From Natrarchaeobius oligotrophus (GTDB taxonomy: Archaea; Halobacteriota; Halobacteria; Halobacteriales; Natrialbaceae), in NCBI RefSeq assembly GCF_003841465.1, contig NZ_REFZ01000013.1, positions 1-64,000 of the forward strand: 64,000 nucleotides of DNA. The letters are read 5' to 3'. Positions 1 to 64,000 of the stretch are shown here, piece by piece. How positions within the stretch are numbered: the stretch's first letter is position 1; the number at the start of each line of letters is the position of its first letter. The notes under the pieces were generated by a model. The model worked only from the letters and a program-made list of their open reading frames with translations. It ran no database searches and had not been told where the DNA came from. A program made the translations under genes and the position numbers.

Positions 1-1
1 C

Positions 2-910
2 GAGGGCAAAGACCACTTCCGTGAGTTTCTCAGCGAGACGTTTCTTCGGTTGAGTCAGCGACTTAGCTTTGCTGTTGACTGGATTGAGACCTTTCTTCCC
101 GATATTCAGGTGTTACAGTGATCACTCACGGTCAAGAACGGCAGCTATGGACACTTTCAGCGCTATCTCTGTAAGAATTGCGACCGCACGTTCAACGACA
201 AGACCGGGACGATCTTTGCCCATTCGAAAGTCGCGCTCAGGAAGTGGCTGTTCTCGATTTACGTGTTTCTCCGATTTAACACGAGTCTTCGCCAACTTCA
301 GCTAGAGATCGACGTCCAGTACAAAACGATCTACCAGCGCGTCGAGCGCTTCACGAAGGCGCTCGACGCGCCTTCGCTTGACCTCGTCGGTTCCGTCGAA
401 ATCGACGAAGTCTACGTTTCTGCAGGGCTGAAAGGCCGCGAGCGCGACGGACCGTCGCGCTCGCGTGGCCTGTCCACGCGTGGGCGAGGATCGTACGAGC
501 AGGACAAACCGCCGGTGTTCACAATCGTCGATCGTAGCACCGGCGATCGATACGTGATCCCAGCGAAATCAGCCGATGGATCGACGATTCGGCTCCTTCT
601 CGCAAACTGCGAGAAGGAGCCACTGACCGTCTACACTGACGGATTTCGTGCCTACGATCCGTTGACCGAGGACGACGCATTCGACCGCGAATACGTCGTC
701 CACGGCGACGGCGAATACGCTAACGAAGACGTTCACGTCAACACCTGCGAGAGCCACGGATCGCTGCTGCGACCGTGGCTCTCGCCTCATCGAGGTATCT
801 CAAAAGACAAGCTCACACAGTATCTCCGAGCGTTACAACTTCGACGAAAGCTACTGCGAAAACCGGGGAGAGAAGCGCTCAAACATGCTATCAAGAGCGA
901 TTTCTTTTTC
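2..910 (+). pseudogene. IS1595-type (ISXO2-like) transposase, degenerate
   Basis: One reading frame from base 2 encodes an IS1595-family transposase. It has an N-terminal segment, then a zinc ribbon of which only the second pair survives (YLCKNCDRTF), then a DDE domain with EIDEVYVSAG, VYTDGFRAY and HVNTCESHGS. An in-frame TGA at 119-121 and the missing first CxxC suggest a short deletion in the zinc ribbon. Past ALKHAIK (about 893) the frame runs into unrelated residues, so the native C-terminus is gone. The longest remaining ORF starts at 263 and is open to 1186, but it lacks the DNA-binding part. The 5' end lies outside the window. Inference: inactive insertion-sequence remnant. Confidence 0.8.
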
Positions 911-1139
911 GCTGAGGATGAGACACGGGACTCGACCGACCAGCTTCGGCTCACTCGAATCGGTACACACGCTGTGTCGTCGGGCTCAGGTACGTCGTTG
1001 TGGAACCGACTGCGGACACACCGCGGAGCGAACAGCGGGACCTACGAAGATGGCGGGAATCATCGGGGTTCGGTCTTCCGTAAGCGTGTCGGGGAGGCGA
1101 TGATCGAACGAGACGGGCTTCACGACGAGTACCCGAAAT

Positions 1140-1417
1140 GGGGCGACGGCTCCGGCGCGGACCGGGAGCGGCGACTCGCGGTTTGAGGGGAAGATCTCGA
1201 AACGAGGATCAGGACGAGTCCAGTGACTGCTCGTTCAAGCGTCGTACTCAGCGGTATATACGTGCGAAGACGAGTACCTCAGCCGATTTTACAACCGGTT
1301 AGCTCGAAAAAGAATTCGAAAACAGCCACTGTAGCAACCGCCCGGAAGCTGCTGGTTTCAATGTATCACATGCTGGACCGTGAGGAGGTGTACAATCCAC
1401 CAGAGGTGAGTGCCTGA
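1140..1417 (+). pseudogene. IS110-type transposase, C-terminal remnant
   Basis: Two overlapping frames together give the conserved tail of an IS110-family transposase. Frame 3 reads GDSRFEGKISKRGSGRV, then a TGA at 1224-1226, then LLVQASYSAV and DEYLSRFYNRLARK. After a frameshift near 1305-1315 the next frame reads KTATVATARKLLVSMYHML and ends PPEVSA at 1417. In this family the tail follows the transposase IS116/IS110/IS902 domain. The N-terminal RuvC-like part is absent, and 911-1140 cannot be assigned. The element is dead, probably broken when the neighbouring IS1595-type element inserted or decayed. Confidence 0.7.
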
Positions 1418-1783
1418 GCGCTGCCGGGGCGGCGCTCATTGGCCGGTTGGTGGTAGCGTGAGCGGCTGCTCTCGCAAACAGAAGTCTCCCACCTGCTGGC
1501 TGTTTCAGTAGCTATCGGTTCGCTGGCTGTCGATTCTACGCTCAAAAATCACAGCAAGTCCTCGTCGCCCGATGAATTATCTTGGCAAGCGTGGTTTGGC
1601 CGGTCAGCAGAATTTCCATAGGTGAATCTAGAGGCTGAGTTCGGCAAACCACCCTGGTTTGTTCCGAGCAATCACTGCTGAATCAGCCGACAGCAGACCT
1701 GCGAATCAATCACATCATTTCCTGAGCACTCATAGAGCTATTGATCTGGGGCTGTGCCGTTCTGTATGGGTCTGAAACCTGCG
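1418..1783. other. Intergenic stretch, no gene seen
   Basis: This lies between the transposase debris and the ArsC-like gene. I see no convincing reading frame, tRNA or strong inverted repeat. It is probably decayed mobile-element sequence, but nothing in it can be named. Confidence 0.4.
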
Positions 1784-2185
1784 CTACGCGGCGTTTCGAC
1801 CCTCAATCTCGTCGAACAGAGTAATAACTCGCTGCTCGATTTCATCACGTTGCTCCCGTGTCTCGGACGCTTCCAGAGACCAGGCGTGGTGTTCACCTTC
1901 CCACCCATCGGGTCGGAATTGATCGACCGAGCAGCCCATCGTCACGATGTAATCTGCATCCGCTACGTCCTCTTTGGTAATTCGGCGCGGGGAGCGGTCG
2001 CTGATGTCGATCCCTTCAGCTTGGAGTGCCTCGATAACGTCATCGTGGACACTCTCAGCAGGGTCGGTTCCCCCGGTAACGATGTCAATATTAAGCCCAC
2101 GACGGTCACACTCTCTTTCGGCGAACGCTGTCGCCATCTGGCTCCGACCAGCGTTGCCAACGCAGGCGAGTGCAATTTTCGTCAT
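1784..2185 (-). CDS. arsC: Low-molecular-weight phosphatase / arsenate reductase (ArsC) family
   Basis: This 133-residue cytoplasmic protein has the LMW protein-tyrosine-phosphatase P-loop at its N-terminus: Cys8, five residues, Arg14-Ser15 (ACVGNAGRS). The C-terminal acid motif is less clear; there is an ADYIVTMGC segment near residue 80. Family members either dephosphorylate tyrosine or reduce arsenate, and sequence alone does not decide. I chose the ATG at 2185 because the P-loop must sit within about 10 residues of the start; the frame stays open to 2380 but that extension is not protein-like. No ArsR or arsenite pump is adjacent (the ArsR-type gene is 3.5 kb away). Arsenic detoxification is therefore plausible rather than shown. 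Confidence 0.75.
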   Translation of the reverse strand: MTKIALACVGNAGRSQMATAFAERECDRRGLNIDIVTGGTDPAESVHDDVIEALQAEGIDISDRSPRRITKEDVADADYIVTMGCSVDQFRPDGWEGEHHAWSLEASETREQRDEIEQRVITLFDEIEGRNAA

Positions 2186-2431
2186 CGTACTCCAGTTTTG
2201 TTGTCCAACCCTACAACCCTTTGCCCAAGTGCAGACAGTGGTGGAAATCAGGGGTACAACTGCCCACAGACGTAATTCAGTCCAAGATATGCACCCCGTA
2301 TCTTGCGCGGACGAGACTAATCTCATCAGAAGTTGATAGAAACAGCGTGCAACATCCAGAGGGTAGTTGCACCATCTCATTGCGGTCGTACGTGATATGA
2401 TTATCTACTTGTACAGCCTGTAATCACTGTT

Positions 2432-3229
2432 ATGCCACTCGTCCACTGTAACGGCGCAGAGATCTATTACGAGGACCACGGAACAGGGGAACCGATTCTC
2501 TTCCTCCATGGCGCGTGGGCGGGGTGCCGGTATTTCGAGGCCCAGCTAACCGGCCTTTCCACCGAGTACCGTACCATCGCGTTCGATTTTCGAGGCCACG
2601 GTCGGTCGACGAAGACAGAAGTCGGTCATACCCTCACACAATATGCCCAAGATGTTCACGCCATTCTCGATCACCTCGCTCTCGATGATGTCGTCATCGT
2701 CGGCTGGTCGCTGGGTGCAATCGTCTCGTGGGAGTATATCGACCGGTTCGGTACCGAACGTGTGCGAGCACTCGTTGATGTGGACATGGAGCCATCACCG
2801 ATGCAGCACGACGACAACGAGTACGGGTCGTACAACGTCGACGGACTCACGGAGCTTCACCGGCGTATTCAGTCGGAACCGGCAGACGTCATCGAGCGGA
2901 CGATCGACCTGTTGCTGAAAGATGCGCCCTCCCAGGGGGTACAAACGATGATGTTCGACGAGATGTCTCGAACGCCCCCATCGATCAAGAGCGCGATGCT
3001 CCTCGAGTTGCTCTGTGATTACCGCGACGTCTTGCCTGCCATCGACGTCCCAACACTCGTGTGCGCTGGCGCAGACGAGAAGTGGCGGAGCGTCTCGGCG
3101 GTCGAGCACGCGGCGGAACTTATCCCTGACGCCAGAGTCGAACTCTTCGAGGAGAGCGGACATTGTCTGACTGTCGAGGAACCAGAGCGGTTCAATGATG
3201 TGGTAAGCGACTTCGTCGAATCTCTTTGA
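2432..3229 (+). CDS. Alpha/beta hydrolase
   Basis: 265 residues, the usual size for a single-domain alpha/beta hydrolase. The oxyanion-hole motif FLHGAWAG is near residue 25, DFRGHGRS near 55, the nucleophile elbow GWSLG near 90 (Ser in the middle), the acid in the ADEKW region near 215, and the catalytic His in SGHCLTVEEP near 245. Fold and catalytic triad are clear; the substrate is not (esterases, haloperoxidase-like and lactonase enzymes share this layout). It is a single gene diverging from the ArsC-like gene, with an AT-rich promoter region at about 2390-2430. No signal peptide, so cytoplasmic. Confidence 0.8.
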   Translation: MPLVHCNGAEIYYEDHGTGEPILFLHGAWAGCRYFEAQLTGLSTEYRTIAFDFRGHGRSTKTEVGHTLTQYAQDVHAILDHLALDDVVIVGWSLGAIVSWEYIDRFGTERVRALVDVDMEPSPMQHDDNEYGSYNVDGLTELHRRIQSEPADVIERTIDLLLKDAPSQGVQTMMFDEMSRTPPSIKSAMLLELLCDYRDVLPAIDVPTLVCAGADEKWRSVSAVEHAAELIPDARVELFEESGHCLTVEEPERFNDVVSDFVESL

Positions 3230-3394
3230 TGCAGACGCGCTATGTATCTTACAGAGACTCAACGAGCTATCCAGCTGTTGTGAGAAAAGGCGTGCCCGAT
3301 ACAGAGGATGGATGCAGCAAAATGACTTTCTTCATTTCGAACAGCACACTATAAACTAATTATTCGGGACTGTAAAAATAGAGTGGTGCGACGA

Positions 3395-4021
3395 TCAGTC
3401 CGCCGATTGTATCTGAACGTTTGGCCTGTTCGGATGCTCGAGCGACACGAGATTGTAGACTGGCGACCGCTTCGGGAACTCACGGACCATCGATCGCTCT
3501 GCAGTGGTCAGATCACCGGTCACGTTCACGTCAATTTCGAGTTCGCCGTACATGTCGTGTGCGCTGTCGACATCGTGGATTCCGAACAGCAGCCGAAGGT
3601 CGACGGGGGCGCGGACGGTCGTCGTCACCTCTTCGACGTCGATGTCCTCGCGGATCGCGTTGTAGACGACCGTTCCATTGATGCACGCGGTCAATCCCGC
3701 GAGCGCCCCTTCGATGGCCTCGTAGCGATCGGTCGGCTCGACGTACGCCATCGCCTCCTCGAGTTCAGGTGGGAGACCGAACTCGAGAACGTGTTCACGG
3801 TCTCCTCCCATCTCCTCGCCGCCGAGAGCCCAGTCCCCGATCGTCGCGGTCGTCCGGTTGGCGACCTCCTCGGTGATGCCTGTGGCCCGGAATTCGAGCA
3901 TTCCGTCGTCCGGATTCGTCTCGAGCCAGTCGATAAACTCGAGGTGGCCGCCGGCATCGACACCGTGTTCGATCTCGTCTTTCCGCTGCGCTGCAACGTC
4001 CTGCATTTCGTCTGTAGTCAT
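3395..4021 (-). CDS. OsmC family protein, second cysteine replaced
   Basis: 208 residues with the OsmC/Ohr-like fold: a beta-rich N-terminal half, the central helix LAGLTACINGTVVYNA carrying the first (peroxidatic) Cys, and a C-terminal segment KRSPVYNLV. In OsmC and Ohr enzymes that last motif is normally C-P-V, and its Cys is the second redox residue; here it is Ser. The protein may therefore act as a one-Cys peroxidase or have lost peroxide activity. The extra N-terminal region (about 60 residues) is typical of larger haloarchaeal OsmC paralogues. It is transcribed convergently with the hydrolase and has no operon partner. Confidence 0.75.
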   Translation of the reverse strand: MTTDEMQDVAAQRKDEIEHGVDAGGHLEFIDWLETNPDDGMLEFRATGITEEVANRTTATIGDWALGGEEMGGDREHVLEFGLPPELEEAMAYVEPTDRYEAIEGALAGLTACINGTVVYNAIREDIDVEEVTTTVRAPVDLRLLFGIHDVDSAHDMYGELEIDVNVTGDLTTAERSMVREFPKRSPVYNLVSLEHPNRPNVQIQSAD

Positions 4022-4163
4022 AGTCTTTCCCTCGTATGTGGGTAGGTCACATTCGGTATTAAGACCGTATGGCGGATCTCGGGGACAGTCCAGAGGTCAG
4101 GACGCAACTCTGAACGCCACGGACGGCCGACTGGGATGAGATCAAATGAACGGCTCTACGGAC

Positions 4164-4334
4164 TCAGAGCGCTTCGATATACGGTGCCACGTCTTCGTCC
4201 GAGACGTCTCGTCCATGTACGTCTTTCAGGTGGGACCGTGCAGCCTCGTATATCGACTCCTCGAACTCGCTGTAGATGATCACGTCACAGTCTGCGACAT
4301 CGTGACACTCGAACCGATATCGTTCCGTGACCAT
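4164..4334 (-). CDS. DUF1059-type small protein
   Basis: A 56-residue frame reading MVTERYRFECHD, then DCDVIIYSEFEESIYE, then HLKDVHGRDVS, ending EAL at a TGA. The pattern (short N-terminal strand with Cys, acidic middle, H-x-x-x-x-H-G segment) matches the DUF1059 family of small cytoplasmic proteins of unknown function. The ATG at 4334 is the only plausible start. It lies head-to-head with the coiled-coil membrane gene at 4432, leaving about 100 bp for two promoters. Confidence 0.65.
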   Translation of the reverse strand: MVTERYRFECHDVADCDVIIYSEFEESIYEAARSHLKDVHGRDVSDEDVAPYIEAL

Positions 4335-4431
4335 GCGTGCTATAGCGGCGCGAGAACCATTTAACTGCTGCCGACGCGAAGCGTTCTCGCTGGTCTCGAA
4401 ACATTTGTACGCTGGTCCCGTTCACTGGCGT

Positions 4432-5205
4432 ATGGTGGAAACAGCCGCCGTTATTTCGATCCTCGCCGGCGTCTTCACCGCCTTGTTCGCTGTCTTCCTC
4501 ACGTTTTACCTGCGAAATCAGTGGCAAGAGATCCAGTCCCTCCGGGCGATGCAGACGGAACTCGAGCAGAACACCGAGCGGATACGGGACCTCTCCGAAC
4601 TCCTCAGCGACGACTTACAGCGCCAGCAGGTCGACCTGCCCGTCGAGGTTCCGCCCGGAACGAAAATCGAGATTCGATACGTCGTCTCCTTTCCCAGTTC
4701 CCTCTCGACGACCGCGTTCGAGCAGTTGAAACACTCCGGAATGTTCCTCCGACTGTCACCCGAGGTACGGGGATCGCTGTTCGAGTTGTACGACACCATC
4801 GATCGAATCAACCGGCTGCGACAGCACAGAGAGCGGATCCACTTCGACGACGTTGGAAACGTACACATCGTCATCGACCCCTCCGAACTCGACGTCGAGC
4901 CGGGGACGTCCATCTCTGAGGACGATCTCTCGCTGGAAACCAGACAGCGGCTGGCGGACCTCCGAGAGATGCGGCGAGCCATGAAAGGAGTCAACAGATC
5001 GATCCTGCGACTCATCGCATCGATTTCCTCCCCGAAGATGGTTGCAAACCTTGAGCTGGAGCCGTTCCTCGAGACGGGGCACGGCCCCGATCCACAGCGA
5101 GAATCGCGACTCGAGTCGGTACGGTCCGGCGAGGTCGATCTCGAGGAGATGCGAGCGACCTTGATCGACATCGAGAAGAAATCGATCTGGTCCCGGTTCA
5201 TGTAG
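4432..5205 (+). CDS. Membrane-anchored coiled-coil protein, unknown function
   Basis: 257 residues. One N-terminal membrane helix (about residues 4-26, AAVISILAGVFTALFAVFL) is followed by a charged heptad-rich segment (QTELEQNTERIRDLSELL), a middle domain with the hydrophobic FPSSLSTTAF strand, and a second coiled coil near 165-200. The architecture suggests a single-pass membrane protein with a cytoplasmic oligomerising tail. I do not recognise a family. I chose the ATG at 4432 because it places the membrane helix directly after the start; the frame is open from 4327 but that part is not protein-like. The gene stands alone. Confidence 0.6.
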   Translation: MVETAAVISILAGVFTALFAVFLTFYLRNQWQEIQSLRAMQTELEQNTERIRDLSELLSDDLQRQQVDLPVEVPPGTKIEIRYVVSFPSSLSTTAFEQLKHSGMFLRLSPEVRGSLFELYDTIDRINRLRQHRERIHFDDVGNVHIVIDPSELDVEPGTSISEDDLSLETRQRLADLREMRRAMKGVNRSILRLIASISSPKMVANLELEPFLETGHGPDPQRESRLESVRSGEVDLEEMRATLIDIEKKSIWSRFM

Positions 5206-5430
5206 ATCCGTAGTGCGTCCAACTCGCACTTTTCGTTGGGCGGGCAACGAGAGAGTGAGAGCTGGCGGGCAGATTCGGCACTCGTCGCATTCCCAACTGT
5301 AGATGAAACGGTAGTCCTCGTAAATCGGTGGCCTCAGTGCTCATAGGTCATGGTTCCGGTGTCGTCAACAAGGCGTTTCGCAGGGAGAGGAATAGTAACA
5401 TGACCCAGGATTCCAATAATAGGATGTTCT

Positions 5431-5589
5431 ATGCGAGAGTATTACCGTCCCCGCAAATCCATCCGAATCCTGTACGACATTCGCGCCCTGTATTCCGCAC
5501 GACGCTACGAGCCCTGCTCAAACTTGATAGAACGCTCGCTGATTAATAAGCACATCTACGTACCGGTTGGTTCACCGAATCGTGGATGA
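5431..5589 (+). CDS. Possible 52-residue basic protein
   Basis: An ATG frame of 52 codons reading MREYYRPRKSIRILYDIRA and ending VGSPNRG. It has a regular distribution of hydrophobic and basic residues and no haloarchaeal acidic bias. The surrounding 5206-5636 region is otherwise empty and relatively AT-rich. The frame could be a real small protein or a fragment of an older gene; I do not recognise it. Confidence 0.3.
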   Translation: MREYYRPRKSIRILYDIRALYSARRYEPCSNLIERSLINKHIYVPVGSPNRG

Positions 5590-5636
5590 AACAAGCCCTT
5601 GTGAATAGTTCTATGACGCTTCCCCGCGAGCCCAAT

Positions 5637-6029
5637 TCAGACGGCGTTCGCCCGGTTGTGAATGGTCTCGACCAGTTGCGGGACGAACTCTTCGGCCAGC
5701 GGCGAGAGCTCGTAGACGCGGCTCTGGTTCTCGCGGAACTTGCCGACGAGACCCGCCTCTTCCAGCGTGTTCAGATGGTGGTACAGATCGTTCTGTTTCC
5801 GATCGAGTTGGTCGGCCAGCTCACCGCTTTGCATCTGGTTCTCCTCCGCGAGGAGATAGAGGATGATGAACCGGGTCGGTTCCCCGATCGCCTTGATTCG
5901 CTCTACCTCGCGGTCGAAATCCAGCGTACCGTTCAGCAATTCCGCTTCGACGCGTTCTCTCGCGGTAGAGCGGTCGGCGTTCTCTATTTCCCGTTCAGTC
6001 ATATCTGTCCGTACGGGTCCGCCCATCAT
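5637..6029 (-). CDS. ArsR-type winged-helix transcriptional regulator
   Basis: 130 residues from the chosen start. A winged helix-turn-helix covers about residues 45-115: IKAIGEPTRFIILYLL is helix 1, SGELADQLDRKQNDLYHHL the recognition region, and GLVGKFRENQSRVYELS the wing. This is the ArsR/SmtB layout, but no Cys-rich metal motif is visible, so the ligand is unknown. The double ATG at 6027-6029 sits about 30 bases after a TATA-like box (6058-6063), which fits a leaderless transcript; an internal ATG at 6002 (MTEREIEN) is an alternative. The direct target is not obvious, since the nearest genes face away. Confidence 0.75.
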   Translation of the reverse strand: MMGGPVRTDMTEREIENADRSTARERVEAELLNGTLDFDREVERIKAIGEPTRFIILYLLAEENQMQSGELADQLDRKQNDLYHHLNTLEEAGLVGKFRENQSRVYELSPLAEEFVPQLVETIHNRANAV

Positions 6030-6032
6030 ATA

Positions 6033-6063
6033 CTTAATCAATCTTAAGGCATCCATCTTATAT
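6033..6063 (-). promoter_or_regulatory. TATA box and short palindrome before the ArsR-type gene
   Basis: On the minus strand ATATAA (6063-6058) is followed by CTTAA-six bases-TTAAG (6048-6033) just ahead of the start. A palindrome between the TATA box and the start is a typical position for an autorepressor site. The palindrome is short, so this is an inference. Confidence 0.4.
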
Positions 6064-6244
6064 GTCCTGATGTGTGTCGTCTACAACATCAAGCGTGCGG
6101 TGAAACAGTGAATTCCGCCGCCCTACGTCGCTTCAACACAGCCTCTCGACCTATTAAGGCATTAATTTTTGACTATACCTAAATAGCTCTTGTGTGTTCT
6201 TATTGGAACAATAATATCTTATTATCCCGCACGTATATTGATTT

Positions 6245-6919
6245 ATGGCATATAGAGACACCAAAGCCACTATCCTCTTGCTTGTAGGGATTGGATTGCT
6301 TTTAAATCCGGTCTATTTTTCGCCCCATTCACTTGATGGGACAGGGACCGAAATTACGTACGAAGTGGCTCCAGTTGAAAACGAAACTATCGCAGGATCA
6401 GTTGTTAGATTTTCAGACCGAACACTTCGGTGCGGAAATGAGCGTTCATGTGTTCTTGAAGAAAAGATTATGGAAGAGGGTGAAATGGAACATAATAGAA
6501 CAATTAAAACAGGATCCGAAGACCAACTGGGTTTTTACAGCAATAGTTGGGAGAAATATTCGGTTATTAGTTTCGAGGGGGATTTTTATTTGCCAAGCGA
6601 AGAAAGCACAAATCAGGGGACAGTATTAACTCATGAACAAGTAACAACAGCAGAAGCTCTTAATCATATTTCAGTTTCAAGTAATCAAACTTCAGTAGAA
6701 GTTAAAGAGGCTGTTGACACCGGATCGGTTACTCTTATCGATAAGAGAATTCCCGAATTTGAGAGACAAGTTCCAATTGAACACGAGGGGGAAGTGTACT
6801 ACGTAAGTCGGATTTCTCACAGAGGTAGCCCTCATCAACATATTATTCCTATCCGACTTGCCCTTTTTCTACTAGGTTTCTGTACGATTATAATCTCGTG
6901 GCAATGGCGAGGACAATAA
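6245..6919 (+). CDS. AT-rich two-helix membrane protein, unknown function
   Basis: 224 residues. An N-terminal membrane helix (about 9-27, TILLLVGIGLLLNPVYF), a roughly 165-residue extracellular-type domain with two Cys in LRCGNERSCVL and several N-x-S/T sites, and a C-terminal helix (about 200-218, RLALFLLGFCTIIISW) ending in a short basic tail. This resembles haloarchaeal two-helix surface proteins of unknown role. The composition is far more AT-rich and less acidic than neighbouring genes, and the flanks are AT-rich too, which suggests recent transfer. Confidence 0.6.
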   Translation: MAYRDTKATILLLVGIGLLLNPVYFSPHSLDGTGTEITYEVAPVENETIAGSVVRFSDRTLRCGNERSCVLEEKIMEEGEMEHNRTIKTGSEDQLGFYSNSWEKYSVISFEGDFYLPSEESTNQGTVLTHEQVTTAEALNHISVSSNQTSVEVKEAVDTGSVTLIDKRIPEFERQVPIEHEGEVYYVSRISHRGSPHQHIIPIRLALFLLGFCTIIISWQWRGQ

Positions 6920-7345
6920 TGTATGTCCTGCCAAATAAAGACCTACAACTATACCAACTCTGTTGATATTATCGAATTGGTATATGGCGAGAAGAGGAGG
7001 GAACTCTGTTGGAAGCAAGCCAAAGATAGTTTTGTGCTGCGCTTCCTCGCTTCGCTCGACCGCTCGGCAAAACGTCGATGAAAAGCCATCGTCACCCTCT
7101 CGGTCCGGTCGGATCGGCGCTTCTCCTCGACGAAACCGGACAGATCGCGAACGCACGGAGAACGCTGTCCTGCGGTCAGTAGCGGGAAGTGATCCACGTG
7201 GGCCTCGAGCGCGAGTCCGATCGATCGAGGTATCGAAACCACGCCGGGGGTATCGGTGATCGTCCGATCGATTAGGTGATGACGATGGTCGACTCGGTCG
7301 CACAGCATCTCCCCGAAGGGGCCACGCGGTAGCGGGGAACGGACG
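6920..7345. other. Intergenic stretch with possible gene debris
   Basis: The minus strand carries a short frame (about 7308 down to 7090) that looks protein-like in places (ITDTPGVVSIPRSIGLALEA), but it has no recognisable family and runs into non-coding sequence. It could be the remnant of a gene that once followed the enolase-superfamily gene. I do not call a gene here. Confidence 0.3.
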
Positions 7346-8509
7346 TCACGAGTCGATCCTGGCGGCCTCGAGTTTCTCCTCGTCGACCGTCACGCCGAGC
7401 CCCGGCGCGGACGGAACCGGGAGGGTGCCGTCCTCGAACTCGAACGGATCCTCGATGACGTGATCTTCCAGGGCGTAGTACGTCGTGTCGGAGGGGAGGT
7501 CGATCGCGGGCGTCGACGAGATGGCGTGTAACATCGCCGCAGTCTTCACGCCGAGGTCGAATCCGCAGTGGTGAGCGAGCGAAATGTCCGCTTCCTCGGC
7601 GACGCTCGCGATCTTCTTCAGCGGCAGGATACCGCCGATGGGGATCATGTCGACGACGCCGACGTCGACCGCGTCCTCGCGGACCAGTTCGTAGAAGTTT
7701 CGCGGATGATAGAGGTCCTCGTTCACGGCGATCGGCGTCCGGAGGCGCTGTCGGAGCCGTTTGTACGATCCGACGTTGTCGGTGCGAATCGGCTGCTCGA
7801 GGTACTGGATCGCGATCCCGGCGTCCTCGAGTCTGGCGGCGATGCGCGTCGTCTCGGAGACGGACCAGCTCTGGTTCGCGTCGGCGCGGAGTTCGACTTC
7901 GCCGTCGACGGCGTCGTGCATCGCGACGAGCCGTTCGACGTCAGACTCCATGGTTCGTTCGGGCGCGAACTCGTCCGGAGCCGTGTCGGCGTCGTAGCCG
8001 CCGACTTTCGTCTTGACGACGTCGAACCCGGCGTCGCGGACCTCGCGCATTCGCTCGACCGACGCTTCGACCGTGTCGATGGCGTAACAGTACGAAAACG
8101 CCACTCTATCGGTCTGTTTGCCGCCGAGCAGCCGGTGGAGCGGGCAGCCGGTGTACTTTCCGAACGCGTCCCACATCGCCATCTCGACGCCGCTGAGAAA
8201 GACGCTCGAGTCGATGTAGTGAGAGCCGTAGTACTCGTGCAACGTCTCGAAGTTCCAGACTGGCTCGCCGACGACGAGGTCGGCGACGACCGTTTCGAGT
8301 ATCGACTTCGTGATCGACGGGGAATAGACGACGGCGGTTTCGCCCCAGCCCGTGATTCCCTCGCTGGTGGACAGTTTGACGAGGACGCGCTCTGCCGACT
8401 CCAGGTACTCCAGGCGACCCATGACGTAGGGCGCGAGTCCGTGGTCTTCCTCGAGCGGTTTCAGTCCGATCTCGACGGGAATCGCTTCGACGTCGGTGAC
8501 TTCCATCAC
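7346..8509 (-). CDS. Mandelate racemase / muconate lactonizing enzyme family protein
   Basis: 387 residues, full length for the MR/MLE branch of the enolase superfamily. The N-terminal capping domain (1-130) precedes a barrel with the K-x-K motif VVKTKVGG near 170, then RADANQSW near 220 (metal Asp), LEQPI near 248 (metal Glu), AVNED near 273 (metal Glu/Asp) and LAHHCGFDLG near 315. The family abstracts a proton alpha to a carboxylate; racemases, cycloisomerases and sugar-acid dehydratases share the scaffold. Being next to a hydantoinase suggests a racemase for an N-carbamoyl or related acid, but that is inference. It reads in the same direction as the hydantoinase with about 200 bp between them. 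Confidence 0.8.
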   Translation of the reverse strand: MMEVTDVEAIPVEIGLKPLEEDHGLAPYVMGRLEYLESAERVLVKLSTSEGITGWGETAVVYSPSITKSILETVVADLVVGEPVWNFETLHEYYGSHYIDSSVFLSGVEMAMWDAFGKYTGCPLHRLLGGKQTDRVAFSYCYAIDTVEASVERMREVRDAGFDVVKTKVGGYDADTAPDEFAPERTMESDVERLVAMHDAVDGEVELRADANQSWSVSETTRIAARLEDAGIAIQYLEQPIRTDNVGSYKRLRQRLRTPIAVNEDLYHPRNFYELVREDAVDVGVVDMIPIGGILPLKKIASVAEEADISLAHHCGFDLGVKTAAMLHAISSTPAIDLPSDTTYYALEDHVIEDPFEFEDGTLPVPSAPGLGVTVDEEKLEAARIDS

Positions 8510-8713
8510 GTGTCACGTGAGCACACGACGATATACGTGTTAACATTCCCTCGGATTCTTACAATTCTGTTCGATCACTCGATCCGAGGTTGGCGGTCGT
8601 TCGAAATCGTCTCACGGCCTCGATCGCAGGGCCGAACGGATGTGGAGATCTCGCTCGAGCAGACTGCCGATCGGAATACGATTCCTCCGCGTGAACGCGG
8701 AGGAGGAGGTCAA

Positions 8714-10111
8714 TCAACGCTGCCAGTCGGGACGCGTCCGAGCGACGAACTCGCCGTAACCGGGGTCGCCGACGACGCGTCCGTCTCGGACGACGAACTC
8801 GCCGCGGACCATCGTATGGACGACCGTTCCGCGAACCGATCGCCCCTCGTAAATCGAGTAGTCCGCCTCGGAAGCGTTGTCCTCGGCCGAGATCGCGTAC
8901 TGGGCGGCCGGATCGAAGACGACGAGGTCCGCGTCCGTTCCGGGCTCGAGCGTTCCTTTCTCCTCGAGTCCGAACAGCCGCGCGGGTCGCGCGGCCATCG
9001 CGCGGACGACGGACGACGGGGAGTGTCCTCGCCTGTGAACGGCCTCGTCGAAGAAAACGGGCAGAGAGTGCTGTAACCCGTTTACGCCGTAGGGGCTGTC
9101 CCACCAGTCGTCGGCCTCCTTTTCGTCGCGGCGGTAGGCGACGTGGTCGGTGGAGACGACGTCAAGATCGTCGCGAGAGAGGGACTCGAACAGCGCGTCG
9201 ACGTCGGCGGACGACCTGAGCGGCGGTGCCATCTGTGCGAGCGTCCCGATCTCGGCGTAGCGACTTCGATCGAGCGTCACGTAGTGCGTACAGGTTTCGC
9301 CACGCACCAGCTCCTCGCCGAACTCGCGACGGTAGCGTTCGATCACCGCCGCCGCCTTCTCGCTGCTCGTGTGGAGACCGTAGTATTTACAGCCGGCCTC
9401 GACGGCCAGACAAAGCGCGTCGTCGGCGGCCATCGCTTCGGCGTAGTCGGGTCGTGACGCGGGGTACTCCGTCGGATCGCCACGGTCGGCCTCCTCGAGG
9501 ACCGCCGCTCGCTGCGCGCAGACCGACTCGTCTTCCGTGTGGACGATCGCGACGGCGTCCAGCTCCGACAGCCGATCGAAAACGCTCCCCATGAACCCGT
9601 TCGACACCCCCCAGTCGTACGTGGTGAACAGCTTGAACGAGGTGACGCCGTCGTCGACGATCGCCGGCAACTCGGCAAAGAGGTCCGGGTCCTCCCGCGT
9701 TATCGTGCCGTGAAGTCCGTAATCGATCAGCGATTCGTCCGCGGTGCGTTTCTGGTAGGCGATTCCGTCGCGGAGCGTCCCGCGTCGGCCGTCGGCACCG
9801 TCGCGCGTCGCGCCCTGCCACGCGAAGTCGATAACCGTCGTCACGCCGCCAAGCGCCGCCGCCTCGCTGCCCGCCTCGTACGTTTCGCGCGGTCCGTCGA
9901 ACAGCGGATTCGGACCGTCGAAGTGTACGTGCGGATCGACGATACCTGGCATCACGAGGCGGCCGCCCGCATCCACCGTCTCGGCCGCCGCTGGCAAATG
10001 CGACTCGTCGCCGACGGCGACGATCGTCCCGTCGGCGATCGCGACGCCGCCGTCGACGGTGCCGCTGCTCGAGACGAGGGTTCCGTTCGTTACCACGGTA
10101 TCGACGGACAT
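8714..10111 (-). CDS. Dihydropyrimidinase / D-hydantoinase family amidohydrolase
   Basis: 465 residues. A cyclic-amidohydrolase barrel with the metal motif DPHVHF near residue 60, the bridging lysine in TSFKLFTTYDWG near 155, the metal-binding histidines VHTEDE near 185 and GLHTSS near 240, and the metal Asp in STDHVAY near 315. Hydantoinases open cyclic ureides (dihydropyrimidines, hydantoins, allantoin); substrate choice is not readable here. I start at the ATG at 10111 (MSVDTVVTNG), which gives the usual N-terminal strand; the frame is open to 10135. The promoter region it shares with the divergent creatininase gene holds three direct repeats. Confidence 0.85.
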   Translation of the reverse strand: MSVDTVVTNGTLVSSSGTVDGGVAIADGTIVAVGDESHLPAAAETVDAGGRLVMPGIVDPHVHFDGPNPLFDGPRETYEAGSEAAALGGVTTVIDFAWQGATRDGADGRRGTLRDGIAYQKRTADESLIDYGLHGTITREDPDLFAELPAIVDDGVTSFKLFTTYDWGVSNGFMGSVFDRLSELDAVAIVHTEDESVCAQRAAVLEEADRGDPTEYPASRPDYAEAMAADDALCLAVEAGCKYYGLHTSSEKAAAVIERYRREFGEELVRGETCTHYVTLDRSRYAEIGTLAQMAPPLRSSADVDALFESLSRDDLDVVSTDHVAYRRDEKEADDWWDSPYGVNGLQHSLPVFFDEAVHRRGHSPSSVVRAMAARPARLFGLEEKGTLEPGTDADLVVFDPAAQYAISAEDNASEADYSIYEGRSVRGTVVHTMVRGEFVVRDGRVVGDPGYGEFVARTRPDWQR

Positions 10112-10178
10112 ACCGGGAGAGGGTCGGCCAGCCATATCAAACGGATGGATGACTCATCCTCCGTTCGTAACGACGAGA

Positions 10179-10238
10179 TTGTGACTGGCAAGACGGCGGA
10201 ATTGTGACTGGTAAGACGACTTGTGACTGACAAGACGG
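10179..10238. repeat. Three direct repeats TTGTGACTGGYAAGACG in a divergent promoter region
   Basis: Near-identical units begin at 10179, 10202 and 10221 (23- and 19-base spacing). They lie between the divergent hydantoinase (start 10111) and creatininase-family (start 10426) genes. Reiterated half-sites on one face or two faces of DNA are typical of operator clusters, so these are candidate binding sites for a regulator of the cluster. No regulator gene is adjacent. The rest of 10112-10425 shows nothing further. Confidence 0.6.
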
Positions 10239-10425
10239 GGGATCGCGTCGAGAAACGACCGACGCGAGCGACCCACGCAGTAGACCGGGACGTCGGTCGA
10301 CCGTCCGCCGAGCGGTCGCCGCCCATCTCGAGGTCACGAAACCGGGTACCGACCGGACTCGATTCGTCGCGGCGCTGGCTCGAGCGGCCACACAAGCCTT
10401 TGGGGTTGGCGTCCGAGCTACGGGT

Positions 10426-11199
10426 ATGTATCTCCCGCACCGGACCTGGCCCGACCTCTCTGCGTACGTCGAGGAGGAATCGCTGGCCGTCGTTCCGCTG
10501 GGGTCGACCGAACAGCACGGACCCCATCTCCCGGAGGGAACCGATTACATGATCGCCGAGGCGCTCGCGCGTGAGGCGACCGGACGAACCGGCCACCTCT
10601 GTACGCCGCCGGTGCCGATCGGCGTGAGTTCGCACCACCGACACTTCCACGGGACGATGTGGGTCGAGCCGCCGGTCTTTCGCGACTACGTCGAGAGCCT
10701 CTCGCGGAACCTCACCCGCCACGGCATCGACCGAATCGTCTACGTCAACGCCCACGGCGGCAACGTCGTCCACCTCCGGGAGGTCGGACGGCGGCTCCAC
10801 GAGGACGGGACCGCCTTCGCCGTCGAGTGGATGTGGGACGAGTCGATCCCGGAGCTGATCGAGGAGGTCTTCGAGACGCCCGGTCCCCACGGCGGGCCCA
10901 AAGAGACCGCGATGATCATGCACCTCGCGAGCGACCTCGTCCGGGAGAACCGCCTCGAGGACGCCCGCGACGGGGGCGCGGTCTTCGATTACGACGCGGA
11001 ACGGGTCCACGGCGCGACGGTCTTCTACGATACGATCGAGAACAGTCCGAACGGCGTCTTCGGCGACCAGACCGACGCGACCCCGGAGATCGGCGAACGG
11101 CTCTTCGAGGCCGCGGTCGACCAGCTGGTCGCGTTGCTCGAGTGGGTGGACGAACCGCCGTTCGAAGATCTCGTCACCACGACGCGACCGACTCCCTGA
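10426..11199 (+). CDS. Creatininase family amidohydrolase
   Basis: 257 residues, typical length. Metal-binding motifs of the creatininase fold are intact: STEQHGPHLP near 28 (Glu and His), GTDYMIAE near 39 (Asp), SSHHRHFHGT near 70, VNAHGGN near 107, and GGPKETAMI near 148 (Glu). Family reactions include creatinine hydrolysis and, in archaea, the FAPy deformylase step (ArfB) of flavin/F420 synthesis. The neighbouring hydantoinase and MR/MLE genes favour a catabolic amidohydrolase, but the substrate is open. It is transcribed away from the hydantoinase. Confidence 0.8.
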   Translation: MYLPHRTWPDLSAYVEEESLAVVPLGSTEQHGPHLPEGTDYMIAEALAREATGRTGHLCTPPVPIGVSSHHRHFHGTMWVEPPVFRDYVESLSRNLTRHGIDRIVYVNAHGGNVVHLREVGRRLHEDGTAFAVEWMWDESIPELIEEVFETPGPHGGPKETAMIMHLASDLVRENRLEDARDGGAVFDYDAERVHGATVFYDTIENSPNGVFGDQTDATPEIGERLFEAAVDQLVALLEWVDEPPFEDLVTTTRPTP

Positions 11200-11299
11200 G
11201 ACGGTGACCCGGCCGGTTCGGCGACGTATCGGGTAAACCGACGTACTGTCAAGCGAGAGTGACGTGGGACTTATGCGTTCGAGCGTCCTGGTTCTTCCA

Positions 11300-14200
11300 A
11301 TGAGCGAACGGGTCCCGGCGGGAGAGGTCGAACTCTGGGCCGGTGACGACCGGACGGCCCTCGAGTGCTACCGCGCGCTCGCCAGCATCGTCGACGGCGG
11401 GATCGTCCAGCTGGACGTCGACGACCGGATCGTCGCGATCGACGATTCGTTGCTCGACTCGACCGGATACGATCGAGACGCGATACTCGACGAGCACGTT
11501 TCCCGGCTCCTCTCACCGTCGGATGCGGATCGATTCGAGCGGTCCGTTCGGTCGGCCGGTCACGCCGACGGAACGAACGATCGGCGGCTGACGCTATCCG
11601 TTCGAACCGCCGACGGATCGACGGTTCCCCACGAGGTTCGCCTCCACCCGGTTCACCTCGACGGGGAGGTCCGCGGCACCGTCGCCGTCGCGAGCGAGGT
11701 CGACCGCGTCGACGGTCGAACCGAAACGCACCGACCGACGGACGCGCTCGGACCGATAACCGGCGTCCTCGAGGAGGCCGACGTCGGCGTCTTCGTCCTC
11801 GACGACGAGTTTCGCGTCGAGTGGACGAACGACGCCGCCGAGCGCTACTTCGGACTCGATCGAGACGAGGTCCTCGGCCGGGACAAACGTCGGGTGATCG
11901 ACGAAACGGTTCGAGAGCGACTCGCGGATCCGGAGGCGTTCGAGGAGACGGTGTGTGCGACTTACGACGACAACAGCTACGTCGAGTGCTTCGAGTGTCG
12001 CGTGACGCCCGGAGACGACCGCGAGGAGCGCTGGCTCGAACATCGGAGCAAACCGATCGAGTCGGGCCCGTACGCCGGCGGACGGGTCGAACTCTACTAC
12101 GACGTGAGCGAACAGCGTCGTCGGGCGCGACAGCTTCGACGGCTGAACGAAGCGGTAACCGAGTGGTTGGCGGGCGATTCTCGCCGGGAGATCGCGACGA
12201 CGGCGACGACCCACATTCGCGAGATCTTGGGACTCGAGATAAACGGCATCTACCTCTTCGATTCGGACGCGAAGACGCTCAGGGCCGTCTCCCTGTCGGA
12301 GCCGGCGACGAGGCTCTTCGACGACGCACCCGCGTTCGAAGAGGGCGAGGGAATCGCGTGGAACGTCTACGACTCGGGCGAGCCGGAGATCTACGCCGAC
12401 GTCACGACCGCTCCCGACGTGTTCAACCCCGAGACGCCGATTCGCAGCGAGATCTGTCTGCCGATCGGTGACCACGGTGTCGTACTCGTCGGGTCGCGAG
12501 AGCGCGGCGCGTTCGACGAGGGTGATCTGTCGCTGGCGAAGATCGCCGCCTCGAGTCTCGCGGTAACGTTCGATCGAATCCGCCACGAGGAGACGATCGA
12601 GCGCGAACGCGCCCAGACCGAACAGCTCTTTCGGACGGCACCGGTCGCGATCACGGTCGAAGACGCCGACGGACGGACCGTTCGAGCGAACGATCGCGCT
12701 CGCGAGCTCCTCGCGGACGCGGCGTTCGAATCGTCGCTTTCCCCCTCGGAACGCGTCCGCAGAACCGGAACGGCGGTGTTCGACGAGGAGCTCGTCCTCG
12801 AGGACGCGACGGGCGGACGAAGCTGGGTTTCGATGAACTCCGCCCCGGTGTTCGACGCCGACGGGTCGATCGAACGCGTGATAACGGTCGGCGAAGACGT
12901 AACCGCGCTCAAAGAACACGAGCGGCGACTCGAGCGCCGAAAGGCCGAACTTCAGACCGAGCTGGGCGAAATCTTCGGGCGCGTCTCGGACGCGTTCTAC
13001 GCGGTCGACGACGACTGGAACGTCACGCACGTCAACGAGCGGGCCGCCGAGATCGTCGGCCGGAGCGAAGCGGACGTTCTCGGGCGAAACCTCTGGGACG
13101 TCCATCCCGGCGCAGAAACCGGGCCGTTTCGCGACGCGTTCGAACGAGCGATGGACGAACAAGTCCACGTCAGCTTCGAGACGTACGTAGCGTCGCTCGA
13201 CGCCTGGCTCGAGTTCGACGCCTACCCGTCCGATACCGGACTCTCGGTGTACTTCCGGGACAGGACGGAGCGGAAAACGCGCGAGCGAGAGCTGCTGACC
13301 TACGAGACGATCGTCGAGACGGTCGAAGACGGGATCTACGTCATCGACGAGAACGACCGTTTCACGAGCGTGAACGAGGCGTACACCGAGCTGACGGGCT
13401 ACGCTCGCGACGAGATCGTCGACGAACACGCCTCGCTGGTCGTCGACGAGGAGGTGGTACAACTCGCCCGGGAACTCGCGGTCGACGACGCCGTCGGCCC
13501 GACGATCGAGACCGAACTCGAGACGAGGGGCGGCGATCGGGTTCCGATCGAAGCGACGGTGACGGCGGTGAGAGCGGGCGAGGGCGACGACGAGTTCGAG
13601 CGTATCGGCGTCGTCAGGGACGTCACCGAGCGAAAAGAGCGCCAGCGACGGCTCGAAGAGAGCGAAGAGCGCTACCGAACGCTCGCGGAGAACTTTCCGA
13701 ACGGCCTCGTCGCACTGTTCGACGACGAGCTCCGATATACGGCCGCCGGCGGCCAGCTCGCCGGCGAACTCGAGATCGATCGGCGAGAAGCGATCGGTCA
13801 GACGATCCACGAGCGGTATCCGGACGACCTCGCCGGTGAGATCGAGCCACACTTCCGTGCGGCGCTCGCGGGCGAAGAGCGGGCGTTCGAGGTGACCGAC
13901 CACGGCCGACACTTCAGCGCACACACCCTCCCGGTCCGAACCGACGGGGACGACCCCGTCGGCATGCTCGTTCTCCAGGACGTCACCGAGCGCAGGGAGT
14001 ACGAACGTAGACTCGAGGAGTCGAACGAACGCCTCGAGCAGTTCGCCTACGCCGCCTCGCACGACCTCCAGGAGCCGTTGCGAATGATCTCGAGCTACCT
14101 CCAGTTGCTCGAGCGGCGATACGGCGACCGCCTCGACGACGACGGCCGCGAGTTCCTCGGATTCGCGGTCGACGGCGCGGAACGAATGCGCTCGATGATC

Positions 14201-14710
14201 GACGGTCTGCTCGCGTACTCGCGCGTCGAAACGCAGGGACAGCCGCTCGAGGCGACGGATCTCGAGGCCGTCCTCGAAAGCGTTCTGGAGGATCTCCAGG
14301 TCAGCATCGACGAACACGAGGCCGAGGTCGCGGTCGACTCGCTCCCGCGCGTCGAAGGCGACGCCAGCCAGCTGCGACAGGTGTTTCAAAATCTGATCGG
14401 GAACGCGATCGAGTACAGCGGCGACGAGCCGCCACGAGTCAGCGTCGACGCCGCGAAGAACGGCGATCGAGAGTGGGTGATCTCGGTGCGCGACGAGGGG
14501 ATCGGCATCGATCCCGACGACATCGAGCGCGTCTTCGACGTGTTCCAGCGATTGCACACCCACGACGAACACCCGGGGACCGGCATCGGGCTGGCGCTGT
14601 GTGAGCGAATCGTCGAACGCCACGGCGGCGAGATCTGGATCGACGCCGAACCCGGCGAGGGGACGACCGTCTCGTTCACGCTGCAATCGGCGGATCGACG
14701 CAGAACGTGA
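11300..14710 (+). CDS. Multi-PAS/GAF sensor histidine kinase
   Basis: 1136 residues with no membrane helices, so a soluble sensor. In order: PAS (about 25-135), PAS (150-270, with a WLEHRSKPIESG core), GAF (285-435), four further PAS domains (440-545, 550-660, 665-780, 785-895), then HisKA with phospho-accepting His921 in AASHDLQEP, and HATPase_c with QVFQNLIGNAIEYS, DEGIGID and GTGIGLALC. The PAS series suggests integration of redox, light or ligand signals. I start at the ATG at 11300 (MSERVPAGEV); the frame is open to 11264. No receiver gene is adjacent; the nearest response regulator is at 16899. The kinase core is a close paralogue of the one at 27500-30184. Confidence 0.9.
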   Translation: MSERVPAGEVELWAGDDRTALECYRALASIVDGGIVQLDVDDRIVAIDDSLLDSTGYDRDAILDEHVSRLLSPSDADRFERSVRSAGHADGTNDRRLTLSVRTADGSTVPHEVRLHPVHLDGEVRGTVAVASEVDRVDGRTETHRPTDALGPITGVLEEADVGVFVLDDEFRVEWTNDAAERYFGLDRDEVLGRDKRRVIDETVRERLADPEAFEETVCATYDDNSYVECFECRVTPGDDREERWLEHRSKPIESGPYAGGRVELYYDVSEQRRRARQLRRLNEAVTEWLAGDSRREIATTATTHIREILGLEINGIYLFDSDAKTLRAVSLSEPATRLFDDAPAFEEGEGIAWNVYDSGEPEIYADVTTAPDVFNPETPIRSEICLPIGDHGVVLVGSRERGAFDEGDLSLAKIAASSLAVTFDRIRHEETIERERAQTEQLFRTAPVAITVEDADGRTVRANDRARELLADAAFESSLSPSERVRRTGTAVFDEELVLEDATGGRSWVSMNSAPVFDADGSIERVITVGEDVTALKEHERRLERRKAELQTELGEIFGRVSDAFYAVDDDWNVTHVNERAAEIVGRSEADVLGRNLWDVHPGAETGPFRDAFERAMDEQVHVSFETYVASLDAWLEFDAYPSDTGLSVYFRDRTERKTRERELLTYETIVETVEDGIYVIDENDRFTSVNEAYTELTGYARDEIVDEHASLVVDEEVVQLARELAVDDAVGPTIETELETRGGDRVPIEATVTAVRAGEGDDEFERIGVVRDVTERKERQRRLEESEERYRTLAENFPNGLVALFDDELRYTAAGGQLAGELEIDRREAIGQTIHERYPDDLAGEIEPHFRAALAGEERAFEVTDHGRHFSAHTLPVRTDGDDPVGMLVLQDVTERREYERRLEESNERLEQFAYAASHDLQEPLRMISSYLQLLERRYGDRLDDDGREFLGFAVDGAERMRSMIDGLLAYSRVETQGQPLEATDLEAVLESVLEDLQVSIDEHEAEVAVDSLPRVEGDASQLRQVFQNLIGNAIEYSGDEPPRVSVDAAKNGDREWVISVRDEGIGIDPDDIERVFDVFQRLHTHDEHPGTGIGLALCERIVERHGGEIWIDAEPGEGTTVSFTLQSADRRRT

Positions 14711-14861
14711 CGCGAACCGCACCGCTCGAGCGACGTAGGGAAGCCGCGAAGCCGCCGTCGTGCGGACGGCAGTCACCGTCGCGTGGACGACACCGATACG
14801 CGCGGAGGCCGCCCGAGCCAACAACTATATATCCGATCGGCTATACGTGCCAGCAAGCGCG

Positions 14862-15317
14862 GTGCACGACGTGATCCCGACTACACCCCGTTCGGATCGA
14901 CTGCTGCTCGCCGTATCGTTCGCCTGTTTCGCCATCGCCGGCGTTACGCACGTCTCTACCGCGGGAATCGTACCGACGGCCGGTGCCACGATTCTCGCCG
15001 TCGCCGGCGTCTACGCCGCGGCGCGGTACGCCGACCGAGTGACGCGGGAGGCGCTCGCTCATCTGTCGCTCGCGTTCTGGATCGCCTTTCTCGCGATCGC
15101 GGGGATTCACGCGATCGGCCTCGAAACCGCCGCAGGGGCCGTCCCCGGACCGACGGAGACGCTCGTCCTCTCGCTGACCGCGGTCACGTGGGGAACGCTG
15201 TTCAGTGCCTGCTCGGCGACGGTGTTCCTTGGCTTTCGCGAGTACGGCGTCTCGACCGGCGTCGACGTCTCCGATGAGGTTCTCGACGGGGACACCTCCG
15301 ACTACTCGACCCGATAA
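14862..15317 (+). CDS. Four-helix membrane protein, unknown function
   Basis: About 151 residues with four membrane helices (LLLAVSFACFAIAGVTHV, a Gly/Ala-rich second helix, LSLAFWIAFLAIAGIHAI, and VTWGTLFSACSATVFLGF) and an acidic C-terminal tail. No family is recognised. Three in-frame GTG codons (14847, 14862, 14871) could start it. The TATA-like stretch at 14826-14832 would place a transcript start near 14853, so GTG 14862 is preferred but uncertain. It follows the kinase on the same strand after about 150 bp and seems to have its own promoter. Confidence 0.6.
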   Translation: MHDVIPTTPRSDRLLLAVSFACFAIAGVTHVSTAGIVPTAGATILAVAGVYAAARYADRVTREALAHLSLAFWIAFLAIAGIHAIGLETAAGAVPGPTETLVLSLTAVTWGTLFSACSATVFLGFREYGVSTGVDVSDEVLDGDTSDYSTR

Positions 15318-15529
15318 CAGACCGCGATTCCCTCGTCCGGGGAAAACGACCGCCTCGAACGCGAATCGGCGGTGACGTGACAGAGGCAGCGTCCGTTCGT
15401 ACTGGACCGTTCGAGGTGAATCACGAAGTGCTGGCTGGTCGATTCGGCGATCGATCCCGTTCGTGATCGGAGTGACGGTCGCGCTCGAGGACATTCTTTT
15501 TGACGCTTCGAATCGTCCGTTCGCTCGAA

Positions 15530-15985
15530 ATGTCGGTCGACAATCCGCTCGTCGAGTACATCGATAACTTGGTGTACGAACCCACGCAGGTTCACGAACA
15601 CGGAATCGATCTGACGGTCAGTGCCATCTACGAGGTCGCCGCACCGGGCCGGCTCGATTTCGGCGGCGACGAACTCGAGGACGCCGACCTCGAGCCGGTG
15701 CCGACGGAGCTTCGCAACCCGGACGACGAGTTCGGCTGGTGGAACCTCGATGGCGGACAGTACGTCGTCCAGCACAACGAGTTTCTGACCGACCTCGAGT
15801 CGCCGCTGTACCTCCAGCCGCGCAACGAACTTCTCGCGCGAGGGGGATCGCACCCGTCGATGCTGGTCGCCTCGCACCTCCCACTGGTGCCGCTTTCGGT
15901 CGCCGACGGCGGAATGCGGATCAAAGAGAACGCCCGGATTTCGACGCTGGTTCCGTTCGATTCGCCGACCGATCGATCCGGCTGA
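15530..15985 (+). CDS. dCTP deaminase/dUTPase-fold protein, likely without standard catalytic motif
   Basis: 151 residues. The N-terminal half (EYIDNLVYEPTQVHEHGI, DLTVSAIYEVAAPG, GWWNLDGGQYVVQHNEF) follows the dCTP-deaminase/dUTPase beta-fold seen in haloarchaeal members. The usual catalytic segment with S-S-x-A-R and the H-T-A-G-x-x-D-P-G motif is not visible; that place reads GGSHPSMLVASHLPLVPLS. It may be a regulatory or structural relative rather than a nucleotide hydrolase. The start is the ATG at 15530. It is a single gene, convergent with the GDPD gene. Confidence 0.6.
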   Translation: MSVDNPLVEYIDNLVYEPTQVHEHGIDLTVSAIYEVAAPGRLDFGGDELEDADLEPVPTELRNPDDEFGWWNLDGGQYVVQHNEFLTDLESPLYLQPRNELLARGGSHPSMLVASHLPLVPLSVADGGMRIKENARISTLVPFDSPTDRSG

Positions 15986-16001
15986 CCGCCGTGGACGGGA
16001 T

Positions 16002-16661
16002 TCAGACGGGAATCGGACGATCCGCCGAAACGCAGTCGACGCCGCGAAGTCCCAGCAGCGTCGCCGTCAGTTGCCGTTCGATCGACCACGCGTGTACCTC
16101 GAGGTCAACTGCCTTCGCCCGGGGAACGAGCCGCGTCGTCAGACACCGCCAGTAGTTCGCCCCGATGACGTCGCAGCCGAGTTCGACCGCGGTCGTCACC
16201 GGCGACGCGAGTCGACGGCTGACGAGCAGTCCCGTCGGCTGGGTGCGATCGAGTCCACGGATCCGGCGCAGTTCCGGTTCGAGAAAGGAGGTCGTGACGA
16301 CCCGGTTTTCGACGTCGGCGATCACATCGAGGACGTCGGCGGCGATGCCGAGATCTTTCAACTCGAGGTTGACCTCAACGTCCGGCGGGACGGCGTCGAG
16401 CATCCCCTCGAGCGTCGGGATCCGCTCTTTGGAGTCGAGGACGGTGTAGCTCTCGAGCGTCTCGAAGGTTGTGTCGGCGACGAGGCCAGTACCGTCGGTG
16501 ACGCGGTCGATCGTTTCGTCGTGGACGACGACGAGTTCGCCGGAGCCACACCGACGGACGTCGAACTCGACGGCGTCGGCGTACGTTGCGGCGGATCGAA
16601 CGGCTTCGATCGTGTTCTCGGGCGAAACCGTGGCGAACCCTCGGTGGGCGATCAGACGCAT
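16002..16661 (-). CDS. Glycerophosphodiester phosphodiesterase
   Basis: 219 residues, the size of a single-domain GDPD. Catalytic and metal motifs are in order: LIAHRGFATVSPENT at the N-terminus (His and Glu), VEFDVRR near 32 (Glu, Asp), VVHDETIDRVTDG near 45 (second His), VNLELKD near 97, and a C-terminal HAWSIE strand. It hydrolyses glycerophosphodiesters to glycerol-3-phosphate (or sn-glycerol-1-phosphate from archaeal lipids) and an alcohol. No signal peptide, so cytoplasmic and probably for recycling lipid head groups. No operon partner. Confidence 0.85.
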   Translation of the reverse strand: MRLIAHRGFATVSPENTIEAVRSAATYADAVEFDVRRCGSGELVVVHDETIDRVTDGTGLVADTTFETLESYTVLDSKERIPTLEGMLDAVPPDVEVNLELKDLGIAADVLDVIADVENRVVTTSFLEPELRRIRGLDRTQPTGLLVSRRLASPVTTAVELGCDVIGANYWRCLTTRLVPRAKAVDLEVHAWSIERQLTATLLGLRGVDCVSADRPIPV

Positions 16662-16898
16662 CTGATTCGTGCAACGGACTCGAAAAGCCTTATACTGTCG
16701 GTCCAGCGGCTTCGATCGAATCGGTCGATCGAACGGGCGGCGACCGCGGAATCTGACGGCCGATCGCGACGGTCGACCGTAGTATCCAAACCTTTTAGCA
16801 AGTACTCTTAAACGGGTACCGTGACTACAACGGCACGAGTGCGCCGCCTAATGCACGACTCATCTCCCTTCAAACGATGTTCGCTGTGGTGACAGTCG

Positions 16899-17348
16899 AT
16901 GAGTGAACCGGTGGAGGAACCGATCGAAATCCTGCTCGTAGAGGACAATCCGGGTGACGTCCGACTCACCCGGGAAGCGTTCAAGGAACTCTCCGTCGAC
17001 GTCGAGCTGTGCGTCGCTACCGACGGCAAGGAAGCGCTCGATCTGCTCAGCGAGCGACGCGACGTCCGCCCCGCGTCCGTCCCAGATCTCGTGCTCCTCG
17101 ACCTCAATCTACCCCGAATGGACGGCTTCGAATTCCTCCGGAAGATCGAGGAGATGCCACCGTTCGGCCAACTTCCCGTTCTCATACTGACCAGTTCGAC
17201 GGCCTCGGAGGACGTGCTCGAAAGCTACGACCTCGCCGCAAATGCGTACCTCACCAAACCGACCGGCCCCGACGAGTACACGTCGATGGTTCGTTCGGTG
17301 GTGAACTTCTGGTTCGAACACGCGACGCTCCCGTCGATCGCGACGTGA
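16899..17348 (+). CDS. Single-domain response regulator (Rcp1-like)
   Basis: 149 residues, a receiver domain with no output domain. Acidic pocket Glu15-Asp16, phospho-accepting Asp68 (LLDLNLPRMDG), conserved Thr98-Ser99 and Lys120 (YLTKPTGP) are all present. The family acts as a phosphotransfer or protein-interaction switch partnered by separate histidine kinases; the PAS kinases in this window are candidates by proximity only. AT-rich sequence at about 16785-16815 probably holds its promoter. Confidence 0.9.
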   Translation: MSEPVEEPIEILLVEDNPGDVRLTREAFKELSVDVELCVATDGKEALDLLSERRDVRPASVPDLVLLDLNLPRMDGFEFLRKIEEMPPFGQLPVLILTSSTASEDVLESYDLAANAYLTKPTGPDEYTSMVRSVVNFWFEHATLPSIAT

Positions 17349-17408
17349 CCTGCGGGTTCCGCCCGATCGACCCCGCAATTGATTCCGTCGGCCGTTGCAG
17401 CCTCTCCC

Positions 17409-18134
17409 ATGGAGAGACAGACCGCGTTCGACGTCGACTTCGACGGAACCGTCGCCGTAATCACCGGTGCGAGCGGCGCGCTCGGTAGCGCAGCCGTAGA
17501 CCGCTTTCGGGAGGCGAATGCGACCGTCTGCGCCGTCGACGTCGTCGAACCCGACGACGAGGACAGTCTGCTCGAGATCGACGGATCCGACGTCGTCTTT
17601 TACGAGGCGGATCTGACCGACCCTGACGACGTCTCGACGCTGATCGAGGAGGTCGTCGCCGATCACGGCCGGATCGACCACCTGCTGAACGTCGCTGGAA
17701 CCTGGCGCGGCGGCGATCCGATCGAGGAAACCGACCTCGAGGAGTTCGAGGGACTCCTCGAAGTAAACCTGAAGACGGCGTTTCTGGCCTCCAAGCACGC
17801 CCTTCCCCACCTCCAGGAGTCGGCCGGATCGATCGTCAGCGTCAGCGCCCGGTCCTCGCTCGAGGGCGGCGAAGGCGACGGCCCCTACCGGATCACGAAA
17901 GCGGGCATCCGGCTGTTGACGGAGACGCTCGCCGAGGAAAATCGCGGTACCGTTCGAGCCAACTGCGTGATGCCGAGCGTGATCGACACGCCGATGAACC
18001 GGGAGATGATGCCCGACGCCGATCACGACTCGTGGGTCGACCCGGCCGAGATCGCCGACGTGATGGCGTTTCTCTGCAGCGACGGCGCGACCGTGACCAG
18101 CGGCGCGGCCGTGCCAGTGTACGGCGAGGCCTGA
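17409..18134 (+). CDS. Short-chain dehydrogenase/reductase
   Basis: 241 residues. A Rossmann fold with the cofactor loop TGASGALG near residue 20, acidic Asp at the end of beta-2 (AVDVVE, pointing to NAD), NVAGTW near 88, Ser in VSVSARSS near 140, and the active-site Tyr-x-x-x-Lys in YRITKAG near 157. Substrate unknown. I prefer the ATG at 17409 because the frame upstream to 17379 is short and not conserved-looking. Its stop codon TGA is the first three bases of an inverted-repeat element (TGATACGG). Confidence 0.85.
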   Translation: MERQTAFDVDFDGTVAVITGASGALGSAAVDRFREANATVCAVDVVEPDDEDSLLEIDGSDVVFYEADLTDPDDVSTLIEEVVADHGRIDHLLNVAGTWRGGDPIEETDLEEFEGLLEVNLKTAFLASKHALPHLQESAGSIVSVSARSSLEGGEGDGPYRITKAGIRLLTETLAEENRGTVRANCVMPSVIDTPMNREMMPDADHDSWVDPAEIADVMAFLCSDGATVTSGAAVPVYGEA

Positions 18135-18230
18135 TACGGTCTGCTGTGCGTCGTACCGGTGCAACCGGAACCCGTTCGCGGCCACCACGCCCACCGCGCC
18201 CAGTGGTACCACACCGGATATAATCACTTG
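18132..18230. repeat. TGATACGG-family inverted repeat, copy 1 (right half diverged)
   Basis: TGATACGGTCTGCTGT begins at the stop codon of the dehydrogenase gene and continues with TACCGGTGCAACCGG. This is the left arm seen in copies at 25.2, 26.1, 51.3 and 54.7 kb. The right arm is not clearly recognisable; sequence to about 18230 is GC-rich with short palindromes. The end coordinate is approximate. Confidence 0.5.
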
Positions 18231-18295
18231 CGTGGAGATATATACGCAACTACCGGGAACGGTTATACGGGAGCGCGGAGTGGACCTCGGTAGCG

Positions 18296-18529
18296 ATGCA
18301 GTCGAGAGAGCGCGTTCAACCCGAACGGGTCGAACCGGTACCGGACGAGCTCGAGTCGGCGCAGGCGAAGCTCGTCTACATCTACCTCGAGGTCGCGGAT
18401 GGGGCGACGGTGGACGAGCTGTCTCGAGCGCTGACGATGAAGAAAATCGACGTGCTGAGCGTGCTGAACTCGCTAATCGCCGACGGATTCGTCGAGAAAA
18501 CCGACGCGGCGTACGTCGTCGGTTCGTGA
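18296..18529 (+). CDS. Small winged-helix DNA-binding protein
   Basis: 77 residues. After a charged 20-residue leader, AQAKLVYIYLEVADGA starts a winged helix-turn-helix. It runs through TVDELSRALTMKKIDVLSVL (recognition helix) and SLIADGFVEKTDAAYVVGS (wing), in the TrmB/MarR-like style common in haloarchaea. It is too short for an effector domain, so it may be a DNA-only regulator. AT-rich boxes at 18218-18270 (GGATATAA, GATATATAC) could be its promoter or an autoregulatory site. Confidence 0.65.
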   Translation: MQSRERVQPERVEPVPDELESAQAKLVYIYLEVADGATVDELSRALTMKKIDVLSVLNSLIADGFVEKTDAAYVVGS

Positions 18530-18810
18530 CGTCGCCGTCGTGCTGTGAGCGTCCTCGGCCGGCGAGTTGTAATCCGATGCCGGTCGGCGAGCCGTGAGTT
18601 CGCTTCGACCGGCTCGGCTTCCTGCTCGAACGGTGAGGTGACGGCCGCGGGGAGACCGCCGGCGCGCCGCCTTTGGTCGCGGTTCGGCGGACGTCACACC
18701 GGTCAGATTGGTGAATCGGACGTCTCTCGTACGGCCCGCTGTCCGTCACTGCCGACCCAACCGCGGAGACGGTTCGCGGGTACGCCGGTGGGTCGCCACA
18801 CTAATCCATG
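18530..18810. other. Convergent intergenic region, possible degenerate repeat copy
   Basis: This lies between two convergent genes. From about 18730, TACGGCCCGCTGTCCGTCA resembles the left arm of the TGATACGG repeats, and the next 70 bases are similarly GC-rich, but no matching right arm is seen. No gene is called. Confidence 0.3.
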
Positions 18811-20166
18811 TCAGAACGTCTGGAGGTAGCGGTCGAGTTCCCACTGGGAGACGTCGACGAGGTACTCCTCGAACTCCGTGGATTTGGCCTCGACGAACTT
18901 CGGCGCGACGTGTTCGCCGAGCGCCTCGTAGATCACCGGATCCTCCTCGAGGGCGTCGACGGCTTCGCCGAGGTTCGTCGGCAGCGTGTCGATGCCGTAC
19001 TCCTCGCGCTTTGTTTCGTCGAACTCGTAGATGTTCTCGCGGACCGGATCCGGACACTCGAGGTCTTGCTCGATACCCTCGAGCCCGGCGTGGATCATGA
19101 CGGCGAACGCGAGGTAGGGGTTACACGACGGGTCCGGCGAGCGCAGTTCGATGCGCGACGCCGCCGGCACGCGGGCCGCCGGTTTACGGACGAGCGCCGA
19201 GCGGTTGCGGTCGGACCAGGCGACGTACACCGGCGCTTCGTAGCCGGGCACCAGGCGCTTGTAGCTGTTGACCGTCGGATTTGCGATCGCCGTGATCGCC
19301 GGCGCGTGCTCGAGGACCCCCGCGAGGTAGGAGTGGGCGGTGTCGCTCAGGTTGAACTCGTCGGTCTCGTCGTGGAAGGCGTTCTCGCCGTCTTCGGTCA
19401 GCAGGGACTGGTGAGTGTGCATGCCCGAGCCGTTGATCTTGGGGATCGGTTTGGGCATGAACGTCGCGTGGAGGTCGTGCTGGGCGGCGATGGCGCGGAC
19501 GACGGTGCGGAAGGTGGCGACGTTGTCGGCAGTCGTCAGCGCGTCGTCGTACTCGAAGTTGATCTCGTACTGGCCGCGGGCGACCTCGTGGTGGCTGGCT
19601 TCGATCTCGAAGCCCATCTCCTCTAAGCCGTCGATGATGTCCCGGCGGACGTCCGAGGCGAGGTCTTTCGGCGCGAGATCGAAGTAACCGCCGTGATCGG
19701 CCGTCTCGGTGGTCGCGTGACCGTCCTCGTCCTCCTTGAACATGAAAAACTCCGGTTCGGGCGCGAAGTTGACCGTATAGCCCATCTCTTCGGCGCGCTC
19801 GAGGGCGTTTTTGAGGACGCGACGCGGGTCGCCCTCGAACGGTTCGCCGGAGGAGGTGTCGTAGACGTCACAGATCATCCGCGCGGCGGCGCTGTTTTCT
19901 TTCTGCCTCCACGGGAGGATCGCGAACGTCTCCGGATCCGGAACGAGACGCATGTCCGACTCCTGAATGCGCACGAAGCCCTCGATCGACGACCCGTCGA
20001 AGTAGATCCCCTCGGTGAACGCCTTCTCGGCCTGACGCGCCGGCACCGAGACGTTCTTCACCGTCCCCAGAATGTCCGTAAACTGCAGCCGGAGGAAGTC
20101 CACGTCTTCGGACTCGATTTCGTCCAGTACGTCCTGTTCTTTCGACGTTAGGTTTCCGTTCGTCAT
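18811..20166 (-). CDS. glnA: Glutamine synthetase, type I
   Basis: 451 residues. The GlnA beta-grasp domain (about 15-105, [15 protein letters not shown]) is followed by the catalytic domain. Present are the DGSSIEGF loop near 55, PEPEFFMF near 135 (metal Glu), GQYEINF near 205, [10 protein letters not shown] near 250 (ATP/metal), [13 protein letters not shown] near 305 and RSALVRKP near 330 with substrate Arg. It makes glutamine from glutamate, ammonia and ATP in the cytoplasm, feeding glutamate synthase (gltB at 60268). The ATG at 20166 gives the standard N-terminus; the frame is open to 20364 but that part is not protein-like. No adenylylation Tyr motif was checked. Confidence 0.95.
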
Positions 20167-20387
20167 CGGATTCTCGAATAAACCATTGGGTTGTGCTAAT
20201 AAATCGGTGGTGCTATTGGCGAATATGACTGTGATCGGGCTAATCAGTGGGCGCTCGAGCAAATTACTTCCTCCAAGTGCGGTCGAGGTTGACAATTCGG
20301 ATTCTATTCGAGGAAAATGTGGCCGAACGTGGAGTCTCGTCCGCCAGTGTATTCGACGCTGCACGAAATTTCGGCCGCTGGTTCGTC

Positions 20388-20759
20388 TCAGCCGAGTCGG
20401 AGGACGCGAACGCTGACCGAAGTGGCGTCCAGGGGATCGGTCGGCCGTGAGCGTTCCTCGAAGAGATGGTCCGGTCGGTAGCGTGCCATCGCGGTTGTGG
20501 CCGAGAGAGAGACGGCGAGGTTCGCCCGCCAGACGCGGGCGGATCGGCGGATCAGTCGCTGCCAGGGGTTGCCGGGAGAGTCACGAGTCGGCCGTTTGTC
20601 GATCATCGTTTCACAGACCGGACACCCGTATGCGACCGACCGTCCGCGCGAGCTCAGGACCCAGTCCCCGTCGATGGGGCTCGCGTGACCGCACTCCCAG
20701 CAAAACAGCGTCGACTTTCGGAGACCTCGCTCGTCGTCGTTCGTCGTGGGACCAGTCAT
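20388..20759 (-). CDS. Small zinc-ribbon protein
   Basis: 123 residues. The first half carries two pairs, [10 protein letters not shown] near 20 and YGCPVCETM near 45, forming a C-x2-C/C-x2-C zinc ribbon. The second half is basic and Ser/Arg-rich ([19 protein letters not shown]), with no known domain. Haloarchaea encode many such small zinc proteins, mostly of unknown role and some involved in regulation. The start is the ATG at 20759. It lies between glnA and the acyl-CoA ligase gene, all on the minus strand but widely spaced. Confidence 0.6.
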
Positions 20760-20869
20760 CGTCGAGGGTACGTGGCCCACCGATAAATCCTCTGTCCACG
20801 GCGATCGATCATCACAGTCGTCGTTCGAGAAACGGGTGAATCCGGAGAGAAACGCCGGAATATGTCGGT

Positions 20870-22927
20870 TTACCGGGCGTCCTCGATCGCGTCGATTGCG
20901 CCGGGGTTTTCGATGCTGCTCAGATCGCCGAGGTCGTCGCCCGCGTAGGCCGCTTCGATCGCCCGCCGAACGATCTTTCCGGACTGGGTCTTGGGGAACT
21001 CGTCGACGAACAACACCTCGCGGGGACGAAACGGTTTGCCGAGTTCCGCGCCGACCCGTTCGCGCAGTTGCTCGCCCAACGCGTCAGTTTCTTCGTGGCC
21101 CTCCTCGAGGACGACGTAGGCGACGACCGCCGTTCCCGTCGTCTCGTCCGGTACGCCGACCGCCGCAGCCTGGTTGACGGCGTCGTGATCGATGAGCGCG
21201 CCCTCGACTTCGGCCGGTCCGACCTTCCGACCGGCGACGTTCAACGCGTCGTCGGCGCGGCCGTGGAGGAACCAGAAGCCGTCGGCGTCCACCTGGGCCC
21301 AGTCGCCGTGGTTCCAGACGTCCTCGAACGTCGACCAGTACTCCTCGAGGTACCGTTCGTCGCCCGACCACAGCGACTTCGTCATCGACGGGCAGGACGA
21401 ACGGGCCACGAGGAGTCCGCGCTCGTTGTCGGCTGCGACCGAGTTTCCGTCGCGGTCGACGACGTCGATATCCATTCCGAGTCCGGGGCCGCCGAGCGTA
21501 CAGGGTTTGAGCGGCTGGCTCGGCATCGGCATCAGGAAACAGCCGCAGATCTCGGTGCCGCCGGAGATGTTGACGATCGGGCACTCCCCGCCGCCGACGC
21601 GCTCGTAGAACCACCGCCAGGAGTCGGGGTCCCAGGGTTCGCCGGTCGAGCCGAGGATCCGCAGCGACGAGAGGTCGTGATCCGAGAGCCACTCGTCGCC
21701 GCGTTTCCGAAGCGCTCGGATCGCCGTCGGCGAGACGCCGAGCTGCGTGAGCCCGTGACGGTCGATCATCGACCAGAGGCGATCCGGCGTCGGGTAGTCG
21801 GGCGCGCCCTCGTAGACGAAGACCGTTCCGCCGAACGTGTGCACCCCGATCAGCGTCCAGGGTCCCATCATCCAGCCGATGTCGGACACCCAGAAAAAGC
21901 GATCCGCCGGCTTGAGGTCCATCCCGAAGTGTACCTCCTTGGCGCACTGGACCTGCACGCCAGCGTGCGTGTGAACGATTCCCTTCGGCTCGCCCGTGGT
22001 CCCGGACGAGTACAGCAGCATCGATTCCCGGCTCGAGTCGAGCGACTTCGTCTCGTACTCGTCGTCGGCCGCCTCGACGGCGTCGGTCCACCACTCGTCG
22101 CGATCGTCGTACCACGGAACGTCGACGTCGGACGACGGGTCTGCCGGTTCGGCTTCCGCTCCGCTCGAAGAGCGACGCGGCCCGCTCCCCAGTCGGTCGA
22201 GAACGATCGCGTGCTCGAGGCACCCCGCCTGGGCGATCGCCTCGTCTGCGGTCTCTTTCAGCGGGATCGGTTCGCCGCGCCGGAGGAAGCCGTCGGCGGT
22301 GAACAACACCGAGGGCTCGGCGTCAGCGAGCCTGGTCGCGACCGCGTCGGTACCGAATCCCGAGAAGATCGGCACCGCGATCGCGCCGACCGCGAAACAG
22401 CCGTAGAGAATCGGGACGACGGCCGGCACCATCGGCACGTAGAGCGCGACCGTGTCGCCGGTTTCGACGCCGCGGGCCTCCAGAGCGTTCGCCACCTGGT
22501 TCGTCCGGTGGCGTAGCTCGTAGTAGGTCAACTCTCGTATCTCGCCGTCTTCGCCCTCCCAGAGGACCGCAACCGCGTTGCGTCGCTCGGCGTCGACGGC
22601 CGCGTGGCGGTCGACGACGTTGTGGGCGACGTTGAGTTTTCCGCCGGGATACCAGTCGGTGAACTGCGGTCCGTCGCCGTCGTCGCGGACCGCGTCGTAG
22701 GGCTCGTCGAACTCGATCCCGAGGTAGTCGACGACCTCGTCCCAGAACCACTCGAGGCCCGACTCCTCGACGCCGTCGATTTCGGTCGTCGTGCGCTCGA
22801 TGAGTTCCTCGTACTCCTCGATGCCGTACTCCTGCATGAACGCGTAGACGTTCGTCGACTCGACGAACGCCCGGTCGGGTTCGTGGACGATCTCGTCCAG
22901 TTCCTCGAGGCTGGGCGCTGCTCCCAT
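20870..22927 (-). CDS. Acetyl-CoA synthetase-like AMP-forming ligase
   Basis: 685 residues. An ACS-type N-terminal extension (WFWDEVVDYLGIEF, then FTDWYPGGKLNVAHNVVDRH near 90) precedes the AMP-binding domain. That domain has the P-loop YSSGTTGEPKGIVHTH near 315, the NISGGTEICG signature near 470, GDWAQVDADGFWFLHGRADD near 560 and the C-terminal lysine in KTQSGKIVRR near 650. It forms acyl-CoA from a short carboxylic acid, ATP and CoA. The Trp in SDIGWMMGPW fits a small acyl pocket (acetate or propionate). The ATG at 22927 begins a typical N-terminus; the frame runs open to 23551 only as a shadow of the opposite gene. Confidence 0.9.
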   Translation of the reverse strand: MGAAPSLEELDEIVHEPDRAFVESTNVYAFMQEYGIEEYEELIERTTTEIDGVEESGLEWFWDEVVDYLGIEFDEPYDAVRDDGDGPQFTDWYPGGKLNVAHNVVDRHAAVDAERRNAVAVLWEGEDGEIRELTYYELRHRTNQVANALEARGVETGDTVALYVPMVPAVVPILYGCFAVGAIAVPIFSGFGTDAVATRLADAEPSVLFTADGFLRRGEPIPLKETADEAIAQAGCLEHAIVLDRLGSGPRRSSSGAEAEPADPSSDVDVPWYDDRDEWWTDAVEAADDEYETKSLDSSRESMLLYSSGTTGEPKGIVHTHAGVQVQCAKEVHFGMDLKPADRFFWVSDIGWMMGPWTLIGVHTFGGTVFVYEGAPDYPTPDRLWSMIDRHGLTQLGVSPTAIRALRKRGDEWLSDHDLSSLRILGSTGEPWDPDSWRWFYERVGGGECPIVNISGGTEICGCFLMPMPSQPLKPCTLGGPGLGMDIDVVDRDGNSVAADNERGLLVARSSCPSMTKSLWSGDERYLEEYWSTFEDVWNHGDWAQVDADGFWFLHGRADDALNVAGRKVGPAEVEGALIDHDAVNQAAAVGVPDETTGTAVVAYVVLEEGHEETDALGEQLRERVGAELGKPFRPREVLFVDEFPKTQSGKIVRRAIEAAYAGDDLGDLSSIENPGAIDAIEDAR

Positions 22928-23041
22928 GGTCGCCGGTACGACGGTCGCCGTCATCAAACGCCGGGTCGGGTACCTTTTGGTCGCTCGCGGCGACGTGCGA
23001 GTGTGGACGCGAACCAGCGAACTCGAGCCAACCCGTTCAAC

Positions 23042-23701
23042 ATGGACGAGGCGTGTCGAAACTGTCCCGCGCTCTGTGAGACGCGCACGACCGTCGTCCA
23101 CGGCTACGGCGACGTCGGCGCCGACTTCCTGTTCGTCGGCGAGCGACCCACGCCGGGGGCCGACGAGACGGGAGTGCCGTTCGTCGACTTCGATGGCGGG
23201 GAGGACGGGACCGAAGACGGGGAGGACTGCGGAAACGACCGAAAACCGGGCGGTGCCCACTCGAGCGACGGCCTGCGACGACTCCTCGAGCGGCTCGGAC
23301 TCTGCGACGTCACGTCGCCGACCGACCGGCCGGTTCTCGAGAACGTCTACCTGACGAACCTCACGCGGTGTCGCGATCCGGCGCGACCGCCGACCGACGA
23401 GGAGATCGACAACTGCGAGCCGTACCTCAACGCCGAGATCAGGATGATCAACCCCGAAGTGTTGATCCCGGTCGGCGAGCGGGCGCTCGCGGAGATTGCG
23501 ACGGAGTACACGACGACTCCGGCCGACGACCTCGCGCTCGCCGAGGCGCACGCGACGACGATCCGGGGGCGCGGTTTCGCCCTCGTCCCGATGATCGACC
23601 CGCGCGAGCAGACCGACGCGCAGTCACAGGCGTGGCTCGAGCACTTCGCACAGCTGATGGCCACCGACTACCGACAGACGAAAGGGCGTCGGAAACGGTA
23701 G
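23042..23701 (+). CDS. Uracil-DNA glycosylase superfamily protein (family 4/5-like)
   Basis: 219 residues. N-terminal Cys cluster CRNCPALCETR and later Cys in TRCRDP and DNCEPYL could bind an iron-sulfur cluster as in family 4 enzymes. Motif 1 reads DFLFVGERPTPGAD near 28, and the substrate strand reads VYLTNLTRCRDP near 105. The usual C-terminal H-P-S motif is replaced by PMIDPREQTD, and an acidic insert (about 52-75) is present. Base-excision activity is therefore likely but not certain. A GTG at 23003 could extend the protein by 13 residues. Confidence 0.75.
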   Translation: MDEACRNCPALCETRTTVVHGYGDVGADFLFVGERPTPGADETGVPFVDFDGGEDGTEDGEDCGNDRKPGGAHSSDGLRRLLERLGLCDVTSPTDRPVLENVYLTNLTRCRDPARPPTDEEIDNCEPYLNAEIRMINPEVLIPVGERALAEIATEYTTTPADDLALAEAHATTIRGRGFALVPMIDPREQTDAQSQAWLEHFAQLMATDYRQTKGRRKR

Positions 23702-23719
23702 CTCGGAACCACCCCTTCC

Positions 23720-23962
23720 CTACCAGTACGGATTCTTCCGCCATCGCTTCGATCGCGCGCCCAGCGCGGCTAGCCCGACGACCACGAGGGCCGTGACGGC
23801 GAGCGTTCCGACCACGGGTACGAGCAGTTCACCCGACGGCTCGACCAGCACTCCGAAGACGAGGCCGTAGACGCCCACGAGTGCGAGACAGCCGATCGTG
23901 GCGACGCCGACGGCGGCGACCGTTCGACCGTGCATACGTCCGTCGTCCGCTTCCAGCGTCAT
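23720..23962 (-). CDS. Two-helix membrane protein, unknown function
   Basis: 80 residues with two membrane helices (VAAVGVATIGCLALVGVYGLVF and LVPVVGTLAVTALVVVGLAAL) and a basic C-terminus (KRWRKNPYW). The family is unrecognised; similar small membrane proteins are common in haloarchaea. The ATG at 23962 (MTLEADDGRM) or at 23935 could start it. It is convergent with the UDG-like gene. Confidence 0.5.
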   Translation of the reverse strand: MTLEADDGRMHGRTVAAVGVATIGCLALVGVYGLVFGVLVEPSGELLVPVVGTLAVTALVVVGLAALGARSKRWRKNPYW

Positions 23963-24131
23963 AATCTGTACGGGTTCGCCCCGAGAGTCCAGGGCCACTC
24001 GGGAAGCGGCCTCGGTTCGGTCGGCTCGCCACGAGTGCCGCCGGTTTCGTGCGGGCTCGTGCTTTCGACCGAACCGGTCCCGGCGGTCGAAAAGCGCCGC
24101 GTTCAAGGTCCGGGCCGACGGAGTAGCGAGC

Positions 24132-24887
24132 ATGCTCGTCGTCGTTCCCGTCGATCCGCCCTCGGAAGGGGTCGTCCTTTCGTCGCTCGTCGAGACGACG
24201 TCGGTGACCGAGAGCGAGGCCGTCGCCCTTTACGAGGCCGCCGTCGCGGACGTTCTCCGGGCCGTCGACGCGAGCGGCGGCGACCTGCTACTCAACTACC
24301 GCGACCGTGAGACGATGCCCGATGGTGCCGTTCCGTCCGACGCCGACCCGGAAGCTGCGGTGCGTGCGCTCGCGACCGACGCCCTCGGAGACGTCGAGGG
24401 CGTCCGGTTCGAGCGCCAGGTCGGCTCGAGCCGATCGGCGCGGGTCGGCAACACCGTCACGCACCTGCTGGAGCGCGAGGACGCCGGAACGGTCGGCGTG
24501 CTCGAGCCGACGGTTCCGCTGGTCGGCCGGGCGGAGATCGACGCTGCGTCGATGTCGCTTCGTCGCTACGACGTCGTTATCGGGCCGTCCTCGGGCGGAC
24601 GGACGTACTTCGCGGGATTCACCGAGCCGATCGACTTCACCGACGTCTACGAGGGAGTCGCCCTCTCGACGCTCGCAGGCCGGGCCGGCGACGCGGGGCT
24701 GGATCTGGGGTTCAGCCCGTTTCTCCCGACCGTGACGAGCGAGTCGGGACTGTGTGCGACACTCGCGGAGATCGAAGCGCGACGCGTCGCCGAGCGGCCG
24801 GGAGCGGAGGCGACCGCTGCGGTCGTCGACGACCTTGGGCTCGGCGTCGGATCCGAGGGGGCGCTCGAGCGAGCGAAAGACCGATAA
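24132..24887 (+). CDS. DUF2064-like protein
   Basis: 251 residues. It opens with MLVVVPVDPPSEGVVLSSL, has YEAAVADVLRAVDASGG near 38, a middle VTHLLEREDAGTVGVLEPTVPL segment and a C-terminal ESGLCATLAEIEARR. This resembles haloarchaeal proteins annotated as DUF2064, a family related to small nucleotide-sugar transferases. The diagnostic D-x-D is not obvious, so the assignment and any activity are tentative. It ends 33 bp before tRNA-Ser on the same strand. Confidence 0.5.
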   Translation: MLVVVPVDPPSEGVVLSSLVETTSVTESEAVALYEAAVADVLRAVDASGGDLLLNYRDRETMPDGAVPSDADPEAAVRALATDALGDVEGVRFERQVGSSRSARVGNTVTHLLEREDAGTVGVLEPTVPLVGRAEIDAASMSLRRYDVVIGPSSGGRTYFAGFTEPIDFTDVYEGVALSTLAGRAGDAGLDLGFSPFLPTVTSESGLCATLAEIEARRVAERPGAEATAAVVDDLGLGVGSEGALERAKDR

Positions 24888-24920
24888 CCATTTTTGAACG
24901 CGTCGGGAACGAGTAGGTGA

Positions 24921-25004
24921 GGTGGGGTGGCAGAGCGGCCTAACGCGCCTGCCTTGAGAGCAGGTGGCTGGAAAGCCTCATGGGTTCAAATCCCATCCCC
25001 ACCG
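24921..25004 (+). tRNA. tRNA-Ser(UGA)
   Basis: A cloverleaf can be drawn. Acceptor GGTGGGG pairs with CCCCACC and is followed by discriminator G. The anticodon stem CCTGC/GCAGG encloses the loop CTTGAGA with anticodon TGA. There is a long class II variable arm (TGGCTGGAAAGCC) and a T-arm ATGGG-TTCAAAT-CCCAT. Anticodon UGA and the long variable arm give serine. CCA is not encoded. Confidence 0.95.
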
Positions 25005-25173
25005 TTTTCCGTGACCGACCGCGACGAGCGAAGCGAGGATTGCATCGGGTTCAGCTCCCACCCTCGGGCTTTTGCAACGGTTCCGTTCGCCTCCGCTCGT
25101 AGAACCGTGTGAAACCTCAGTTCGAAAAAACGGGCGAGAGAAACGAAGCGCGGACGACGTCGTCGAACCGTTT

Positions 25174-25257
25174 CGTACGGTCTGTCGTGACGATTTACCG
25201 GTGCGACCGCAGGACGGTCGCGGTCGTACCGGTAACGACTTTCAACAGTCCGTATCA
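25174..25257. repeat. TGATACGG-family inverted repeat, copy 2
   Basis: On the minus strand the element starts TGATACGGACTGTTGA at the stop codon of the zinc-ribbon gene. It carries GTTACCGGTACGACCGC, a 5-base centre, and the matching arm GCGGTCGCACCGGTAAAT, ending at CCGTACG. Both arms pair over most of their length, so a transcript could fold into a long hairpin. Confidence 0.7.
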
Positions 25258-25422
25258 GGCCGTGGTTTCGCTCGAGTCGATGCCGTTGATGCGGACGAAC
25301 CCGTAGTCACACGACGGACAGTGCCACTTGACTTTCTCGCCGAGGTGGAGCGTCGTGCTCGCGGCGCGGTAGAAGGTCACGTCCCCGCAGTTCGGACACT
25401 CGTGGTCGAGTTCGAGAGCCAT
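25255..25422 (-). CDS. Small zinc-ribbon protein (55 residues)
   Basis: Reads MALELDHECPNCGDVTFYR, then EKVKWHCPSCDYGFVRING. Two C-P-x-C pairs about 25 residues apart form a compact zinc ribbon. It is cytoplasmic. The pattern fits a widespread class of haloarchaeal small CPxCG-type zinc proteins whose functions are largely unknown. Its TGA stop is the first codon of an inverted-repeat element. Confidence 0.75.
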   Translation of the reverse strand: MALELDHECPNCGDVTFYRAASTTLHLGEKVKWHCPSCDYGFVRINGIDSSETTA

Positions 25423-25590
25423 ACGCGGCGATAACGAGTCCAGCGAGTTTAACTTACTGATTTCACCACCGGGCGGGGTCGCCGGCCGCGACGCGGCCGG
25501 TGTCGAGTCCGTCGCTCGAGGACGGGGACGCGACCGCGGAGATGCCGTGGGTGCATCGGAGTTAAGTTCCGACTCGTCCTCGAGGGTCGT

Positions 25591-26124
25591 ATGACGATTT
25601 ACACCGGTCGCGGCGACGACGGAGAGACGGACCTCCGGGACATGACCCGCGTCTCGAAGACCGACCCTCGAATCGAAGCCTACGGGACCGTCGACGAACT
25701 CAACGCGCTGATCGGAACCGTCCGCCCGACGGATCACGACGACGTCGACGAGCGGTTGCGAGCGATTCAGAACCACCTGCACGTCGTCCAGGCCGATTTC
25801 GCGAACCCCGATCCCGACGACGGCGATCCGGCCGTCGACGCGAGTCACGTCGAAGCCGTCGAGGAGTGGATCGACACCTACGACGAGGAACTCGAGCCGC
25901 TCACCTCGTTCGTGCTGCCGACGGGAAGCGAGACGGGAGCGAGGTTGCACCACGCTCGAGCCGTCTGCCGGCGCGCCGAACGCCGAGCGGTTTCGCTCGC
26001 GGCGGACGAACGAATCAACGAGCGAGCGGTCCAGTACTTGAACCGGCTGTCGGACGGACTGTTCACGCTCGCTCGCGTGATCAACCAGCGCGAAGACGCT
26101 CGCGAGGAGTCGCCGGAGTACTGA
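25591..26124 (+). CDS. Cob(I)alamin adenosyltransferase, PduO type
   Basis: 177 residues. The N-terminal ATP-binding motif MTIYTGRGDDGETDL, RVSKTDPRIEAYGTVDELNA near 25, the helix TSFVLPTGSETGARLHHARAVCRRAER near 105-130, and NRLSDGLFTLARVINQ near 155 are the PduO signatures. The enzyme transfers the 5'-deoxyadenosyl group from ATP to cob(I)alamin, supplying the cofactor for methylmalonyl-CoA mutase (57093). It is cytoplasmic. Its TGA stop overlaps a repeat element. Confidence 0.9.
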   Translation: MTIYTGRGDDGETDLRDMTRVSKTDPRIEAYGTVDELNALIGTVRPTDHDDVDERLRAIQNHLHVVQADFANPDPDDGDPAVDASHVEAVEEWIDTYDEELEPLTSFVLPTGSETGARLHHARAVCRRAERRAVSLAADERINERAVQYLNRLSDGLFTLARVINQREDAREESPEY

Positions 26125-26207
26125 GACGGATTGCTGTAACTGTGTACCGGAGCGACCGCGGGACGGCGACCGGTCGCTCCGGAAGTGACTTACAGTAAAC
26201 CGTATGA
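26122..26207. repeat. TGATACGG-family inverted repeat, copy 3
   Basis: TGAGACGGATTGCTGTAACT starts on the stop codon of the adenosyltransferase gene. The arms contain GTACCGGAGCGACCG and CGGTCGCTCCGGAAGT, and the right end is ACAGTAAACCGTATGA. A near-perfect hairpin of about 85 bases. Confidence 0.75.
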
Positions 26208-26289
26208 GACGGCCCGCTGTACCCGTATCCCGATACGACCGCCGACCGTTCGCGGGTGCGCTGGAACTGCCGACCGACAAACCGCACGG
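26205..26289. repeat. TGATACGG-family inverted repeat, copy 4, abutting copy 3
   Basis: Starts TGAGACGGCCCGCTGTACCC where copy 3 ends, sharing TGA. It continues to GGGTGCGCTGGAACTG and a right end CCGACAAACCGCACGG. The GCGCTGGAACTG block is shared with the copies at 45.7 and 54.7 kb, so this is the second sequence subtype, in tandem with the first. Confidence 0.6.
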
Positions 26290-26458
26290 TTTCGCGTCTC
26301 GGCCCGCGACCGAGTGTCCCTCGAGGCGCTCTTCGTCCCTGGAGGGCGGTCGCCGCGAGGGCGACGAAACCGTCGAACGCTCTCGGATCTCACGCCACAG
26401 CGACCCGTCGCGGTCTGCTAGCGATTAGTTTAAATGTGGACGGGCGGACGTACCACGT

Positions 26459-27436
26459 ATGACCGAGGAACAAGAGGCCGAGCTCGAGGAGCAGGCCGAT
26501 GACGTCGATGAGGAAGTAGACGACGACGGACTGCAGGCCGGCGATTTCGTCGAGATCGAGTACACCGCCTACACCGTCGAAGGCGAGCAGCTGGTCGACA
26601 CGACCGATCCCGACGTCGCCGAGGAGGAGGGCGTCGACGCCCAGGGCCAGGAGTTCAAGCCACGAACGATCACGCTCGGCGAGGGACACATCTTCGACGG
26701 CGTCGAGGAAGCGATCCTCGGCAGCGAAGCGGGCGACTCCGGCACCGTGACGATTTCCGCCGAAGACGCCTTCGGCGAGTACGATCCCGACAACGTCGAG
26801 ACCGTCAGCGCCGAAAAGATCGACGAGGACGACCGCCACCCCGGCGCGAACGTCCAGATCGACGGTCGGCAGGGATACATCAGCACGATCATCGGCGGCC
26901 GCGCCCGCGTCGACTTCAACCACCCGCTCGCGGGTGAGGACGTCGAGTACGAGTACGAAATCGTCGACCTGGTCGACGACCGCGAGGCCCAGGCGGCCGG
27001 ACTCTTCGAGATGTACCTCGGCGTCGAGCCCGACCTCTGGATCGAGACCGACGAGGTCGAAGAGGAGGTTCCCGTCGAACCCGACGACGAAGCCGAAGAC
27101 GACGAAGCCGAAGACGACGAGGACGAACCCGCCGAACCGGAGTTCGAAACCGAGGTCGTCGAGAAAGAGACCCTCTATCTCGAGGCGACGCCCCAGATGA
27201 CGATGAACCAGCAGTGGATGTTCTCCAAGCAACAGATCGCCCAGGACGTCATCGAAAAGATCGACGTCGACCGGGTCATCGTCCAGGAAGTCATCGACGG
27301 CATGGGCGGGATGGGCATGCCCGGCATGATGGGCGGCATGGGTGGCATGGGCGGCGGCGACATCGAGGACGCACTCGAAGACGCCGACGTCGACGCCGAC
27401 GAGATCGTCGAAGAGCTCGAGGGCGTCGAAGAGTAA
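26459..27436 (+). CDS. FKBP/SlyD-type peptidyl-prolyl isomerase
   Basis: 325 residues. An acidic N-terminal 25 residues, then the FKBP domain with inserted flap (about 25-175: FVEIEYTAYTVEGEQL, GEGHIFDGVEEAILG, GYISTIIGG, VDFNHPLAGEDVEYEYEI), an acidic linker (200-235), a second alpha/beta domain (240-285) and a Met/Gly-rich stretch (GMGGMGMPGMMGGMG, about 285-300) before an acidic tail. It isomerises proline bonds and acts as a folding chaperone in the cytosol. The Met/Gly tail may bind metal or hydrophobic clients. No operon partner. Confidence 0.9.
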   Translation: MTEEQEAELEEQADDVDEEVDDDGLQAGDFVEIEYTAYTVEGEQLVDTTDPDVAEEEGVDAQGQEFKPRTITLGEGHIFDGVEEAILGSEAGDSGTVTISAEDAFGEYDPDNVETVSAEKIDEDDRHPGANVQIDGRQGYISTIIGGRARVDFNHPLAGEDVEYEYEIVDLVDDREAQAAGLFEMYLGVEPDLWIETDEVEEEVPVEPDDEAEDDEAEDDEDEPAEPEFETEVVEKETLYLEATPQMTMNQQWMFSKQQIAQDVIEKIDVDRVIVQEVIDGMGGMGMPGMMGGMGGMGGGDIEDALEDADVDADEIVEELEGVEE

Positions 27437-27499
27437 GCCGCGGCTCGGTCGGTTTCACTCCGGTGGCGATCGCGTCGAGCGGATGTCGCTCGAGCTCTG

Positions 27500-30184
27500 T
27501 TATTCGTCCGCGGCCGGCAGCGTAAACGAGACGGTCGTCCCCTCGCCGGGTTCGGCGTCGATCCAGATCTCGCCGCCGTGGCGTTCGACGATTCGCTCAC
27601 ACAGCGCCAGCCCGATGCCGGTCCCCGGGTGTTCGTCGTGGGTGTGGAGCCGTTCGAACACGTCGAAAATTCGCTCGGCGTCGTCGGGATCGATGCCGAT
27701 CCCCTCGTCGCGCACCGAGATCACCCACTCGTCGTCGCGTCCGTCGGCCGAGACGTGAATCCGCGGCGGCTCGTCGCCGCTGTACTCGATCGCGTTGTCC
27801 AGCAGATTCTGGAACACCTGTCGCAGCTGGCTGGCGTCGCCCTCGACGCGCGGGAGCGAGTCGGCCGTGATCTCGGCGTTGCTCTCGACGATCCGCACCT
27901 CGAGATCCGCGCGGACGTCGTCGAGAACGTCGTCGAGATCGACCGTCTCGAACGGATCACCCCGCGTCTCGACGCGCGAGTACGCGAGTAGGCCGTCGAT
28001 CATCGAGCGCATTCGTTCCGCGCCGTCGATCGCGAACCCGAGAAACTCGCGGCCGTCGTCGTCGAGGCGGTCGCCGTATCGTCGCTCGAGCAACTGGAGG
28101 TAGCTCGAGATCATTCGCAACGGCTCCTGGAGGTCGTGCGAGGCGGCGTAGGCGAACTGCTCGAGACGTCTGGTTTCGGCGCGCAACTCCTCGACGTACT
28201 CCTGGCGCTCGAAGTGAAACTTCACGAGCGTGGCGAGCGTGTCGATCAGCTCCTGTTCCTCCGGGAGAAACGGATCGCTGTCCGGAGTCGGAGCGGACTC
28301 GAGACAGCCGACGTCGATCGCGATCAGCGTGCCGTTTGCCGTTCGGGTGAGGGCGGTGAGCGACCGGTCGAGTGGTTCGTACTCGTCCGACGTCGCCTCG
28401 TGCTCGCCGATCGAGACGCGCGCGACGGTGGACGACGGGTACTGAAACGAACGCGGAAGCTGCTCGACGAGCTCTTGTAGCAGTTCGTCGACGGGCTGAT
28501 CGCCGGGCTCGAGCAGGTTCGTCGCGAGTCGAACGATCGCCAGTTCCTTTTCGCGCTCCTCGAGTTCACGTTTGCGTCGCTCGGCTAGCTCTTTCAGATC
28601 GGTGATGTCCGTCGCCGTCACGACGACCTGCTCCGGTGTCCCCTCGTCGTCGGCGATCGGCGTCGCGTTGATCGAGAGCCACCGCTGTTGGCCGCCCGGC
28701 GGATCTATCAGGATCTCCTGATCGTGGAGGGGCTCGCCCGACTCGAAGACGCGACCCGCGGGGCGCTGGTCGATCGAAAGGAGGTCTCCGGCCTCGTCGA
28801 ACATGTCCCGTTGACCCGCTCCGTACTCGGAGACGTCCTCGGGGGAAACGTCGAGGAGCTCCGCCATGCGTTCGTTCGCACGGCTCGTCGAGCCGTCCCG
28901 GTTCACGACCGCGATACCGACCGGACTCGTCTGCAGGATTCGTTCGATCAGATCGCGTTCGCGCTGGAGCTTCTGTTCCCGTTCTCGGCGATCGGTCATG
29001 TCGCGCGTGACTTTCGCGTAGCCCTGTAGTTCGCCGTCTTCCCGGATGGCGGTGATCGTCGCGTTCGCCCAGAACGTCGATCCGTCGGCGCGGACGCGCC
29101 AGCCTTCGTCCTCGACAGCACCCGTCTCGCGGGCTTTCGTCAGGTTTCGCTCCGGGACGCCCGCGTCCCGATCCTCGGACGTGTAGAACAGCGACACGTG
29201 CTCGCCGATGACCTCTTCGGGTTCGTACCCCTTGATTCGCTCTGCGCCCTCGTTCCAGCTGACGACGGTTCCGTCCGCATCGAGCATGAAGATCGCGTAC
29301 TCCTCGACCGCATCGACCAGCGACCGAAACCGGCGTTCGCTCGCTCGCCGGGCCCGCTCCGACTCCTTTCGATCGGTGACGTCGTAGTAGAGTTCGACCC
29401 GACCGCCGGCGTATCGACCGGATTCGATCGGTTTGCTCCGGTGTTCGAGCCACCGCTCCCGGCGGCTCTGGCCCGCGGTGATCCGACACTCGAAGCGTTC
29501 GACGTACGTGTTGTCGTCGTAGGTCGCCAGCACGGTCTCCGCGAACGCGTCGGGGTCGGCGACGCGATCGCGAATCGTCTCGTCGATGACCGCGCGCTTG
29601 CTCCGACCGACGACCTCGGATCCATCGATTCCGAAGAACGTTTCGGCCGTTTCGTCGATCCAGACGACGTCGAAGGACTCGTCGAGGACGAACACGCCGA
29701 CGTCCGCCTCGTCGATCACCGACGTGATCGATTCGGTCGTCTCCCAGAGCGACGGGACGTCGCCGCGGTCGGCGGCCGGTTCCCGGGCGCTCTGGACGAC
29801 GTTGAGCGTTCCGCGGAACTCGCCGTCGGTGGTGAGAACGGTGGTTCGAATCTCGAGGTGGAGACGATCGCTATCCGCGGTCTCGATCGACAGACCGATC
29901 GTACCGTCGGCGTCGTCCTCTCGTCGAGCGACGACCTCGCGCTCGAATCTGTCGACACCTCGATCGTCGACGAACGTCGACAGCGGTCCGCCGACGAGCG
30001 CGTCCCGGTCGTACCCCGTTCGTTCGAGAAACGCGTCGTTGACGTCGACGACGCGACCGTCGGCGTCGAGTCTGAAGACGCCGTCGTCGACCGACTCGGA
30101 CACCGCCCGATAACACCGGCGGGCCACGTCGCCGTCGACGTCCGGCCCGCGTTCCCCGTCGGCGGTCCGCGCTCGGTCGGCCAT
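27500..30184 (-). CDS. Multi-PAS sensor histidine kinase, paralogue of the 11.3-kb kinase
   Basis: 894 residues, soluble. Domains: PAS (about 25-140), PAS with the WLEHRSKPIESG core (155-275), PAS (280-400), PAS (405-520), a GAF-like region (540-650), HisKA with His near 680 (AASHDLQEP) and HATPase_c with QVFQNLLDNAIEYS, DEGIGID and GTGIGLALC. The kinase core and one PAS domain are nearly identical to the 11300-14710 protein, whereas the remaining sensor domains differ. It lies divergent from purD, which begins about 140 bp upstream of its ATG. I start at 30184 (MADRARTADG); the open frame to 30373 is not protein-like. Confidence 0.9.
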   Translation of the reverse strand: MADRARTADGERGPDVDGDVARRCYRAVSESVDDGVFRLDADGRVVDVNDAFLERTGYDRDALVGGPLSTFVDDRGVDRFEREVVARREDDADGTIGLSIETADSDRLHLEIRTTVLTTDGEFRGTLNVVQSAREPAADRGDVPSLWETTESITSVIDEADVGVFVLDESFDVVWIDETAETFFGIDGSEVVGRSKRAVIDETIRDRVADPDAFAETVLATYDDNTYVERFECRITAGQSRRERWLEHRSKPIESGRYAGGRVELYYDVTDRKESERARRASERRFRSLVDAVEEYAIFMLDADGTVVSWNEGAERIKGYEPEEVIGEHVSLFYTSEDRDAGVPERNLTKARETGAVEDEGWRVRADGSTFWANATITAIREDGELQGYAKVTRDMTDRREREQKLQRERDLIERILQTSPVGIAVVNRDGSTSRANERMAELLDVSPEDVSEYGAGQRDMFDEAGDLLSIDQRPAGRVFESGEPLHDQEILIDPPGGQQRWLSINATPIADDEGTPEQVVVTATDITDLKELAERRKRELEEREKELAIVRLATNLLEPGDQPVDELLQELVEQLPRSFQYPSSTVARVSIGEHEATSDEYEPLDRSLTALTRTANGTLIAIDVGCLESAPTPDSDPFLPEEQELIDTLATLVKFHFERQEYVEELRAETRRLEQFAYAASHDLQEPLRMISSYLQLLERRYGDRLDDDGREFLGFAIDGAERMRSMIDGLLAYSRVETRGDPFETVDLDDVLDDVRADLEVRIVESNAEITADSLPRVEGDASQLRQVFQNLLDNAIEYSGDEPPRIHVSADGRDDEWVISVRDEGIGIDPDDAERIFDVFERLHTHDEHPGTGIGLALCERIVERHGGEIWIDAEPGEGTTVSFTLPAADE

Positions 30185-30323
30185 ACGGGTTGACTCGGGT
30201 GTGAATCCTAAAAGTTCTCCGCCCGACTTCGTTCGAACGACCGGCAGACGTATTCGCAATCGTGCATAGTACGCGCTTTCGAAAAGAGCAACGCTTACAG
30301 GTTCGTGCGTTCCGCTATCGATC

Positions 30324-31616
30324 ATGCAAGAGAACGTGCTCCTGATCGGCGGTGGCGGTCGCGAACACGCCATCGCTCGTGCACTTCGTGACAGCGAGGC
30401 CGACCTCTACGCCTGTGCCGGCAATCGAAACCCCGGAATCGGTCGGATCGCGACCGAGTTCGAGACGCTCGAGACGACCGACCCCGAGGCGGTCGTCGAG
30501 TTCGCCGACGCGGTCGACGCGACCATCGCCGTCGTCGGCCCGGAAGCGCCGCTCGAGGCCGGCGTCGCGGACGCGCTCGAGGACGCCGGCGTCTACGCGT
30601 TCGGGCCGAAGGAAGCCGACGCCCGGATCGAGACGGACAAGGCGTTCCAGCGCCGGTTCATGGCCGAACACGACATTCCGGGCTGTCCGGACTTCGAAAC
30701 GTTCGACGACACCCACGCGGCCTGCGAGTTCGTCGACGAGTACGACGGCGACCTCGCGATCAAGCCCGCCGGCCTCACGGGCGGGAAAGGCGTGAAGGTC
30801 ATCGGCGATCAGGTCACCGCCGAGGAGGGCAAAGCGTACATCCGCGACTCCGACTACGACCGGATCGTCCTGGAGGAACGACTGATCGGCGAGGAGTTTA
30901 CGATCCAGGCGTTCGTCGCCAACGGCGAGTTCGAGACCGCACCCGCAGTTCAGGACCACAAACGCGCCTACGAGGGCGACGAGGGGCCGAACACGGGCGG
31001 CATGGGCAGTTACTCCGATGCGACGAGCGAACTACCGTTCATGACCGCCGAGGACTACGACGAGGCCGTCTCGATCATCGAGGCGACCGTCGACGCGCTC
31101 GAGGACTACCGCGGCATCCTCTACGGCCAGTTCATGCTGACCGCCGAGGGTCCCAAAGTCGTCGAGTTCAACGCCCGCTTCGGCGACCCCGAGGCGATGA
31201 ACACGCTCCCCGTCCTCGAGACGGACTTCCTCGACGTCCTCGTCGCCGCCCGCGACGGCGAGGGACCGCCGGAACTCGAGTTCGCCGACCAGGCGACCGT
31301 CTGCAAGTACGCCGTCCCCGAGGGGTATCCGACCGATCCTGAAGCCGGTGCGAAGGTTACCGTGGACGAAGAAAGCGCCGGAGACGCGCTGTTGTACTAC
31401 GCGAGCGTCGACGAGCGCGACGACGGCATCTACACGACCACCTCGCGCTCGTTCGCGGTCGTCGGGCTCGCCGATTCGATCACCGATGCCGAGGAGATCG
31501 CAGAGGACGCACTCGCGGTCGCCGGCGAGGAGGGACTGCACGTGCGCCACGACATCGGCAAACCCGACCTCGTCCAGCGCCGAATCGACCACGTCGAAGA
31601 ACTGCGCGGAAACTGA
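30324..31616 (+). CDS. purD: Phosphoribosylamine-glycine ligase
   Basis: 430 residues, full length. The N-terminal domain has LLIGGGGREHAIARAL, followed by an ATP-grasp (AIKPAGLTGGKGVKVIGD near 150, EEFTIQAFV near 190, GGMGSYSDA near 225, VVEFNARFGDPEAMNTLP near 275 with metal Glu and Asn) and a C-terminal cap. It catalyses the second step of purine synthesis, joining glycine to 5-phosphoribosylamine. It is cytoplasmic. Other pur genes are not in the window. Confidence 0.95.
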   Translation: MQENVLLIGGGGREHAIARALRDSEADLYACAGNRNPGIGRIATEFETLETTDPEAVVEFADAVDATIAVVGPEAPLEAGVADALEDAGVYAFGPKEADARIETDKAFQRRFMAEHDIPGCPDFETFDDTHAACEFVDEYDGDLAIKPAGLTGGKGVKVIGDQVTAEEGKAYIRDSDYDRIVLEERLIGEEFTIQAFVANGEFETAPAVQDHKRAYEGDEGPNTGGMGSYSDATSELPFMTAEDYDEAVSIIEATVDALEDYRGILYGQFMLTAEGPKVVEFNARFGDPEAMNTLPVLETDFLDVLVAARDGEGPPELEFADQATVCKYAVPEGYPTDPEAGAKVTVDEESAGDALLYYASVDERDDGIYTTTSRSFAVVGLADSITDAEEIAEDALAVAGEEGLHVRHDIGKPDLVQRRIDHVEELRGN

Positions 31617-31637
31617 ACGACCGGATTCGCCTCCGCG

Positions 31638-31991
31638 TTACGCTGACCCGTCGTCTTCGTCGAAAAACTCGCCCGCCTCGTCGTTCACCGACGATCGAAC
31701 GTCGTCGACATCGACGCGCTCCCGGAGTCGGTCGGGATCGATCGCGTCCTCGAGCGTGCCGAGATCGGTCACCGCCTCGAGCCCCCGTTCGTCGACGGCG
31801 GCTTCGATCGACTCGGCGTCGACGGCCGACGCGATCGAGTCGTCGTCCGCCTCGGTGGCCGATCGCAACGCGCGTTTGACGGCGACGACCCCGAGGAGGG
31901 CGACGCCGCCCGACGCGACCGCTCCCGGAACGCCGTATCGTTTGTAGCCGAACGTCGCCGCTTTCTTGCCGACGGTGTAGGCGCCGATCAT
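31638..31991 (-). CDS. Small membrane-associated protein, unknown function
   Basis: 117 residues. One weak membrane helix near 23-40 (VPGAVASGGVALLGVVAV) is preceded by a basic segment and followed by an acidic, Asp/Glu-rich C-terminal 60 residues. No family is recognised. It is convergent with purD, 21 bp from its stop. Confidence 0.5.
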   Translation of the reverse strand: MIGAYTVGKKAATFGYKRYGVPGAVASGGVALLGVVAVKRALRSATEADDDSIASAVDAESIEAAVDERGLEAVTDLGTLEDAIDPDRLRERVDVDDVRSSVNDEAGEFFDEDDGSA

Positions 31992-32118
31992 CGTACGCTC
32001 GGTTGAATCGACGGCGGGAAGAGATCGCGGCTTTCGTGCGACGACTCCGCTGGGCGACCGGTAACGTCTCGAGAGCGACTCCGCGGTTCCGATCGCTCGA
32101 CGGCGTACTACGTGCCGA

Positions 32119-33474
32119 TCACTCCACGGCGACCGACGTGTCCTCGATCGCGGCGAACAACAGCTCCACGCCGAGGTCGATCTCGCGTTCGGTGACGTCG
32201 AGCGGCGGGAGCAATCGGAGCGTCTCGTGTCCGCAGCCCAGCGTCAGCAGGCCGCGTTCGAACGCCGCCCGAACGACGGCGTCACGACGATCCGTCGCGT
32301 CGAACTCGAGGGCGAGCATCAGTCCGCGGCCGCGCACGTCGACGATCGCATCCGTTTCGGACTCGGACCTCTCGAGACGGTTTCGGAGCTGCTTCCCGCG
32401 CTCGCGGACGTTCTCGAGGAGGTTCTCCTCGCGGACCACGTCGATCGTGAGCGCACCCTGAAGCGAGGCGACGATATCGCCGGCTCCCCAGGTCGAGGAC
32501 AGCCGTCCCGTCTCCTCGGGGAAGACGTCCGATCGCGAGATCGTCGCGCCAACGCGCAGCCCCTTCCCGCTCGCGATGACGTCCGGCGTCAGATCGAGGT
32601 GGTCGACGGCCCACAGTTCGCCCGTTCGACCCAGACCCGACTGGATCTCGTCGACGATCACCCGCAGATCGTAGCGCTCGCGCAGCGCCTCGAGATCGCG
32701 AGCGAACTCGGCGTCGGCGACGCGATAGCCTCCCTCGCCCTGTATCGGCTCGAGGACGAGAAAGGCGACCTCGTCGGGATCGATCACGCCCTGCTCGGGG
32801 TGGAGCTTGTCGGCGACGACGTTGCCACCCGGTCCGTCGGTTTTCCAGCGGGTTTCGTACGCCTCCCGACTCGCCGGATAGGGGACGGTGACCACGCCGG
32901 GGATTTCGGGGAAGCCGCGCCGGTGGACGGTCTTCGATCGGTTGAGCGAGAGCGCGCCGAGCGTCCGGCCGTGGAACGCCCCGTCGAAGGTGAACGCCCG
33001 GTGGCCGCCGCGGGCGTAGCAGATCTTGATGGCGTTTTCGACGGCCTCAGCGCCGGAGTTCGAGAGGAAGACACGATCCATCTCGTAGTGGCTCGTCAGG
33101 TCGACCAGCCGATCCATCAGCTGGGCTGGACCCGGAAACGCGGCGTCGGTTCGCGGGTCGGAGCCGCCGGGGCTGACGTAGAAGTCCTGTCCGGCGATCT
33201 TCAGCGGATCGACGAGGTCGAGCGCCGCGAGCTTCTCGCGCAGACGGGGATTGTCGTACCCGAGCGGCGCCGCGGCGACGTGACTCGTGAAATCGAGCAA
33301 CACGTTGCCGTCGACGTCGGTGCAGAACGGACCGGCCGCCTCGGCGCTCGTGTCCCAGACGAACTCGTAGACGTACGTACTGGGTGCGGCGAACCCGTGG
33401 TGGTAGTCGACCCACCGTTTCGCTCGCTCGCCAGGGATCGCCTCGACCCGGGGCTCGGCCGTGTCCCTGTCCAT
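32119..33474 (-). CDS. Class III pyridoxal-phosphate aminotransferase
   Basis: 451 residues with the class III layout: SNSGAEAVENAIK near 125, DGAFHGRTLGALSL near 150, VDEIQSGLGRTG near 270 (PLP Asp), and the Schiff-base Lys in VIASGKGLRVGATIS near 300, then STWGAGDIVASLQG near 330. It is closest in outline to 4-aminobutyrate/acetylornithine-type aminotransferases; the amino donor is not readable. No companion succinate-semialdehyde dehydrogenase is seen nearby. Confidence 0.85.
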   Translation of the reverse strand: MDRDTAEPRVEAIPGERAKRWVDYHHGFAAPSTYVYEFVWDTSAEAAGPFCTDVDGNVLLDFTSHVAAAPLGYDNPRLREKLAALDLVDPLKIAGQDFYVSPGGSDPRTDAAFPGPAQLMDRLVDLTSHYEMDRVFLSNSGAEAVENAIKICYARGGHRAFTFDGAFHGRTLGALSLNRSKTVHRRGFPEIPGVVTVPYPASREAYETRWKTDGPGGNVVADKLHPEQGVIDPDEVAFLVLEPIQGEGGYRVADAEFARDLEALRERYDLRVIVDEIQSGLGRTGELWAVDHLDLTPDVIASGKGLRVGATISRSDVFPEETGRLSSTWGAGDIVASLQGALTIDVVREENLLENVRERGKQLRNRLERSESETDAIVDVRGRGLMLALEFDATDRRDAVVRAAFERGLLTLGCGHETLRLLPPLDVTEREIDLGVELLFAAIEDTSVAVE

Positions 33475-33670
33475 ACGCTGGATACGCGCTCCAGCAGGTA
33501 AATAGCCTCGACGGCTCGCAGTCGCTCGAACTCGCGATCCGGAACGCCGCCGCTCCCCCGACTCGAGGGACGCGACGGTTCGATCGAATCGGACGGACCG
33601 TCGGAACTCGTTTCCGGTGCCACCGCGATCCGCTCTGCGGTTCCGCCGGGACGCCGGTAGAAGGGCCGCG

Positions 33671-34963
33671 TCAGATCACCAGCAACGCGGAGGCCACAGC
33701 GCCCCCGAGCAACAGCGCGGCGCTGTAGACGGCGACCTGGTTGCGAAACCGGCGGTTGGTCGACGTCGCCGCCAGCATCGCCTTGACGACGATGCTCGAG
33801 ACCGTCGCCAGCAGGATGGCGATCGTCGCCTCGGTCGGGCCGAGCTGTCCCCCGCGATAGAGGACGACGGCCGACGTCGTCGCGCCGGCGCTCGAGACGA
33901 AGCCGCTCGCGACGGCGGTCGCGTAGAACCCGAGGGTGCCGAACCACGTCTCGGCGAGCGAGCCGAACACGAGGACGACGAGGAACACGGCGCCGAACGC
34001 GAGCGCGTTCTTCATCGAGAACGGGCTCTCGAGTTCCATCGGACCGGACTCGCGCCAGTCCGCGGTCGCCACCGCGATGGCGAACGCGATCACGATGACG
34101 GCACCGAGCGGGACGATCGACTCGACGAGGAGGGCAGTCCCGCCGCCGACGGTGAATCCCACCGCGATCGCGAGGTTCCGGGCGGCCATCGCGGCGTTCG
34201 CGAGCAGGATCGCCGCGACGGCGTAGGAGGCCGCCTCCGGACGCTGTCGGACGTGATCCAGCATCGTTCCGACGACCGCGGTCGACGAGGCGAGGCCGCC
34301 GAAAAAGCCCGTCACCGCGATCCCGCGGCCGCCGTACGTCGAGACGATCGCGTAGTTGACGATGCCGATCCCCGCGACCGCGACGACCATCAGCCAGATG
34401 ACCTGCGGCTCGAGCGGGATCGTCAACGCGCCGAGATCGAGGGCGGCCTCGGCGGGCAACAGCGGGTAAACGACGAACGCGAGGATCGCGAACTCCGTCG
34501 TCGACCGCATCTCCTCGCGCGAGAGTCCCCACGCGAACTCGTGTAGCTCGCGTTTCAACACCAGCAACAGCGACGAGAGCACCGCGACCGTCACGCCCTC
34601 GATGATGAACCCGGCGGCGACCAGCGCGCCGACGCCGTAGGCGACGAGCATCGACACCGACGTCGTCAGCGAGAGGCCGGCTTCCTCGTCGCTCAACAGC
34701 CCCTGAATCGCGAGGAGTACCCCCTGAACGATCACGAGCAGCCCCCCGAGTATCAGCAGCCCCTCTCCGACCTCGGTCTCGAGAACCAGGACGGTAAAGA
34801 CGGCGGCCAGCAGGCTGATCAGCGAGAACGTCCGAATGCCGGCCGACTTGTGCGACCACTCTCGCTCGAGCCCCAGGAACATGCCGAGCGCGGCCGCGAG
34901 GGCGATTCGGACGACCGCATCGTCGAGCGGGGCGTCCAGGATCTGCAGCGCTAGCTCGTTCAC
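33671..34963 (-). CDS. MgtC/SapB plus DUF4010 membrane protein
   Basis: 430 residues, about 12 membrane helices. The N-terminal 140 residues match MgtC/SapB (ALAAALGMFLGLEREWSHKSAGIRTF), and the rest is the DUF4010 part (GFFGGLASSTAVVGTML near 215, GFVSSAGATTSAVVLYRGGQL near 360). Members occur in many archaea with no proven transport substrate; MgtC proper is a virulence/magnesium-stress protein. It sits alone on the minus strand. Confidence 0.8.
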   Translation of the reverse strand: MNELALQILDAPLDDAVVRIALAAALGMFLGLEREWSHKSAGIRTFSLISLLAAVFTVLVLETEVGEGLLILGGLLVIVQGVLLAIQGLLSDEEAGLSLTTSVSMLVAYGVGALVAAGFIIEGVTVAVLSSLLLVLKRELHEFAWGLSREEMRSTTEFAILAFVVYPLLPAEAALDLGALTIPLEPQVIWLMVVAVAGIGIVNYAIVSTYGGRGIAVTGFFGGLASSTAVVGTMLDHVRQRPEAASYAVAAILLANAAMAARNLAIAVGFTVGGGTALLVESIVPLGAVIVIAFAIAVATADWRESGPMELESPFSMKNALAFGAVFLVVLVFGSLAETWFGTLGFYATAVASGFVSSAGATTSAVVLYRGGQLGPTEATIAILLATVSSIVVKAMLAATSTNRRFRNQVAVYSAALLLGGAVASALLVI

Positions 34964-35066
34964 TTCCGTCCCGTTCCATCCGGACGAGTATAAGCGACGT
35001 GCCGGCTCGAACGTTCTGCGAACGTCGACGGGGCGATCGACCGCAATCGACGCTCGAGAGACGTCT

Positions 35067-36848
35067 TCAGCGATCGTCGGCCGAAGCGGGAACGTCGGTC
35101 GAATCGGGATCGAGGCCGACCGTCGACCGCCCCAGCACGTCCGCGTAGCCGCTGGCTGTGAGTTTCAGCGTCGGGACGCCGAGGAACGTGAGCGTCTGCA
35201 GGGTCAACAGCGGCCGCTCGAGTTCGACGCCGCCGTCGGCGAGCGCCCGGCGCAACCGTTCGAAGCCGTCCGCGACGTCCTCGAGGGGAGCGTCGACGGC
35301 CGTCGCCGCGACCGGCGCGGCGAGTTCGGCGACGACGCCCCCGTCCCGTGAGACGGCAAAGCCGCCCCCCATCGACGAGACGCGCCGCGCCGCGACGAGC
35401 GCGTCCTCGACGTCGGCGGCTACGACCACCAGACCGGTCGCGTCCCACGTCCCCGTCAGCGCCACGGCCCCGGACTCGAGTCCGAATCCGGTGAGAAAGC
35501 CGGTGAACCCGCGATCCTCGACGGCCGGATTTCGATCGATCATCGTCGCCGTGAGGACGTCCCGGTCGGGGGCGGGAACCAGCCGCTCCCCGTCGAGATC
35601 CGTTCGCACGGCCGGCTCCACCGTCGTCTCGGTCGTGACGAGCCCCTGGTCGACGACCATCGCCCGCACGGCGTCCGCCGGCGCGGCCGAACGCGGTGCG
35701 GTGAACCGCCGTTCTTCGAGGTCGACCGAGACGGTGTCGTAGACGTACTCCGGATACGGATCGGTCCGCGGCTCGACGGTCGGCTCTCCGTCGGCGACGA
35801 CGACGGCTCCGTCCGCAACGACGGTCTCGACGGTCATCGACTCGAGATTCTCGACGACCAGGAGGTCGGCGAACGCACCCGGTGCGACGACGCCGCGACC
35901 GGCCAATCCGAAGTGCGCTGCAGGGTTTTTCGTGGCCGCGTCGATCGCGTCGGCGGGCGACACGCCGCTTTCGATCATCCGCCTGACGACCTCGCTCATC
36001 CCGAAGCCCTCGAGGAGGTCCCGCGGCCAGATGCCGTCGGTCGACACCGAGACGCTCGCGCGATCGACGTCGGGGTACGCCTCGACGAGCACGTCGAGGT
36101 CGTCGCGGACGGAGCCACAGCGACCCACGACGTGCAGACCCTGCTCGGCGCGCTGGCGGACGCCCTCGGCCGAGATCGCCTCGTGGTCGTTGTCGACGAT
36201 CGTCGCGAACGCGCGGAGTCTGTCTCCCCGGCAGCCGGCACCGTGGCCGACGATCGTCTCGCCTTTCGCTCGAGTGCGTTCGTAGAGGCGCTCGAGGGGC
36301 GAGTCGCGACCGACGACGTGCACCCAGTCGACCTCGCCGACGCCGACCACCCGCTCGCGGTCGAGCAACTCCGCGAGGGCGTCGAGTTCGGCGTCGTCGG
36401 CCCGGACCGGCTCGAAGGTGTCGACCAGAAGCTGGGGCGGCAGCGTGAGGTAGATCGACAGCGGTAGCTCCGCCGTTCGCTCGAGCGTCGTCTCGACGCC
36501 GCGGCTGCCGAACAGCACGCCGAGCCCCGAGGTTTCGCTCACCATCGACGTCGTCCCGGCGGCGAGAAGCGACGGAACCGCCCGCTCCGGCGTCAGGTAG
36601 ATGTCCACGTGGGTGTGGGCGTCGATCAACCCCGGCAGGACGACCCGGCCGTTCGCGTCGACGACCGTCGTCTCCGAGTCCACGACCGAACTCGCGTCTT
36701 CCGGGAGGGCCGCGATCCGATCGCCGACGACGGCGACGTCCCGTTCGAGAAACGTCCGCCGATTCGAACAGTAGACCCGTCCGCCCGAAAGAACCAGATC
36801 CGCGCTCGCCCCCTCGGACTCGAGCGCGACGGGTTGAAGTTCGTTCAT
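35067..36848 (-). CDS. Divergent adenine deaminase-family amidohydrolase
   Basis: 593 residues, standard length for Ade. The N-terminal barrel is preceded by a small domain. The metal motif reads LIDAHTHVDIYLTPE near 75, then VGEVDWVHVVG near 168, VGHGAGCRGDRL near 200 and NDHEAIS near 222; a C-terminal FLTGFGLESGAVAL domain follows. Adenine deaminases usually have H-x-H-I-E-S-S, D-G-H-A-P-G, S-D-H-E and a C-terminal A-H-D-S-H-N. Several of these are changed here (notably T-G-T-W-D-A-T for A-H-D-S-H-N), so the substrate may not be adenine. The start is the ATG at 36848. Confidence 0.75.
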   Translation of the reverse strand: MNELQPVALESEGASADLVLSGGRVYCSNRRTFLERDVAVVGDRIAALPEDASSVVDSETTVVDANGRVVLPGLIDAHTHVDIYLTPERAVPSLLAAGTTSMVSETSGLGVLFGSRGVETTLERTAELPLSIYLTLPPQLLVDTFEPVRADDAELDALAELLDRERVVGVGEVDWVHVVGRDSPLERLYERTRAKGETIVGHGAGCRGDRLRAFATIVDNDHEAISAEGVRQRAEQGLHVVGRCGSVRDDLDVLVEAYPDVDRASVSVSTDGIWPRDLLEGFGMSEVVRRMIESGVSPADAIDAATKNPAAHFGLAGRGVVAPGAFADLLVVENLESMTVETVVADGAVVVADGEPTVEPRTDPYPEYVYDTVSVDLEERRFTAPRSAAPADAVRAMVVDQGLVTTETTVEPAVRTDLDGERLVPAPDRDVLTATMIDRNPAVEDRGFTGFLTGFGLESGAVALTGTWDATGLVVVAADVEDALVAARRVSSMGGGFAVSRDGGVVAELAAPVAATAVDAPLEDVADGFERLRRALADGGVELERPLLTLQTLTFLGVPTLKLTASGYADVLGRSTVGLDPDSTDVPASADDR

Positions 36849-36979
36849 GCCAGGGTGGTTCTCGCCCAGGATCTTAATCGCTCCCGGTTCGATCGTCGGA
36901 CTCGTCCGAGCGGACGCGCCGGTTCTGTCGCCTACGAAAGGACTATATTCGATCCCGCCCTATACGGCTTCGAGAGGCC

Positions 36980-37267
36980 ATGAACAAACACTTCCACGAC
37001 AGCCTGTACTACCTCAAGCGAGCCGGCGAACACGCGCGACTCGGGATCGAAGCCAACCTCGAACCGGTCGTCGAGCGCGCACGGCGGGCCTTCGGACGCG
37101 ACGACGAGCCCGAACCCGAGGCGGGACGACTCGAGACCGTTCGCCGAACTGCGACGGATCTCGAGCACCGGGTCGAACGCCGCGCGCGGACGACGGTCGG
37201 AACCGTTCGGGAGGCGGTTCCGGGCGGGGACTCGGGGTCGGACTCGAGCGACGAAAGGAAACCTTAA
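36980..37267 (+). CDS. Small acidic/basic repeat-like haloarchaeal protein
   Basis: 95 residues beginning MNKHFHDSLYYLKRAGEHA, with regular heptad-like helix signals (GIEANLEPVVERARRAF) and an Arg-rich second half (TATDLEHRVERRARTTVG). It is probably all-helical and cytoplasmic, matching the outline of a haloarchaeal family of unknown function (I believe DUF7553). It ends 27 bp before tRNA-Val and is divergent from the adenine-deaminase-like gene. Confidence 0.55.
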   Translation: MNKHFHDSLYYLKRAGEHARLGIEANLEPVVERARRAFGRDDEPEPEAGRLETVRRTATDLEHRVERRARTTVGTVREAVPGGDSGSDSSDERKP

Positions 37268-37294
37268 GTCGACCGCACGGATACGTGACCGTGC

Positions 37295-37369
37295 GGGTTG
37301 GTGATCTAGTCTGGTTATGATACCTCCTTCACACGGAGGAAGTCGGCAGTTCAAATCTGCCCCAACCCA
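37295..37369 (+). tRNA. tRNA-Val(CAC)
   Basis: 75 bases. Acceptor GGGTTGG pairs with CCAACCC and is followed by discriminator A. The anticodon stem CCTCC/GGAGG encloses the loop TTCACAC with anticodon CAC, and the T-arm is GGCAG-TTCAAAT-CTGCC. Valine by anticodon. Its 3' end is duplicated downstream (37480-37502), as at integration sites. Confidence 0.95.
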
Positions 37370-37502
37370 TTTTTGACGACACAACGACGACGAGCGTAGC
37401 GAGGAGTCCGTGTCGTCAAAAATGGTCGGCAGTTTGAACTAGACGAGTCGCGCGCAGCGCAGCGAGCACGTCTCGGCGTAGTTCAAATCTGCCCCAACCC
37501 AT
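37348..37502. repeat. tRNA-Val 3'-end direct repeat with nested inverted repeats (att-like)
   Basis: The tRNA-Val 3' end (37348-37370, including TTCAAATCTGCCCCAACCC) is repeated exactly at 37480-37502, 23 bp in all. Between them are a 16-bp inverted repeat (CATTTTTGACGACAC near 37369-37383, mirrored at about 37410-37424) and, at about 37428-37442, a mirrored copy of part of the tRNA end (GGCAGTTTGAACTA) that could pair with the second repeat. Duplicated tRNA 3' ends are classic att sites of archaeal integrases; no integrase gene is seen here. Confidence 0.75.
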
Positions 37503-37689
37503 CAACTTACTGCTACAATCCGTGTGAGTGGTTTCTCCGCGCTCATCGGCTCTAACCAGTGAGTCGGAGTCTGCACCCCGTCTGGATGGACAACCAATTC
37601 AACAAGGATCTTGTCGGCCCCCGTGTAGTGTCACGATCTCGCGTAAAGGAATGCGCACGGAAATGATAAAATACTCCTCTTATCAAGCG
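37503..37689. other. Island left edge, no gene seen
   Basis: This directly follows the second tRNA-Val end. I see no convincing frame. The composition drops toward AT compared with the preceding core genes, fitting the start of acquired sequence. Confidence 0.4.
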
Positions 37690-38035
37690 GATTAGGGCGC
37701 TACAACCTCGCGCTTCAGCGCGGGGATACAGCGCCCGCACGTGGTTTTGAGAGGTTCTATGGCGTACCGAATGCCAACCGAGGCGGTCTACCCGCCTACT
37801 GAGACAATATCGGGATTCGCCCCTTCATCGTGGAAGGCACCCCTCCCATGTGGTGAACGGGGTGCAGGAAGCACAAGATAACCCCGAATTCCCATCTCTC
37901 GACGGTTGATAGGGGTAACGGTAGCGTGGAACTGCCAGCATTCCCTCGAGGATGTGAAACCGTAACTCTCCCAAACCAGCAAGCCTTCGCTTGTGGGAAG
38001 CTTCGCCGTTTACGGCGGAGCGGATGTCGCTCACA
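37690..38035 (+). mobile_element. Transposase-less IS605/IS1341-type element
   Basis: The left-end hairpin at 37696-37735 has outer arms GGCGCT/AGCGCC and inner arms CTCGCGC/GCGCGGG. The right-end hairpin at 38001-38020 (CTTCGCCG-TTTA-CGGCGGAG) is followed by CGGATGTC. The 260 bases between hold several more hairpins (GCACCCC/GGGGTGC, CAAGC/GCTTG) and only stop-broken frames. This is the layout of IS200/IS605-family ends and TnpB-associated RNA, without tnpA or tnpB. A second right end occurs at 43588. Known: haloarchaeal IS1341-type genes have 3' non-coding RNAs. Inference: this is a non-autonomous derivative. Confidence 0.55.
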
Positions 38036-38219
38036 CTCTCGTGATTACTATTCGTGACAAATCGACTCAGTCTCCGACAACCAATAGTCGTTGTTTGCAC
38101 CGATGCGCATACGAGGACTCGAATAAATCGTTAGCAGCTTCGTATTTGTCTTGCAGCCCCTATGAACGGGTGCAAGCAGGCCCGACAGCTTTCACCGTAC
38201 TCGCCATACTATCCGCTGG

Positions 38220-39524
38220 ATGAGTGCCTACGAAATCACGTTAATTGTTATTGCCATTTCCGTATTAGGGGCAGTCATTCTTCCGCGTTTTTTAGCGGAC
38301 AAACCGCTGTCATTGCCAATGATCTACGTCGGGTTCGGCATACTCTTGTTTTCTGTCGTTCCCGGAATGCCGTCCGTAGATCCAGTCGCCAACTCTGGTC
38401 TCACCGAGCGGGTCACTGAACTCGTCGTGATTATCGCATTGATGGGTGCCGGGCTGAAAATCGATCGCCCATTCGACGTACTGACCTGGATGTCAACGTG
38501 GAGGCTTCTCGCCGTTGCTATGCCACTGACTATCGCTGTCACGACCCTGCTGGGCTGGTATTTTATCGGACTTTTGCTTCCGACCGCCATTCTCCTGGGG
38601 GCGGTCTTAGCTCCGACCGATCCAGTATTAGCCTCAGATGTCGAGGCAGGTGCTCCACTCACCGAAATAGAAGAGGAAAATTCAATTGAACAGAGATGGG
38701 GATCCATTCGCTTCGCGCTCACATCGGAAGGAGGTCTCAATGATGGGCTAGCGTTTCCATTCACATACCTCGCAATCGCTGCGGCTGCTGCGAACGCTTC
38801 GGGTTACACGTGGTTGATTGATTGGGTACTGGTCGATGTATTGTACAAAGTCGGTGCCGGACTCGTAGTAGGATACGTTGTGGGACACGTGATGGCTCGT
38901 ATTATTTTCCACGCTCCAACACTTTCCCATCGATCAGAAGTCATGGTTGGAGCGGAGGCACTAGCCACGACACTGCTCGCCTACGGAATAGCCGAACTAC
39001 TCGGCGGGTATGGCTTTATCGCTGTCTTCGTCGCTGCGCTTGGACTTCGCCGCTTCGAGTGGGAACACGAGTACCATCGGCGCCTCCATGACTTCGCCGC
39101 AATCGTCGAACGGCTCCTCATGGCCACGGTACTCGTATTATTCGGCGGTGCGATTGCAGGCGGCCTCCTGGCACCATTGACCTGGACCGGAGGGCTACTT
39201 GGCCTCGCTTTCTTGTTTCTACTCCGTCCCGTTGCCGGAATTATCGCATTTCTCGGCTCCGATGCTCCGTGGATCGACCGCGCTGTCATCTCATTTTTCG
39301 GAATTCGTGGCATCGGATCGTTCTACTATCTGTCCTATGCATTAGCTCACGCATCATTCGAAGAAATGGAACTGATCGTCGCCGCGGAGTGGCTCTGGGC
39401 CTTCGTCGGGTTCGTAGTTCTACTGTCGATTTTCGTTCACGGCCTTACTGCCAGTCCAGTTATGAATTCGGTGGACCGTCATCGTCCCTCCCAGATAGAA
39501 ATGAGGAATTGGGCCGAAGAGTGA
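38220..39524 (+). CDS. Cation/proton antiporter, CPA1 (NhaP) type
   Basis: 434 residues, 12-13 membrane helices, no long C-terminal domain. Ion-binding motifs: LAPTDPVLASDV near residue 135, SEGGLNDGLAFPFTY near 175, FGIRGIGSFYYLSY near 360. It exchanges Na+ (or K+/Li+) for H+ across the cell membrane, a core part of salt and pH homeostasis. Codon use is less GC-biased than that of core neighbours, so the gene is probably island cargo. It starts at the ATG 38220, 185 bp after the mobile element. No subunit genes follow. Confidence 0.9.
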   Translation: MSAYEITLIVIAISVLGAVILPRFLADKPLSLPMIYVGFGILLFSVVPGMPSVDPVANSGLTERVTELVVIIALMGAGLKIDRPFDVLTWMSTWRLLAVAMPLTIAVTTLLGWYFIGLLLPTAILLGAVLAPTDPVLASDVEAGAPLTEIEEENSIEQRWGSIRFALTSEGGLNDGLAFPFTYLAIAAAAANASGYTWLIDWVLVDVLYKVGAGLVVGYVVGHVMARIIFHAPTLSHRSEVMVGAEALATTLLAYGIAELLGGYGFIAVFVAALGLRRFEWEHEYHRRLHDFAAIVERLLMATVLVLFGGAIAGGLLAPLTWTGGLLGLAFLFLLRPVAGIIAFLGSDAPWIDRAVISFFGIRGIGSFYYLSYALAHASFEEMELIVAAEWLWAFVGFVVLLSIFVHGLTASPVMNSVDRHRPSQIEMRNWAEE

Positions 39525-39533
39525 AAATATTCT

Positions 39534-39947
39534 CTAATCTGACACCAGGGCCACTCGAAAAAGCATAATCAGTACATCACAAAGCCGGTTAGTTGAGACG
39601 TCTGCTTGCTGAAGATGTGTCCAAGCACCAGCAGCAAGCAGACAGTGAAATCCACGAGGACCAACTACTTCACTTCCGTTTTGTATTTCAAGGGAATGGG
39701 ACTCTCCGTCACCGTTGCTCACTGTAATCTCGTATTCTTGGCTTTCGTAAAGGACGAGGATTGAATTCACTTCGTCAGCGATCGCGTCGAGTCTGATACG
39801 GTTCCAACCGTCAGTATGATCTTCGAGAACGATCTCATCGACACCGTCCCATTCTCTATGAGTTTCCGCCGTTTCAGCACATCCTACAATAGTCGTTGTT
39901 ACAGCCGCAGCTGAAAGCTTCAGCAGACCGTGCCGATCAAATACCTG
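39534..39947 (-). pseudogene. Lipoprotein-like gene without a usable start
   Basis: The frame reads from a stop codon (TAA at 39950-39948) into GLLKLSAAAVTTTIVGCAE, which looks like the end of a Tat or lipoprotein signal with a lipobox Cys. It continues EWDGVDEIVLEDHTDGWNRI, ESQEYEITVSNGDGESH, and ends at 39534. No ATG, GTG or TTG lies between the TAA and the signal core; the only upstream ATG (MSN) hits that TAA. The later residues (from about GFHCLLAAG) look out of frame. Inference: a small surface lipoprotein gene, now broken at both ends. Confidence 0.5.
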
Positions 39948-40054
39948 TTAATTACTCATAGACAGTGGGTGCTGGTGGTTTCACGCTGGTGGATGGAGCG
40001 TGATGGTCAAGACGGCAACGTCGGCGTCTCGTTCCAAAACGACTGACCTCTCGT

Positions 40055-41377
40055 CTATTTAGGGCCCGATAATTCGACCTCTTCATCAGTAATTCGTCCG
40101 ATGTTTTCCTCGGTGAGGGCGTAGTCCTCCTCATCGGCGTTCCCCCACCCCAGTCTCGCCTTAACCCGATCGACGAGTCCAGGCTCAGGATCGACATACG
40201 CCTTCCCGCCGCTTACCTCCTCGACCATGCCCACAGGGTTTCCTTCGGGATCTACGACCGGTTTCCCCTCGTCATCGTCAGTAATCTTCGCCCGTACGTC
40301 CTCGCCCACCTCTGTTTCAGCCTCGGTTGTCTCAGTATCGTACTCCGTTACGCCGACAGGGCTCACTCCACTGTCAAGGCTTTCACCGTCTACGAATGCA
40401 GTCTCGATGGGAGTACTCGCCCTGGTTTCGGCTTGGAGCACTTCGCTCTCGGTTAGGTCGCCACGGATGATCTTTCGTTCGGTAACCTCGTCTTCGACGA
40501 TTCGTCGTTGGTTGATCTGTGTCCGGACGATATCGTCCTCGTGGAAATGGCTCTCGATGGTTTCGCTCTTAATAATCTCTTCGGGATCCGCCTGTGTTTC
40601 GATAACGTCGCTCTCCAGCAGTGCCTGCTGAACCCGTTCAATCTCGATCGAACTCTCGACCGTCTCAGATTCGACCTCGTCTGTCTCGGTGACATCCACA
40701 TCGACGATTCGACTTTCAATGGTTGCTCGTTCGAGCAATTCACGAGTGATAGACCAGTCTTCATCGACATCAACTTCGACACCAACCGACTGAGGGAGTT
40801 CCTCTCGAAGCCCGCCGGTCAGCTGGTCCATATCTTCGAACCGAGACTGGTCGATATCGTCGAACACATTCTGATTGACCACGTCACAGCTACCAATCTC
40901 TCTGGAGCGAAGGTCGACATCGACGACCCGGCTATCGAGCACTTCAGTATCGATAATTTCGCTCTCGATGGTCGCATGCTCGACGATGGTCCGCTCAACG
41001 ACCGTAGTTTCGGTGACTTCGCTCGTTACTGTCTCGCCTGCGAGGAGACGTTCCTCGAGTTCGCTTGCCCCTACTGGAGCGTGGTTCACTGCTTGATCGC
41101 GGTCGACGACCTCTACGGGACGAGCGGGATGGTCCTCGTGAAATACAATTACCAGTTCATTCTCTTCCACCACTTGGAAGAACTCGTCCCAGGAGAGAGT
41201 CTCCATCGTCTCAGTCCGTTCGGTTTCGGTGCGTAACCAATAGGGATTCGACGAGTCTTCAACGGTGGTCTCCGTTTCGGTCGTTCGAACAGGTGCTAAA
41301 TCGTGCTCTTCGGCCCATTTCCTGATCGTCTCTCGATCCGTTGTTAACCGCCTCTCTCCTGATTCGTCTGTTGGCAT
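40055..41377 (-). CDS. Beta-repeat stress-type protein with C-terminal PRC-like domain
   Basis: 440 residues, very acidic. An N-terminal RETIRKWAEEHDLAP helix and a WDEFFQVVEENELVIVFHED domain (about 60-100) precede a long segment (120-320) of repeating 10-12 residue units. Examples are TIESEIIDTEVLDSRVVDVD, TIESRIVDVDV and SETIESHFHEDDIV, suggesting a right-handed beta-helix or similar solenoid. The C-terminus (340-430: RAKITDDDEGKPVVDPEGN, VGMVEEVSGGKAYVDPEPG) looks like a PRC-barrel-type domain. Function unknown. I chose the ATG at 41377 (MPTDESGERR). It lies within the island and has no operon partner. Confidence 0.65.
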   Translation of the reverse strand: MPTDESGERRLTTDRETIRKWAEEHDLAPVRTTETETTVEDSSNPYWLRTETERTETMETLSWDEFFQVVEENELVIVFHEDHPARPVEVVDRDQAVNHAPVGASELEERLLAGETVTSEVTETTVVERTIVEHATIESEIIDTEVLDSRVVDVDLRSREIGSCDVVNQNVFDDIDQSRFEDMDQLTGGLREELPQSVGVEVDVDEDWSITRELLERATIESRIVDVDVTETDEVESETVESSIEIERVQQALLESDVIETQADPEEIIKSETIESHFHEDDIVRTQINQRRIVEDEVTERKIIRGDLTESEVLQAETRASTPIETAFVDGESLDSGVSPVGVTEYDTETTEAETEVGEDVRAKITDDDEGKPVVDPEGNPVGMVEEVSGGKAYVDPEPGLVDRVKARLGWGNADEEDYALTEENIGRITDEEVELSGPK

Positions 41378-41656
41378 AATAGAGAGGCCCATGTCTACTT
41401 CCTTTAATCAAGCCCCCTTCTAACTCAAGGACGTGAATGATATGACTAGGAGCCTTGAACTATTCAATTATTTTGGAAGCTTCAAATTTTATTGTTTTTA
41501 GTATTATGAGTTGCTGTTTTGCACCATTGGTATTTTGAGAAGTTCATTATCTGTGGGCCACTAGAGATCTGCAAATGAATCAACAGAGAATATTTTGTGT
41601 TCCCTCCTTGCTCTTGCAGCCTTCGGCACCATTCGACAGGAAATTGTTCTCATGAC

Positions 41657-42669
41657 ATGTCTAATACCGGTGATCCGTCCGCGTGGGTTACCGAGCGGTA
41701 CGCTTACGATGTCCTCGCATTACTGAGCATTATTTAAATAGGACTACTTTTACTGCCATATTTAAAGTACGTCTTGCTAGCAGTTGTTCTTGCCTACGTA
41801 TTGATGCCCGCACAGCGGATATTAGAACGCCGATTGGGTTCGATGAGTGCAGCAATTACGCTTATCGTTGTTACAGTTCTGTTGATAATCCTTTCTGTTG
41901 TCTATATCCTTGCTATTGCGATCCAAGAAAGTCTGGAACTTGGTACTGCTATTCAAGAAGGGGACATCACAATCACTGCCATTGAGTCACGTCTCGCAGA
42001 TGCTGGATATCCGCTAAATATCGATGGACTGTATGCAACGTATCAGGAACCAATTAGGACAGGGCTGGAAGGAGTAGCGACAAGCGCCTTCGGAATTGTC
42101 GGAGGTGGAGGCGAACTACTCATTGGTCTCACTGTTATGGTGTTCGTTCTCTATTCGCTATTGATCGACAGCGAACGGCCCTTCGCCTGGTTCCAGAGGG
42201 TGATCCCGATCGAGGACAGCGTCCAGCGTGAGTTGCTCTCTGAACTGGATCGCTTGATGGGGCCTCTGTCGTTAGCAACGTCGGGATCGCCCTCGTTCAA
42301 GCAATTCTGCTCGGAATTGCGGTAGCACTGGCCGGGATACCTGCGGTTGTCTTGATCGCTGTAGCGACGTTCCTGGCCGCATTGCTGCCGTTGATCGGCG
42401 TAGTCGCAGTCTGGCTTCCGCTTTCAGTGTATCTCGTGGTAGCTGGTCGTCCCATCGCAGCTGCACTGATGGTCATCTACGGGCTTGCGATCAGTATCTC
42501 CGATAATTATCTTCGGGCTTACCTCATGGGGCACACCGGAGGGAGTAATGTAGCAACGGTTATCGTTGGTATTTTCGGAGGGATTGCAGTTTTCGGGGGT
42601 AGTCGGATTGTTCATCGGTCCCGTCATATCGAAGGTGCGAGAATTACCTTGGAAACGGGGTTGCGATAA
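41657..42669 (+). pseudogene. AI-2E family permease, broken by stop and frameshifts
   Basis: The frame from the ATG 41657 reads MSNTGDPSAWVTERYAYDVL and a membrane helix, then an in-frame TAA at 41735. The same frame resumes with LPYLKYVLLAVVLAYVLMPAQ. A one-base deletion near 42260 shifts the frame, after which LVQAILLGIAVALAGIPAVV and DNYLRAYLMGHTGGSNVA follow. Two further compensating shifts occur near 42595-42645. Together they give a complete PerM/YdiK-type exporter with about 8 helices. Known family members export autoinducer-2, or in some cases Na+ or fatty acids. The stop and the indels make a functional product unlikely. Confidence 0.8.
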
Positions 42670-42729
42670 CAGGGTGACCAGTCGTAATCCAGACTAGCCT
42701 TTCTGGAGTACTCGACGCTCCCCGTCCAA

Positions 42730-43500
42730 TTACCGATCACGGTCAATAGTTCGCCATCGTCGGCCATAGACTCGAGGAAGGGCATCGATCTTGGACAGTC
42801 GAACGTTCGATGGAACTGAAGAGAATCGCGTTGAGACGCTGTCCGGTATCGGGCCTGAGGGGTGGAGCGAGACAGCAGTCGGGTTCCGAGGCCTGGTGCC
42901 TGGCTGTCGTCGATTTGCAGGATATACCTCTTCGACAGCTTTGTGTCCCTTTAATACACCTTCCCGGGCTTCACGCGCTCTCTTTTGAGCTTGCTGTTGA
43001 ATCGCGGCGTTCGTTACCTCCGGTCGAACCTCCGCAATGAAGTCTCGAACCTCCCCAACTGCTTCAGAGGTACCGTCTCCAGGAAGTGCGTCCTCGTCGA
43101 GGACATCAACTACCTCTTTTTTCAGTTGTGCTGCCTCCTCTGCGAACTCAACCAGATCGATCGAGTTCCAGAGCTCTCGCAATCGTATCGCGTGGCGAAT
43201 CGTGTGCAGGTCTATTGCGGTGTCTGGATCGCGCTCACGGATAGCCGTTGGAATTTGCTCCACATCGACTAAGCCCGGTAGTTCTCGAAAGTCAACGGCC
43301 TTCGGCAGCGTTTCGAGGTCAACTGTCTCAAGCAGTTGGCCGGCCTCCACTACAATGTCCTGAAGTTCCTGTACCGTCTCGGTAAGGTTTCCGTCGGAAT
43401 CTTCCTGCTCGATTGCGAACGTCAGTTGATCAACCGCAGCTTCGATGCGCTTCGCAGCTCCGTCGGTGTCCATTGAGAGATGAGTAGTAGCGTAGCTCAT
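42730..43500 (-). CDS. Helical protein with Leu/Pro segment repeats, unknown function
   Basis: 256 residues. Starts MSYATTHLSMDTDGAAKRIE with helices through LQDIVVEAGQLLETVD. Then come short units ending in DL or DV (ETLPKAVDFRELPGLVDVEQ, PDTAIDLHTIRHAIRLRELW), a helical EEAAQLKKEVVDVL region and a basic C-terminus. The pattern of 10-14 residue segments suggests tandem structural repeats. Family not recognised; similar proteins occur in haloarchaeal accessory regions. The ATG at 43500 is preferred; the frame continues to 43623 only through mobile-element sequence. Confidence 0.55.
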   Translation of the reverse strand: MSYATTHLSMDTDGAAKRIEAAVDQLTFAIEQEDSDGNLTETVQELQDIVVEAGQLLETVDLETLPKAVDFRELPGLVDVEQIPTAIRERDPDTAIDLHTIRHAIRLRELWNSIDLVEFAEEAAQLKKEVVDVLDEDALPGDGTSEAVGEVRDFIAEVRPEVTNAAIQQQAQKRAREAREGVLKGHKAVEEVYPANRRQPGTRPRNPTAVSLHPSGPIPDSVSTRFSSVPSNVRLSKIDALPRVYGRRWRTIDRDR

Positions 43501-43574
43501 AAGTACGATTACTTTATATAGGGTGTGACCGAATATGAATGACTCCCTTGCTCCTGCCCCAACAAATAGAAAAT

Positions 43575-43620
43575 TTGTGATATCCCCTCCGCCGTAAACG
43601 GCGAAGCTTCCCAGCGAACA
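43575..43620 (-). mobile_element. IS605/IS1341-type right end, solo
   Basis: On the minus strand, GGGAAGCTTCGCCGTTTACG, then GCGGAGGGGATATC, matches the right end at 37997-38028 apart from two or three bases, hairpin included. It is followed by ACAAAT-five bases-ATTTGT, a small palindrome. The upstream flank is the truncated gene at 43619-44442, so the element probably replaced that gene's 3' part. Confidence 0.55.
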
Positions 43621-44442
43621 CATGGTCCGGCATCACCGTCTCGTGGTCAGCCGAACCGTCATCACTCTCTGGCGGAAATTCGATGTTCCGTTTCTTTTCC
43701 GGGATGATAAACCCTTGATCACTGTCAGCAACCTCGTCCACGTCCACGCCTCCATCGCCTTCCGATGCGTGTCCACCGCTTCTTTCCTGCTTTCAACAGC
43801 TTTCCGGGCTCGGCGTTGCAGTTTATCCTCCATCTTCCGGATGTCCCGGTTAATCCACTCGACGTATTCCTCAACATCCTCCTGCCATTTCCGCAGTTCA
43901 TTTTTGACGTACTCCGCAGCATCATCGGCATCTTTCCCCACTGCATAATCGATGTGATAGACGATCTCGCGCCAGTTGAGCGCATGGCAAATCGGCGGAT
44001 TGAAATTGTGCCGGCCCGGTCGAAGTTTGAGCAACTGTTTGACGCCATCGTACGGAAGACGGACCGTAATACGGTTATACGACCGTTTTACTGGTTCCCG
44101 TCGAAGCCGGTTTGACGGCCGGTTTCGGAGTTCCCGTTCGACTTGTCCGGCGTTCTCTGTTTTGGGATCGTACACCCTGAGTTCGGATGGCGTGTATTTG
44201 GAAGCGAAGAGAAGAGCCAACGAATCTGTACTGCTGTTGAGATCGTCACTAGAGATATCACCGATCTCAGTACAGTCGTTCCGCTGGACGAAGCGTCTCT
44301 CACTCCGAACAATAAATAGGGACGACCTGATCTCCCACCGAGTTCGACCGCCCAGAAGGGCACGCGGACCACACCCCGTGCGATCAGTGCCTCTGGTGGG
44401 GACGTAGTCTCCCATTACCACAAAGACGTTTCTCACGGACAC
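43619..44442 (-). pseudogene. Truncated, frameshifted gene; resembles a bacterial accessory domain family
   Basis: One frame reads LALLFASKYTPSELRVYDP, ITVRLPYDGVKQLLKLRPGR, NFNPPICHALNWREIVYHID, then a coiled coil (AAEYVKNELRKWQEDVEEY to RKAVESRKEAVDTHRKAMEA). Near 43745-43775 the frame shifts and continues DVDEVADSDQGFIIPEKKRN and IEFPPESDDGSADHETVMPD, after which mobile-element sequence begins. The beta domain plus coiled coil with an N-P-P motif and a basic pair series matches, by memory, bacterial proteins from accessory and possible defence loci that I cannot name. The C-terminal domain is lost and the N-terminus is unclear. Confidence 0.55.
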
Positions 44443-44470
44443 TATCCGCTTTCAATTGAGGTTGGTAAAG

Positions 44471-44476
44471 GTATAT
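44471..44476 (+). promoter_or_regulatory. TATA-like box for the HTH-10 gene
   Basis: GTATAT within TAAAGGTATATCC lies 22-27 bases before the ATG at 44498, the position expected for a leaderless or nearly leaderless haloarchaeal transcript. It supports the chosen start. Confidence 0.4.
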
Positions 44477-44497
44477 CCGCAACGCGAACACAGCCGA

Positions 44498-45172
44498 ATG
44501 ATAATGGCCCTTATCGGGAGAGCAGAAATCGGTCCACCGTGGGGGCAAGCTGCGCTGGAACGCGTTCCCGAGATGGAACTTCTTTTCGAGGATATCCGTT
44601 CGATCGGAGACGAGCCGTGGAAGATGTTTATCTGGGCGATGGGTGGTGACTTCGAAGAATACGAACGCGGACTCGCTGCGGATCCGACCATCGGCACCTA
44701 CGAATGCCTGACGACGTTGCCGGAGAAACGGTTGTATCGGATAACGCTGTCCGACGAGGGACAGCGTCACACCGTCCACGCGGTGACGGTCGAACACGAC
44801 ATAACGAACATTCGTCTCACGGCAACGGCCGAACGGGAAGAACTTCTCGCCCGGTTTCCGTCGCGCGATGCCGTCGTTCGGTTACGGGAGGCCTGCCTCG
44901 AGCGGAATCGGCGATTCGAACTGTTGACGCTCTACGAAGAGAAGGCGATACAGAACGACGGGGGGTTCGAAAGCCGATACGGCGTTACGGCCGGGCAACA
45001 GGAGGCGCTTCTGACGGCCCTGGAACGTGGCTACTTCGACGTTCCGCGAGGGACGACGATGGACGAGATTGCCGACGAACTCGACATCTCGACGTCCGCA
45101 CTCTCGACTCGAGTTCGACGTGGACAGCACGCACTGCTTCGCCACACGTTAGCGCGGACGGAGAGTATATAA
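44498..45172 (+). CDS. HTH-10 (bacterio-opsin activator-type) transcriptional regulator
   Basis: 224 residues. The N-terminal 150 residues (MIMALIGRAEIGPPWGQAAL, then a beta-rich bacterioopsin/GAF-like region) precede the HTH-10 domain (about 165-220). That domain has YGVTAGQQEALLTALERGYF, then DVPRGTTMDEIADELDI and SALSTRVRRGQHALL. This is the Bat/HTH-10 signature of haloarchaeal regulators. The ATG at 44498 follows the TATA-like box; an in-frame ATG at 44504 is an alternative. The ligand and targets are unknown; the adjacent HalOD1 gene may be co-transcribed (55 bp apart). Confidence 0.8.
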   Translation: MIMALIGRAEIGPPWGQAALERVPEMELLFEDIRSIGDEPWKMFIWAMGGDFEEYERGLAADPTIGTYECLTTLPEKRLYRITLSDEGQRHTVHAVTVEHDITNIRLTATAEREELLARFPSRDAVVRLREACLERNRRFELLTLYEEKAIQNDGGFESRYGVTAGQQEALLTALERGYFDVPRGTTMDEIADELDISTSALSTRVRRGQHALLRHTLARTESI

Positions 45173-45227
45173 ACCCTGGAGAGGGTGAGGACGCTGAAAT
45201 ACGAACGCTAGCGTTCGATTACCGGTC

Positions 45228-45476
45228 ATGGAAACGAGCTTGGCGGAGAAAAACGGTGAAACGCCGGTCCACGCCGTAATCGAAGCCGTTGCAGAGACGA
45301 CCGACAGCGACCCGCTGGACCTCCCGCCGCTGTACGAAGCGGTAGATCCAGACGCGCTGAATACACTGTTCGACGGCCCGGAAACTGGTGTCTGGCTGCG
45401 ATTTCGGTACGCCGGTTTCGGTGTGGCGGTGGACGATGAGGGAGTGACTGTGGAGCCGCTTCGCGAAGCGCTCTGA
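45228..45476 (+). CDS. HalOD1 output-domain protein
   Basis: 82 residues, a complete HalOD1 domain alone: VHAVIEAVAETTDSDPLDLP, PLYEAVDPDALNTLFDG, VWLRFRYAGFGVAVDDEGVTV. The domain is specific to haloarchaea, often attached to receiver domains or standing alone, with no known activity. It follows the HTH-10 gene on the same strand. Confidence 0.85.
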   Translation: METSLAEKNGETPVHAVIEAVAETTDSDPLDLPPLYEAVDPDALNTLFDGPETGVWLRFRYAGFGVAVDDEGVTVEPLREAL

Positions 45477-45676
45477 TCAGCGGGGCTCGGCTTCGCCAGG
45501 AACGAGCGATGCGGTACCGAGTTGCGCCGGGCTCGGGCCTCGAGCAACGCTGCCAGCGGTATCCGTCGGCGGCGATCGAGTGGCGGTGTGACGCCGCGGA
45601 TCAGACTGGCTGGCGTAGCGCTGTGTGGGGACGACCGCTCGAGTGTGTGGCGGAAACCGATGGACAACAGCCCGTC

Positions 45677-45762
45677 TCAGACGGTTTACTGTCCGTCAGT
45701 TCCGGCGCACCCGCGACGCGGGCGGCGGATACACCGGGACGTCGGTACGGTAATCCGTCTCA
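45677..45762. repeat. TGATACGG-family inverted repeat, copy 5
   Basis: Ends TCAGACGGTTTACTGTCCGT and GGTACGGTAATCCGTCTCA. Inner arms CAGTTCCGGCGCACCCGCG and the complementary side form a hairpin. In reverse orientation it matches the copy at 54704-54789 over GCGC-GGAACTGACGGACAGT. It lies in an otherwise empty 430-bp gap between convergent genes (45477-45906); I see no gene in the rest of that gap. Confidence 0.7.
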
Positions 45763-45906
45763 GCCAATCCGTTCGAACGCTCCGTCGGTTCGTAGCGGAC
45801 CGTCGCTCGAGGCATCTGGTAGTCGTCGAACGGGGTTGCACAGCGCTCGCGCTCGAGGGGGTACCCCGTCGTGTCGGTCGTTCGCGAGCGGGAGTGGTGT
45901 GGCGGT

Positions 45907-46059
45907 TCACCGACCGCCCCCGTCGGCGCGCTCGAGGTCGGTCACCGGCTGCCGACAGCCGCAGGGCCAGGCGTAGCGTTCGGTCGGCGAGAGGGTGTAC
46001 GAGATCGCGATGGCGCGTCCGCAGCGAGGACACGTGCCGAGCGGGTCGTCGCAACTCAT
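45907..46059 (-). CDS. 50-residue zinc-ribbon protein
   Basis: Reads MSCDDPLGTCPRCGRAIAIS, then YTLSPTERYAWPCGCRQPVT and an acidic-glycine end. Two Cys pairs (CPRC and CGC with flanking Cys) are suited to bind one zinc. It belongs to the small haloarchaeal CPxCG-type class. The ATG at 46059 is the natural start, and the upstream region (46060-46200) is its promoter side. Confidence 0.7.
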   Translation of the reverse strand: MSCDDPLGTCPRCGRAIAISYTLSPTERYAWPCGCRQPVTDLERADGGGR

Positions 46060-46204
46060 CGGCGGCTCCGTCCGTGGTAACTCGGCTCGGCGGAGTGCGG
46101 TTCGTCCCTACCGGACCGGGTAGTGCCGTCGCTACGCGGACGCGAGCGGTGGTCGAATCGTGCGTACCTTTTATGTCGTGGTAGTGGGTATGGAATCATG
46201 CTTC

Positions 46205-46290
46205 GAGACCGTGGTGGTTTGGAAGCGCGTCTCAGGTGCGCCAACACCTGGGACTTTCGTACGTCCCCGTGGAGACGGCTTCCACGAGAA
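46205..46290 (+). ncRNA. Three-way-junction-like fold, possible small RNA or leader
   Basis: Outer stem GGAAGC-GC-GTCTC (46221-46233) pairs with GAGAC-G-GCTTCC (46272-46283). Inside it are two hairpins: AGGTG-cgccaa-CACCT (46234-46249) and GGGAC-tttcgtac-GTCCC (46250-46267). Both hairpins abut each other and the outer stem, a compact three-helix junction. A TATA-like CTTTTATG at about 46169-46176 could start a plus-strand transcript near 46195. AT-rich sequence (46290-46315) follows. It could be a small RNA, part of a long leader for the reductase gene (46624), or neither. Confidence 0.4.
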
Positions 46291-46314
46291 AGTATAACGT
46301 AACGATATTTATAG

Positions 46315-46623
46315 ATGTTGGATAAACGATTTTCCGCGTGGATAATACTACCCTGCGTGCGAAGACGGGCTCTCCGGGATCGCTCGAGCGGCCCACGCAG
46401 GCTCGATCGAACGGTCATCGCGCGCGGAGTTCGGCGGACGAATCGAGCACGGACGCGGGTCTCGTGGCTCAGCCGGCGGCTCTCGACGCGGCGGCCATCG
46501 TCGAGGACGAGCGACGACGACCCGCGAGCGGTTCCCAGATGGAACGATCGCCTCTACCCGCCCAGCGAACCGCCGCAAAAGCAAGAGTTAGGTTCCCCAT
46601 TTCCGAACGCACGAACGAATCCA
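46315..46623. other. Leader region of the geranylgeranyl reductase gene, no gene seen
   Basis: GC-rich with weak frames on both strands that carry no recognisable family. Just upstream of the ATG, AAAAGCAAGAGTTAGG could hold a weak ribosome-binding region. If transcription starts near 46290-46315, this is a 300-nt 5' leader. Confidence 0.35.
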
Positions 46624-48111
46624 ATGGGGCGCAACCAGCACGACGTTGTCGTCGTCGGGGGCGGGATAGCGGGCTGTTTTGCGGCGGCAACGGCAGCGGC
46701 CGACGGACTCGACGTGGTCCAACTCGAGCGCAAATCCCGTGAGTGGGGTGGCTTCATCGCGTGCGGTGACGCGATCAAAAGCCCGCGAGATCCGAGCAAG
46801 TATCCGGGACCGATCGACATGGACGCGATCGCCGACGACGAGGCCGTCCTCGTCGACAACAACATCGACCGGATCGAGTTCTGGGACGAACAACTCGGCG
46901 TGCGAAAGGCACTTCCCTACGACGAAAGCAGCAACGTCGTCGACCGCTACGAGTTCGGTCAGCGTCTGCTCGAGCAGGCGGCCGCCTGCGGCGCAAAGCA
47001 ACACTACGACACGGTGGTCAACGAGGTAATCCAGAACGGACGCGTCACCGGAGTCGAAGCGGTTCGCAGCGGTGAACCGGTGACGTACGAGTGTGACGTC
47101 CTGATCGACGCCGCGGGCGCGCAGTCGATTCTGCAAGATCTGATCGATTTCGAGGCGCTCGAGACGCCCGGCGACCCGACGTTCGAGGTGCCCCACTACA
47201 CCCACTTCGGGTCGGCCTACCGCGAAATTATCGAGACGGAAGAGCCGGTGGCGTATCACGACGCCATCGTCGGGAAACCCCTGGAGGAGCTGGGCTATCT
47301 CTGGTACTTCCCCCGGACGCCGACCGAAATCAACGTCGGTCTGGGATTCCAGATGAACAAGGAGCCGATCCCGCTCGTCGATCGCTTGCGCCGCGACCTC
47401 GAGAACCGACCCGAGTTCCGGGGGGCGACCGTCGCCGAAAAGTTCGACGAAAAGAACAAGCTCGGATCGGCGATCGCGCTCCGTCGACCGCTGGATTCGA
47501 TGGTCGCGCCCGGCTATCTGGCCGCGGGCGGGGCGGCGGGAACGACGCATCCGATCACGGGCAAAGGCATCCGCGGGGCGGCCTATTCGGGTTACTCCGC
47601 CGGGCGCGCCGCCGTCGAGGCCGTCGAGGACGGAGACGTCTCCGAGGCCGGCCTCTGGGAGCACAACCGCTGGCTGTACCGCGAGCACGGCGAAGCCGCG
47701 AAACTCGCCGCGTGGGACGCGTACAACGTCGCCGCGAGTTCCATCGACGTGAACGTCCTCCGGGCCGTCACTGCGGTGCTTCCCGAGCGAGAGCTTCGAG
47801 AGATCGTCGGCACCTCGATGGAAGTGGACGGGCTCAAAAGCAAGGTACTCGTGGGCACCGGCGTTCTCAAGAATCTGGTCGCGGAGTACCGCGCGGGCAC
47901 CTTCGAGCGCCTCGGCGTGAGCAACGGCGAGCTGTACGAGGCCATCCTCACCGTCAGGAAGACGCGGAACTACGTCTCCGCGTACGAACGTCGGTACGAG
48001 GCGTATCCGGAAGACCGGTCCTCGTTCGAACGGTGGCTCTCCGCGCGCGACCGCATCGATCGGGAGTTTTACCGCGAGCTCGAGTTGGCCCCCAGCGACC
48101 ACAAGTACTGA
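46624..48111 (+). CDS. Geranylgeranyl reductase family protein
   Basis: 495 residues. FAD motif VVVGGGIAGCFAAATAAADG at the N-terminus, the second ARM motif QLERKSREWGGFIACGD near 40 (flavin/lipid pocket, conserved in archaeal GGR), VLIDAAGAQS near 160, the PxxYxWxFP-like YLWYFPRTPTEINVGLG near 225-245, and AAGGAAGTTHPITGKGIRGA near 300. It reduces the isoprenoid double bonds of archaeal membrane lipids (or quinone or protein prenyl tails). It is membrane-associated but has no clear membrane helix. The ATG at 46624 gives a standard N-terminus. Confidence 0.85.
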   Translation: MGRNQHDVVVVGGGIAGCFAAATAAADGLDVVQLERKSREWGGFIACGDAIKSPRDPSKYPGPIDMDAIADDEAVLVDNNIDRIEFWDEQLGVRKALPYDESSNVVDRYEFGQRLLEQAAACGAKQHYDTVVNEVIQNGRVTGVEAVRSGEPVTYECDVLIDAAGAQSILQDLIDFEALETPGDPTFEVPHYTHFGSAYREIIETEEPVAYHDAIVGKPLEELGYLWYFPRTPTEINVGLGFQMNKEPIPLVDRLRRDLENRPEFRGATVAEKFDEKNKLGSAIALRRPLDSMVAPGYLAAGGAAGTTHPITGKGIRGAAYSGYSAGRAAVEAVEDGDVSEAGLWEHNRWLYREHGEAAKLAAWDAYNVAASSIDVNVLRAVTAVLPERELREIVGTSMEVDGLKSKVLVGTGVLKNLVAEYRAGTFERLGVSNGELYEAILTVRKTRNYVSAYERRYEAYPEDRSSFERWLSARDRIDREFYRELELAPSDHKY

Positions 48112-48304
48112 AAGCCGACCGAGGCCGGTTCGGTGAAAGCGGTGGTCTCTCACGATCGATCGGTTTTTGTCCCCTCGTTCCGTCGTCACGTTTGTCACGT
48201 TTTCTCGCAGCCGCGGGTGTCGCCGTCGATTCGTCGAACGTTCCGCGACTCGAGAGCGTGAGCGTCGCCTCCCGCCGGCTGTGGGAGAGCGGACGCTCAC
48301 ATCC

Positions 48305-48631
48305 ATGACGCGAGAGATACCACCGCTGCAACCGCTCGCACCGATCGTCGACGAGATGCGCGAGATCGCTCGAGACGAACTGCCGGCACCGCGAACCTGC
48401 CGGATCAAACTGTGGGACGACGGCACGTTCGACGCCGGCGTCTATCACTCGATCAGCGACGACGAACTCGAGTCCATCCGATACGAACGAACGACGAGCG
48501 AAATCGTCTGGGAGCACCTGAGTGGAGGTGGCTACGTGACGACGACGTTTCCGAACGGGGAAACCCTCCACGAGCCGACGATCGACGACGCAGAGGTGCG
48601 GGTGATCACGACCGTAGAGCCGCCGTACTGA
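48305..48631 (+). CDS. Small conserved-looking protein, unknown function
   Basis: 108 residues, mostly beta: PRTCRIKLWDDGTFDAGVY, TTSEIVWEHLSGGGYVTTTF, then EVRVITTVEPPY at the C-terminus. The acidic, even composition and good codon bias suggest a real gene. No family recognised. The start at the ATG 48305 follows an inverted-repeat-free 190-bp gap after the reductase gene, so it may have its own promoter. Confidence 0.55.
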   Translation: MTREIPPLQPLAPIVDEMREIARDELPAPRTCRIKLWDDGTFDAGVYHSISDDELESIRYERTTSEIVWEHLSGGGYVTTTFPNGETLHEPTIDDAEVRVITTVEPPY

Positions 48632-48782
48632 GCGCGTTTCCGAGTCGAACGAGCGGACGACGCCTGGCGATCGGCCGCCCAGGCGTCGCTGCGCATCCTC
48701 GCTCGTTTGTTTCCAGCGGATAGTGACCGCTCCACCGTCCGCGACGGACGCTTTCGATCTTCTTAACTACGCCGGGTGTGAG

Positions 48783-48790
48783 ATATTATA
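48783..48790 (+). promoter_or_regulatory. TATA box of the DUF418-type gene
   Basis: ATATTATA lies 20-27 bases upstream of the ATG at 48810, supporting a leaderless start there rather than the GTG at 48723. Confidence 0.5.
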
Positions 48791-48809
48791 CAAGTTCCTC
48801 GAAACGGGT

Positions 48810-50123
48810 ATGCTATCCGAATCACCCGCCACCGCTGACGCGACCGCCGGAGACGCAGACGGGACGAACGCGACTTCCCTCGAGTTCGAGGATCGTCCGG
48901 GACCGACCGATCCCGACGATCGCATCGAGAGTCTCGACGTGCTCAGGGGATTCGCACTGCTGGGTATCCTCGTGATCAACATCTGGCTGTTCGCCTTGCC
49001 GGTGATCGGCTGGCTCGATCCGACGCGGTACGGCGACCTTTCGGGGGGAAACTACCTCGCCTGGTTCGTCAGCCACGTCTTCTTCGAGCGGAAGTTCGTC
49101 ACGCTGTTTACGTTCCTGTTCGGGGCCGGTATCGTCCTGTTTACGGAGTCGAAAGAGCGGAAGGGACAACCCGCGCTTCGGTTGCACTTTCGCCGCGGAT
49201 TCTGGTTGCTCCTGATCGGACTCGGCCACGCCTACCTGCTGTGGTACGGTGACATTCTCGTCGCGTACGCGCTCTGTGGGTTCGTCCTCGTGTTCGTCCG
49301 GAACTGGCGACCGAAGCGACTTCTCGCGCTCGGGCTCGTCATGTTCGCGCTCCCGTCGTTGCTCTACCTCGCGATGGGTGCCGGCTACGTGATGGTCGAC
49401 GCGGACGCGCAGGCGGAGATCGAATCGCAGTTGCTCGCCGCGTACGGCGCGGACGAGGGTGCGATCGACGAGGAGATCGCCGCCTACCGGGGAAGCTGGT
49501 CGGACCAGATGGAACACCGCGCGCCGATCGTCTTCGGGGCACAGACGTTCGGATTCGCGTTCGAGACGTTCTGGCTGTACGGGGGGTTGATCGTCATCGG
49601 AATGGCGCTCTACAAGTGGGGCGTCCTCTCGAACGAGCGGAGCACGCAGTTCTACCGGCGGCTGTTCGTCGTCGGCGCGCTGTCGGGCCTCGCGCTGATC
49701 CTCTCCGGCGTCGCCTACCGCGAGCTCGTCGGCTGGGAGACCGGGCGCGTGCTGTTGCTCGCCGGTCAGTTCAACTACTGGGGATCGCTGTTGCTCGCGC
49801 TCGCGTACGTCTCGGGGATCGTGCTCTGCTGTCGGGCTGCGGCTGGAGGCTACGTAACCGGCGCGCTCTCGGCCGTCGGTCGAACCGCCTTCTCGAACTA
49901 CCTCCTCCAGACGGTGCTCGCGACGACGATCTTCTACGGTCACGGGCTCGGTCTGTTCGGGCAGCTGAGCAGAGTCGAACTCCTCGGCGTGGTGGTGGTG
50001 ATCTGGGCGATCCAGGTGCCGCTGTCGGTCGCGTGGCTGAACCGGTACCGGTTCGGCCCCGTCGAGTGGCTCTGGCGGACGCTCACCTACGGCGAGCGAC
50101 AACCGATGCGACTCGAGCGGTAG
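48810..50123 (+). CDS. DUF418-domain membrane protein
   Basis: 437 residues with about 10 membrane helices. The N-terminus has an acidic 40-residue leader, then RIESLDVLRGFALLGILVIN (typical DUF418 first helix). Next come KFVTLFTFLFGAGIVLFTESK near 110, FWLLLIGLGHAYLLWYGDIL near 150, and the C-terminal DUF418 segment TAFSNYLLQTVLATTIFYGH near 370. Such proteins are related to acyltransferase-3/heparan-type membrane acyltransferases, but the substrate is unknown. A TATA box supports the ATG at 48810; an in-frame start at 48723 is less likely. Confidence 0.85.
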   Translation: MLSESPATADATAGDADGTNATSLEFEDRPGPTDPDDRIESLDVLRGFALLGILVINIWLFALPVIGWLDPTRYGDLSGGNYLAWFVSHVFFERKFVTLFTFLFGAGIVLFTESKERKGQPALRLHFRRGFWLLLIGLGHAYLLWYGDILVAYALCGFVLVFVRNWRPKRLLALGLVMFALPSLLYLAMGAGYVMVDADAQAEIESQLLAAYGADEGAIDEEIAAYRGSWSDQMEHRAPIVFGAQTFGFAFETFWLYGGLIVIGMALYKWGVLSNERSTQFYRRLFVVGALSGLALILSGVAYRELVGWETGRVLLLAGQFNYWGSLLLALAYVSGIVLCCRAAAGGYVTGALSAVGRTAFSNYLLQTVLATTIFYGHGLGLFGQLSRVELLGVVVVIWAIQVPLSVAWLNRYRFGPVEWLWRTLTYGERQPMRLER

Positions 50124-50342
50124 CGGCCGACTCGAGTCGCGACGAGCCAGTAACGGCCGCGCGACCGGACTCTGCGCTTGCCGTCGAATGTCGAGCGCGA
50201 GAAGGCGCACTCGTCCCGTGGACGGGTGGAGAGCGGGAGGCGACGCCGGACACCGAACCTGGCTCGACGAGACGCAGAATTCCGCGACCGACCGTCCGGA
50301 CTGTGAGTTTTATTACGACCGCCGTGGCCAGTTGATCTTGTC

Positions 50343-50636
50343 ATGCCGACATATGTGACACTGTGGCAGTACACCCAGCAAGGAGCACAGACCATCAGGG
50401 AGAGTCCGGAGCGAATCAACCGGATCGAGGAACGATTCGCCGAGGTTGGCGGCGAACTGCGGGAATTCTACATGTTGATGGGACGGTACGATACGATCAC
50501 CATCAGCGAGTTTCCCGACGACGAAACTGCGGCGCAGGCGATCCTCTCCGTCACCGAGGACGGTAACGTCAGTTCGGAGACCAGCAAGGCGTTCTCGAGA
50601 GAGTCGACGCGAGCGCTGCTCGATGGACTGCCGTGA
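50343..50636 (+). CDS. GYD-domain protein
   Basis: 97 residues, a complete GYD domain: MPTYVTLWQYTQQGAQTI, ERINRIEERFAEVGGELREF, YMLMGRYDTITISEFPDDET, TAAQAILSVTEDGNVSSETS. The YD-containing beta motif is in GRYDTITI. The family is small, cytoplasmic and of unknown function; some members act near metal or dioxygenase genes. Own promoter (AT-rich 50300-50342). Confidence 0.8.
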   Translation: MPTYVTLWQYTQQGAQTIRESPERINRIEERFAEVGGELREFYMLMGRYDTITISEFPDDETAAQAILSVTEDGNVSSETSKAFSRESTRALLDGLP

Positions 50637-50867
50637 ACCGCTTCGGGGTCACGCCCGGGGGAACTCGCCTCGTTCACCCGTAGAGACCAGCGTGGACGGT
50701 CGCTACGCAGATCGCCGTCGAAACGCGGAGACTCGTCCCCGACGCCTTCGAGTCGCCATCGGGGGCGTTCCTCGAGAGGTCCGGTCGCGACTGCGATCCG
50801 CTCGGGCGAGTTCGGAAAGAGAAAAGCGCCTACGTCGGCCACCGTCCGGGAAGCGCCGTCGCCTGCG

Positions 50868-50981
50868 TCAGTAGTCGCGGTGGGTGTGATACATCAGCTC
50901 CCACAGCGCGTCCTCGATCGAGTCGTCGGTCTGTTCCTCGAGCTTCTCGTACAGGCGATCCGAGATCGTTACTTCTGGCAT
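50868..50981 (-). CDS. 37-residue conserved small protein
   Basis: Reads MPEVTISDRLYEKLEEQT, then DDSIEDALWELMYHTHRDY. A short strand (PEVTISDRLY) and an amphipathic helix, similar in outline to ribbon-helix-helix proteins and to a haloarchaeal family of very short proteins with unknown function. The only ATG is at 50981. The match in style to known short families makes it likely real. Confidence 0.5.
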   Translation of the reverse strand: MPEVTISDRLYEKLEEQTDDSIEDALWELMYHTHRDY

Positions 50982-51159
50982 CGATCGTGGGTTCGACGGG
51001 GAACTATGTAAAAGTACCCTAATACGAAACCGAGTTAATTATTTTCCGACGGGACACGACGACGGTCACGAGGAACGGAACGGGGTCGAGTCCCGCTCTC
51101 GAGCGAGTTTCGCGAAATCCTGACGAACGCTTAAGCGACTTCGCGTACTGTGGTATGAT

Positions 51160-51300
51160 ATGGCATACCGTCTCCACTGCGACGGCTGCGACCTCGAGTA
51201 CGAGTGTGGCGACTGGGCGGAAGCCAACCGGTACGCGAGCGAGCACGAGGCCGAGTACGCCGACCACTGGGTGAGCATCTGGGATCTCCAGACGCCCTGA
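51160..51300 (+). CDS. 46-residue Cys-containing protein
   Basis: Reads MAYRLHCDGCDLEYECGDW, then AEANRYASEHEAEYADHWVS. CDGC plus a later Cys and several His could bind one metal. Acidic and cytoplasmic. Family not recognised, though the composition is coding-like. Its TGA stop (51298-51300) is the first codon of the next repeat element. Confidence 0.6.
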   Translation: MAYRLHCDGCDLEYECGDWAEANRYASEHEAEYADHWVSIWDLQTP

Positions 51301-51381
51301 TACGGCCCACTGTGACGAGTTACCGGCGGGACCGCACCCGTCTGCGGTCCCACCGGCGATGACGTACAGTGGTCTGTCTGA
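51298..51381. repeat. TGATACGG-family inverted repeat, copy 6
   Basis: TGATACGGCCCACTGTGACG starts at the stop codon of the 46-residue protein gene. Arms GGCGGGACCGC and GCGGTCCCACCGGC pair across a short centre, and the right end is ACAGTGGTCTGTCTGA. Subtype with the GACCGC arms, like copies 2 and 3. Confidence 0.75.
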
Positions 51382-51472
51382 GCGGCGGCGGCCGACGACG
51401 ATTTTCGAGCGGCCACCCGACGACCGGTTCTCGAGGGTCGACGGGGTCCCGGCGAGCAGTTCCGGGAGCGCG

Positions 51473-51937
51473 TCACTCGAGTCCGTCGTCGTCCGGTTCG
51501 AACTCCCGTTGCGGACCGTCGGGCCCGAACCGCCCATCCTCGGCCTCGGGAAGCTGCGCGTCGAGGATGGCCGTGTGAACCGTTCGGAGGTCGACGTCCT
51601 GAATCGTCGCGGCGGCCTGGAACCGCTCGCGGGCGTTCGCGACCGTTCCGGGCTCGGCGGCGAGGTGCGCGAGGACGAACGAGTTAGGGTCGACGGCTCG
51701 CGCCGCGTCGAAATCGGACGCGTCGTACAGCGACGCGAAGTCGGCGACGACCGTCGAGACGAGCGCGTCGGTCGCGTCCCCGCCGGGGTCGCCCTCGGGT
51801 ACCGCGGACGCGTCGGCGTCGAAGTATCCCTCGAACTCCACGACGCCGGCTTCCTCGTAGAGGTACGTCGCGAGTGCGTCGCGGACGGGTTTCGACACGT
51901 ACACTCCGAACAGTTTGTAGCGTCCGTCGGCGGTCAT
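51473..51937 (-). CDS. Haloarchaeal protein of unknown function
   Basis: 154 residues. Starts MTADGRYKLFGVYVSKPVR, has a DALATYLYEEAGVVEFEGYF core, then an acidic, Ala-rich helical region (DFASLYDASDFDAARAVDPN, ANARERFQAAATIQDV) and an acidic tail. It is probably cytoplasmic. No family recognised. The ATG at 51937 is preferred; the frame extends to 51967. Confidence 0.55.
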   Translation of the reverse strand: MTADGRYKLFGVYVSKPVRDALATYLYEEAGVVEFEGYFDADASAVPEGDPGGDATDALVSTVVADFASLYDASDFDAARAVDPNSFVLAHLAAEPGTVANARERFQAAATIQDVDLRTVHTAILDAQLPEAEDGRFGPDGPQREFEPDDDGLE

Positions 51938-52068
51938 CGGCTCGTCGTTCGAGGCGAACGACCACAAACGTAGGGGTTCGACGCGCCTCGTCGTCGCTCG
52001 CCGCGCGGTCGTCTCTCGCTCGAGAACGGTCGTTTCAAGTGGATCAACGGATTACTGGTGGGCAACGA

Positions 52069-53220
52069 ATGAGTGAGGATTTCTACGACGTTCTCGGCGT
52101 GAGCCCCGACGCCTCGACCGAGGAGATCAAGCAGGCGTACCGGAAGAAGGCCACCGAGTACCATCCGGACGTCAGCGACGATCCGAACGCCGAGGAAAAG
52201 TTCAAAAAGATCCAGAAGGCGAAGAAGGTGTTGACCGACGAGGAAAAGCGAAACGCCTACGACCGGATGGGCCACGACCGCTACGAGCAGGCGGAGAAAC
52301 ACGGGTTCGACGCGGGCCAGGGTGCTGGCGGTATGGGCGGCGACCCGTTCGGCGGAATGGGTGGCGGCATGGGCGGCGGTCTCGGCGACATCTTCGAGCA
52401 GGTCTTCGGCGGTGGCGGCGGACGGGGTCGCCGCCGGCCGCGGAAGGGACAGGATCTCCGGACGGAACTCGAGATCGACCTCGAGGAGGCGTTCGACGGC
52501 GCGGAAAAGCAGTTCACGATCGAACGACCGGAGGCGTGCGACCGCTGTGACGGCGAGGGACACCCGCCGGAGGCCGACGCACGGACCTGCCCCGAGTGTC
52601 AGGGACAGGGCCAGGTCACGCAGGTTCAACAGACGCCGCTCGGGCGCGTCCAGCAGACGACGACCTGTCGACGCTGCGAGGGCGATGGGACGCTTTACTC
52701 CGAGACCTGCGACGAGTGTCGAGGCGAGGGCTACGTCCGAAACGAGGCGACGCTAACGATCGAGGTCCCGCCCGGCATTCAGAGCGGCCAGACGCTCCGG
52801 ATGGAGGGCGAAGGCGCGCCGAGTCCCGAAGGCGGCCCCCACGGCGACCTCCTCATCGACGTCGACGTCCGGGAACACGACGAGTTCGAACGCGAGGGCG
52901 ACGACCTCCGCTATCGGCTCCCGATCTCGTTCCCGCAGGCGACGTTCGGCGATACCGTCGAGGTGCTCACGCTCGACGGCGCGGTCGAGTTCGAGGTCCC
53001 GTCTGGTACCCAGAGCGGCGAGGTCTTCCGTCTCGAGGGGAAGGGTATGCCGCGCCTGCGCGGTCGGGGCCAGGGCGACCTCTTCGTCCAGGTCCAGGTC
53101 GTCACTCCGAAGTCGCTGAACGAGGAACAACGCGAGACCCTCGAGGCGTTCGCGGAGGCCGGCGGCGACGAGATCGAGATCAAAGACGGCTTCTTCGAGA
53201 AGATCAAGCGGGCGTTCTGA
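52069..53220 (+). CDS. dnaJ: Chaperone protein DnaJ
   Basis: 383 residues with all DnaJ parts: J domain (2-65, with YRKKATEYHPDVSDD holding the HPD), a Gly/Met-rich stretch (GGMGGDPFGGMGGGMGGG), and a zinc-finger domain (about 145-215) with four C-x-x-C-x-G-x-G-type repeats (CDRCDGEG, CPECQGQG, CRRCEGDG, CDECRGEG). The two beta-barrel substrate domains follow (LTIEVPPGIQSGQTLRMEGE and on). It presents unfolded clients to DnaK and stimulates its ATPase. DnaK is not in the window. The ATG at 52069 starts the standard N-terminus. Confidence 0.95.
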   Translation: MSEDFYDVLGVSPDASTEEIKQAYRKKATEYHPDVSDDPNAEEKFKKIQKAKKVLTDEEKRNAYDRMGHDRYEQAEKHGFDAGQGAGGMGGDPFGGMGGGMGGGLGDIFEQVFGGGGGRGRRRPRKGQDLRTELEIDLEEAFDGAEKQFTIERPEACDRCDGEGHPPEADARTCPECQGQGQVTQVQQTPLGRVQQTTTCRRCEGDGTLYSETCDECRGEGYVRNEATLTIEVPPGIQSGQTLRMEGEGAPSPEGGPHGDLLIDVDVREHDEFEREGDDLRYRLPISFPQATFGDTVEVLTLDGAVEFEVPSGTQSGEVFRLEGKGMPRLRGRGQGDLFVQVQVVTPKSLNEEQRETLEAFAEAGGDEIEIKDGFFEKIKRAF

Positions 53221-53293
53221 TCGGCGATTTCCTCACTCGCGTTTCCGGGCCGGAGTCGGCGCGCTTTTTTCGTCCGAGCGTCCACGACGACGT

Positions 53294-54046
53294 ATGGACG
53301 CCGCCACAGTCGACGACCTGTTCGCCCGGGACCGCCGCGACGATCGGACGGCGCTGGTCGACGCGACGGGCCGCGAGTTCGACGTCCACTGGCTCTGTAC
53401 GACGTCCTGGAAGTCGGGTAACTTCCTCCGTCACGCGGGGGTCCGCGAGGGCGTCACGGTCGGCGTCGTGGGGGAGGGCCCGCTCGCGCTCGTCGCCTTC
53501 TTCGGAACGACGCTCCTCGAGGCCGCCACGCGGTTCGATCCGCCCGAAAATCTCGAGGACGAAGACGACTTCCGCGCGCTCGTCGCACCGGTCTCCGACC
53601 TCGAGTCCGGCGAGTACGAACTGCCGCGGGGGGCCCAGCGAGTGGGGTACGGCGACCGACCGGCCGAGCCCGACGTCCACCACTTCGACGCCGGCCTCTG
53701 GAGCGAGAATCCGTCGTTTCCGCCGCTATCGGTCGATCCCCAGACGCCGCTTCTGACCGACGGCGACCGGACCGTGAGCCACGCCGGCGCGCTCGAGGCG
53801 GCCCGTGGAGTGATCGACGAGTTCGGCCTCGCGGCCGGCGACCGCGTGGTCGTTCGCGCTCCCTTCTCGCGGGTCGAAACCGTCGTCGCAGGCGTGATCG
53901 CGCCGCTCGTCGCCGACGGCGTGATCGTCCTCGCCGACGACGCGGATTCGGACCGGGCCGAACCGGAGCCACGGGGCGAGTACGCGGTCTCGAGAGCGTC
54001 GGTTCCCGAAGCCGAGCGCATCGATCCAACCGGTACGATCGACTGA
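53294..54046 (+). CDS. Acyl-CoA ligase-like protein, N-terminal type only
   Basis: 250 residues. It resembles the first part of AMP-forming acyl-CoA ligases (VDDLFARDRRDDRTALVDAT, WLCTTSWKSGNFLRHAGVRE, GVTVGVVGEGPLALVAFFGT, then VSHAGALEAARGVIDEFGLA). There is no SGTTG adenylate loop and no C-terminal domain, so it cannot be a full ligase. Similar short ligase-like proteins occur in haloarchaea; they might bind acyl or CoA groups or regulate. Alone on the plus strand after dnaJ. Confidence 0.6.
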   Translation: MDAATVDDLFARDRRDDRTALVDATGREFDVHWLCTTSWKSGNFLRHAGVREGVTVGVVGEGPLALVAFFGTTLLEAATRFDPPENLEDEDDFRALVAPVSDLESGEYELPRGAQRVGYGDRPAEPDVHHFDAGLWSENPSFPPLSVDPQTPLLTDGDRTVSHAGALEAARGVIDEFGLAAGDRVVVRAPFSRVETVVAGVIAPLVADGVIVLADDADSDRAEPEPRGEYAVSRASVPEAERIDPTGTID

Positions 54047-54121
54047 GACGACTCTCACGGTCGCGAAACGGTCACGGCCGCCGGAAAAACGGTTTTCCGT
54101 CCGATCGTGGACGGTTCGCGT

Positions 54122-54694
54122 ATGACCGACGTCGTCATCGTCGGCGGTGGTCCCGCCGGCCTGAGCGCAGCGCTGTTCACCGCGAAAAACGGCCTCGAGA
54201 CGGTCGTTTTCGATACGGACGAGACGTGGATGCACAAGGCCCACCTGTTCAATTACCTCGGCGTTCGTAGCCTCAGCGGCGACGAATTCGTGGAACTTGC
54301 GCGCGGACAGGTGCGCGACCGCACCGGCGACGTGCGCGTGGGCGAGGAAGTGACCGGCGTGGATCGGACGGACGGCGGGTTCGAGATCGAGACCGACGAC
54401 GGCGAGTACGACGCGGAGTACGTCGTCCTCGCGACCGGCACCGATCGGTCCGTAGCCGAGGACCTCGGGTGCGAGTTCGACGACGACGGCACCGTCAGCG
54501 TCGACCAGGACATGGAGACGAGCGTCGAGAACCTGTACGCGACGGGGGCGATGGTGAGAGCTGAGAAGTGGCAGGCCGTGATCGCCGCGGGCGACGGTGC
54601 GGCGGCGGCGCTCGACGTCCTCAGCGAGGAACGCGGCGAACACTTCCACGACTTCGACACGCCCGCCGACGTTCCCTCGCTTCGATCCGAGTGA
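54122..54694 (+). CDS. Thioredoxin-reductase-like FAD protein
   Basis: 190 residues. FAD motif VVIVGGGPAGLSAALFTAKN at the N-terminus, then a short middle domain (LFNYLGVRSLSGDEFVELAR), a strand-rich part (YVVLATGTDRS) and the C-terminal FAD contact NLYATGAMVRAEKWQAVIAA. The redox-active CxxC and the NADPH domain of normal thioredoxin reductases are missing. Short one-domain relatives occur in haloarchaea and their electron partner is unknown. The ATG at 54122 is preferred. Confidence 0.75.
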   Translation: MTDVVIVGGGPAGLSAALFTAKNGLETVVFDTDETWMHKAHLFNYLGVRSLSGDEFVELARGQVRDRTGDVRVGEEVTGVDRTDGGFEIETDDGEYDAEYVVLATGTDRSVAEDLGCEFDDDGTVSVDQDMETSVENLYATGAMVRAEKWQAVIAAGDGAAAALDVLSEERGEHFHDFDTPADVPSLRSE

Positions 54695-54703
54695 GCCACC
54701 ACC

Positions 54704-54789
54704 TGATACGGATTACTGTCCCGATGTACGGGTGCACCCGCAGCCCGTGTCGCGTGTGCGCTGGAACTGACGGACAGTAAACCGTATGA
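54704..54789. repeat. TGATACGG-family inverted repeat, copy 7
   Basis: Begins TGATACGGATTACTGTCCCG ten bases after the FAD-protein stop and ends ACAGTAAACCGTATGA. The arms contain GTACGGGTGCACCCGC and GTGCGCTGGAACTGACG. Together with copies 4 and 5 it forms the second sequence subtype. Confidence 0.75.
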
Positions 54790-54888
54790 CTCCGGGCGAA
54801 CCGTCCGCCGGGTGCGGCCAGATCCGCCCGCGGATTCCCTGCGTGTTCGTGGACCAGCGTTAACGGCCTCCCCGATGGCGGTCGCAAC

Positions 54889-55395
54889 ATGAGTATGGAT
54901 AGCCTCGAGGAGCTGTTCGTCCACAGGCTCGCCCAGCAGTACTACGTCGAACAGGAACTCGTCGACGCACTCGACGAGATGGCGATCGACGCCACGAACG
55001 AAAGGCTGAGCCGAGGGTTCACGGACCACCGCGACGAGACGAGGACGCAGGTCGAGCGGATCGAGGACGTCTTCGCCGCCCTCGACAGGCCGGCGGAGGC
55101 GCGGGACTCGCCCGTCCTCGATGCACTCGAAGAGGAGCGACGCGACTTAGAGCGCGAGATCACCGACGACGACCTGCGGAATATGGTCTACTTAAACGCC
55201 GGGATGACGACCGAGCGCTTCGAGATGACTGCGTACGAGAGGCTGTCGACGATGGCGGGTGAACTCGGCTACGGCGACGCCGTGCGAAAGCCCCTCGAGT
55301 CGAACTACGACGAGGAGAAAGCGGCCTACCGGGAGCTCTCCGCGATGGAGACGGCTTCGGAGCTGAAGTCGCTCTGGGAGCGGTTGACGCCGTGA
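54889..55395 (+). CDS. DUF892 / YciF-type ferritin-like protein
   Basis: 168 residues, a four-helix bundle. LFVHRLAQQYYVEQELVDALD near 8, the metal-type helix TDHRDETRTQVERIEDVFAA near 45, VYLNAGMTTERFEMTAYERL near 100, and LGYGDAVRKPLESNYDEEKA near 125. The E-x-x-H-like pattern (HRDET, ERFEMTAYE) fits a DUF892/YciE-YciF ferritin-like protein, linked to stress in bacteria. A second in-frame ATG at 54895 is possible. No operon partner. Confidence 0.85.
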   Translation: MSMDSLEELFVHRLAQQYYVEQELVDALDEMAIDATNERLSRGFTDHRDETRTQVERIEDVFAALDRPAEARDSPVLDALEEERRDLEREITDDDLRNMVYLNAGMTTERFEMTAYERLSTMAGELGYGDAVRKPLESNYDEEKAAYRELSAMETASELKSLWERLTP

Positions 55396-55411
55396 TGCGG
55401 AGGGTTCCGTC

Positions 55412-56293
55412 GTGATACCGATCCAGCGGTTCGCCGACCCGACGAGGGCCGTTCGAGCGGCCGGCTGCGAGACCGGGACGCTTCCCGGCGGCCATCCGTA
55501 CGTGCGCGCCGGTTCGAAGCCCCGGTCGCTCGTCGTCCTGCCGGGATTCGGCGACGCGATGTTCTCCGGCGACTATCCGCCGTTTTCGGGGTGGGCGCTC
55601 GCGTCCTACTTCGCTCGCTACCTCCGGACGCACGAGATCTACCTGCTGAGCAGGCCCCGCAAGCTGCCGCCGGGCTACGGGCCCGCCGACGCAGTCGAGA
55701 CTCACGCCCGGGCGCTCGAGGCGATCGTCGACGCCGGCGGGACGATCGACGTGATCGGCATCTCGATGGGCGGGCTGATCGGACAGGCTCTCGCCCGGCG
55801 GCGGCCGGATCTCGTCGATCGGCTCGTCCTGGCGAACAGCGCCGCTCGACTCGACGACGGCGCTCGACCGGCGATCCGTCGATTCGAGCGGTACGCGCGC
55901 GAACGCGACTGGGCGGCGATCAGGGCCGACCTCGCCGCGGCGATGTTCGCGGACGGACGCGCGGTCGCTTACCCGCTCGCGGCTCGGACCGTCGGCCGAT
56001 TCCTCCAGGCGCGACCCGCGGAACCGGCTGACGTGAGTCGATCGCTCGCGTTCGTTCGGCGGTTCGACGGACGCGACGAACTGGCGGACGTCGAGCGGCC
56101 GACGCTCGTCTTCGGCGGCGAACGCGATCCGTACTTCACGGCCGAGCGCACGCGGGAGACGGCGGAGGCACTGCCCCGCGGCGAACTCGAGCTCGTCCCG
56201 GGGGCCAAACACGGCGCGTTCCACGAGCGCAAGGCGACGTTCGACTCCAGCGTGCGCTCGTTTTTCGAGCGGAGTACCGCGCCCGGAGAGTGA
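55412..56293 (+). CDS. Alpha/beta hydrolase (second)
   Basis: 293 residues. VVLPGFGDAMFSGDYPPFSG near 45 (oxyanion/loop region), nucleophile elbow GISMGGLIGQALARR near 115, FGGERDPYF near 235 (acid), and PGAKHGAFHER near 265 (catalytic His). The ASYFARYLRTHEIYLLSRPR cap region is unusual. A GTG at 55412 gives a complete N-terminus. It starts 17 bp after the DUF892 stop, so co-transcription is likely. Substrate unknown. Confidence 0.8.
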   Translation: MIPIQRFADPTRAVRAAGCETGTLPGGHPYVRAGSKPRSLVVLPGFGDAMFSGDYPPFSGWALASYFARYLRTHEIYLLSRPRKLPPGYGPADAVETHARALEAIVDAGGTIDVIGISMGGLIGQALARRRPDLVDRLVLANSAARLDDGARPAIRRFERYARERDWAAIRADLAAAMFADGRAVAYPLAARTVGRFLQARPAEPADVSRSLAFVRRFDGRDELADVERPTLVFGGERDPYFTAERTRETAEALPRGELELVPGAKHGAFHERKATFDSSVRSFFERSTAPGE

Positions 56294-56437
56294 ACCGGCT
56301 CGCGGCGGCCACTCGTGGACCGTACCTGACGCGTCCGGATCGAGGCCCAGCCTGCACGGGCAGCAGGTACCGACGCGTGCCGGTACGGCGCGTTCGACCC
56401 GCAAACGCTTTTGGCCGCACGTTCCCTACGTCGAATC

Positions 56438-57049
56438 ATGTACGTGCGGGACGCGAAAAACAGAGAGGAGGTCTGGCTGCTCGAGCACATCGAGGCGATG
56501 GGGCTCGACGACACGGCGTTCCGCTCGCGCGACTACGTCGTCGCGGTCGACGAGGAGTCCGGCGAGAAGGCCGGATTCGGTCGAATTCGCATCCACAAGC
56601 TCGACGGCGCGTCGATCGACGACGAGCGTGCGAGCGGAGGCGAGGTCTGCGAGCTGACCAGCATCGGCGTTCTCGAGGGGTGGCGCGAACAGGGCGTCGG
56701 CGCACACGTCGTCGAGCGGTTGCTCGAGTACGCGGGCGATCAGGGATTCGAGACCGTTTACGCGCTGACCGGTGAGGGGGCGTACCTCGCCCAGTTCGGC
56801 TTCCAGCGGATCGACGAGTCCCGGCTGCCGGAGCCCCTTCGAGACCGGCTGGACGCCAAGCGAGAGGGGGTCGACCCCGACGCGGTCCCGCTGTCGATCG
56901 AGGTCGAGGCGTTCCAGATGCCCGAGCGGCTGCGCGAAGCGTTCAAGCGAGCGCCGGAAGGTCGGGACGAGGTTTCGAACGACGAGACGCCCGAGGACTT
57001 CGGCATCGATCCCGAGTCGGCGACGTACAAGTACGACACCGGTCGGTAG
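56438..57049 (+). CDS. GNAT acetyltransferase in the mutase operon
   Basis: 203 residues. A GNAT core with [20 protein letters not shown] near 40, [20 protein letters not shown] near 75-95 with the R/Q-x-x-G-x-G acetyl-CoA loop, and [20 protein letters not shown] near 115. C-terminal extension 140-203. The gap to the methylmalonyl-CoA mutase gene is 43 bp on the same strand, suggesting an operon; the acetylated target could be the mutase or a related enzyme, but that is inference. The ATG at 56438 is preferred over 56411. Confidence 0.75.
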
Positions 57050-57092
57050 CACTCACCAACTTTCAAGCCACCCCCCACCATCCGTATTCATA

Positions 57093-58775
57093 ATGTTTGA
57101 TCCTGAAGATCTCGAGGAGATCCGCGCCGCCCGTGAGGAGTGGTGCGAGGAGGCGGTCGAACCCGTCGTCGATCGATTCGGCGAGCGACGGGAGACGTTC
57201 ACGACGGACACCGGCGGACAGGAGGTCGATCGATTGTACACGCCGGCCGACGTCTCGGAGCTGGACTACCGGGAGGACCTCGGCTTTCCGGGCGAACCAC
57301 CCTACACCCGGGGCGTCTACTCGACGGGCTACCGCGGGCGGCTGTGGACGATGCGCCAGTACGCCGGTTTCTCGACGCCGGCGGATACCAACGAGCGGTA
57401 CCACTACTTGCTGGATCAGGGCCAGACCGGCCTCTCGATGGCGTTCGACCTGCCCACCCAGATGGGCTACGATTCCGACGACGAGATGGCCGCCGGCGAG
57501 GTCGGGAAGGCGGGCGTGGCGATCGACTCCCTCGCGGACATGGAGACCGTCTTCGACGGCATTCCGCTCGACGAGGTTTCGACGTCGATGACGATCAACG
57601 CGCCGGCGTCCGTCTTGCTCGCGATGTACGTCGCGGTGGGCGACCTGCAGGGCGTCGATCGCAGCGAGCTTCGCGGGACGATCCAGAACGACCTCCTCAA
57701 GGAGTACATCGCCCGGAACACCTACATCTACCCGCCCGGCCCCTCGATGCGGATCATCACGGACATCTTCGAGTTCTGTGCGGCCGAGACGCCGAAGTTC
57801 AACACGATCTCGATCTCGGGCTACCACATCCGCGAAGCGGGTTCGACGGCCGCACAGGAGCTCGCGTTCACCCTCGGCAACGGCATCGAGTACGTCGAGG
57901 CGGCGATCGACGCCGGGCTCGACGTCGACGAGTTCGCCCCCCAGCTGTCGTTTTTCTTCAACGGTCACAACAACATCTTCGAGGAGGTCGCGAAGTTCCG
58001 CGCAGCCAGACGGATGTGGCACGACGTCATGGAAGAGCGGTTCGACGCGCAGAACCCGAAATCGAAACAGCTCAAGTTCCACACCCAGACCGCCGGCTCG
58101 ATGCTCACCGCCCAGCAGATCGAGAACAACGTCGTGCGAGTCGCCTACCAGGCGCTGGCCGCCGTTCTCGGGGGCACCCAGAGCTTGCACACGAACGGCA
58201 AGGACGAGGCGCTCGCCCTTCCGACCGAGGAGTCGGTTCGCACCGCGCTTCGCACCCAGCAGATCCTCGCCCACGAGTCCGGCGCGGCCGACACGATCGA
58301 CCCCCTCGCCGGCAGCTACTACGTCGAGTCGCTGACCGACGAGGTCGAGGCCGAGGCCTACGAGATCCTCGAGGCGGTCGACGACCGCGGCGGCATGCTC
58401 GAGGCGGTCGAACAGCAGTGGGTCCAGCGTCAGATTCAGGACACCGCCTTCGACCGCCAGCGCGAGATCGAGGAGGGCGAGCGGATCATCGTCGGCGTCA
58501 ACGAGTTCGAGGTCGACGAAGAGCCCGAGATGGACGTCCAGGAGGTCACCCGGGAGGACGAGAAGCGACAGATCGACCACCTCCAGTCCGTCCGGGCCGA
58601 GCGCGACGACGAGGCCGTCGACGCCGCGCTCGAGGCGCTGCGCGACGCGGCGCGGGGTGACGAGAACCTGATGCCGTACATCGTCGACGCGGTGAAAGCG
58701 TACGCGACCGTCGGGGAGATCTGTAACGTCATGCGCGACGAGTTCGGCGAGTACCAGCCCGGCGGCGCGGTCTGA
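57093..58775 (+). CDS. mcmA1: Methylmalonyl-CoA mutase, large subunit (catalytic part)
   Basis: 560 residues. The TIM-barrel domain of coenzyme-B12 mutases: [20 protein letters not shown] near 75, [18 protein letters not shown] near 115, [19 protein letters not shown] near 168, [15 protein letters not shown] near 215, [19 protein letters not shown] near 285 and THTQTAGS-type [15 protein letters not shown] near 330. There is no B12-binding domain; in archaea that is a separate small subunit (not seen in this window). It converts (R)-methylmalonyl-CoA to succinyl-CoA, linking propionate and amino-acid breakdown to the TCA cycle. Adenosyl-B12 can be supplied by the PduO-type gene at 25591. Confidence 0.9.
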
Positions 58776-58859
58776 CCCGCCTCGGCCGCTCCAGTCGACG
58801 CGGCGTCCGCGCCGAAATCAGGCCGAGAATTAACGTCCCGAGGCGACGACGCTCGAGGT

Positions 58860-59693
58860 ATGACCGACGCGTTCCCCATCGATCCCGTCTCGGTCGGCGG
58901 CGCCCAGATCCCGAAACTCGGCTTCGGAACGGCCCGGATGACCGGCGACGAGTGCAAGCGCGCCGTCGAAACCGCGCTCTCGGCCGGCTACCGTCACGTC
59001 GACACGGCACAGATGTACGACAACGAGGCCGCCGTCGGGCGAGCGATCGCGGACAGCGACGTCGATCGCGACGAAATCTTCGTCGTCACCAAGGTCCATC
59101 CCGATAACGCCGCGCGCGAGGACGTCCTCGAGTCGACGCGACGGAGTCTCGGACGCCTCTCGCTCGAGACGGTCGACCTGCTCTTGCTCCACGCGCCGAG
59201 CGAGCGCGCACCGCTCTCCGAGACGCTGGGCGCGATGAACGAACTTCAGGACGACGGACGGGTCGAGCACGTCGGCGTCAGCAACTTCTCGATCGAGCAG
59301 CTCGAGCGCGCGATCGAGCTGTCTGAGACGCCGATCGTCGCAAATCAGGTGAAGTACCACCCCTATCACCGCCAGGACGAATTGCTCGAGTACTGCGTCG
59401 ACCGCGACGTCTGTCTGACGGCGTACAGCCCGCTCGCGGAGGGTGCCGTCGTCGGCGACGACCGCCTCACGGAGGTCGGCGCGTCTCACGGCAAGTCTGC
59501 ACCGCAGGTCGCACTCCGGTGGTTGCTCCAGCAACCCGCCGTGTCGGCGATCCCCAAGGCCTCGAGTCGCGAACATATCGAAACGAACGCGGCGCTGTTC
59601 GACTTCGAGCTATCGACGGAGGAGATGCAGTCGGTGTCGGAACTCGGCGACGGCCGCTGGAAGCGGCTCGCGGCCAGACTCGGGGTCGAGTGA
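58860..59693 (+). CDS. Aldo/keto reductase
   Basis: 277 residues, the usual AKR size. VSVGGAQIPKLGFGTARMT near 10, the catalytic tetrad DTAQMYDNE (Asp, Tyr) near 45, FVVTKVHPD (Lys) near 75, LLLLHAP (His) near 105, GVSNFSIEQL near 142, NQVKYHPYHRQ near 160, and C-terminal AIPKASSREHIETN (NADPH phosphate). It reduces aldehydes or ketones with NADPH. Substrate not readable. Single gene downstream of the mutase gene. Confidence 0.9.
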   Translation: MTDAFPIDPVSVGGAQIPKLGFGTARMTGDECKRAVETALSAGYRHVDTAQMYDNEAAVGRAIADSDVDRDEIFVVTKVHPDNAAREDVLESTRRSLGRLSLETVDLLLLHAPSERAPLSETLGAMNELQDDGRVEHVGVSNFSIEQLERAIELSETPIVANQVKYHPYHRQDELLEYCVDRDVCLTAYSPLAEGAVVGDDRLTEVGASHGKSAPQVALRWLLQQPAVSAIPKASSREHIETNAALFDFELSTEEMQSVSELGDGRWKRLAARLGVE

Positions 59694-59761
59694 GGACCTC
59701 GAGAGGGGCAAGCGGCGTGCATCCGGATCGATACCGAACGCCGCGACCCGAGACCGGGGCG

Positions 59762-60076
59762 TTACCTGAGCTGAACGGCAGTGCCGTACGCCATCACTTC
59801 CGAGCCGCCCTCGGTGATCTGGGAGGTCTCGAGGCGGACGTTGACGACGGCGTCGGCGCCCATCTCCTCGGCGTCGGCTTCCATCCGCGCGATGGCTTCG
59901 TCACGAGCTTTCGTGAGCAGGTCCGAGTACGCCTTGAGTTCGCCGCCGAAGACGTTTCTGATCCCTTGCGTGATGTCGCGTCCGACGTTCCTGGCCTCGA
60001 CCGTGTTGCCGCGGGCGATTCCCAGCACCTCGACGACCTCGCCGTCGGGGACGGTCTCCGTGTTCGATATGTACAT
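59762..60076 (-). CDS. YbjQ-type heavy-metal-binding domain protein
   Basis: 104 residues: a short N-terminal strand (MYISNTETVPDGEVVEVLGI), RNVGRDITQGIRNVFGGELK near 28, YSDLLTKARDEAIARMEADA near 48, and GADAVVNVRLETSQI near 72. This is the UPF0145/YbjQ pattern, a pentameric fold of unknown role once linked to heavy metals. The ATG at 60076 gives the standard start; the open frame to 60172 is not needed. Confidence 0.85.
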   Translation of the reverse strand: MYISNTETVPDGEVVEVLGIARGNTVEARNVGRDITQGIRNVFGGELKAYSDLLTKARDEAIARMEADAEEMGADAVVNVRLETSQITEGGSEVMAYGTAVQLR

Positions 60077-60267
60077 ACCGATGTCACTTACCCGTCGGAT
60101 CGTATAGGTTTTCCCCACGCGACGTGGCCGGCCGAATCGGCCGCGGACGGGGGAAGTGTAATTACAAATCAATCGGAATCGTATTCCTTAAATTCGATTA
60201 TATGTGTCTATAATACATATAGTCATAATGGGGTAGCCTCATATATCGCCTCTCGCTACCGCAGTGT

Positions 60268-63200
60268 ATGTCACAGCCACGTAGCGCGCCATCCGCCGAG
60301 TCCGCACAGGGGCTCGCGGATCCGACTGATGCCCGGTCGAACTGCGGCGTCGGGGTCGTCATGGACCTCGACGGCGGTCGAAGCCACGGTATCGTCGCCG
60401 ACGGACTCGAGTTGCTCGTCAACCTCGAACACCGCGGGACGACCGGTGCGGAAAAGAACACCGGCGACGGGGCCGGGATCGTACTCCAGACGCCCGACGC
60501 GTTCTTCCGGGACGTCCTCGACGTGGAGCTCCCGGAGACGTACGCCGTCGGTTCGGTCTTTCTCCCTCAGGACGAGACGGCGCGCGAGGAACTGATCTCG
60601 ATTCTCGACGATGTCTTTTCGTCCTCCGACCTCGACGTGCTGACCTGGCGGGACGTGCCGACGGACAACGACGACCTCGGACGGACGGCGATCGAATCCG
60701 AGCCGGACGTCAGACAGGTGTTCGTCGCCCCCGACGACGACGTCGACGGGGACGCCTTCGATCGCAGACTTTACGTCGCCCGGCGGGCGCTCGAGAACGC
60801 CGTCGAAGACTGCGACGTCGACGGTTCGGACCGATTCTACGTCTGTTCGCTCGACTCGAAGACCGTCGTCTACAAGGGACTGCTCAAGGGCGAGCAGGTC
60901 GCCTCCTACTACCCCGACCTGACCGACGAGCGATTCGAGTCGACGTTCGTCATGGTTCACGAGCGCTTCTCGACGAACACGCTCGGCGCCTGGCACCTCG
61001 CACACCCGTACCGGAACGTCGTCCACAACGGCGAGTTCAACACGATCCAGGGGAACGTCAACTGGATGCGAGCCCGGGAAACCGACCTCGAGAGCGACGT
61101 CATCGACGACCTCGACGCCGTGAAGCCGGTGATCAACGATCCCGACCAGTCCGACACCGCGAGCGTCGACAACGCGCTCGAACTCCTGATGCACGACGGC
61201 CGCGACCTGGCGCACGCGCTGCGCATGCTCGTGCCCGAAGCCTGGCGGGGCGACGAGTCGATGGACGAAGACCGCAAAGACTGGTACGACTTCCACGCCT
61301 CGCTGGTCGAGCCCTGGGACGGCCCCGCGCTCGTCGCGGCGACCGACGGCGAACGCGTCGGCGCGGTGCTCGACCGCAACGGGCTGCGCCCGTGTCGGTA
61401 CGACGTGACGACGGACGGCCGGCTGATCGTGGCCAGCGAGGCGGGAGCGCTCGAGACGCCGCCCGAGGAGATCGACGAACGGGGACGGCTCCAGCCCGGA
61501 CAGCTCTTTCTCGCGGACCCGAACGAGGGGCGAGTCGTTCCGGACGAGGAAGTGTTCGACCGACTCACCGACGACCGCTACGGCGAGTGGATCGACCGCG
61601 AACAGGTTCACCTCGACGACGTGCGGACGACCGGCGACAGTTCGCCACGTCGGCCTGTCTCGGAGCTTCGCGACCACCAGGCCGCGTTCGGCTACACCCA
61701 CGACGAACTCGAGAACCTGATCGAACCGATGACCCAGAAGGGGAAGGATCCGGTCGGCTCGATGGGCGACGACACGCCGCTTTCGGTTCTCACGGAGTTC
61801 AACCGGCCGCTGTTTTCGTACTTCAAACAGCTGTTCGCGCAGGTCACTAACCCGCCGCTCGACTACATCCGCGAGGAGCTGGTCACCTCGATGGAGAGCC
61901 GGCTGGGCCACCAGCGGAACCTGCTCGACGAGTCGCCCGAGCACGCACGTCAGCTCGTCCTCGACTCGCCGATCCTCACCGACGCGGAACTCGAGGCGAT
62001 CCGGGAGTGCGCCGCGAACGGCATCACGGCCGCGACGATCGACGTCACGTACGAGCCCGAACGCGACGAGGCCGGTTCCGACCTCGAGGCGGCGATCGAA
62101 CGCGTCCGCGAGGACGTCGTGGAGGCGATCGAGGACGGCCACGAGGTGATCGTCCTCTCGGATCGCGCCGTCGGCGAGGATCGGCTGGCGATTCCGAGTC
62201 TGCTCGCGACGGGGAGCGTCCACCACCACCTCGTTCGAAACGGGTTGCGAAACCACGTCGGCCTGGTCGTCGAGTCCGGCGATCCCCGGACGGTCCACCA
62301 CTTCGCGACGCTCGTCGGCTACGGAGCCGGTGCCGTCAACCCGTATCTCGCCTACCAGACCATCGAGGACCTCACCGCCGGACCGGACGGTGCCGACACC
62401 GAGGTGGCCGTCGACGCCTACGTCGGCGCGGTCGAGGACGGGCTGTTGAAGATCATGGCCAAGATGGGAATCTCGACCGTCGAGAGCTACCAGGGGGCCC
62501 AGATCTTCGAAGCCGTCGGCCTCGATTCCGACCTCGTCGCCGAGTACTTCGAGGGCACCGAGAATCGGACCGAGGGTATCGGTCTCGCCGAGATCGAAGC
62601 CGACGTCCGGGAGCGACACGCGACCGCCTTCGGCGACGACGAGTCGAATCTGGACCGCCACGGCGAGTTCGAGCACCGCTCGAACGGCATTCACCACCAG
62701 TGGAACCCGGAGACGGTCGGCACGCTCCAGCAGGCCGTCCGATCGAACGACTACGAACGCTACTGCGAGTTCGCGGAGCTGATTAACGATCAGAACCAGA
62801 ATCTCCAGACGCTACGCGGGCTGCTCGCGTTCGATTCCGATCGCGAGCCCGTTCCGATCGAGGACGTCGAACCGGTCGCCGACGTCGTCGAGCGATTTTC
62901 GACCGCGGCGATGTCGCTGGGATCGCTCTCGCCCGAAGCACACGAGAACAACTCGATCGCGATGAACCGCATCGGCGGCAAGTCGAACTCCGGCGAAGGT
63001 GGCGAGCCGCCCGAGCGGTTCGGAACCGAAAAAGAGTGTAACGTCAAGCAGGTCGCCTCGGGTCGGTTCGGCGTCACCTCGACGTATCTCTCGAGTGCGG
63101 ACGAACTCCAGATCAAGATGGCCCAGGGCTCGAAGCCGGGCGAGGGCGGCCACCTTCCCGGCGAGAAGGTCAACGAGATGATCGCCCACGTGCGCAAGTC

Positions 63201-64000
63201 GACGCCGGGCGTCGGCCTCATCTCCCCGCCGCCGCTCCACGACATCTACTCGATCGAGGACCTGAAACAGCTCATCTTCGACCTGAAAACGGCCAACGAG
63301 GATGCGGACGTCAACGTCAAGCTCGTCAGCGAAGCCGGCATCGGCACCGTGGCCGCCGGCGTCGCGAAGGCGAACGCGGACGTCGTCCACATCTCCGGCC
63401 ACTCCGGCGGCACCGGCGCGTCGCCGCGAACGTCGATCAAAAACGCCGGTCTCCCCTGGGAGCTCGGGCTGGCCGAGGCGAACCAGATGCTCTGTGCGAC
63501 CGGCCTTCGCGACCGGATCCGCGTCTCCGCCGACGGCGGGATGAAGACCGGCCGCGACGTCGCCGTCGCCGCCCTGCTGGGCGCGGAGGAGTACGTCTTC
63601 GGCACCGCGAGCCTCGTCACGAGCGGCTGCGTGATGGCCCGGCAGTGTCACAAAAACACCTGTCCGGTCGGCGTCGCGACCCAGCGGGAGGACCTCCGCA
63701 AGCGGTTCCCCGGCGAACCCGAACACGTCATCAACTACATGACGTTCATCGCCCAGGAGCTGCGCGAGATCATGGCCGAACTCGGCTTCGAGACGGTCGA
63801 CGAGATGATCGGCCGGGTGGACGTCCTCGAACAGCGCGACGACGTTTCCCATCCGAAGGCGCGCAGCGTCGACCTCTCGGCCGTGCTCGCCGATCCCGCA
63901 AGCGACGTGCGACGGAAGGTCCGGGAACAGGACCACGAACTCGAGGATCAACTCGACCGCGACCTCATCGACGCCGCGACAACCGCGATCGACGAGCAGG
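60268..64000 (+). CDS. gltB: Glutamate synthase, large subunit, 5' part (cut by window end)
   Basis: 1244 codons of a gene that runs past 64000 (family length about 1500). A short propeptide precedes the N-terminal nucleophile Cys26 (SNCGVGVVMD). The glutaminase domain has VHERFSTNTLGAWHLAHPYR near 230 and HNGEFN near 253, then the central domain (about 470-790). The FMN synthase domain has SLGSLSPEAHENNSIAMNRI near 888, GEGGEPPERFG near 913, PGEGGHLPGEKVNEMIAHV near 957, and the 3Fe-4S motif SGCVMARQCHKNTCPVGVAT near 1121. It makes glutamate from glutamine and 2-oxoglutarate, using glutamine from glnA. The upstream 60077-60267 is AT-rich (promoter). Confidence 0.95.
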   Translation, partial: MSQPRSAPSAESAQGLADPTDARSNCGVGVVMDLDGGRSHGIVADGLELLVNLEHRGTTGAEKNTGDGAGIVLQTPDAFFRDVLDVELPETYAVGSVFLPQDETAREELISILDDVFSSSDLDVLTWRDVPTDNDDLGRTAIESEPDVRQVFVAPDDDVDGDAFDRRLYVARRALENAVEDCDVDGSDRFYVCSLDSKTVVYKGLLKGEQVASYYPDLTDERFESTFVMVHERFSTNTLGAWHLAHPYRNVVHNGEFNTIQGNVNWMRARETDLESDVIDDLDAVKPVINDPDQSDTASVDNALELLMHDGRDLAHALRMLVPEAWRGDESMDEDRKDWYDFHASLVEPWDGPALVAATDGERVGAVLDRNGLRPCRYDVTTDGRLIVASEAGALETPPEEIDERGRLQPGQLFLADPNEGRVVPDEEVFDRLTDDRYGEWIDREQVHLDDVRTTGDSSPRRPVSELRDHQAAFGYTHDELENLIEPMTQKGKDPVGSMGDDTPLSVLTEFNRPLFSYFKQLFAQVTNPPLDYIREELVTSMESRLGHQRNLLDESPEHARQLVLDSPILTDAELEAIRECAANGITAATIDVTYEPERDEAGSDLEAAIERVREDVVEAIEDGHEVIVLSDRAVGEDRLAIPSLLATGSVHHHLVRNGLRNHVGLVVESGDPRTVHHFATLVGYGAGAVNPYLAYQTIEDLTAGPDGADTEVAVDAYVGAVEDGLLKIMAKMGISTVESYQGAQIFEAVGLDSDLVAEYFEGTENRTEGIGLAEIEADVRERHATAFGDDESNLDRHGEFEHRSNGIHHQWNPETVGTLQQAVRSNDYERYCEFAELINDQNQNLQTLRGLLAFDSDREPVPIEDVEPVADVVERFSTAAMSLGSLSPEAHENNSIAMNRIGGKSNSGEGGEPPERFGTEKECNVKQVASGRFGVTSTYLSSADELQIKMAQGSKPGEGGHLPGEKVNEMIAHVRKSTPGVGLISPPPLHDIYSIEDLKQLIFDLKTANEDADVNVKLVSEAGIGTVAAGVAKANADVVHISGHSGGTGASPRTSIKNAGLPWELGLAEANQMLCATGLRDRIRVSADGGMKTGRDVAVAALLGAEEYVFGTASLVTSGCVMARQCHKNTCPVGVATQREDLRKRFPGEPEHVINYMTFIAQELREIMAELGFETVDEMIGRVDVLEQRDDVSHPKARSVDLSAVLADPASDVRRKVREQDHELEDQLDRDLIDAATTAIDEQ

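What the first reader, a model, noticed from the sequence alone, without database searches (positions are those of the whole stretch)
37690..38035. Transposase-free IS605/IS1341-like element with both end hairpins and structured interior
Left- and right-end hairpins are intact, the interior is rich in stems and lacks an open frame. The right-end segment is nearly identical to a second solo end at 43588. TnpB-associated guide RNAs lie at such right ends, so this could be an orphan guide-RNA-like locus mobilised in trans.
Basis: partly seen in the sequence, partly recalled or inferred. Interest (0 to 1): 0.6.

Follow-up and report, generated by a model that had tools for sequence, protein, structure and literature searches.

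The report
Mobile non-coding guide-RNA-like element
A decayed copy of a widespread salt-loving-archaea "jumping" DNA element that has no gene but carries its own promoter and a conserved structured RNA derived from the guide RNA of the TnpB nuclease, suggesting a gene-less parasite that may borrow both a transposase and an RNA-guided nuclease from its hosts.

Summary
Window 37684-38030 (347 bp; target TTAT at 37680-37683) is a gene-less IS200/IS605-type element with hairpins at both ends. Copies 87-89% identical sit at unrelated sites in other genera; empty sites show insertion after TTAT without target duplication. A covariance model of its 255-nt interior matched 292 of 392 haloarchaeal genomes (weaker hits are tnpB-linked omegaRNAs), more than 150 times at E<1e-40; 78 of 81 loci examined have no tnpB within 1.5 kb. 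Copies within one genome reach 100% identity. The 3' part is homologous to the sot0042 omegaRNA of haloarchaeal TnpB. The 5' domain is not tnpB-derived. Divergent members share a TATA box about 30 bp upstream of it, and the structure shows strong compensatory change. The orphan guide-RNA idea is supported as anatomy; transcription and TnpB guidance are inferred, not shown. The window copy looks dead: mutated TATA box and right-end terminus, no TnpA found in its genome, related tnpBs interrupted. Closest known kind: PATEs (Haloquadratum, 2011). New variant: a PATE that is a promoter-bearing, tnpB-free omegaRNA gene. A full-length copy lies unannotated on Halobacterium salinarum pNRC200, so the idea can be tested in existing RNA data.

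The parts
37680..37683 (+). target tetranucleotide TTAT (insertion occurs 3' of it; would be the TAM of the guide)
   Evidence: empty sites of relatives L065/G108 and L059/G119, G017 read TTAT|flank
37684..38030 (+). whole element (PATE-like), 347 bp, starts CAAGCGGATTAGGGCGC, ends GATGTCGC (other copies GATGTCAC)
   Evidence: alignment of copies with unrelated flanks, empty sites
37695..37736 (+). left-end palindrome: GGGCGCT/AGCGCCC clamp around CCTCGCGC-TTCA-GCGCGGGG
   Evidence: same design in the left ends of the tnpB elements L019/L021 of this genome, also after TTAT
37745..37750 (+). position of the family TATA box; TTTTGA here, TTTTAA in closest relatives (degraded)
37776..38030 (+). 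putative non-coding RNA, 255 nt (covariance model R1, 254.5 bits)
37776..37872 (+). conserved 5' RNA domain without tnpB homology: CCGA 37778-37781 pairs with TCGG 37810-37813 and encloses the hairpin GGCGG..CCGCC
37873..38030 (+). omegaRNA core, homologous to the 3' end of sot0042-type tnpB plus its omegaRNA (Rfam RF02656 match 37876-38021)
38001..38020 (+). right-end hairpin CTTCGCCG-TTTA-CGGCGGAG; covaries in relatives
38031..38050 (+). sequence that would be the guide (flank after the right end), TCACACTCTCGTGATTACTA; differs between copies
43577..43613 (-). solo right end (TGGGAAGC...GATATCAC), no omega core upstream

Best explanation
37684-38030 is a decayed copy of a family of non-autonomous IS200/IS605 elements (PATE-like). 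They have lost tnpA and tnpB but keep the two end palindromes and an RNA gene. A promoter just inside the left end (TATA box at about -30) is inferred to drive a ~255-nt RNA: a family-specific 5' domain followed by an omegaRNA core of the sot0042 TnpB lineage that runs to the right end, so the transcript's 3' extension is the flanking DNA at each insertion. Shown by sequence: family, boundaries, insertion after TTAT (other subfamily TTAC) with no target duplication, mobility, absence of tnpB, shared ends and omegaRNA core with tnpB elements, RNA covariation, positioned promoter motif. Inferred: TnpA supplied in trans moves the element. The RNA loads into a TnpB made elsewhere and directs cuts at TTAT/TTAC-plus-flank, i.e. 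the empty site, favouring retention and homing of the element. The window copy itself is most likely no longer active.
For: Copies in five other genera, 78-89% identical (most end to end) with unrelated flanks. Empty sites joined at TTAT. Copies 96-100% identical within one genome in four of five genomes compared, identity stopping at both ends. 78 of 81 loci lack TnpB similarity within 1.5 kb, and one exception is an element inserted in a tnpB gene. Bimodal model score: tnpB-free loci fetched 148-289 bits; tnpB-linked omegaRNAs in the window's genome 70-76 bits; in six multi-copy genomes the scores split into >=117 and <=102 bits. Covariation: 158 double-change cells against 45.7 in shuffles, in seven of nine helices, the other two being nearly invariant. 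TTTWA at -40..-25 in 18 of 27 upstream-divergent members against 1.1 expected, sharply at -31/-30. Core aligns with the tnpB 3' coding end of L024. Same TTAT target and left-end design as the tnpB elements L019/L021; the L048-type subfamily shares the TTAC left end and TCAA right end with L024. 22 of 24 host genomes carry TnpA and 22 of 24 carry sot0042-type TnpB.
Against: No transcript data for this family. The sot0042 match is below Rfam's cut-off. G085 has two full copies but no L019-like TnpB at E<=1e-40, and G090 has neither that TnpB nor TnpA. The window's own genome has no TnpA hit (draft, 69 contigs), and its three sot0042-type tnpBs are interrupted by a 55-nt insert. Conserved structure near the right end could partly reflect TnpA ssDNA recognition, not RNA function. 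TnpA and TnpB are common in haloarchaea, so co-occurrence is weak evidence.
Confidence: 0.7

Rival explanations
1. Plain non-autonomous PATE: only the end palindromes matter for TnpA; the interior is leftover 3' end of a tnpB element and the RNA has no function.
For: PATEs derived from IS605-type elements by core loss are known, and HqIRS71 keeps part of a C-terminal tnpB segment (PMC3119063). This window copy is degenerate.
Against: The 5' domain is not tnpB sequence, yet it is conserved order-wide with covariation far from the ends. A positioned TATA box is kept while surrounding sequence diverges below 60%. Simple deletion derivatives would differ in each lineage.
Confidence: 0.2
2. The RNA is a decoy or regulator: it binds TnpB (or regulates tnpB/tnpA mRNA) to limit nuclease or transposition activity, rather than guiding cleavage.
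For: Omega/sotRNAs in H. salinarum show expression inverse to tnpB, and decoy roles have been proposed for circular omegaRNAs (PMC12558985). The extra 5' domain could change the complex.
Against: The omega core and right end stay contiguous with the insertion flank in the intact copies, as guidance needs; a decoy would not need that.
Confidence: 0.25
3. A tnpB pseudogene remnant that arose by local decay at this site.
For: A tnpB-homologous 3' end is present.
Against: Same end-to-end structure in many genomes at unrelated sites with empty-site controls; the upstream half has no tnpB homology.
Confidence: 0.03

Closest known systems
PATEs, palindrome-associated transposable elements (Haloquadratum walsbyi, PMC3119063), in particular HqIRS71
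   Same: No terminal inverted repeats, near-terminal palindromes related to IS605-type elements, no target duplication, too short for a transposase; HqIRS71 also resembles an extended tnpB 3' segment.
   Different: Described as non-coding mobile repeats. I found no description of an own promoter, a family-specific 5' RNA domain, covariation, or an omegaRNA identity in the papers I could search.
sot0042 / omegaRNA of haloarchaeal TnpB (Rfam RF02656)
   Same: Same core helices and right-end hairpin, guide position directly after the element end.
   Different: sot0042 RNA overlaps and is processed from tnpB; here there is no tnpB, the 5' part is replaced by a new domain with a promoter motif, and the Rfam score is below cut-off.
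PATE on Halorubrum virus HRTV-DL1 (PMC10544981)
   Same: Gene-less element with IS1341-type right end, reported as strongly transcribed over about 300 bp.
   Different: Carries the omega-like 3' end of another TnpB lineage (no R1 match). The authors report reads antisense to ORF3, whereas the right end and omega-like segment lie on the ORF3 strand in the record, so the direction needs checking.
MITEs
   Same: Short, gene-less, mobilised in trans.
   Different: MITEs have inverted terminal repeats and often target duplications; neither is present here.

Membership tests
PATE | near-terminal palindromes, no terminal inverted repeats | tested here: met
PATE | no target duplication, fixed short target sequence | tested here: met
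   empty sites joined at TTAT (or TTTAC in a second subfamily)
PATE | too short to code for a transposase, no conserved ORF | tested here: met
   347-372 bp, no shared ORF
IS200/IS605 (IS1341) element | carries tnpA and/or tnpB | tested here: not met
IS200/IS605 (IS1341) element | end palindromes, target and right-end terminus of the group | tested here: met
   TTAT target and left end as in tnpB elements L019/L021; subfamily with TTAC/TCAA as in L024
omegaRNA / sotRNA (RF02656) | covariance model match above gathering score 88 | tested here: not met
   50.8 bits, E 4e-11; best tnpB-free relatives among those scanned 73-76
omegaRNA / sotRNA (RF02656) | conserved secondary structure with compensatory change | tested here: met
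omegaRNA / sotRNA (RF02656) | ends at the element's right end so that flank becomes guide | tested here: met
omegaRNA / sotRNA (RF02656) | overlaps the 3' end of tnpB | tested here: not met
omegaRNA / sotRNA (RF02656) | binds TnpB and guides DNA cleavage | not testable with these tools
   needs biochemistry
MITE | terminal inverted repeats and target duplication | tested here: not met

The most novel reading that the evidence does not exclude
An order-wide class of gene-less transposable elements that encode only a self-transcribed guide RNA. It parasitises TnpA for movement and TnpB for RNA-guided homing into its own empty sites, with a new 5' RNA domain that makes the guide independent of tnpB mRNA processing.
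Probability: 0.45. Interest if true: 0.85.

Novelty: new variant of a known kind. Interest (0 to 1): 0.62.

Why it matters
It would show that the guide RNA of a TnpB system can evolve into an independent selfish unit, separated from its nuclease. It would give a function to a class of repeats that is abundant in haloarchaea but unannotated, and it may explain how gene-less IS605 elements persist. A full-length copy in the model strain H. salinarum NRC-1 makes it testable at once.

Tried and rejected
Single-sequence RNA folding of the window interior: weak (z -1.6), so not used as proof. TnpB remnant reading for the upstream half: no similarity found. Phage copies: no match for this element in 50,697 phage records; HRTV-DL1 carries a different PATE type. 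TnpA in the window's genome: none. The paper by Gomes-Filho et al. 2015 could not be read; it is cited by PMC10544981 as showing a PATE active as ncRNA, so part of the idea may be there. An exact genome-collection pattern scan gave many bacterial chance hits; only haloarchaeal ones were checked with the model. Searches for papers describing tnpB-free omegaRNA elements found none in the held library.

Full report
Observation. The element is real. Both ends fold as described, and the right end recurs inverted at 43579-43613. Aligning the window copy with copies from other genera shows similarity from just after TTAT to ...GATGTC(A/G)C and unrelated sequence beyond. Joining the flanks of such copies and searching related genomes finds the empty sites: L065 in G108 (98%), L059 in G119 and G017 (96, 95%), and for a second subfamily L048 in G091. 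The element begins with C after TTAT and leaves no duplication. The window element is therefore 37684-38030.

Family. A covariance model (R1) of the interior was searched in 392 genomes of the order. It matched 292 at E<=1e-6, with more than 150 full-length matches below 1e-40. In six multi-copy genomes the scores fall into two groups, >=117 bits and <=102 bits. In the window's own genome three tnpB-linked sot0042 loci score 70-76, against 254, 176 and 148 for the tnpB-free copies. Of 81 loci tested with tblastn (some elements fetched twice), 78 have no TnpB similarity within 1.5 kb; one exception is an element sitting inside a tnpB gene (L085) and two have a separate tnpB nearby. The same search detects tnpB at 27% identity at L054-L056, so it is sensitive enough. 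Four copies in G355 are 99.7-100% identical and differ outside the ends, so the family moves without any gene of its own. Named carriers include Natronorubrum aibiense, Natronococcus, Natronosalvus, Natronobiforma, Halorussus ruber, Natronomonas aquatica, Halorarius, several Halorubrum species and Halobacterium salinarum NRC-1 pNRC200.

Anatomy of the RNA. Rfam gives sot0042 at 37876-38021 (50.8 bits, E 4e-11, cut-off 88); tnpB-free relatives score up to 73-76. In L024, a tnpB element of the same genome (190.8 bits), this segment is the end of the tnpB frame (...ENIRQKVSPSPAEDRSNGWLAQPS) plus its 3' flank. The upstream 97 nt (37776-37872) are not tnpB sequence but are conserved across the members: CCGA-GGCGG...CCGCC...ACAATATCGG, with a variable stem after it. 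On 75 sequences 94.9% of cells pair, 19 pairs have changes on both sides, and 158 double-change cells stand against 45.7+-6.1 in shuffles; slid registers stay below 57%. That alignment was fitted to the model and leans towards it, but the independent MAFFT alignment of 15 sequences gives the same (30 against 11.7).

Promoter. Upstream of the 5' domain, members whose 125 upstream bases are under 60% identical still share TTTWA at -31/-30: 18 of 27, against 1.1 expected and at most 5 in 1000 shuffles, with the strongest information peaks there. Haloarchaeal promoters have a TATA box and BRE (PMC4983044); a start about 25-30 nt downstream (general knowledge of archaeal promoters) would lie at the 5' domain. 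This step is an inference from sequence.

Partners. The W-type left end and TTAT target match the tnpB elements L019 and L021 in this genome, and the L048-type left end (TTAC|GGAAG..) and TCAA terminus match L024. TnpA is found in 22 of 24 host genomes and sot0042-type TnpB in 22 of 24. G085 lacks that TnpB and G090 lacks both, which weakens a strict requirement. The window's genome has no TnpA hit, and its three sot0042-type tnpBs are interrupted by a 55-nt insert. With the TATA box changed to TTTTGA and the terminus to GTCGC, the window copy is probably inert.

Mechanism. Established for other members of the wider family (cited, not tested here): TnpB uses an omegaRNA whose guide is the DNA beyond the right end and cuts next to a short motif (PMC8612924; PMC10278001); that this motif equals the insertion target is general knowledge of the family. 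Because the elements described here keep omega core, right end and target motif together, the simplest reading is that their RNA guides a borrowed TnpB to the element's own empty site. Shown: anatomy, mobility, conservation. Inferred: transcription, TnpB loading, homing. Rivals are a passive PATE (0.2) and a decoy/regulatory RNA (0.25).

Relation to the known. It meets the defining features of PATEs (PMC3119063) and fails those of MITEs and of autonomous IS605 elements. It is not filed as a member of RF02656 because the cut-off and the tnpB overlap are not met, although its core is clearly homologous. PMC10544981 reports a strongly transcribed PATE on HRTV-DL1 and cites Gomes-Filho et al. 2015 for PATE ncRNA activity in H. 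salinarum; that PATE carries another omega lineage, and the reported direction conflicts with the record. New here, as far as the held library shows, is the order-wide tnpB-free family with own promoter motif, new 5' domain and covarying omega core.

Noticed in passing
L019, L021, L024 (three tnpB genes of G000); about 20 tnpB genes in other genomes: An identical or near-identical 55-nt frame-breaking insert made of two perfect hairpins (TCGTTCGAGACGGCGAAGCCGTCTCGTGATGCCAATGAGCTTCGCTCATTGAGCA) sits at exactly the same site (CAGTCAAGT^CAGCGAGT) in sot0042-type tnpB genes of many genera, absent from close relatives. Could be a tiny site-specific mobile repeat or an intron.
   Followed up: partly
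L112, L114, L116, L130, L131, L140 upstream of the RNA: Similar two-hairpin inserts interrupt the left-end palindromes of these elements, reminiscent of the SMR-A repeats described in Haloquadratum.
   Followed up: no
L085 / L052 (G096 C5 about 499,100-499,470): A copy of the element is inserted cleanly into a tnpB gene of another lineage, after TTTAC.
   Followed up: partly
L298 (OP630574.1 about 600-1095): The PATE of virus HRTV-DL1 carries the omega-like 3' end of a second TnpB lineage (as in L027, L054-L056), so gene-less omega carriers may have arisen in at least two lineages.
   Followed up: partly
window 37348-37370 and 37480-37502: The 3' end of the tRNA-Val gene is repeated exactly (23 nt) 132 bp downstream, with a 16-bp inverted repeat (37367-37382 / 37410-37425) in between; looks like an old integration scar.
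   Followed up: no
L007, L024, L027-L029, L054-L056 right ends: Rfam HgcC (RF00062) gives weak, below-cut-off matches at right ends of IS1341-type elements with and without tnpB; HgcC itself may be an omegaRNA-type RNA.
   Followed up: no
L297 (NC_002608.1 267,912-268,286): Full-length member of the family on H. salinarum NRC-1 pNRC200, with no annotated gene there (218 bits).
   Followed up: partly
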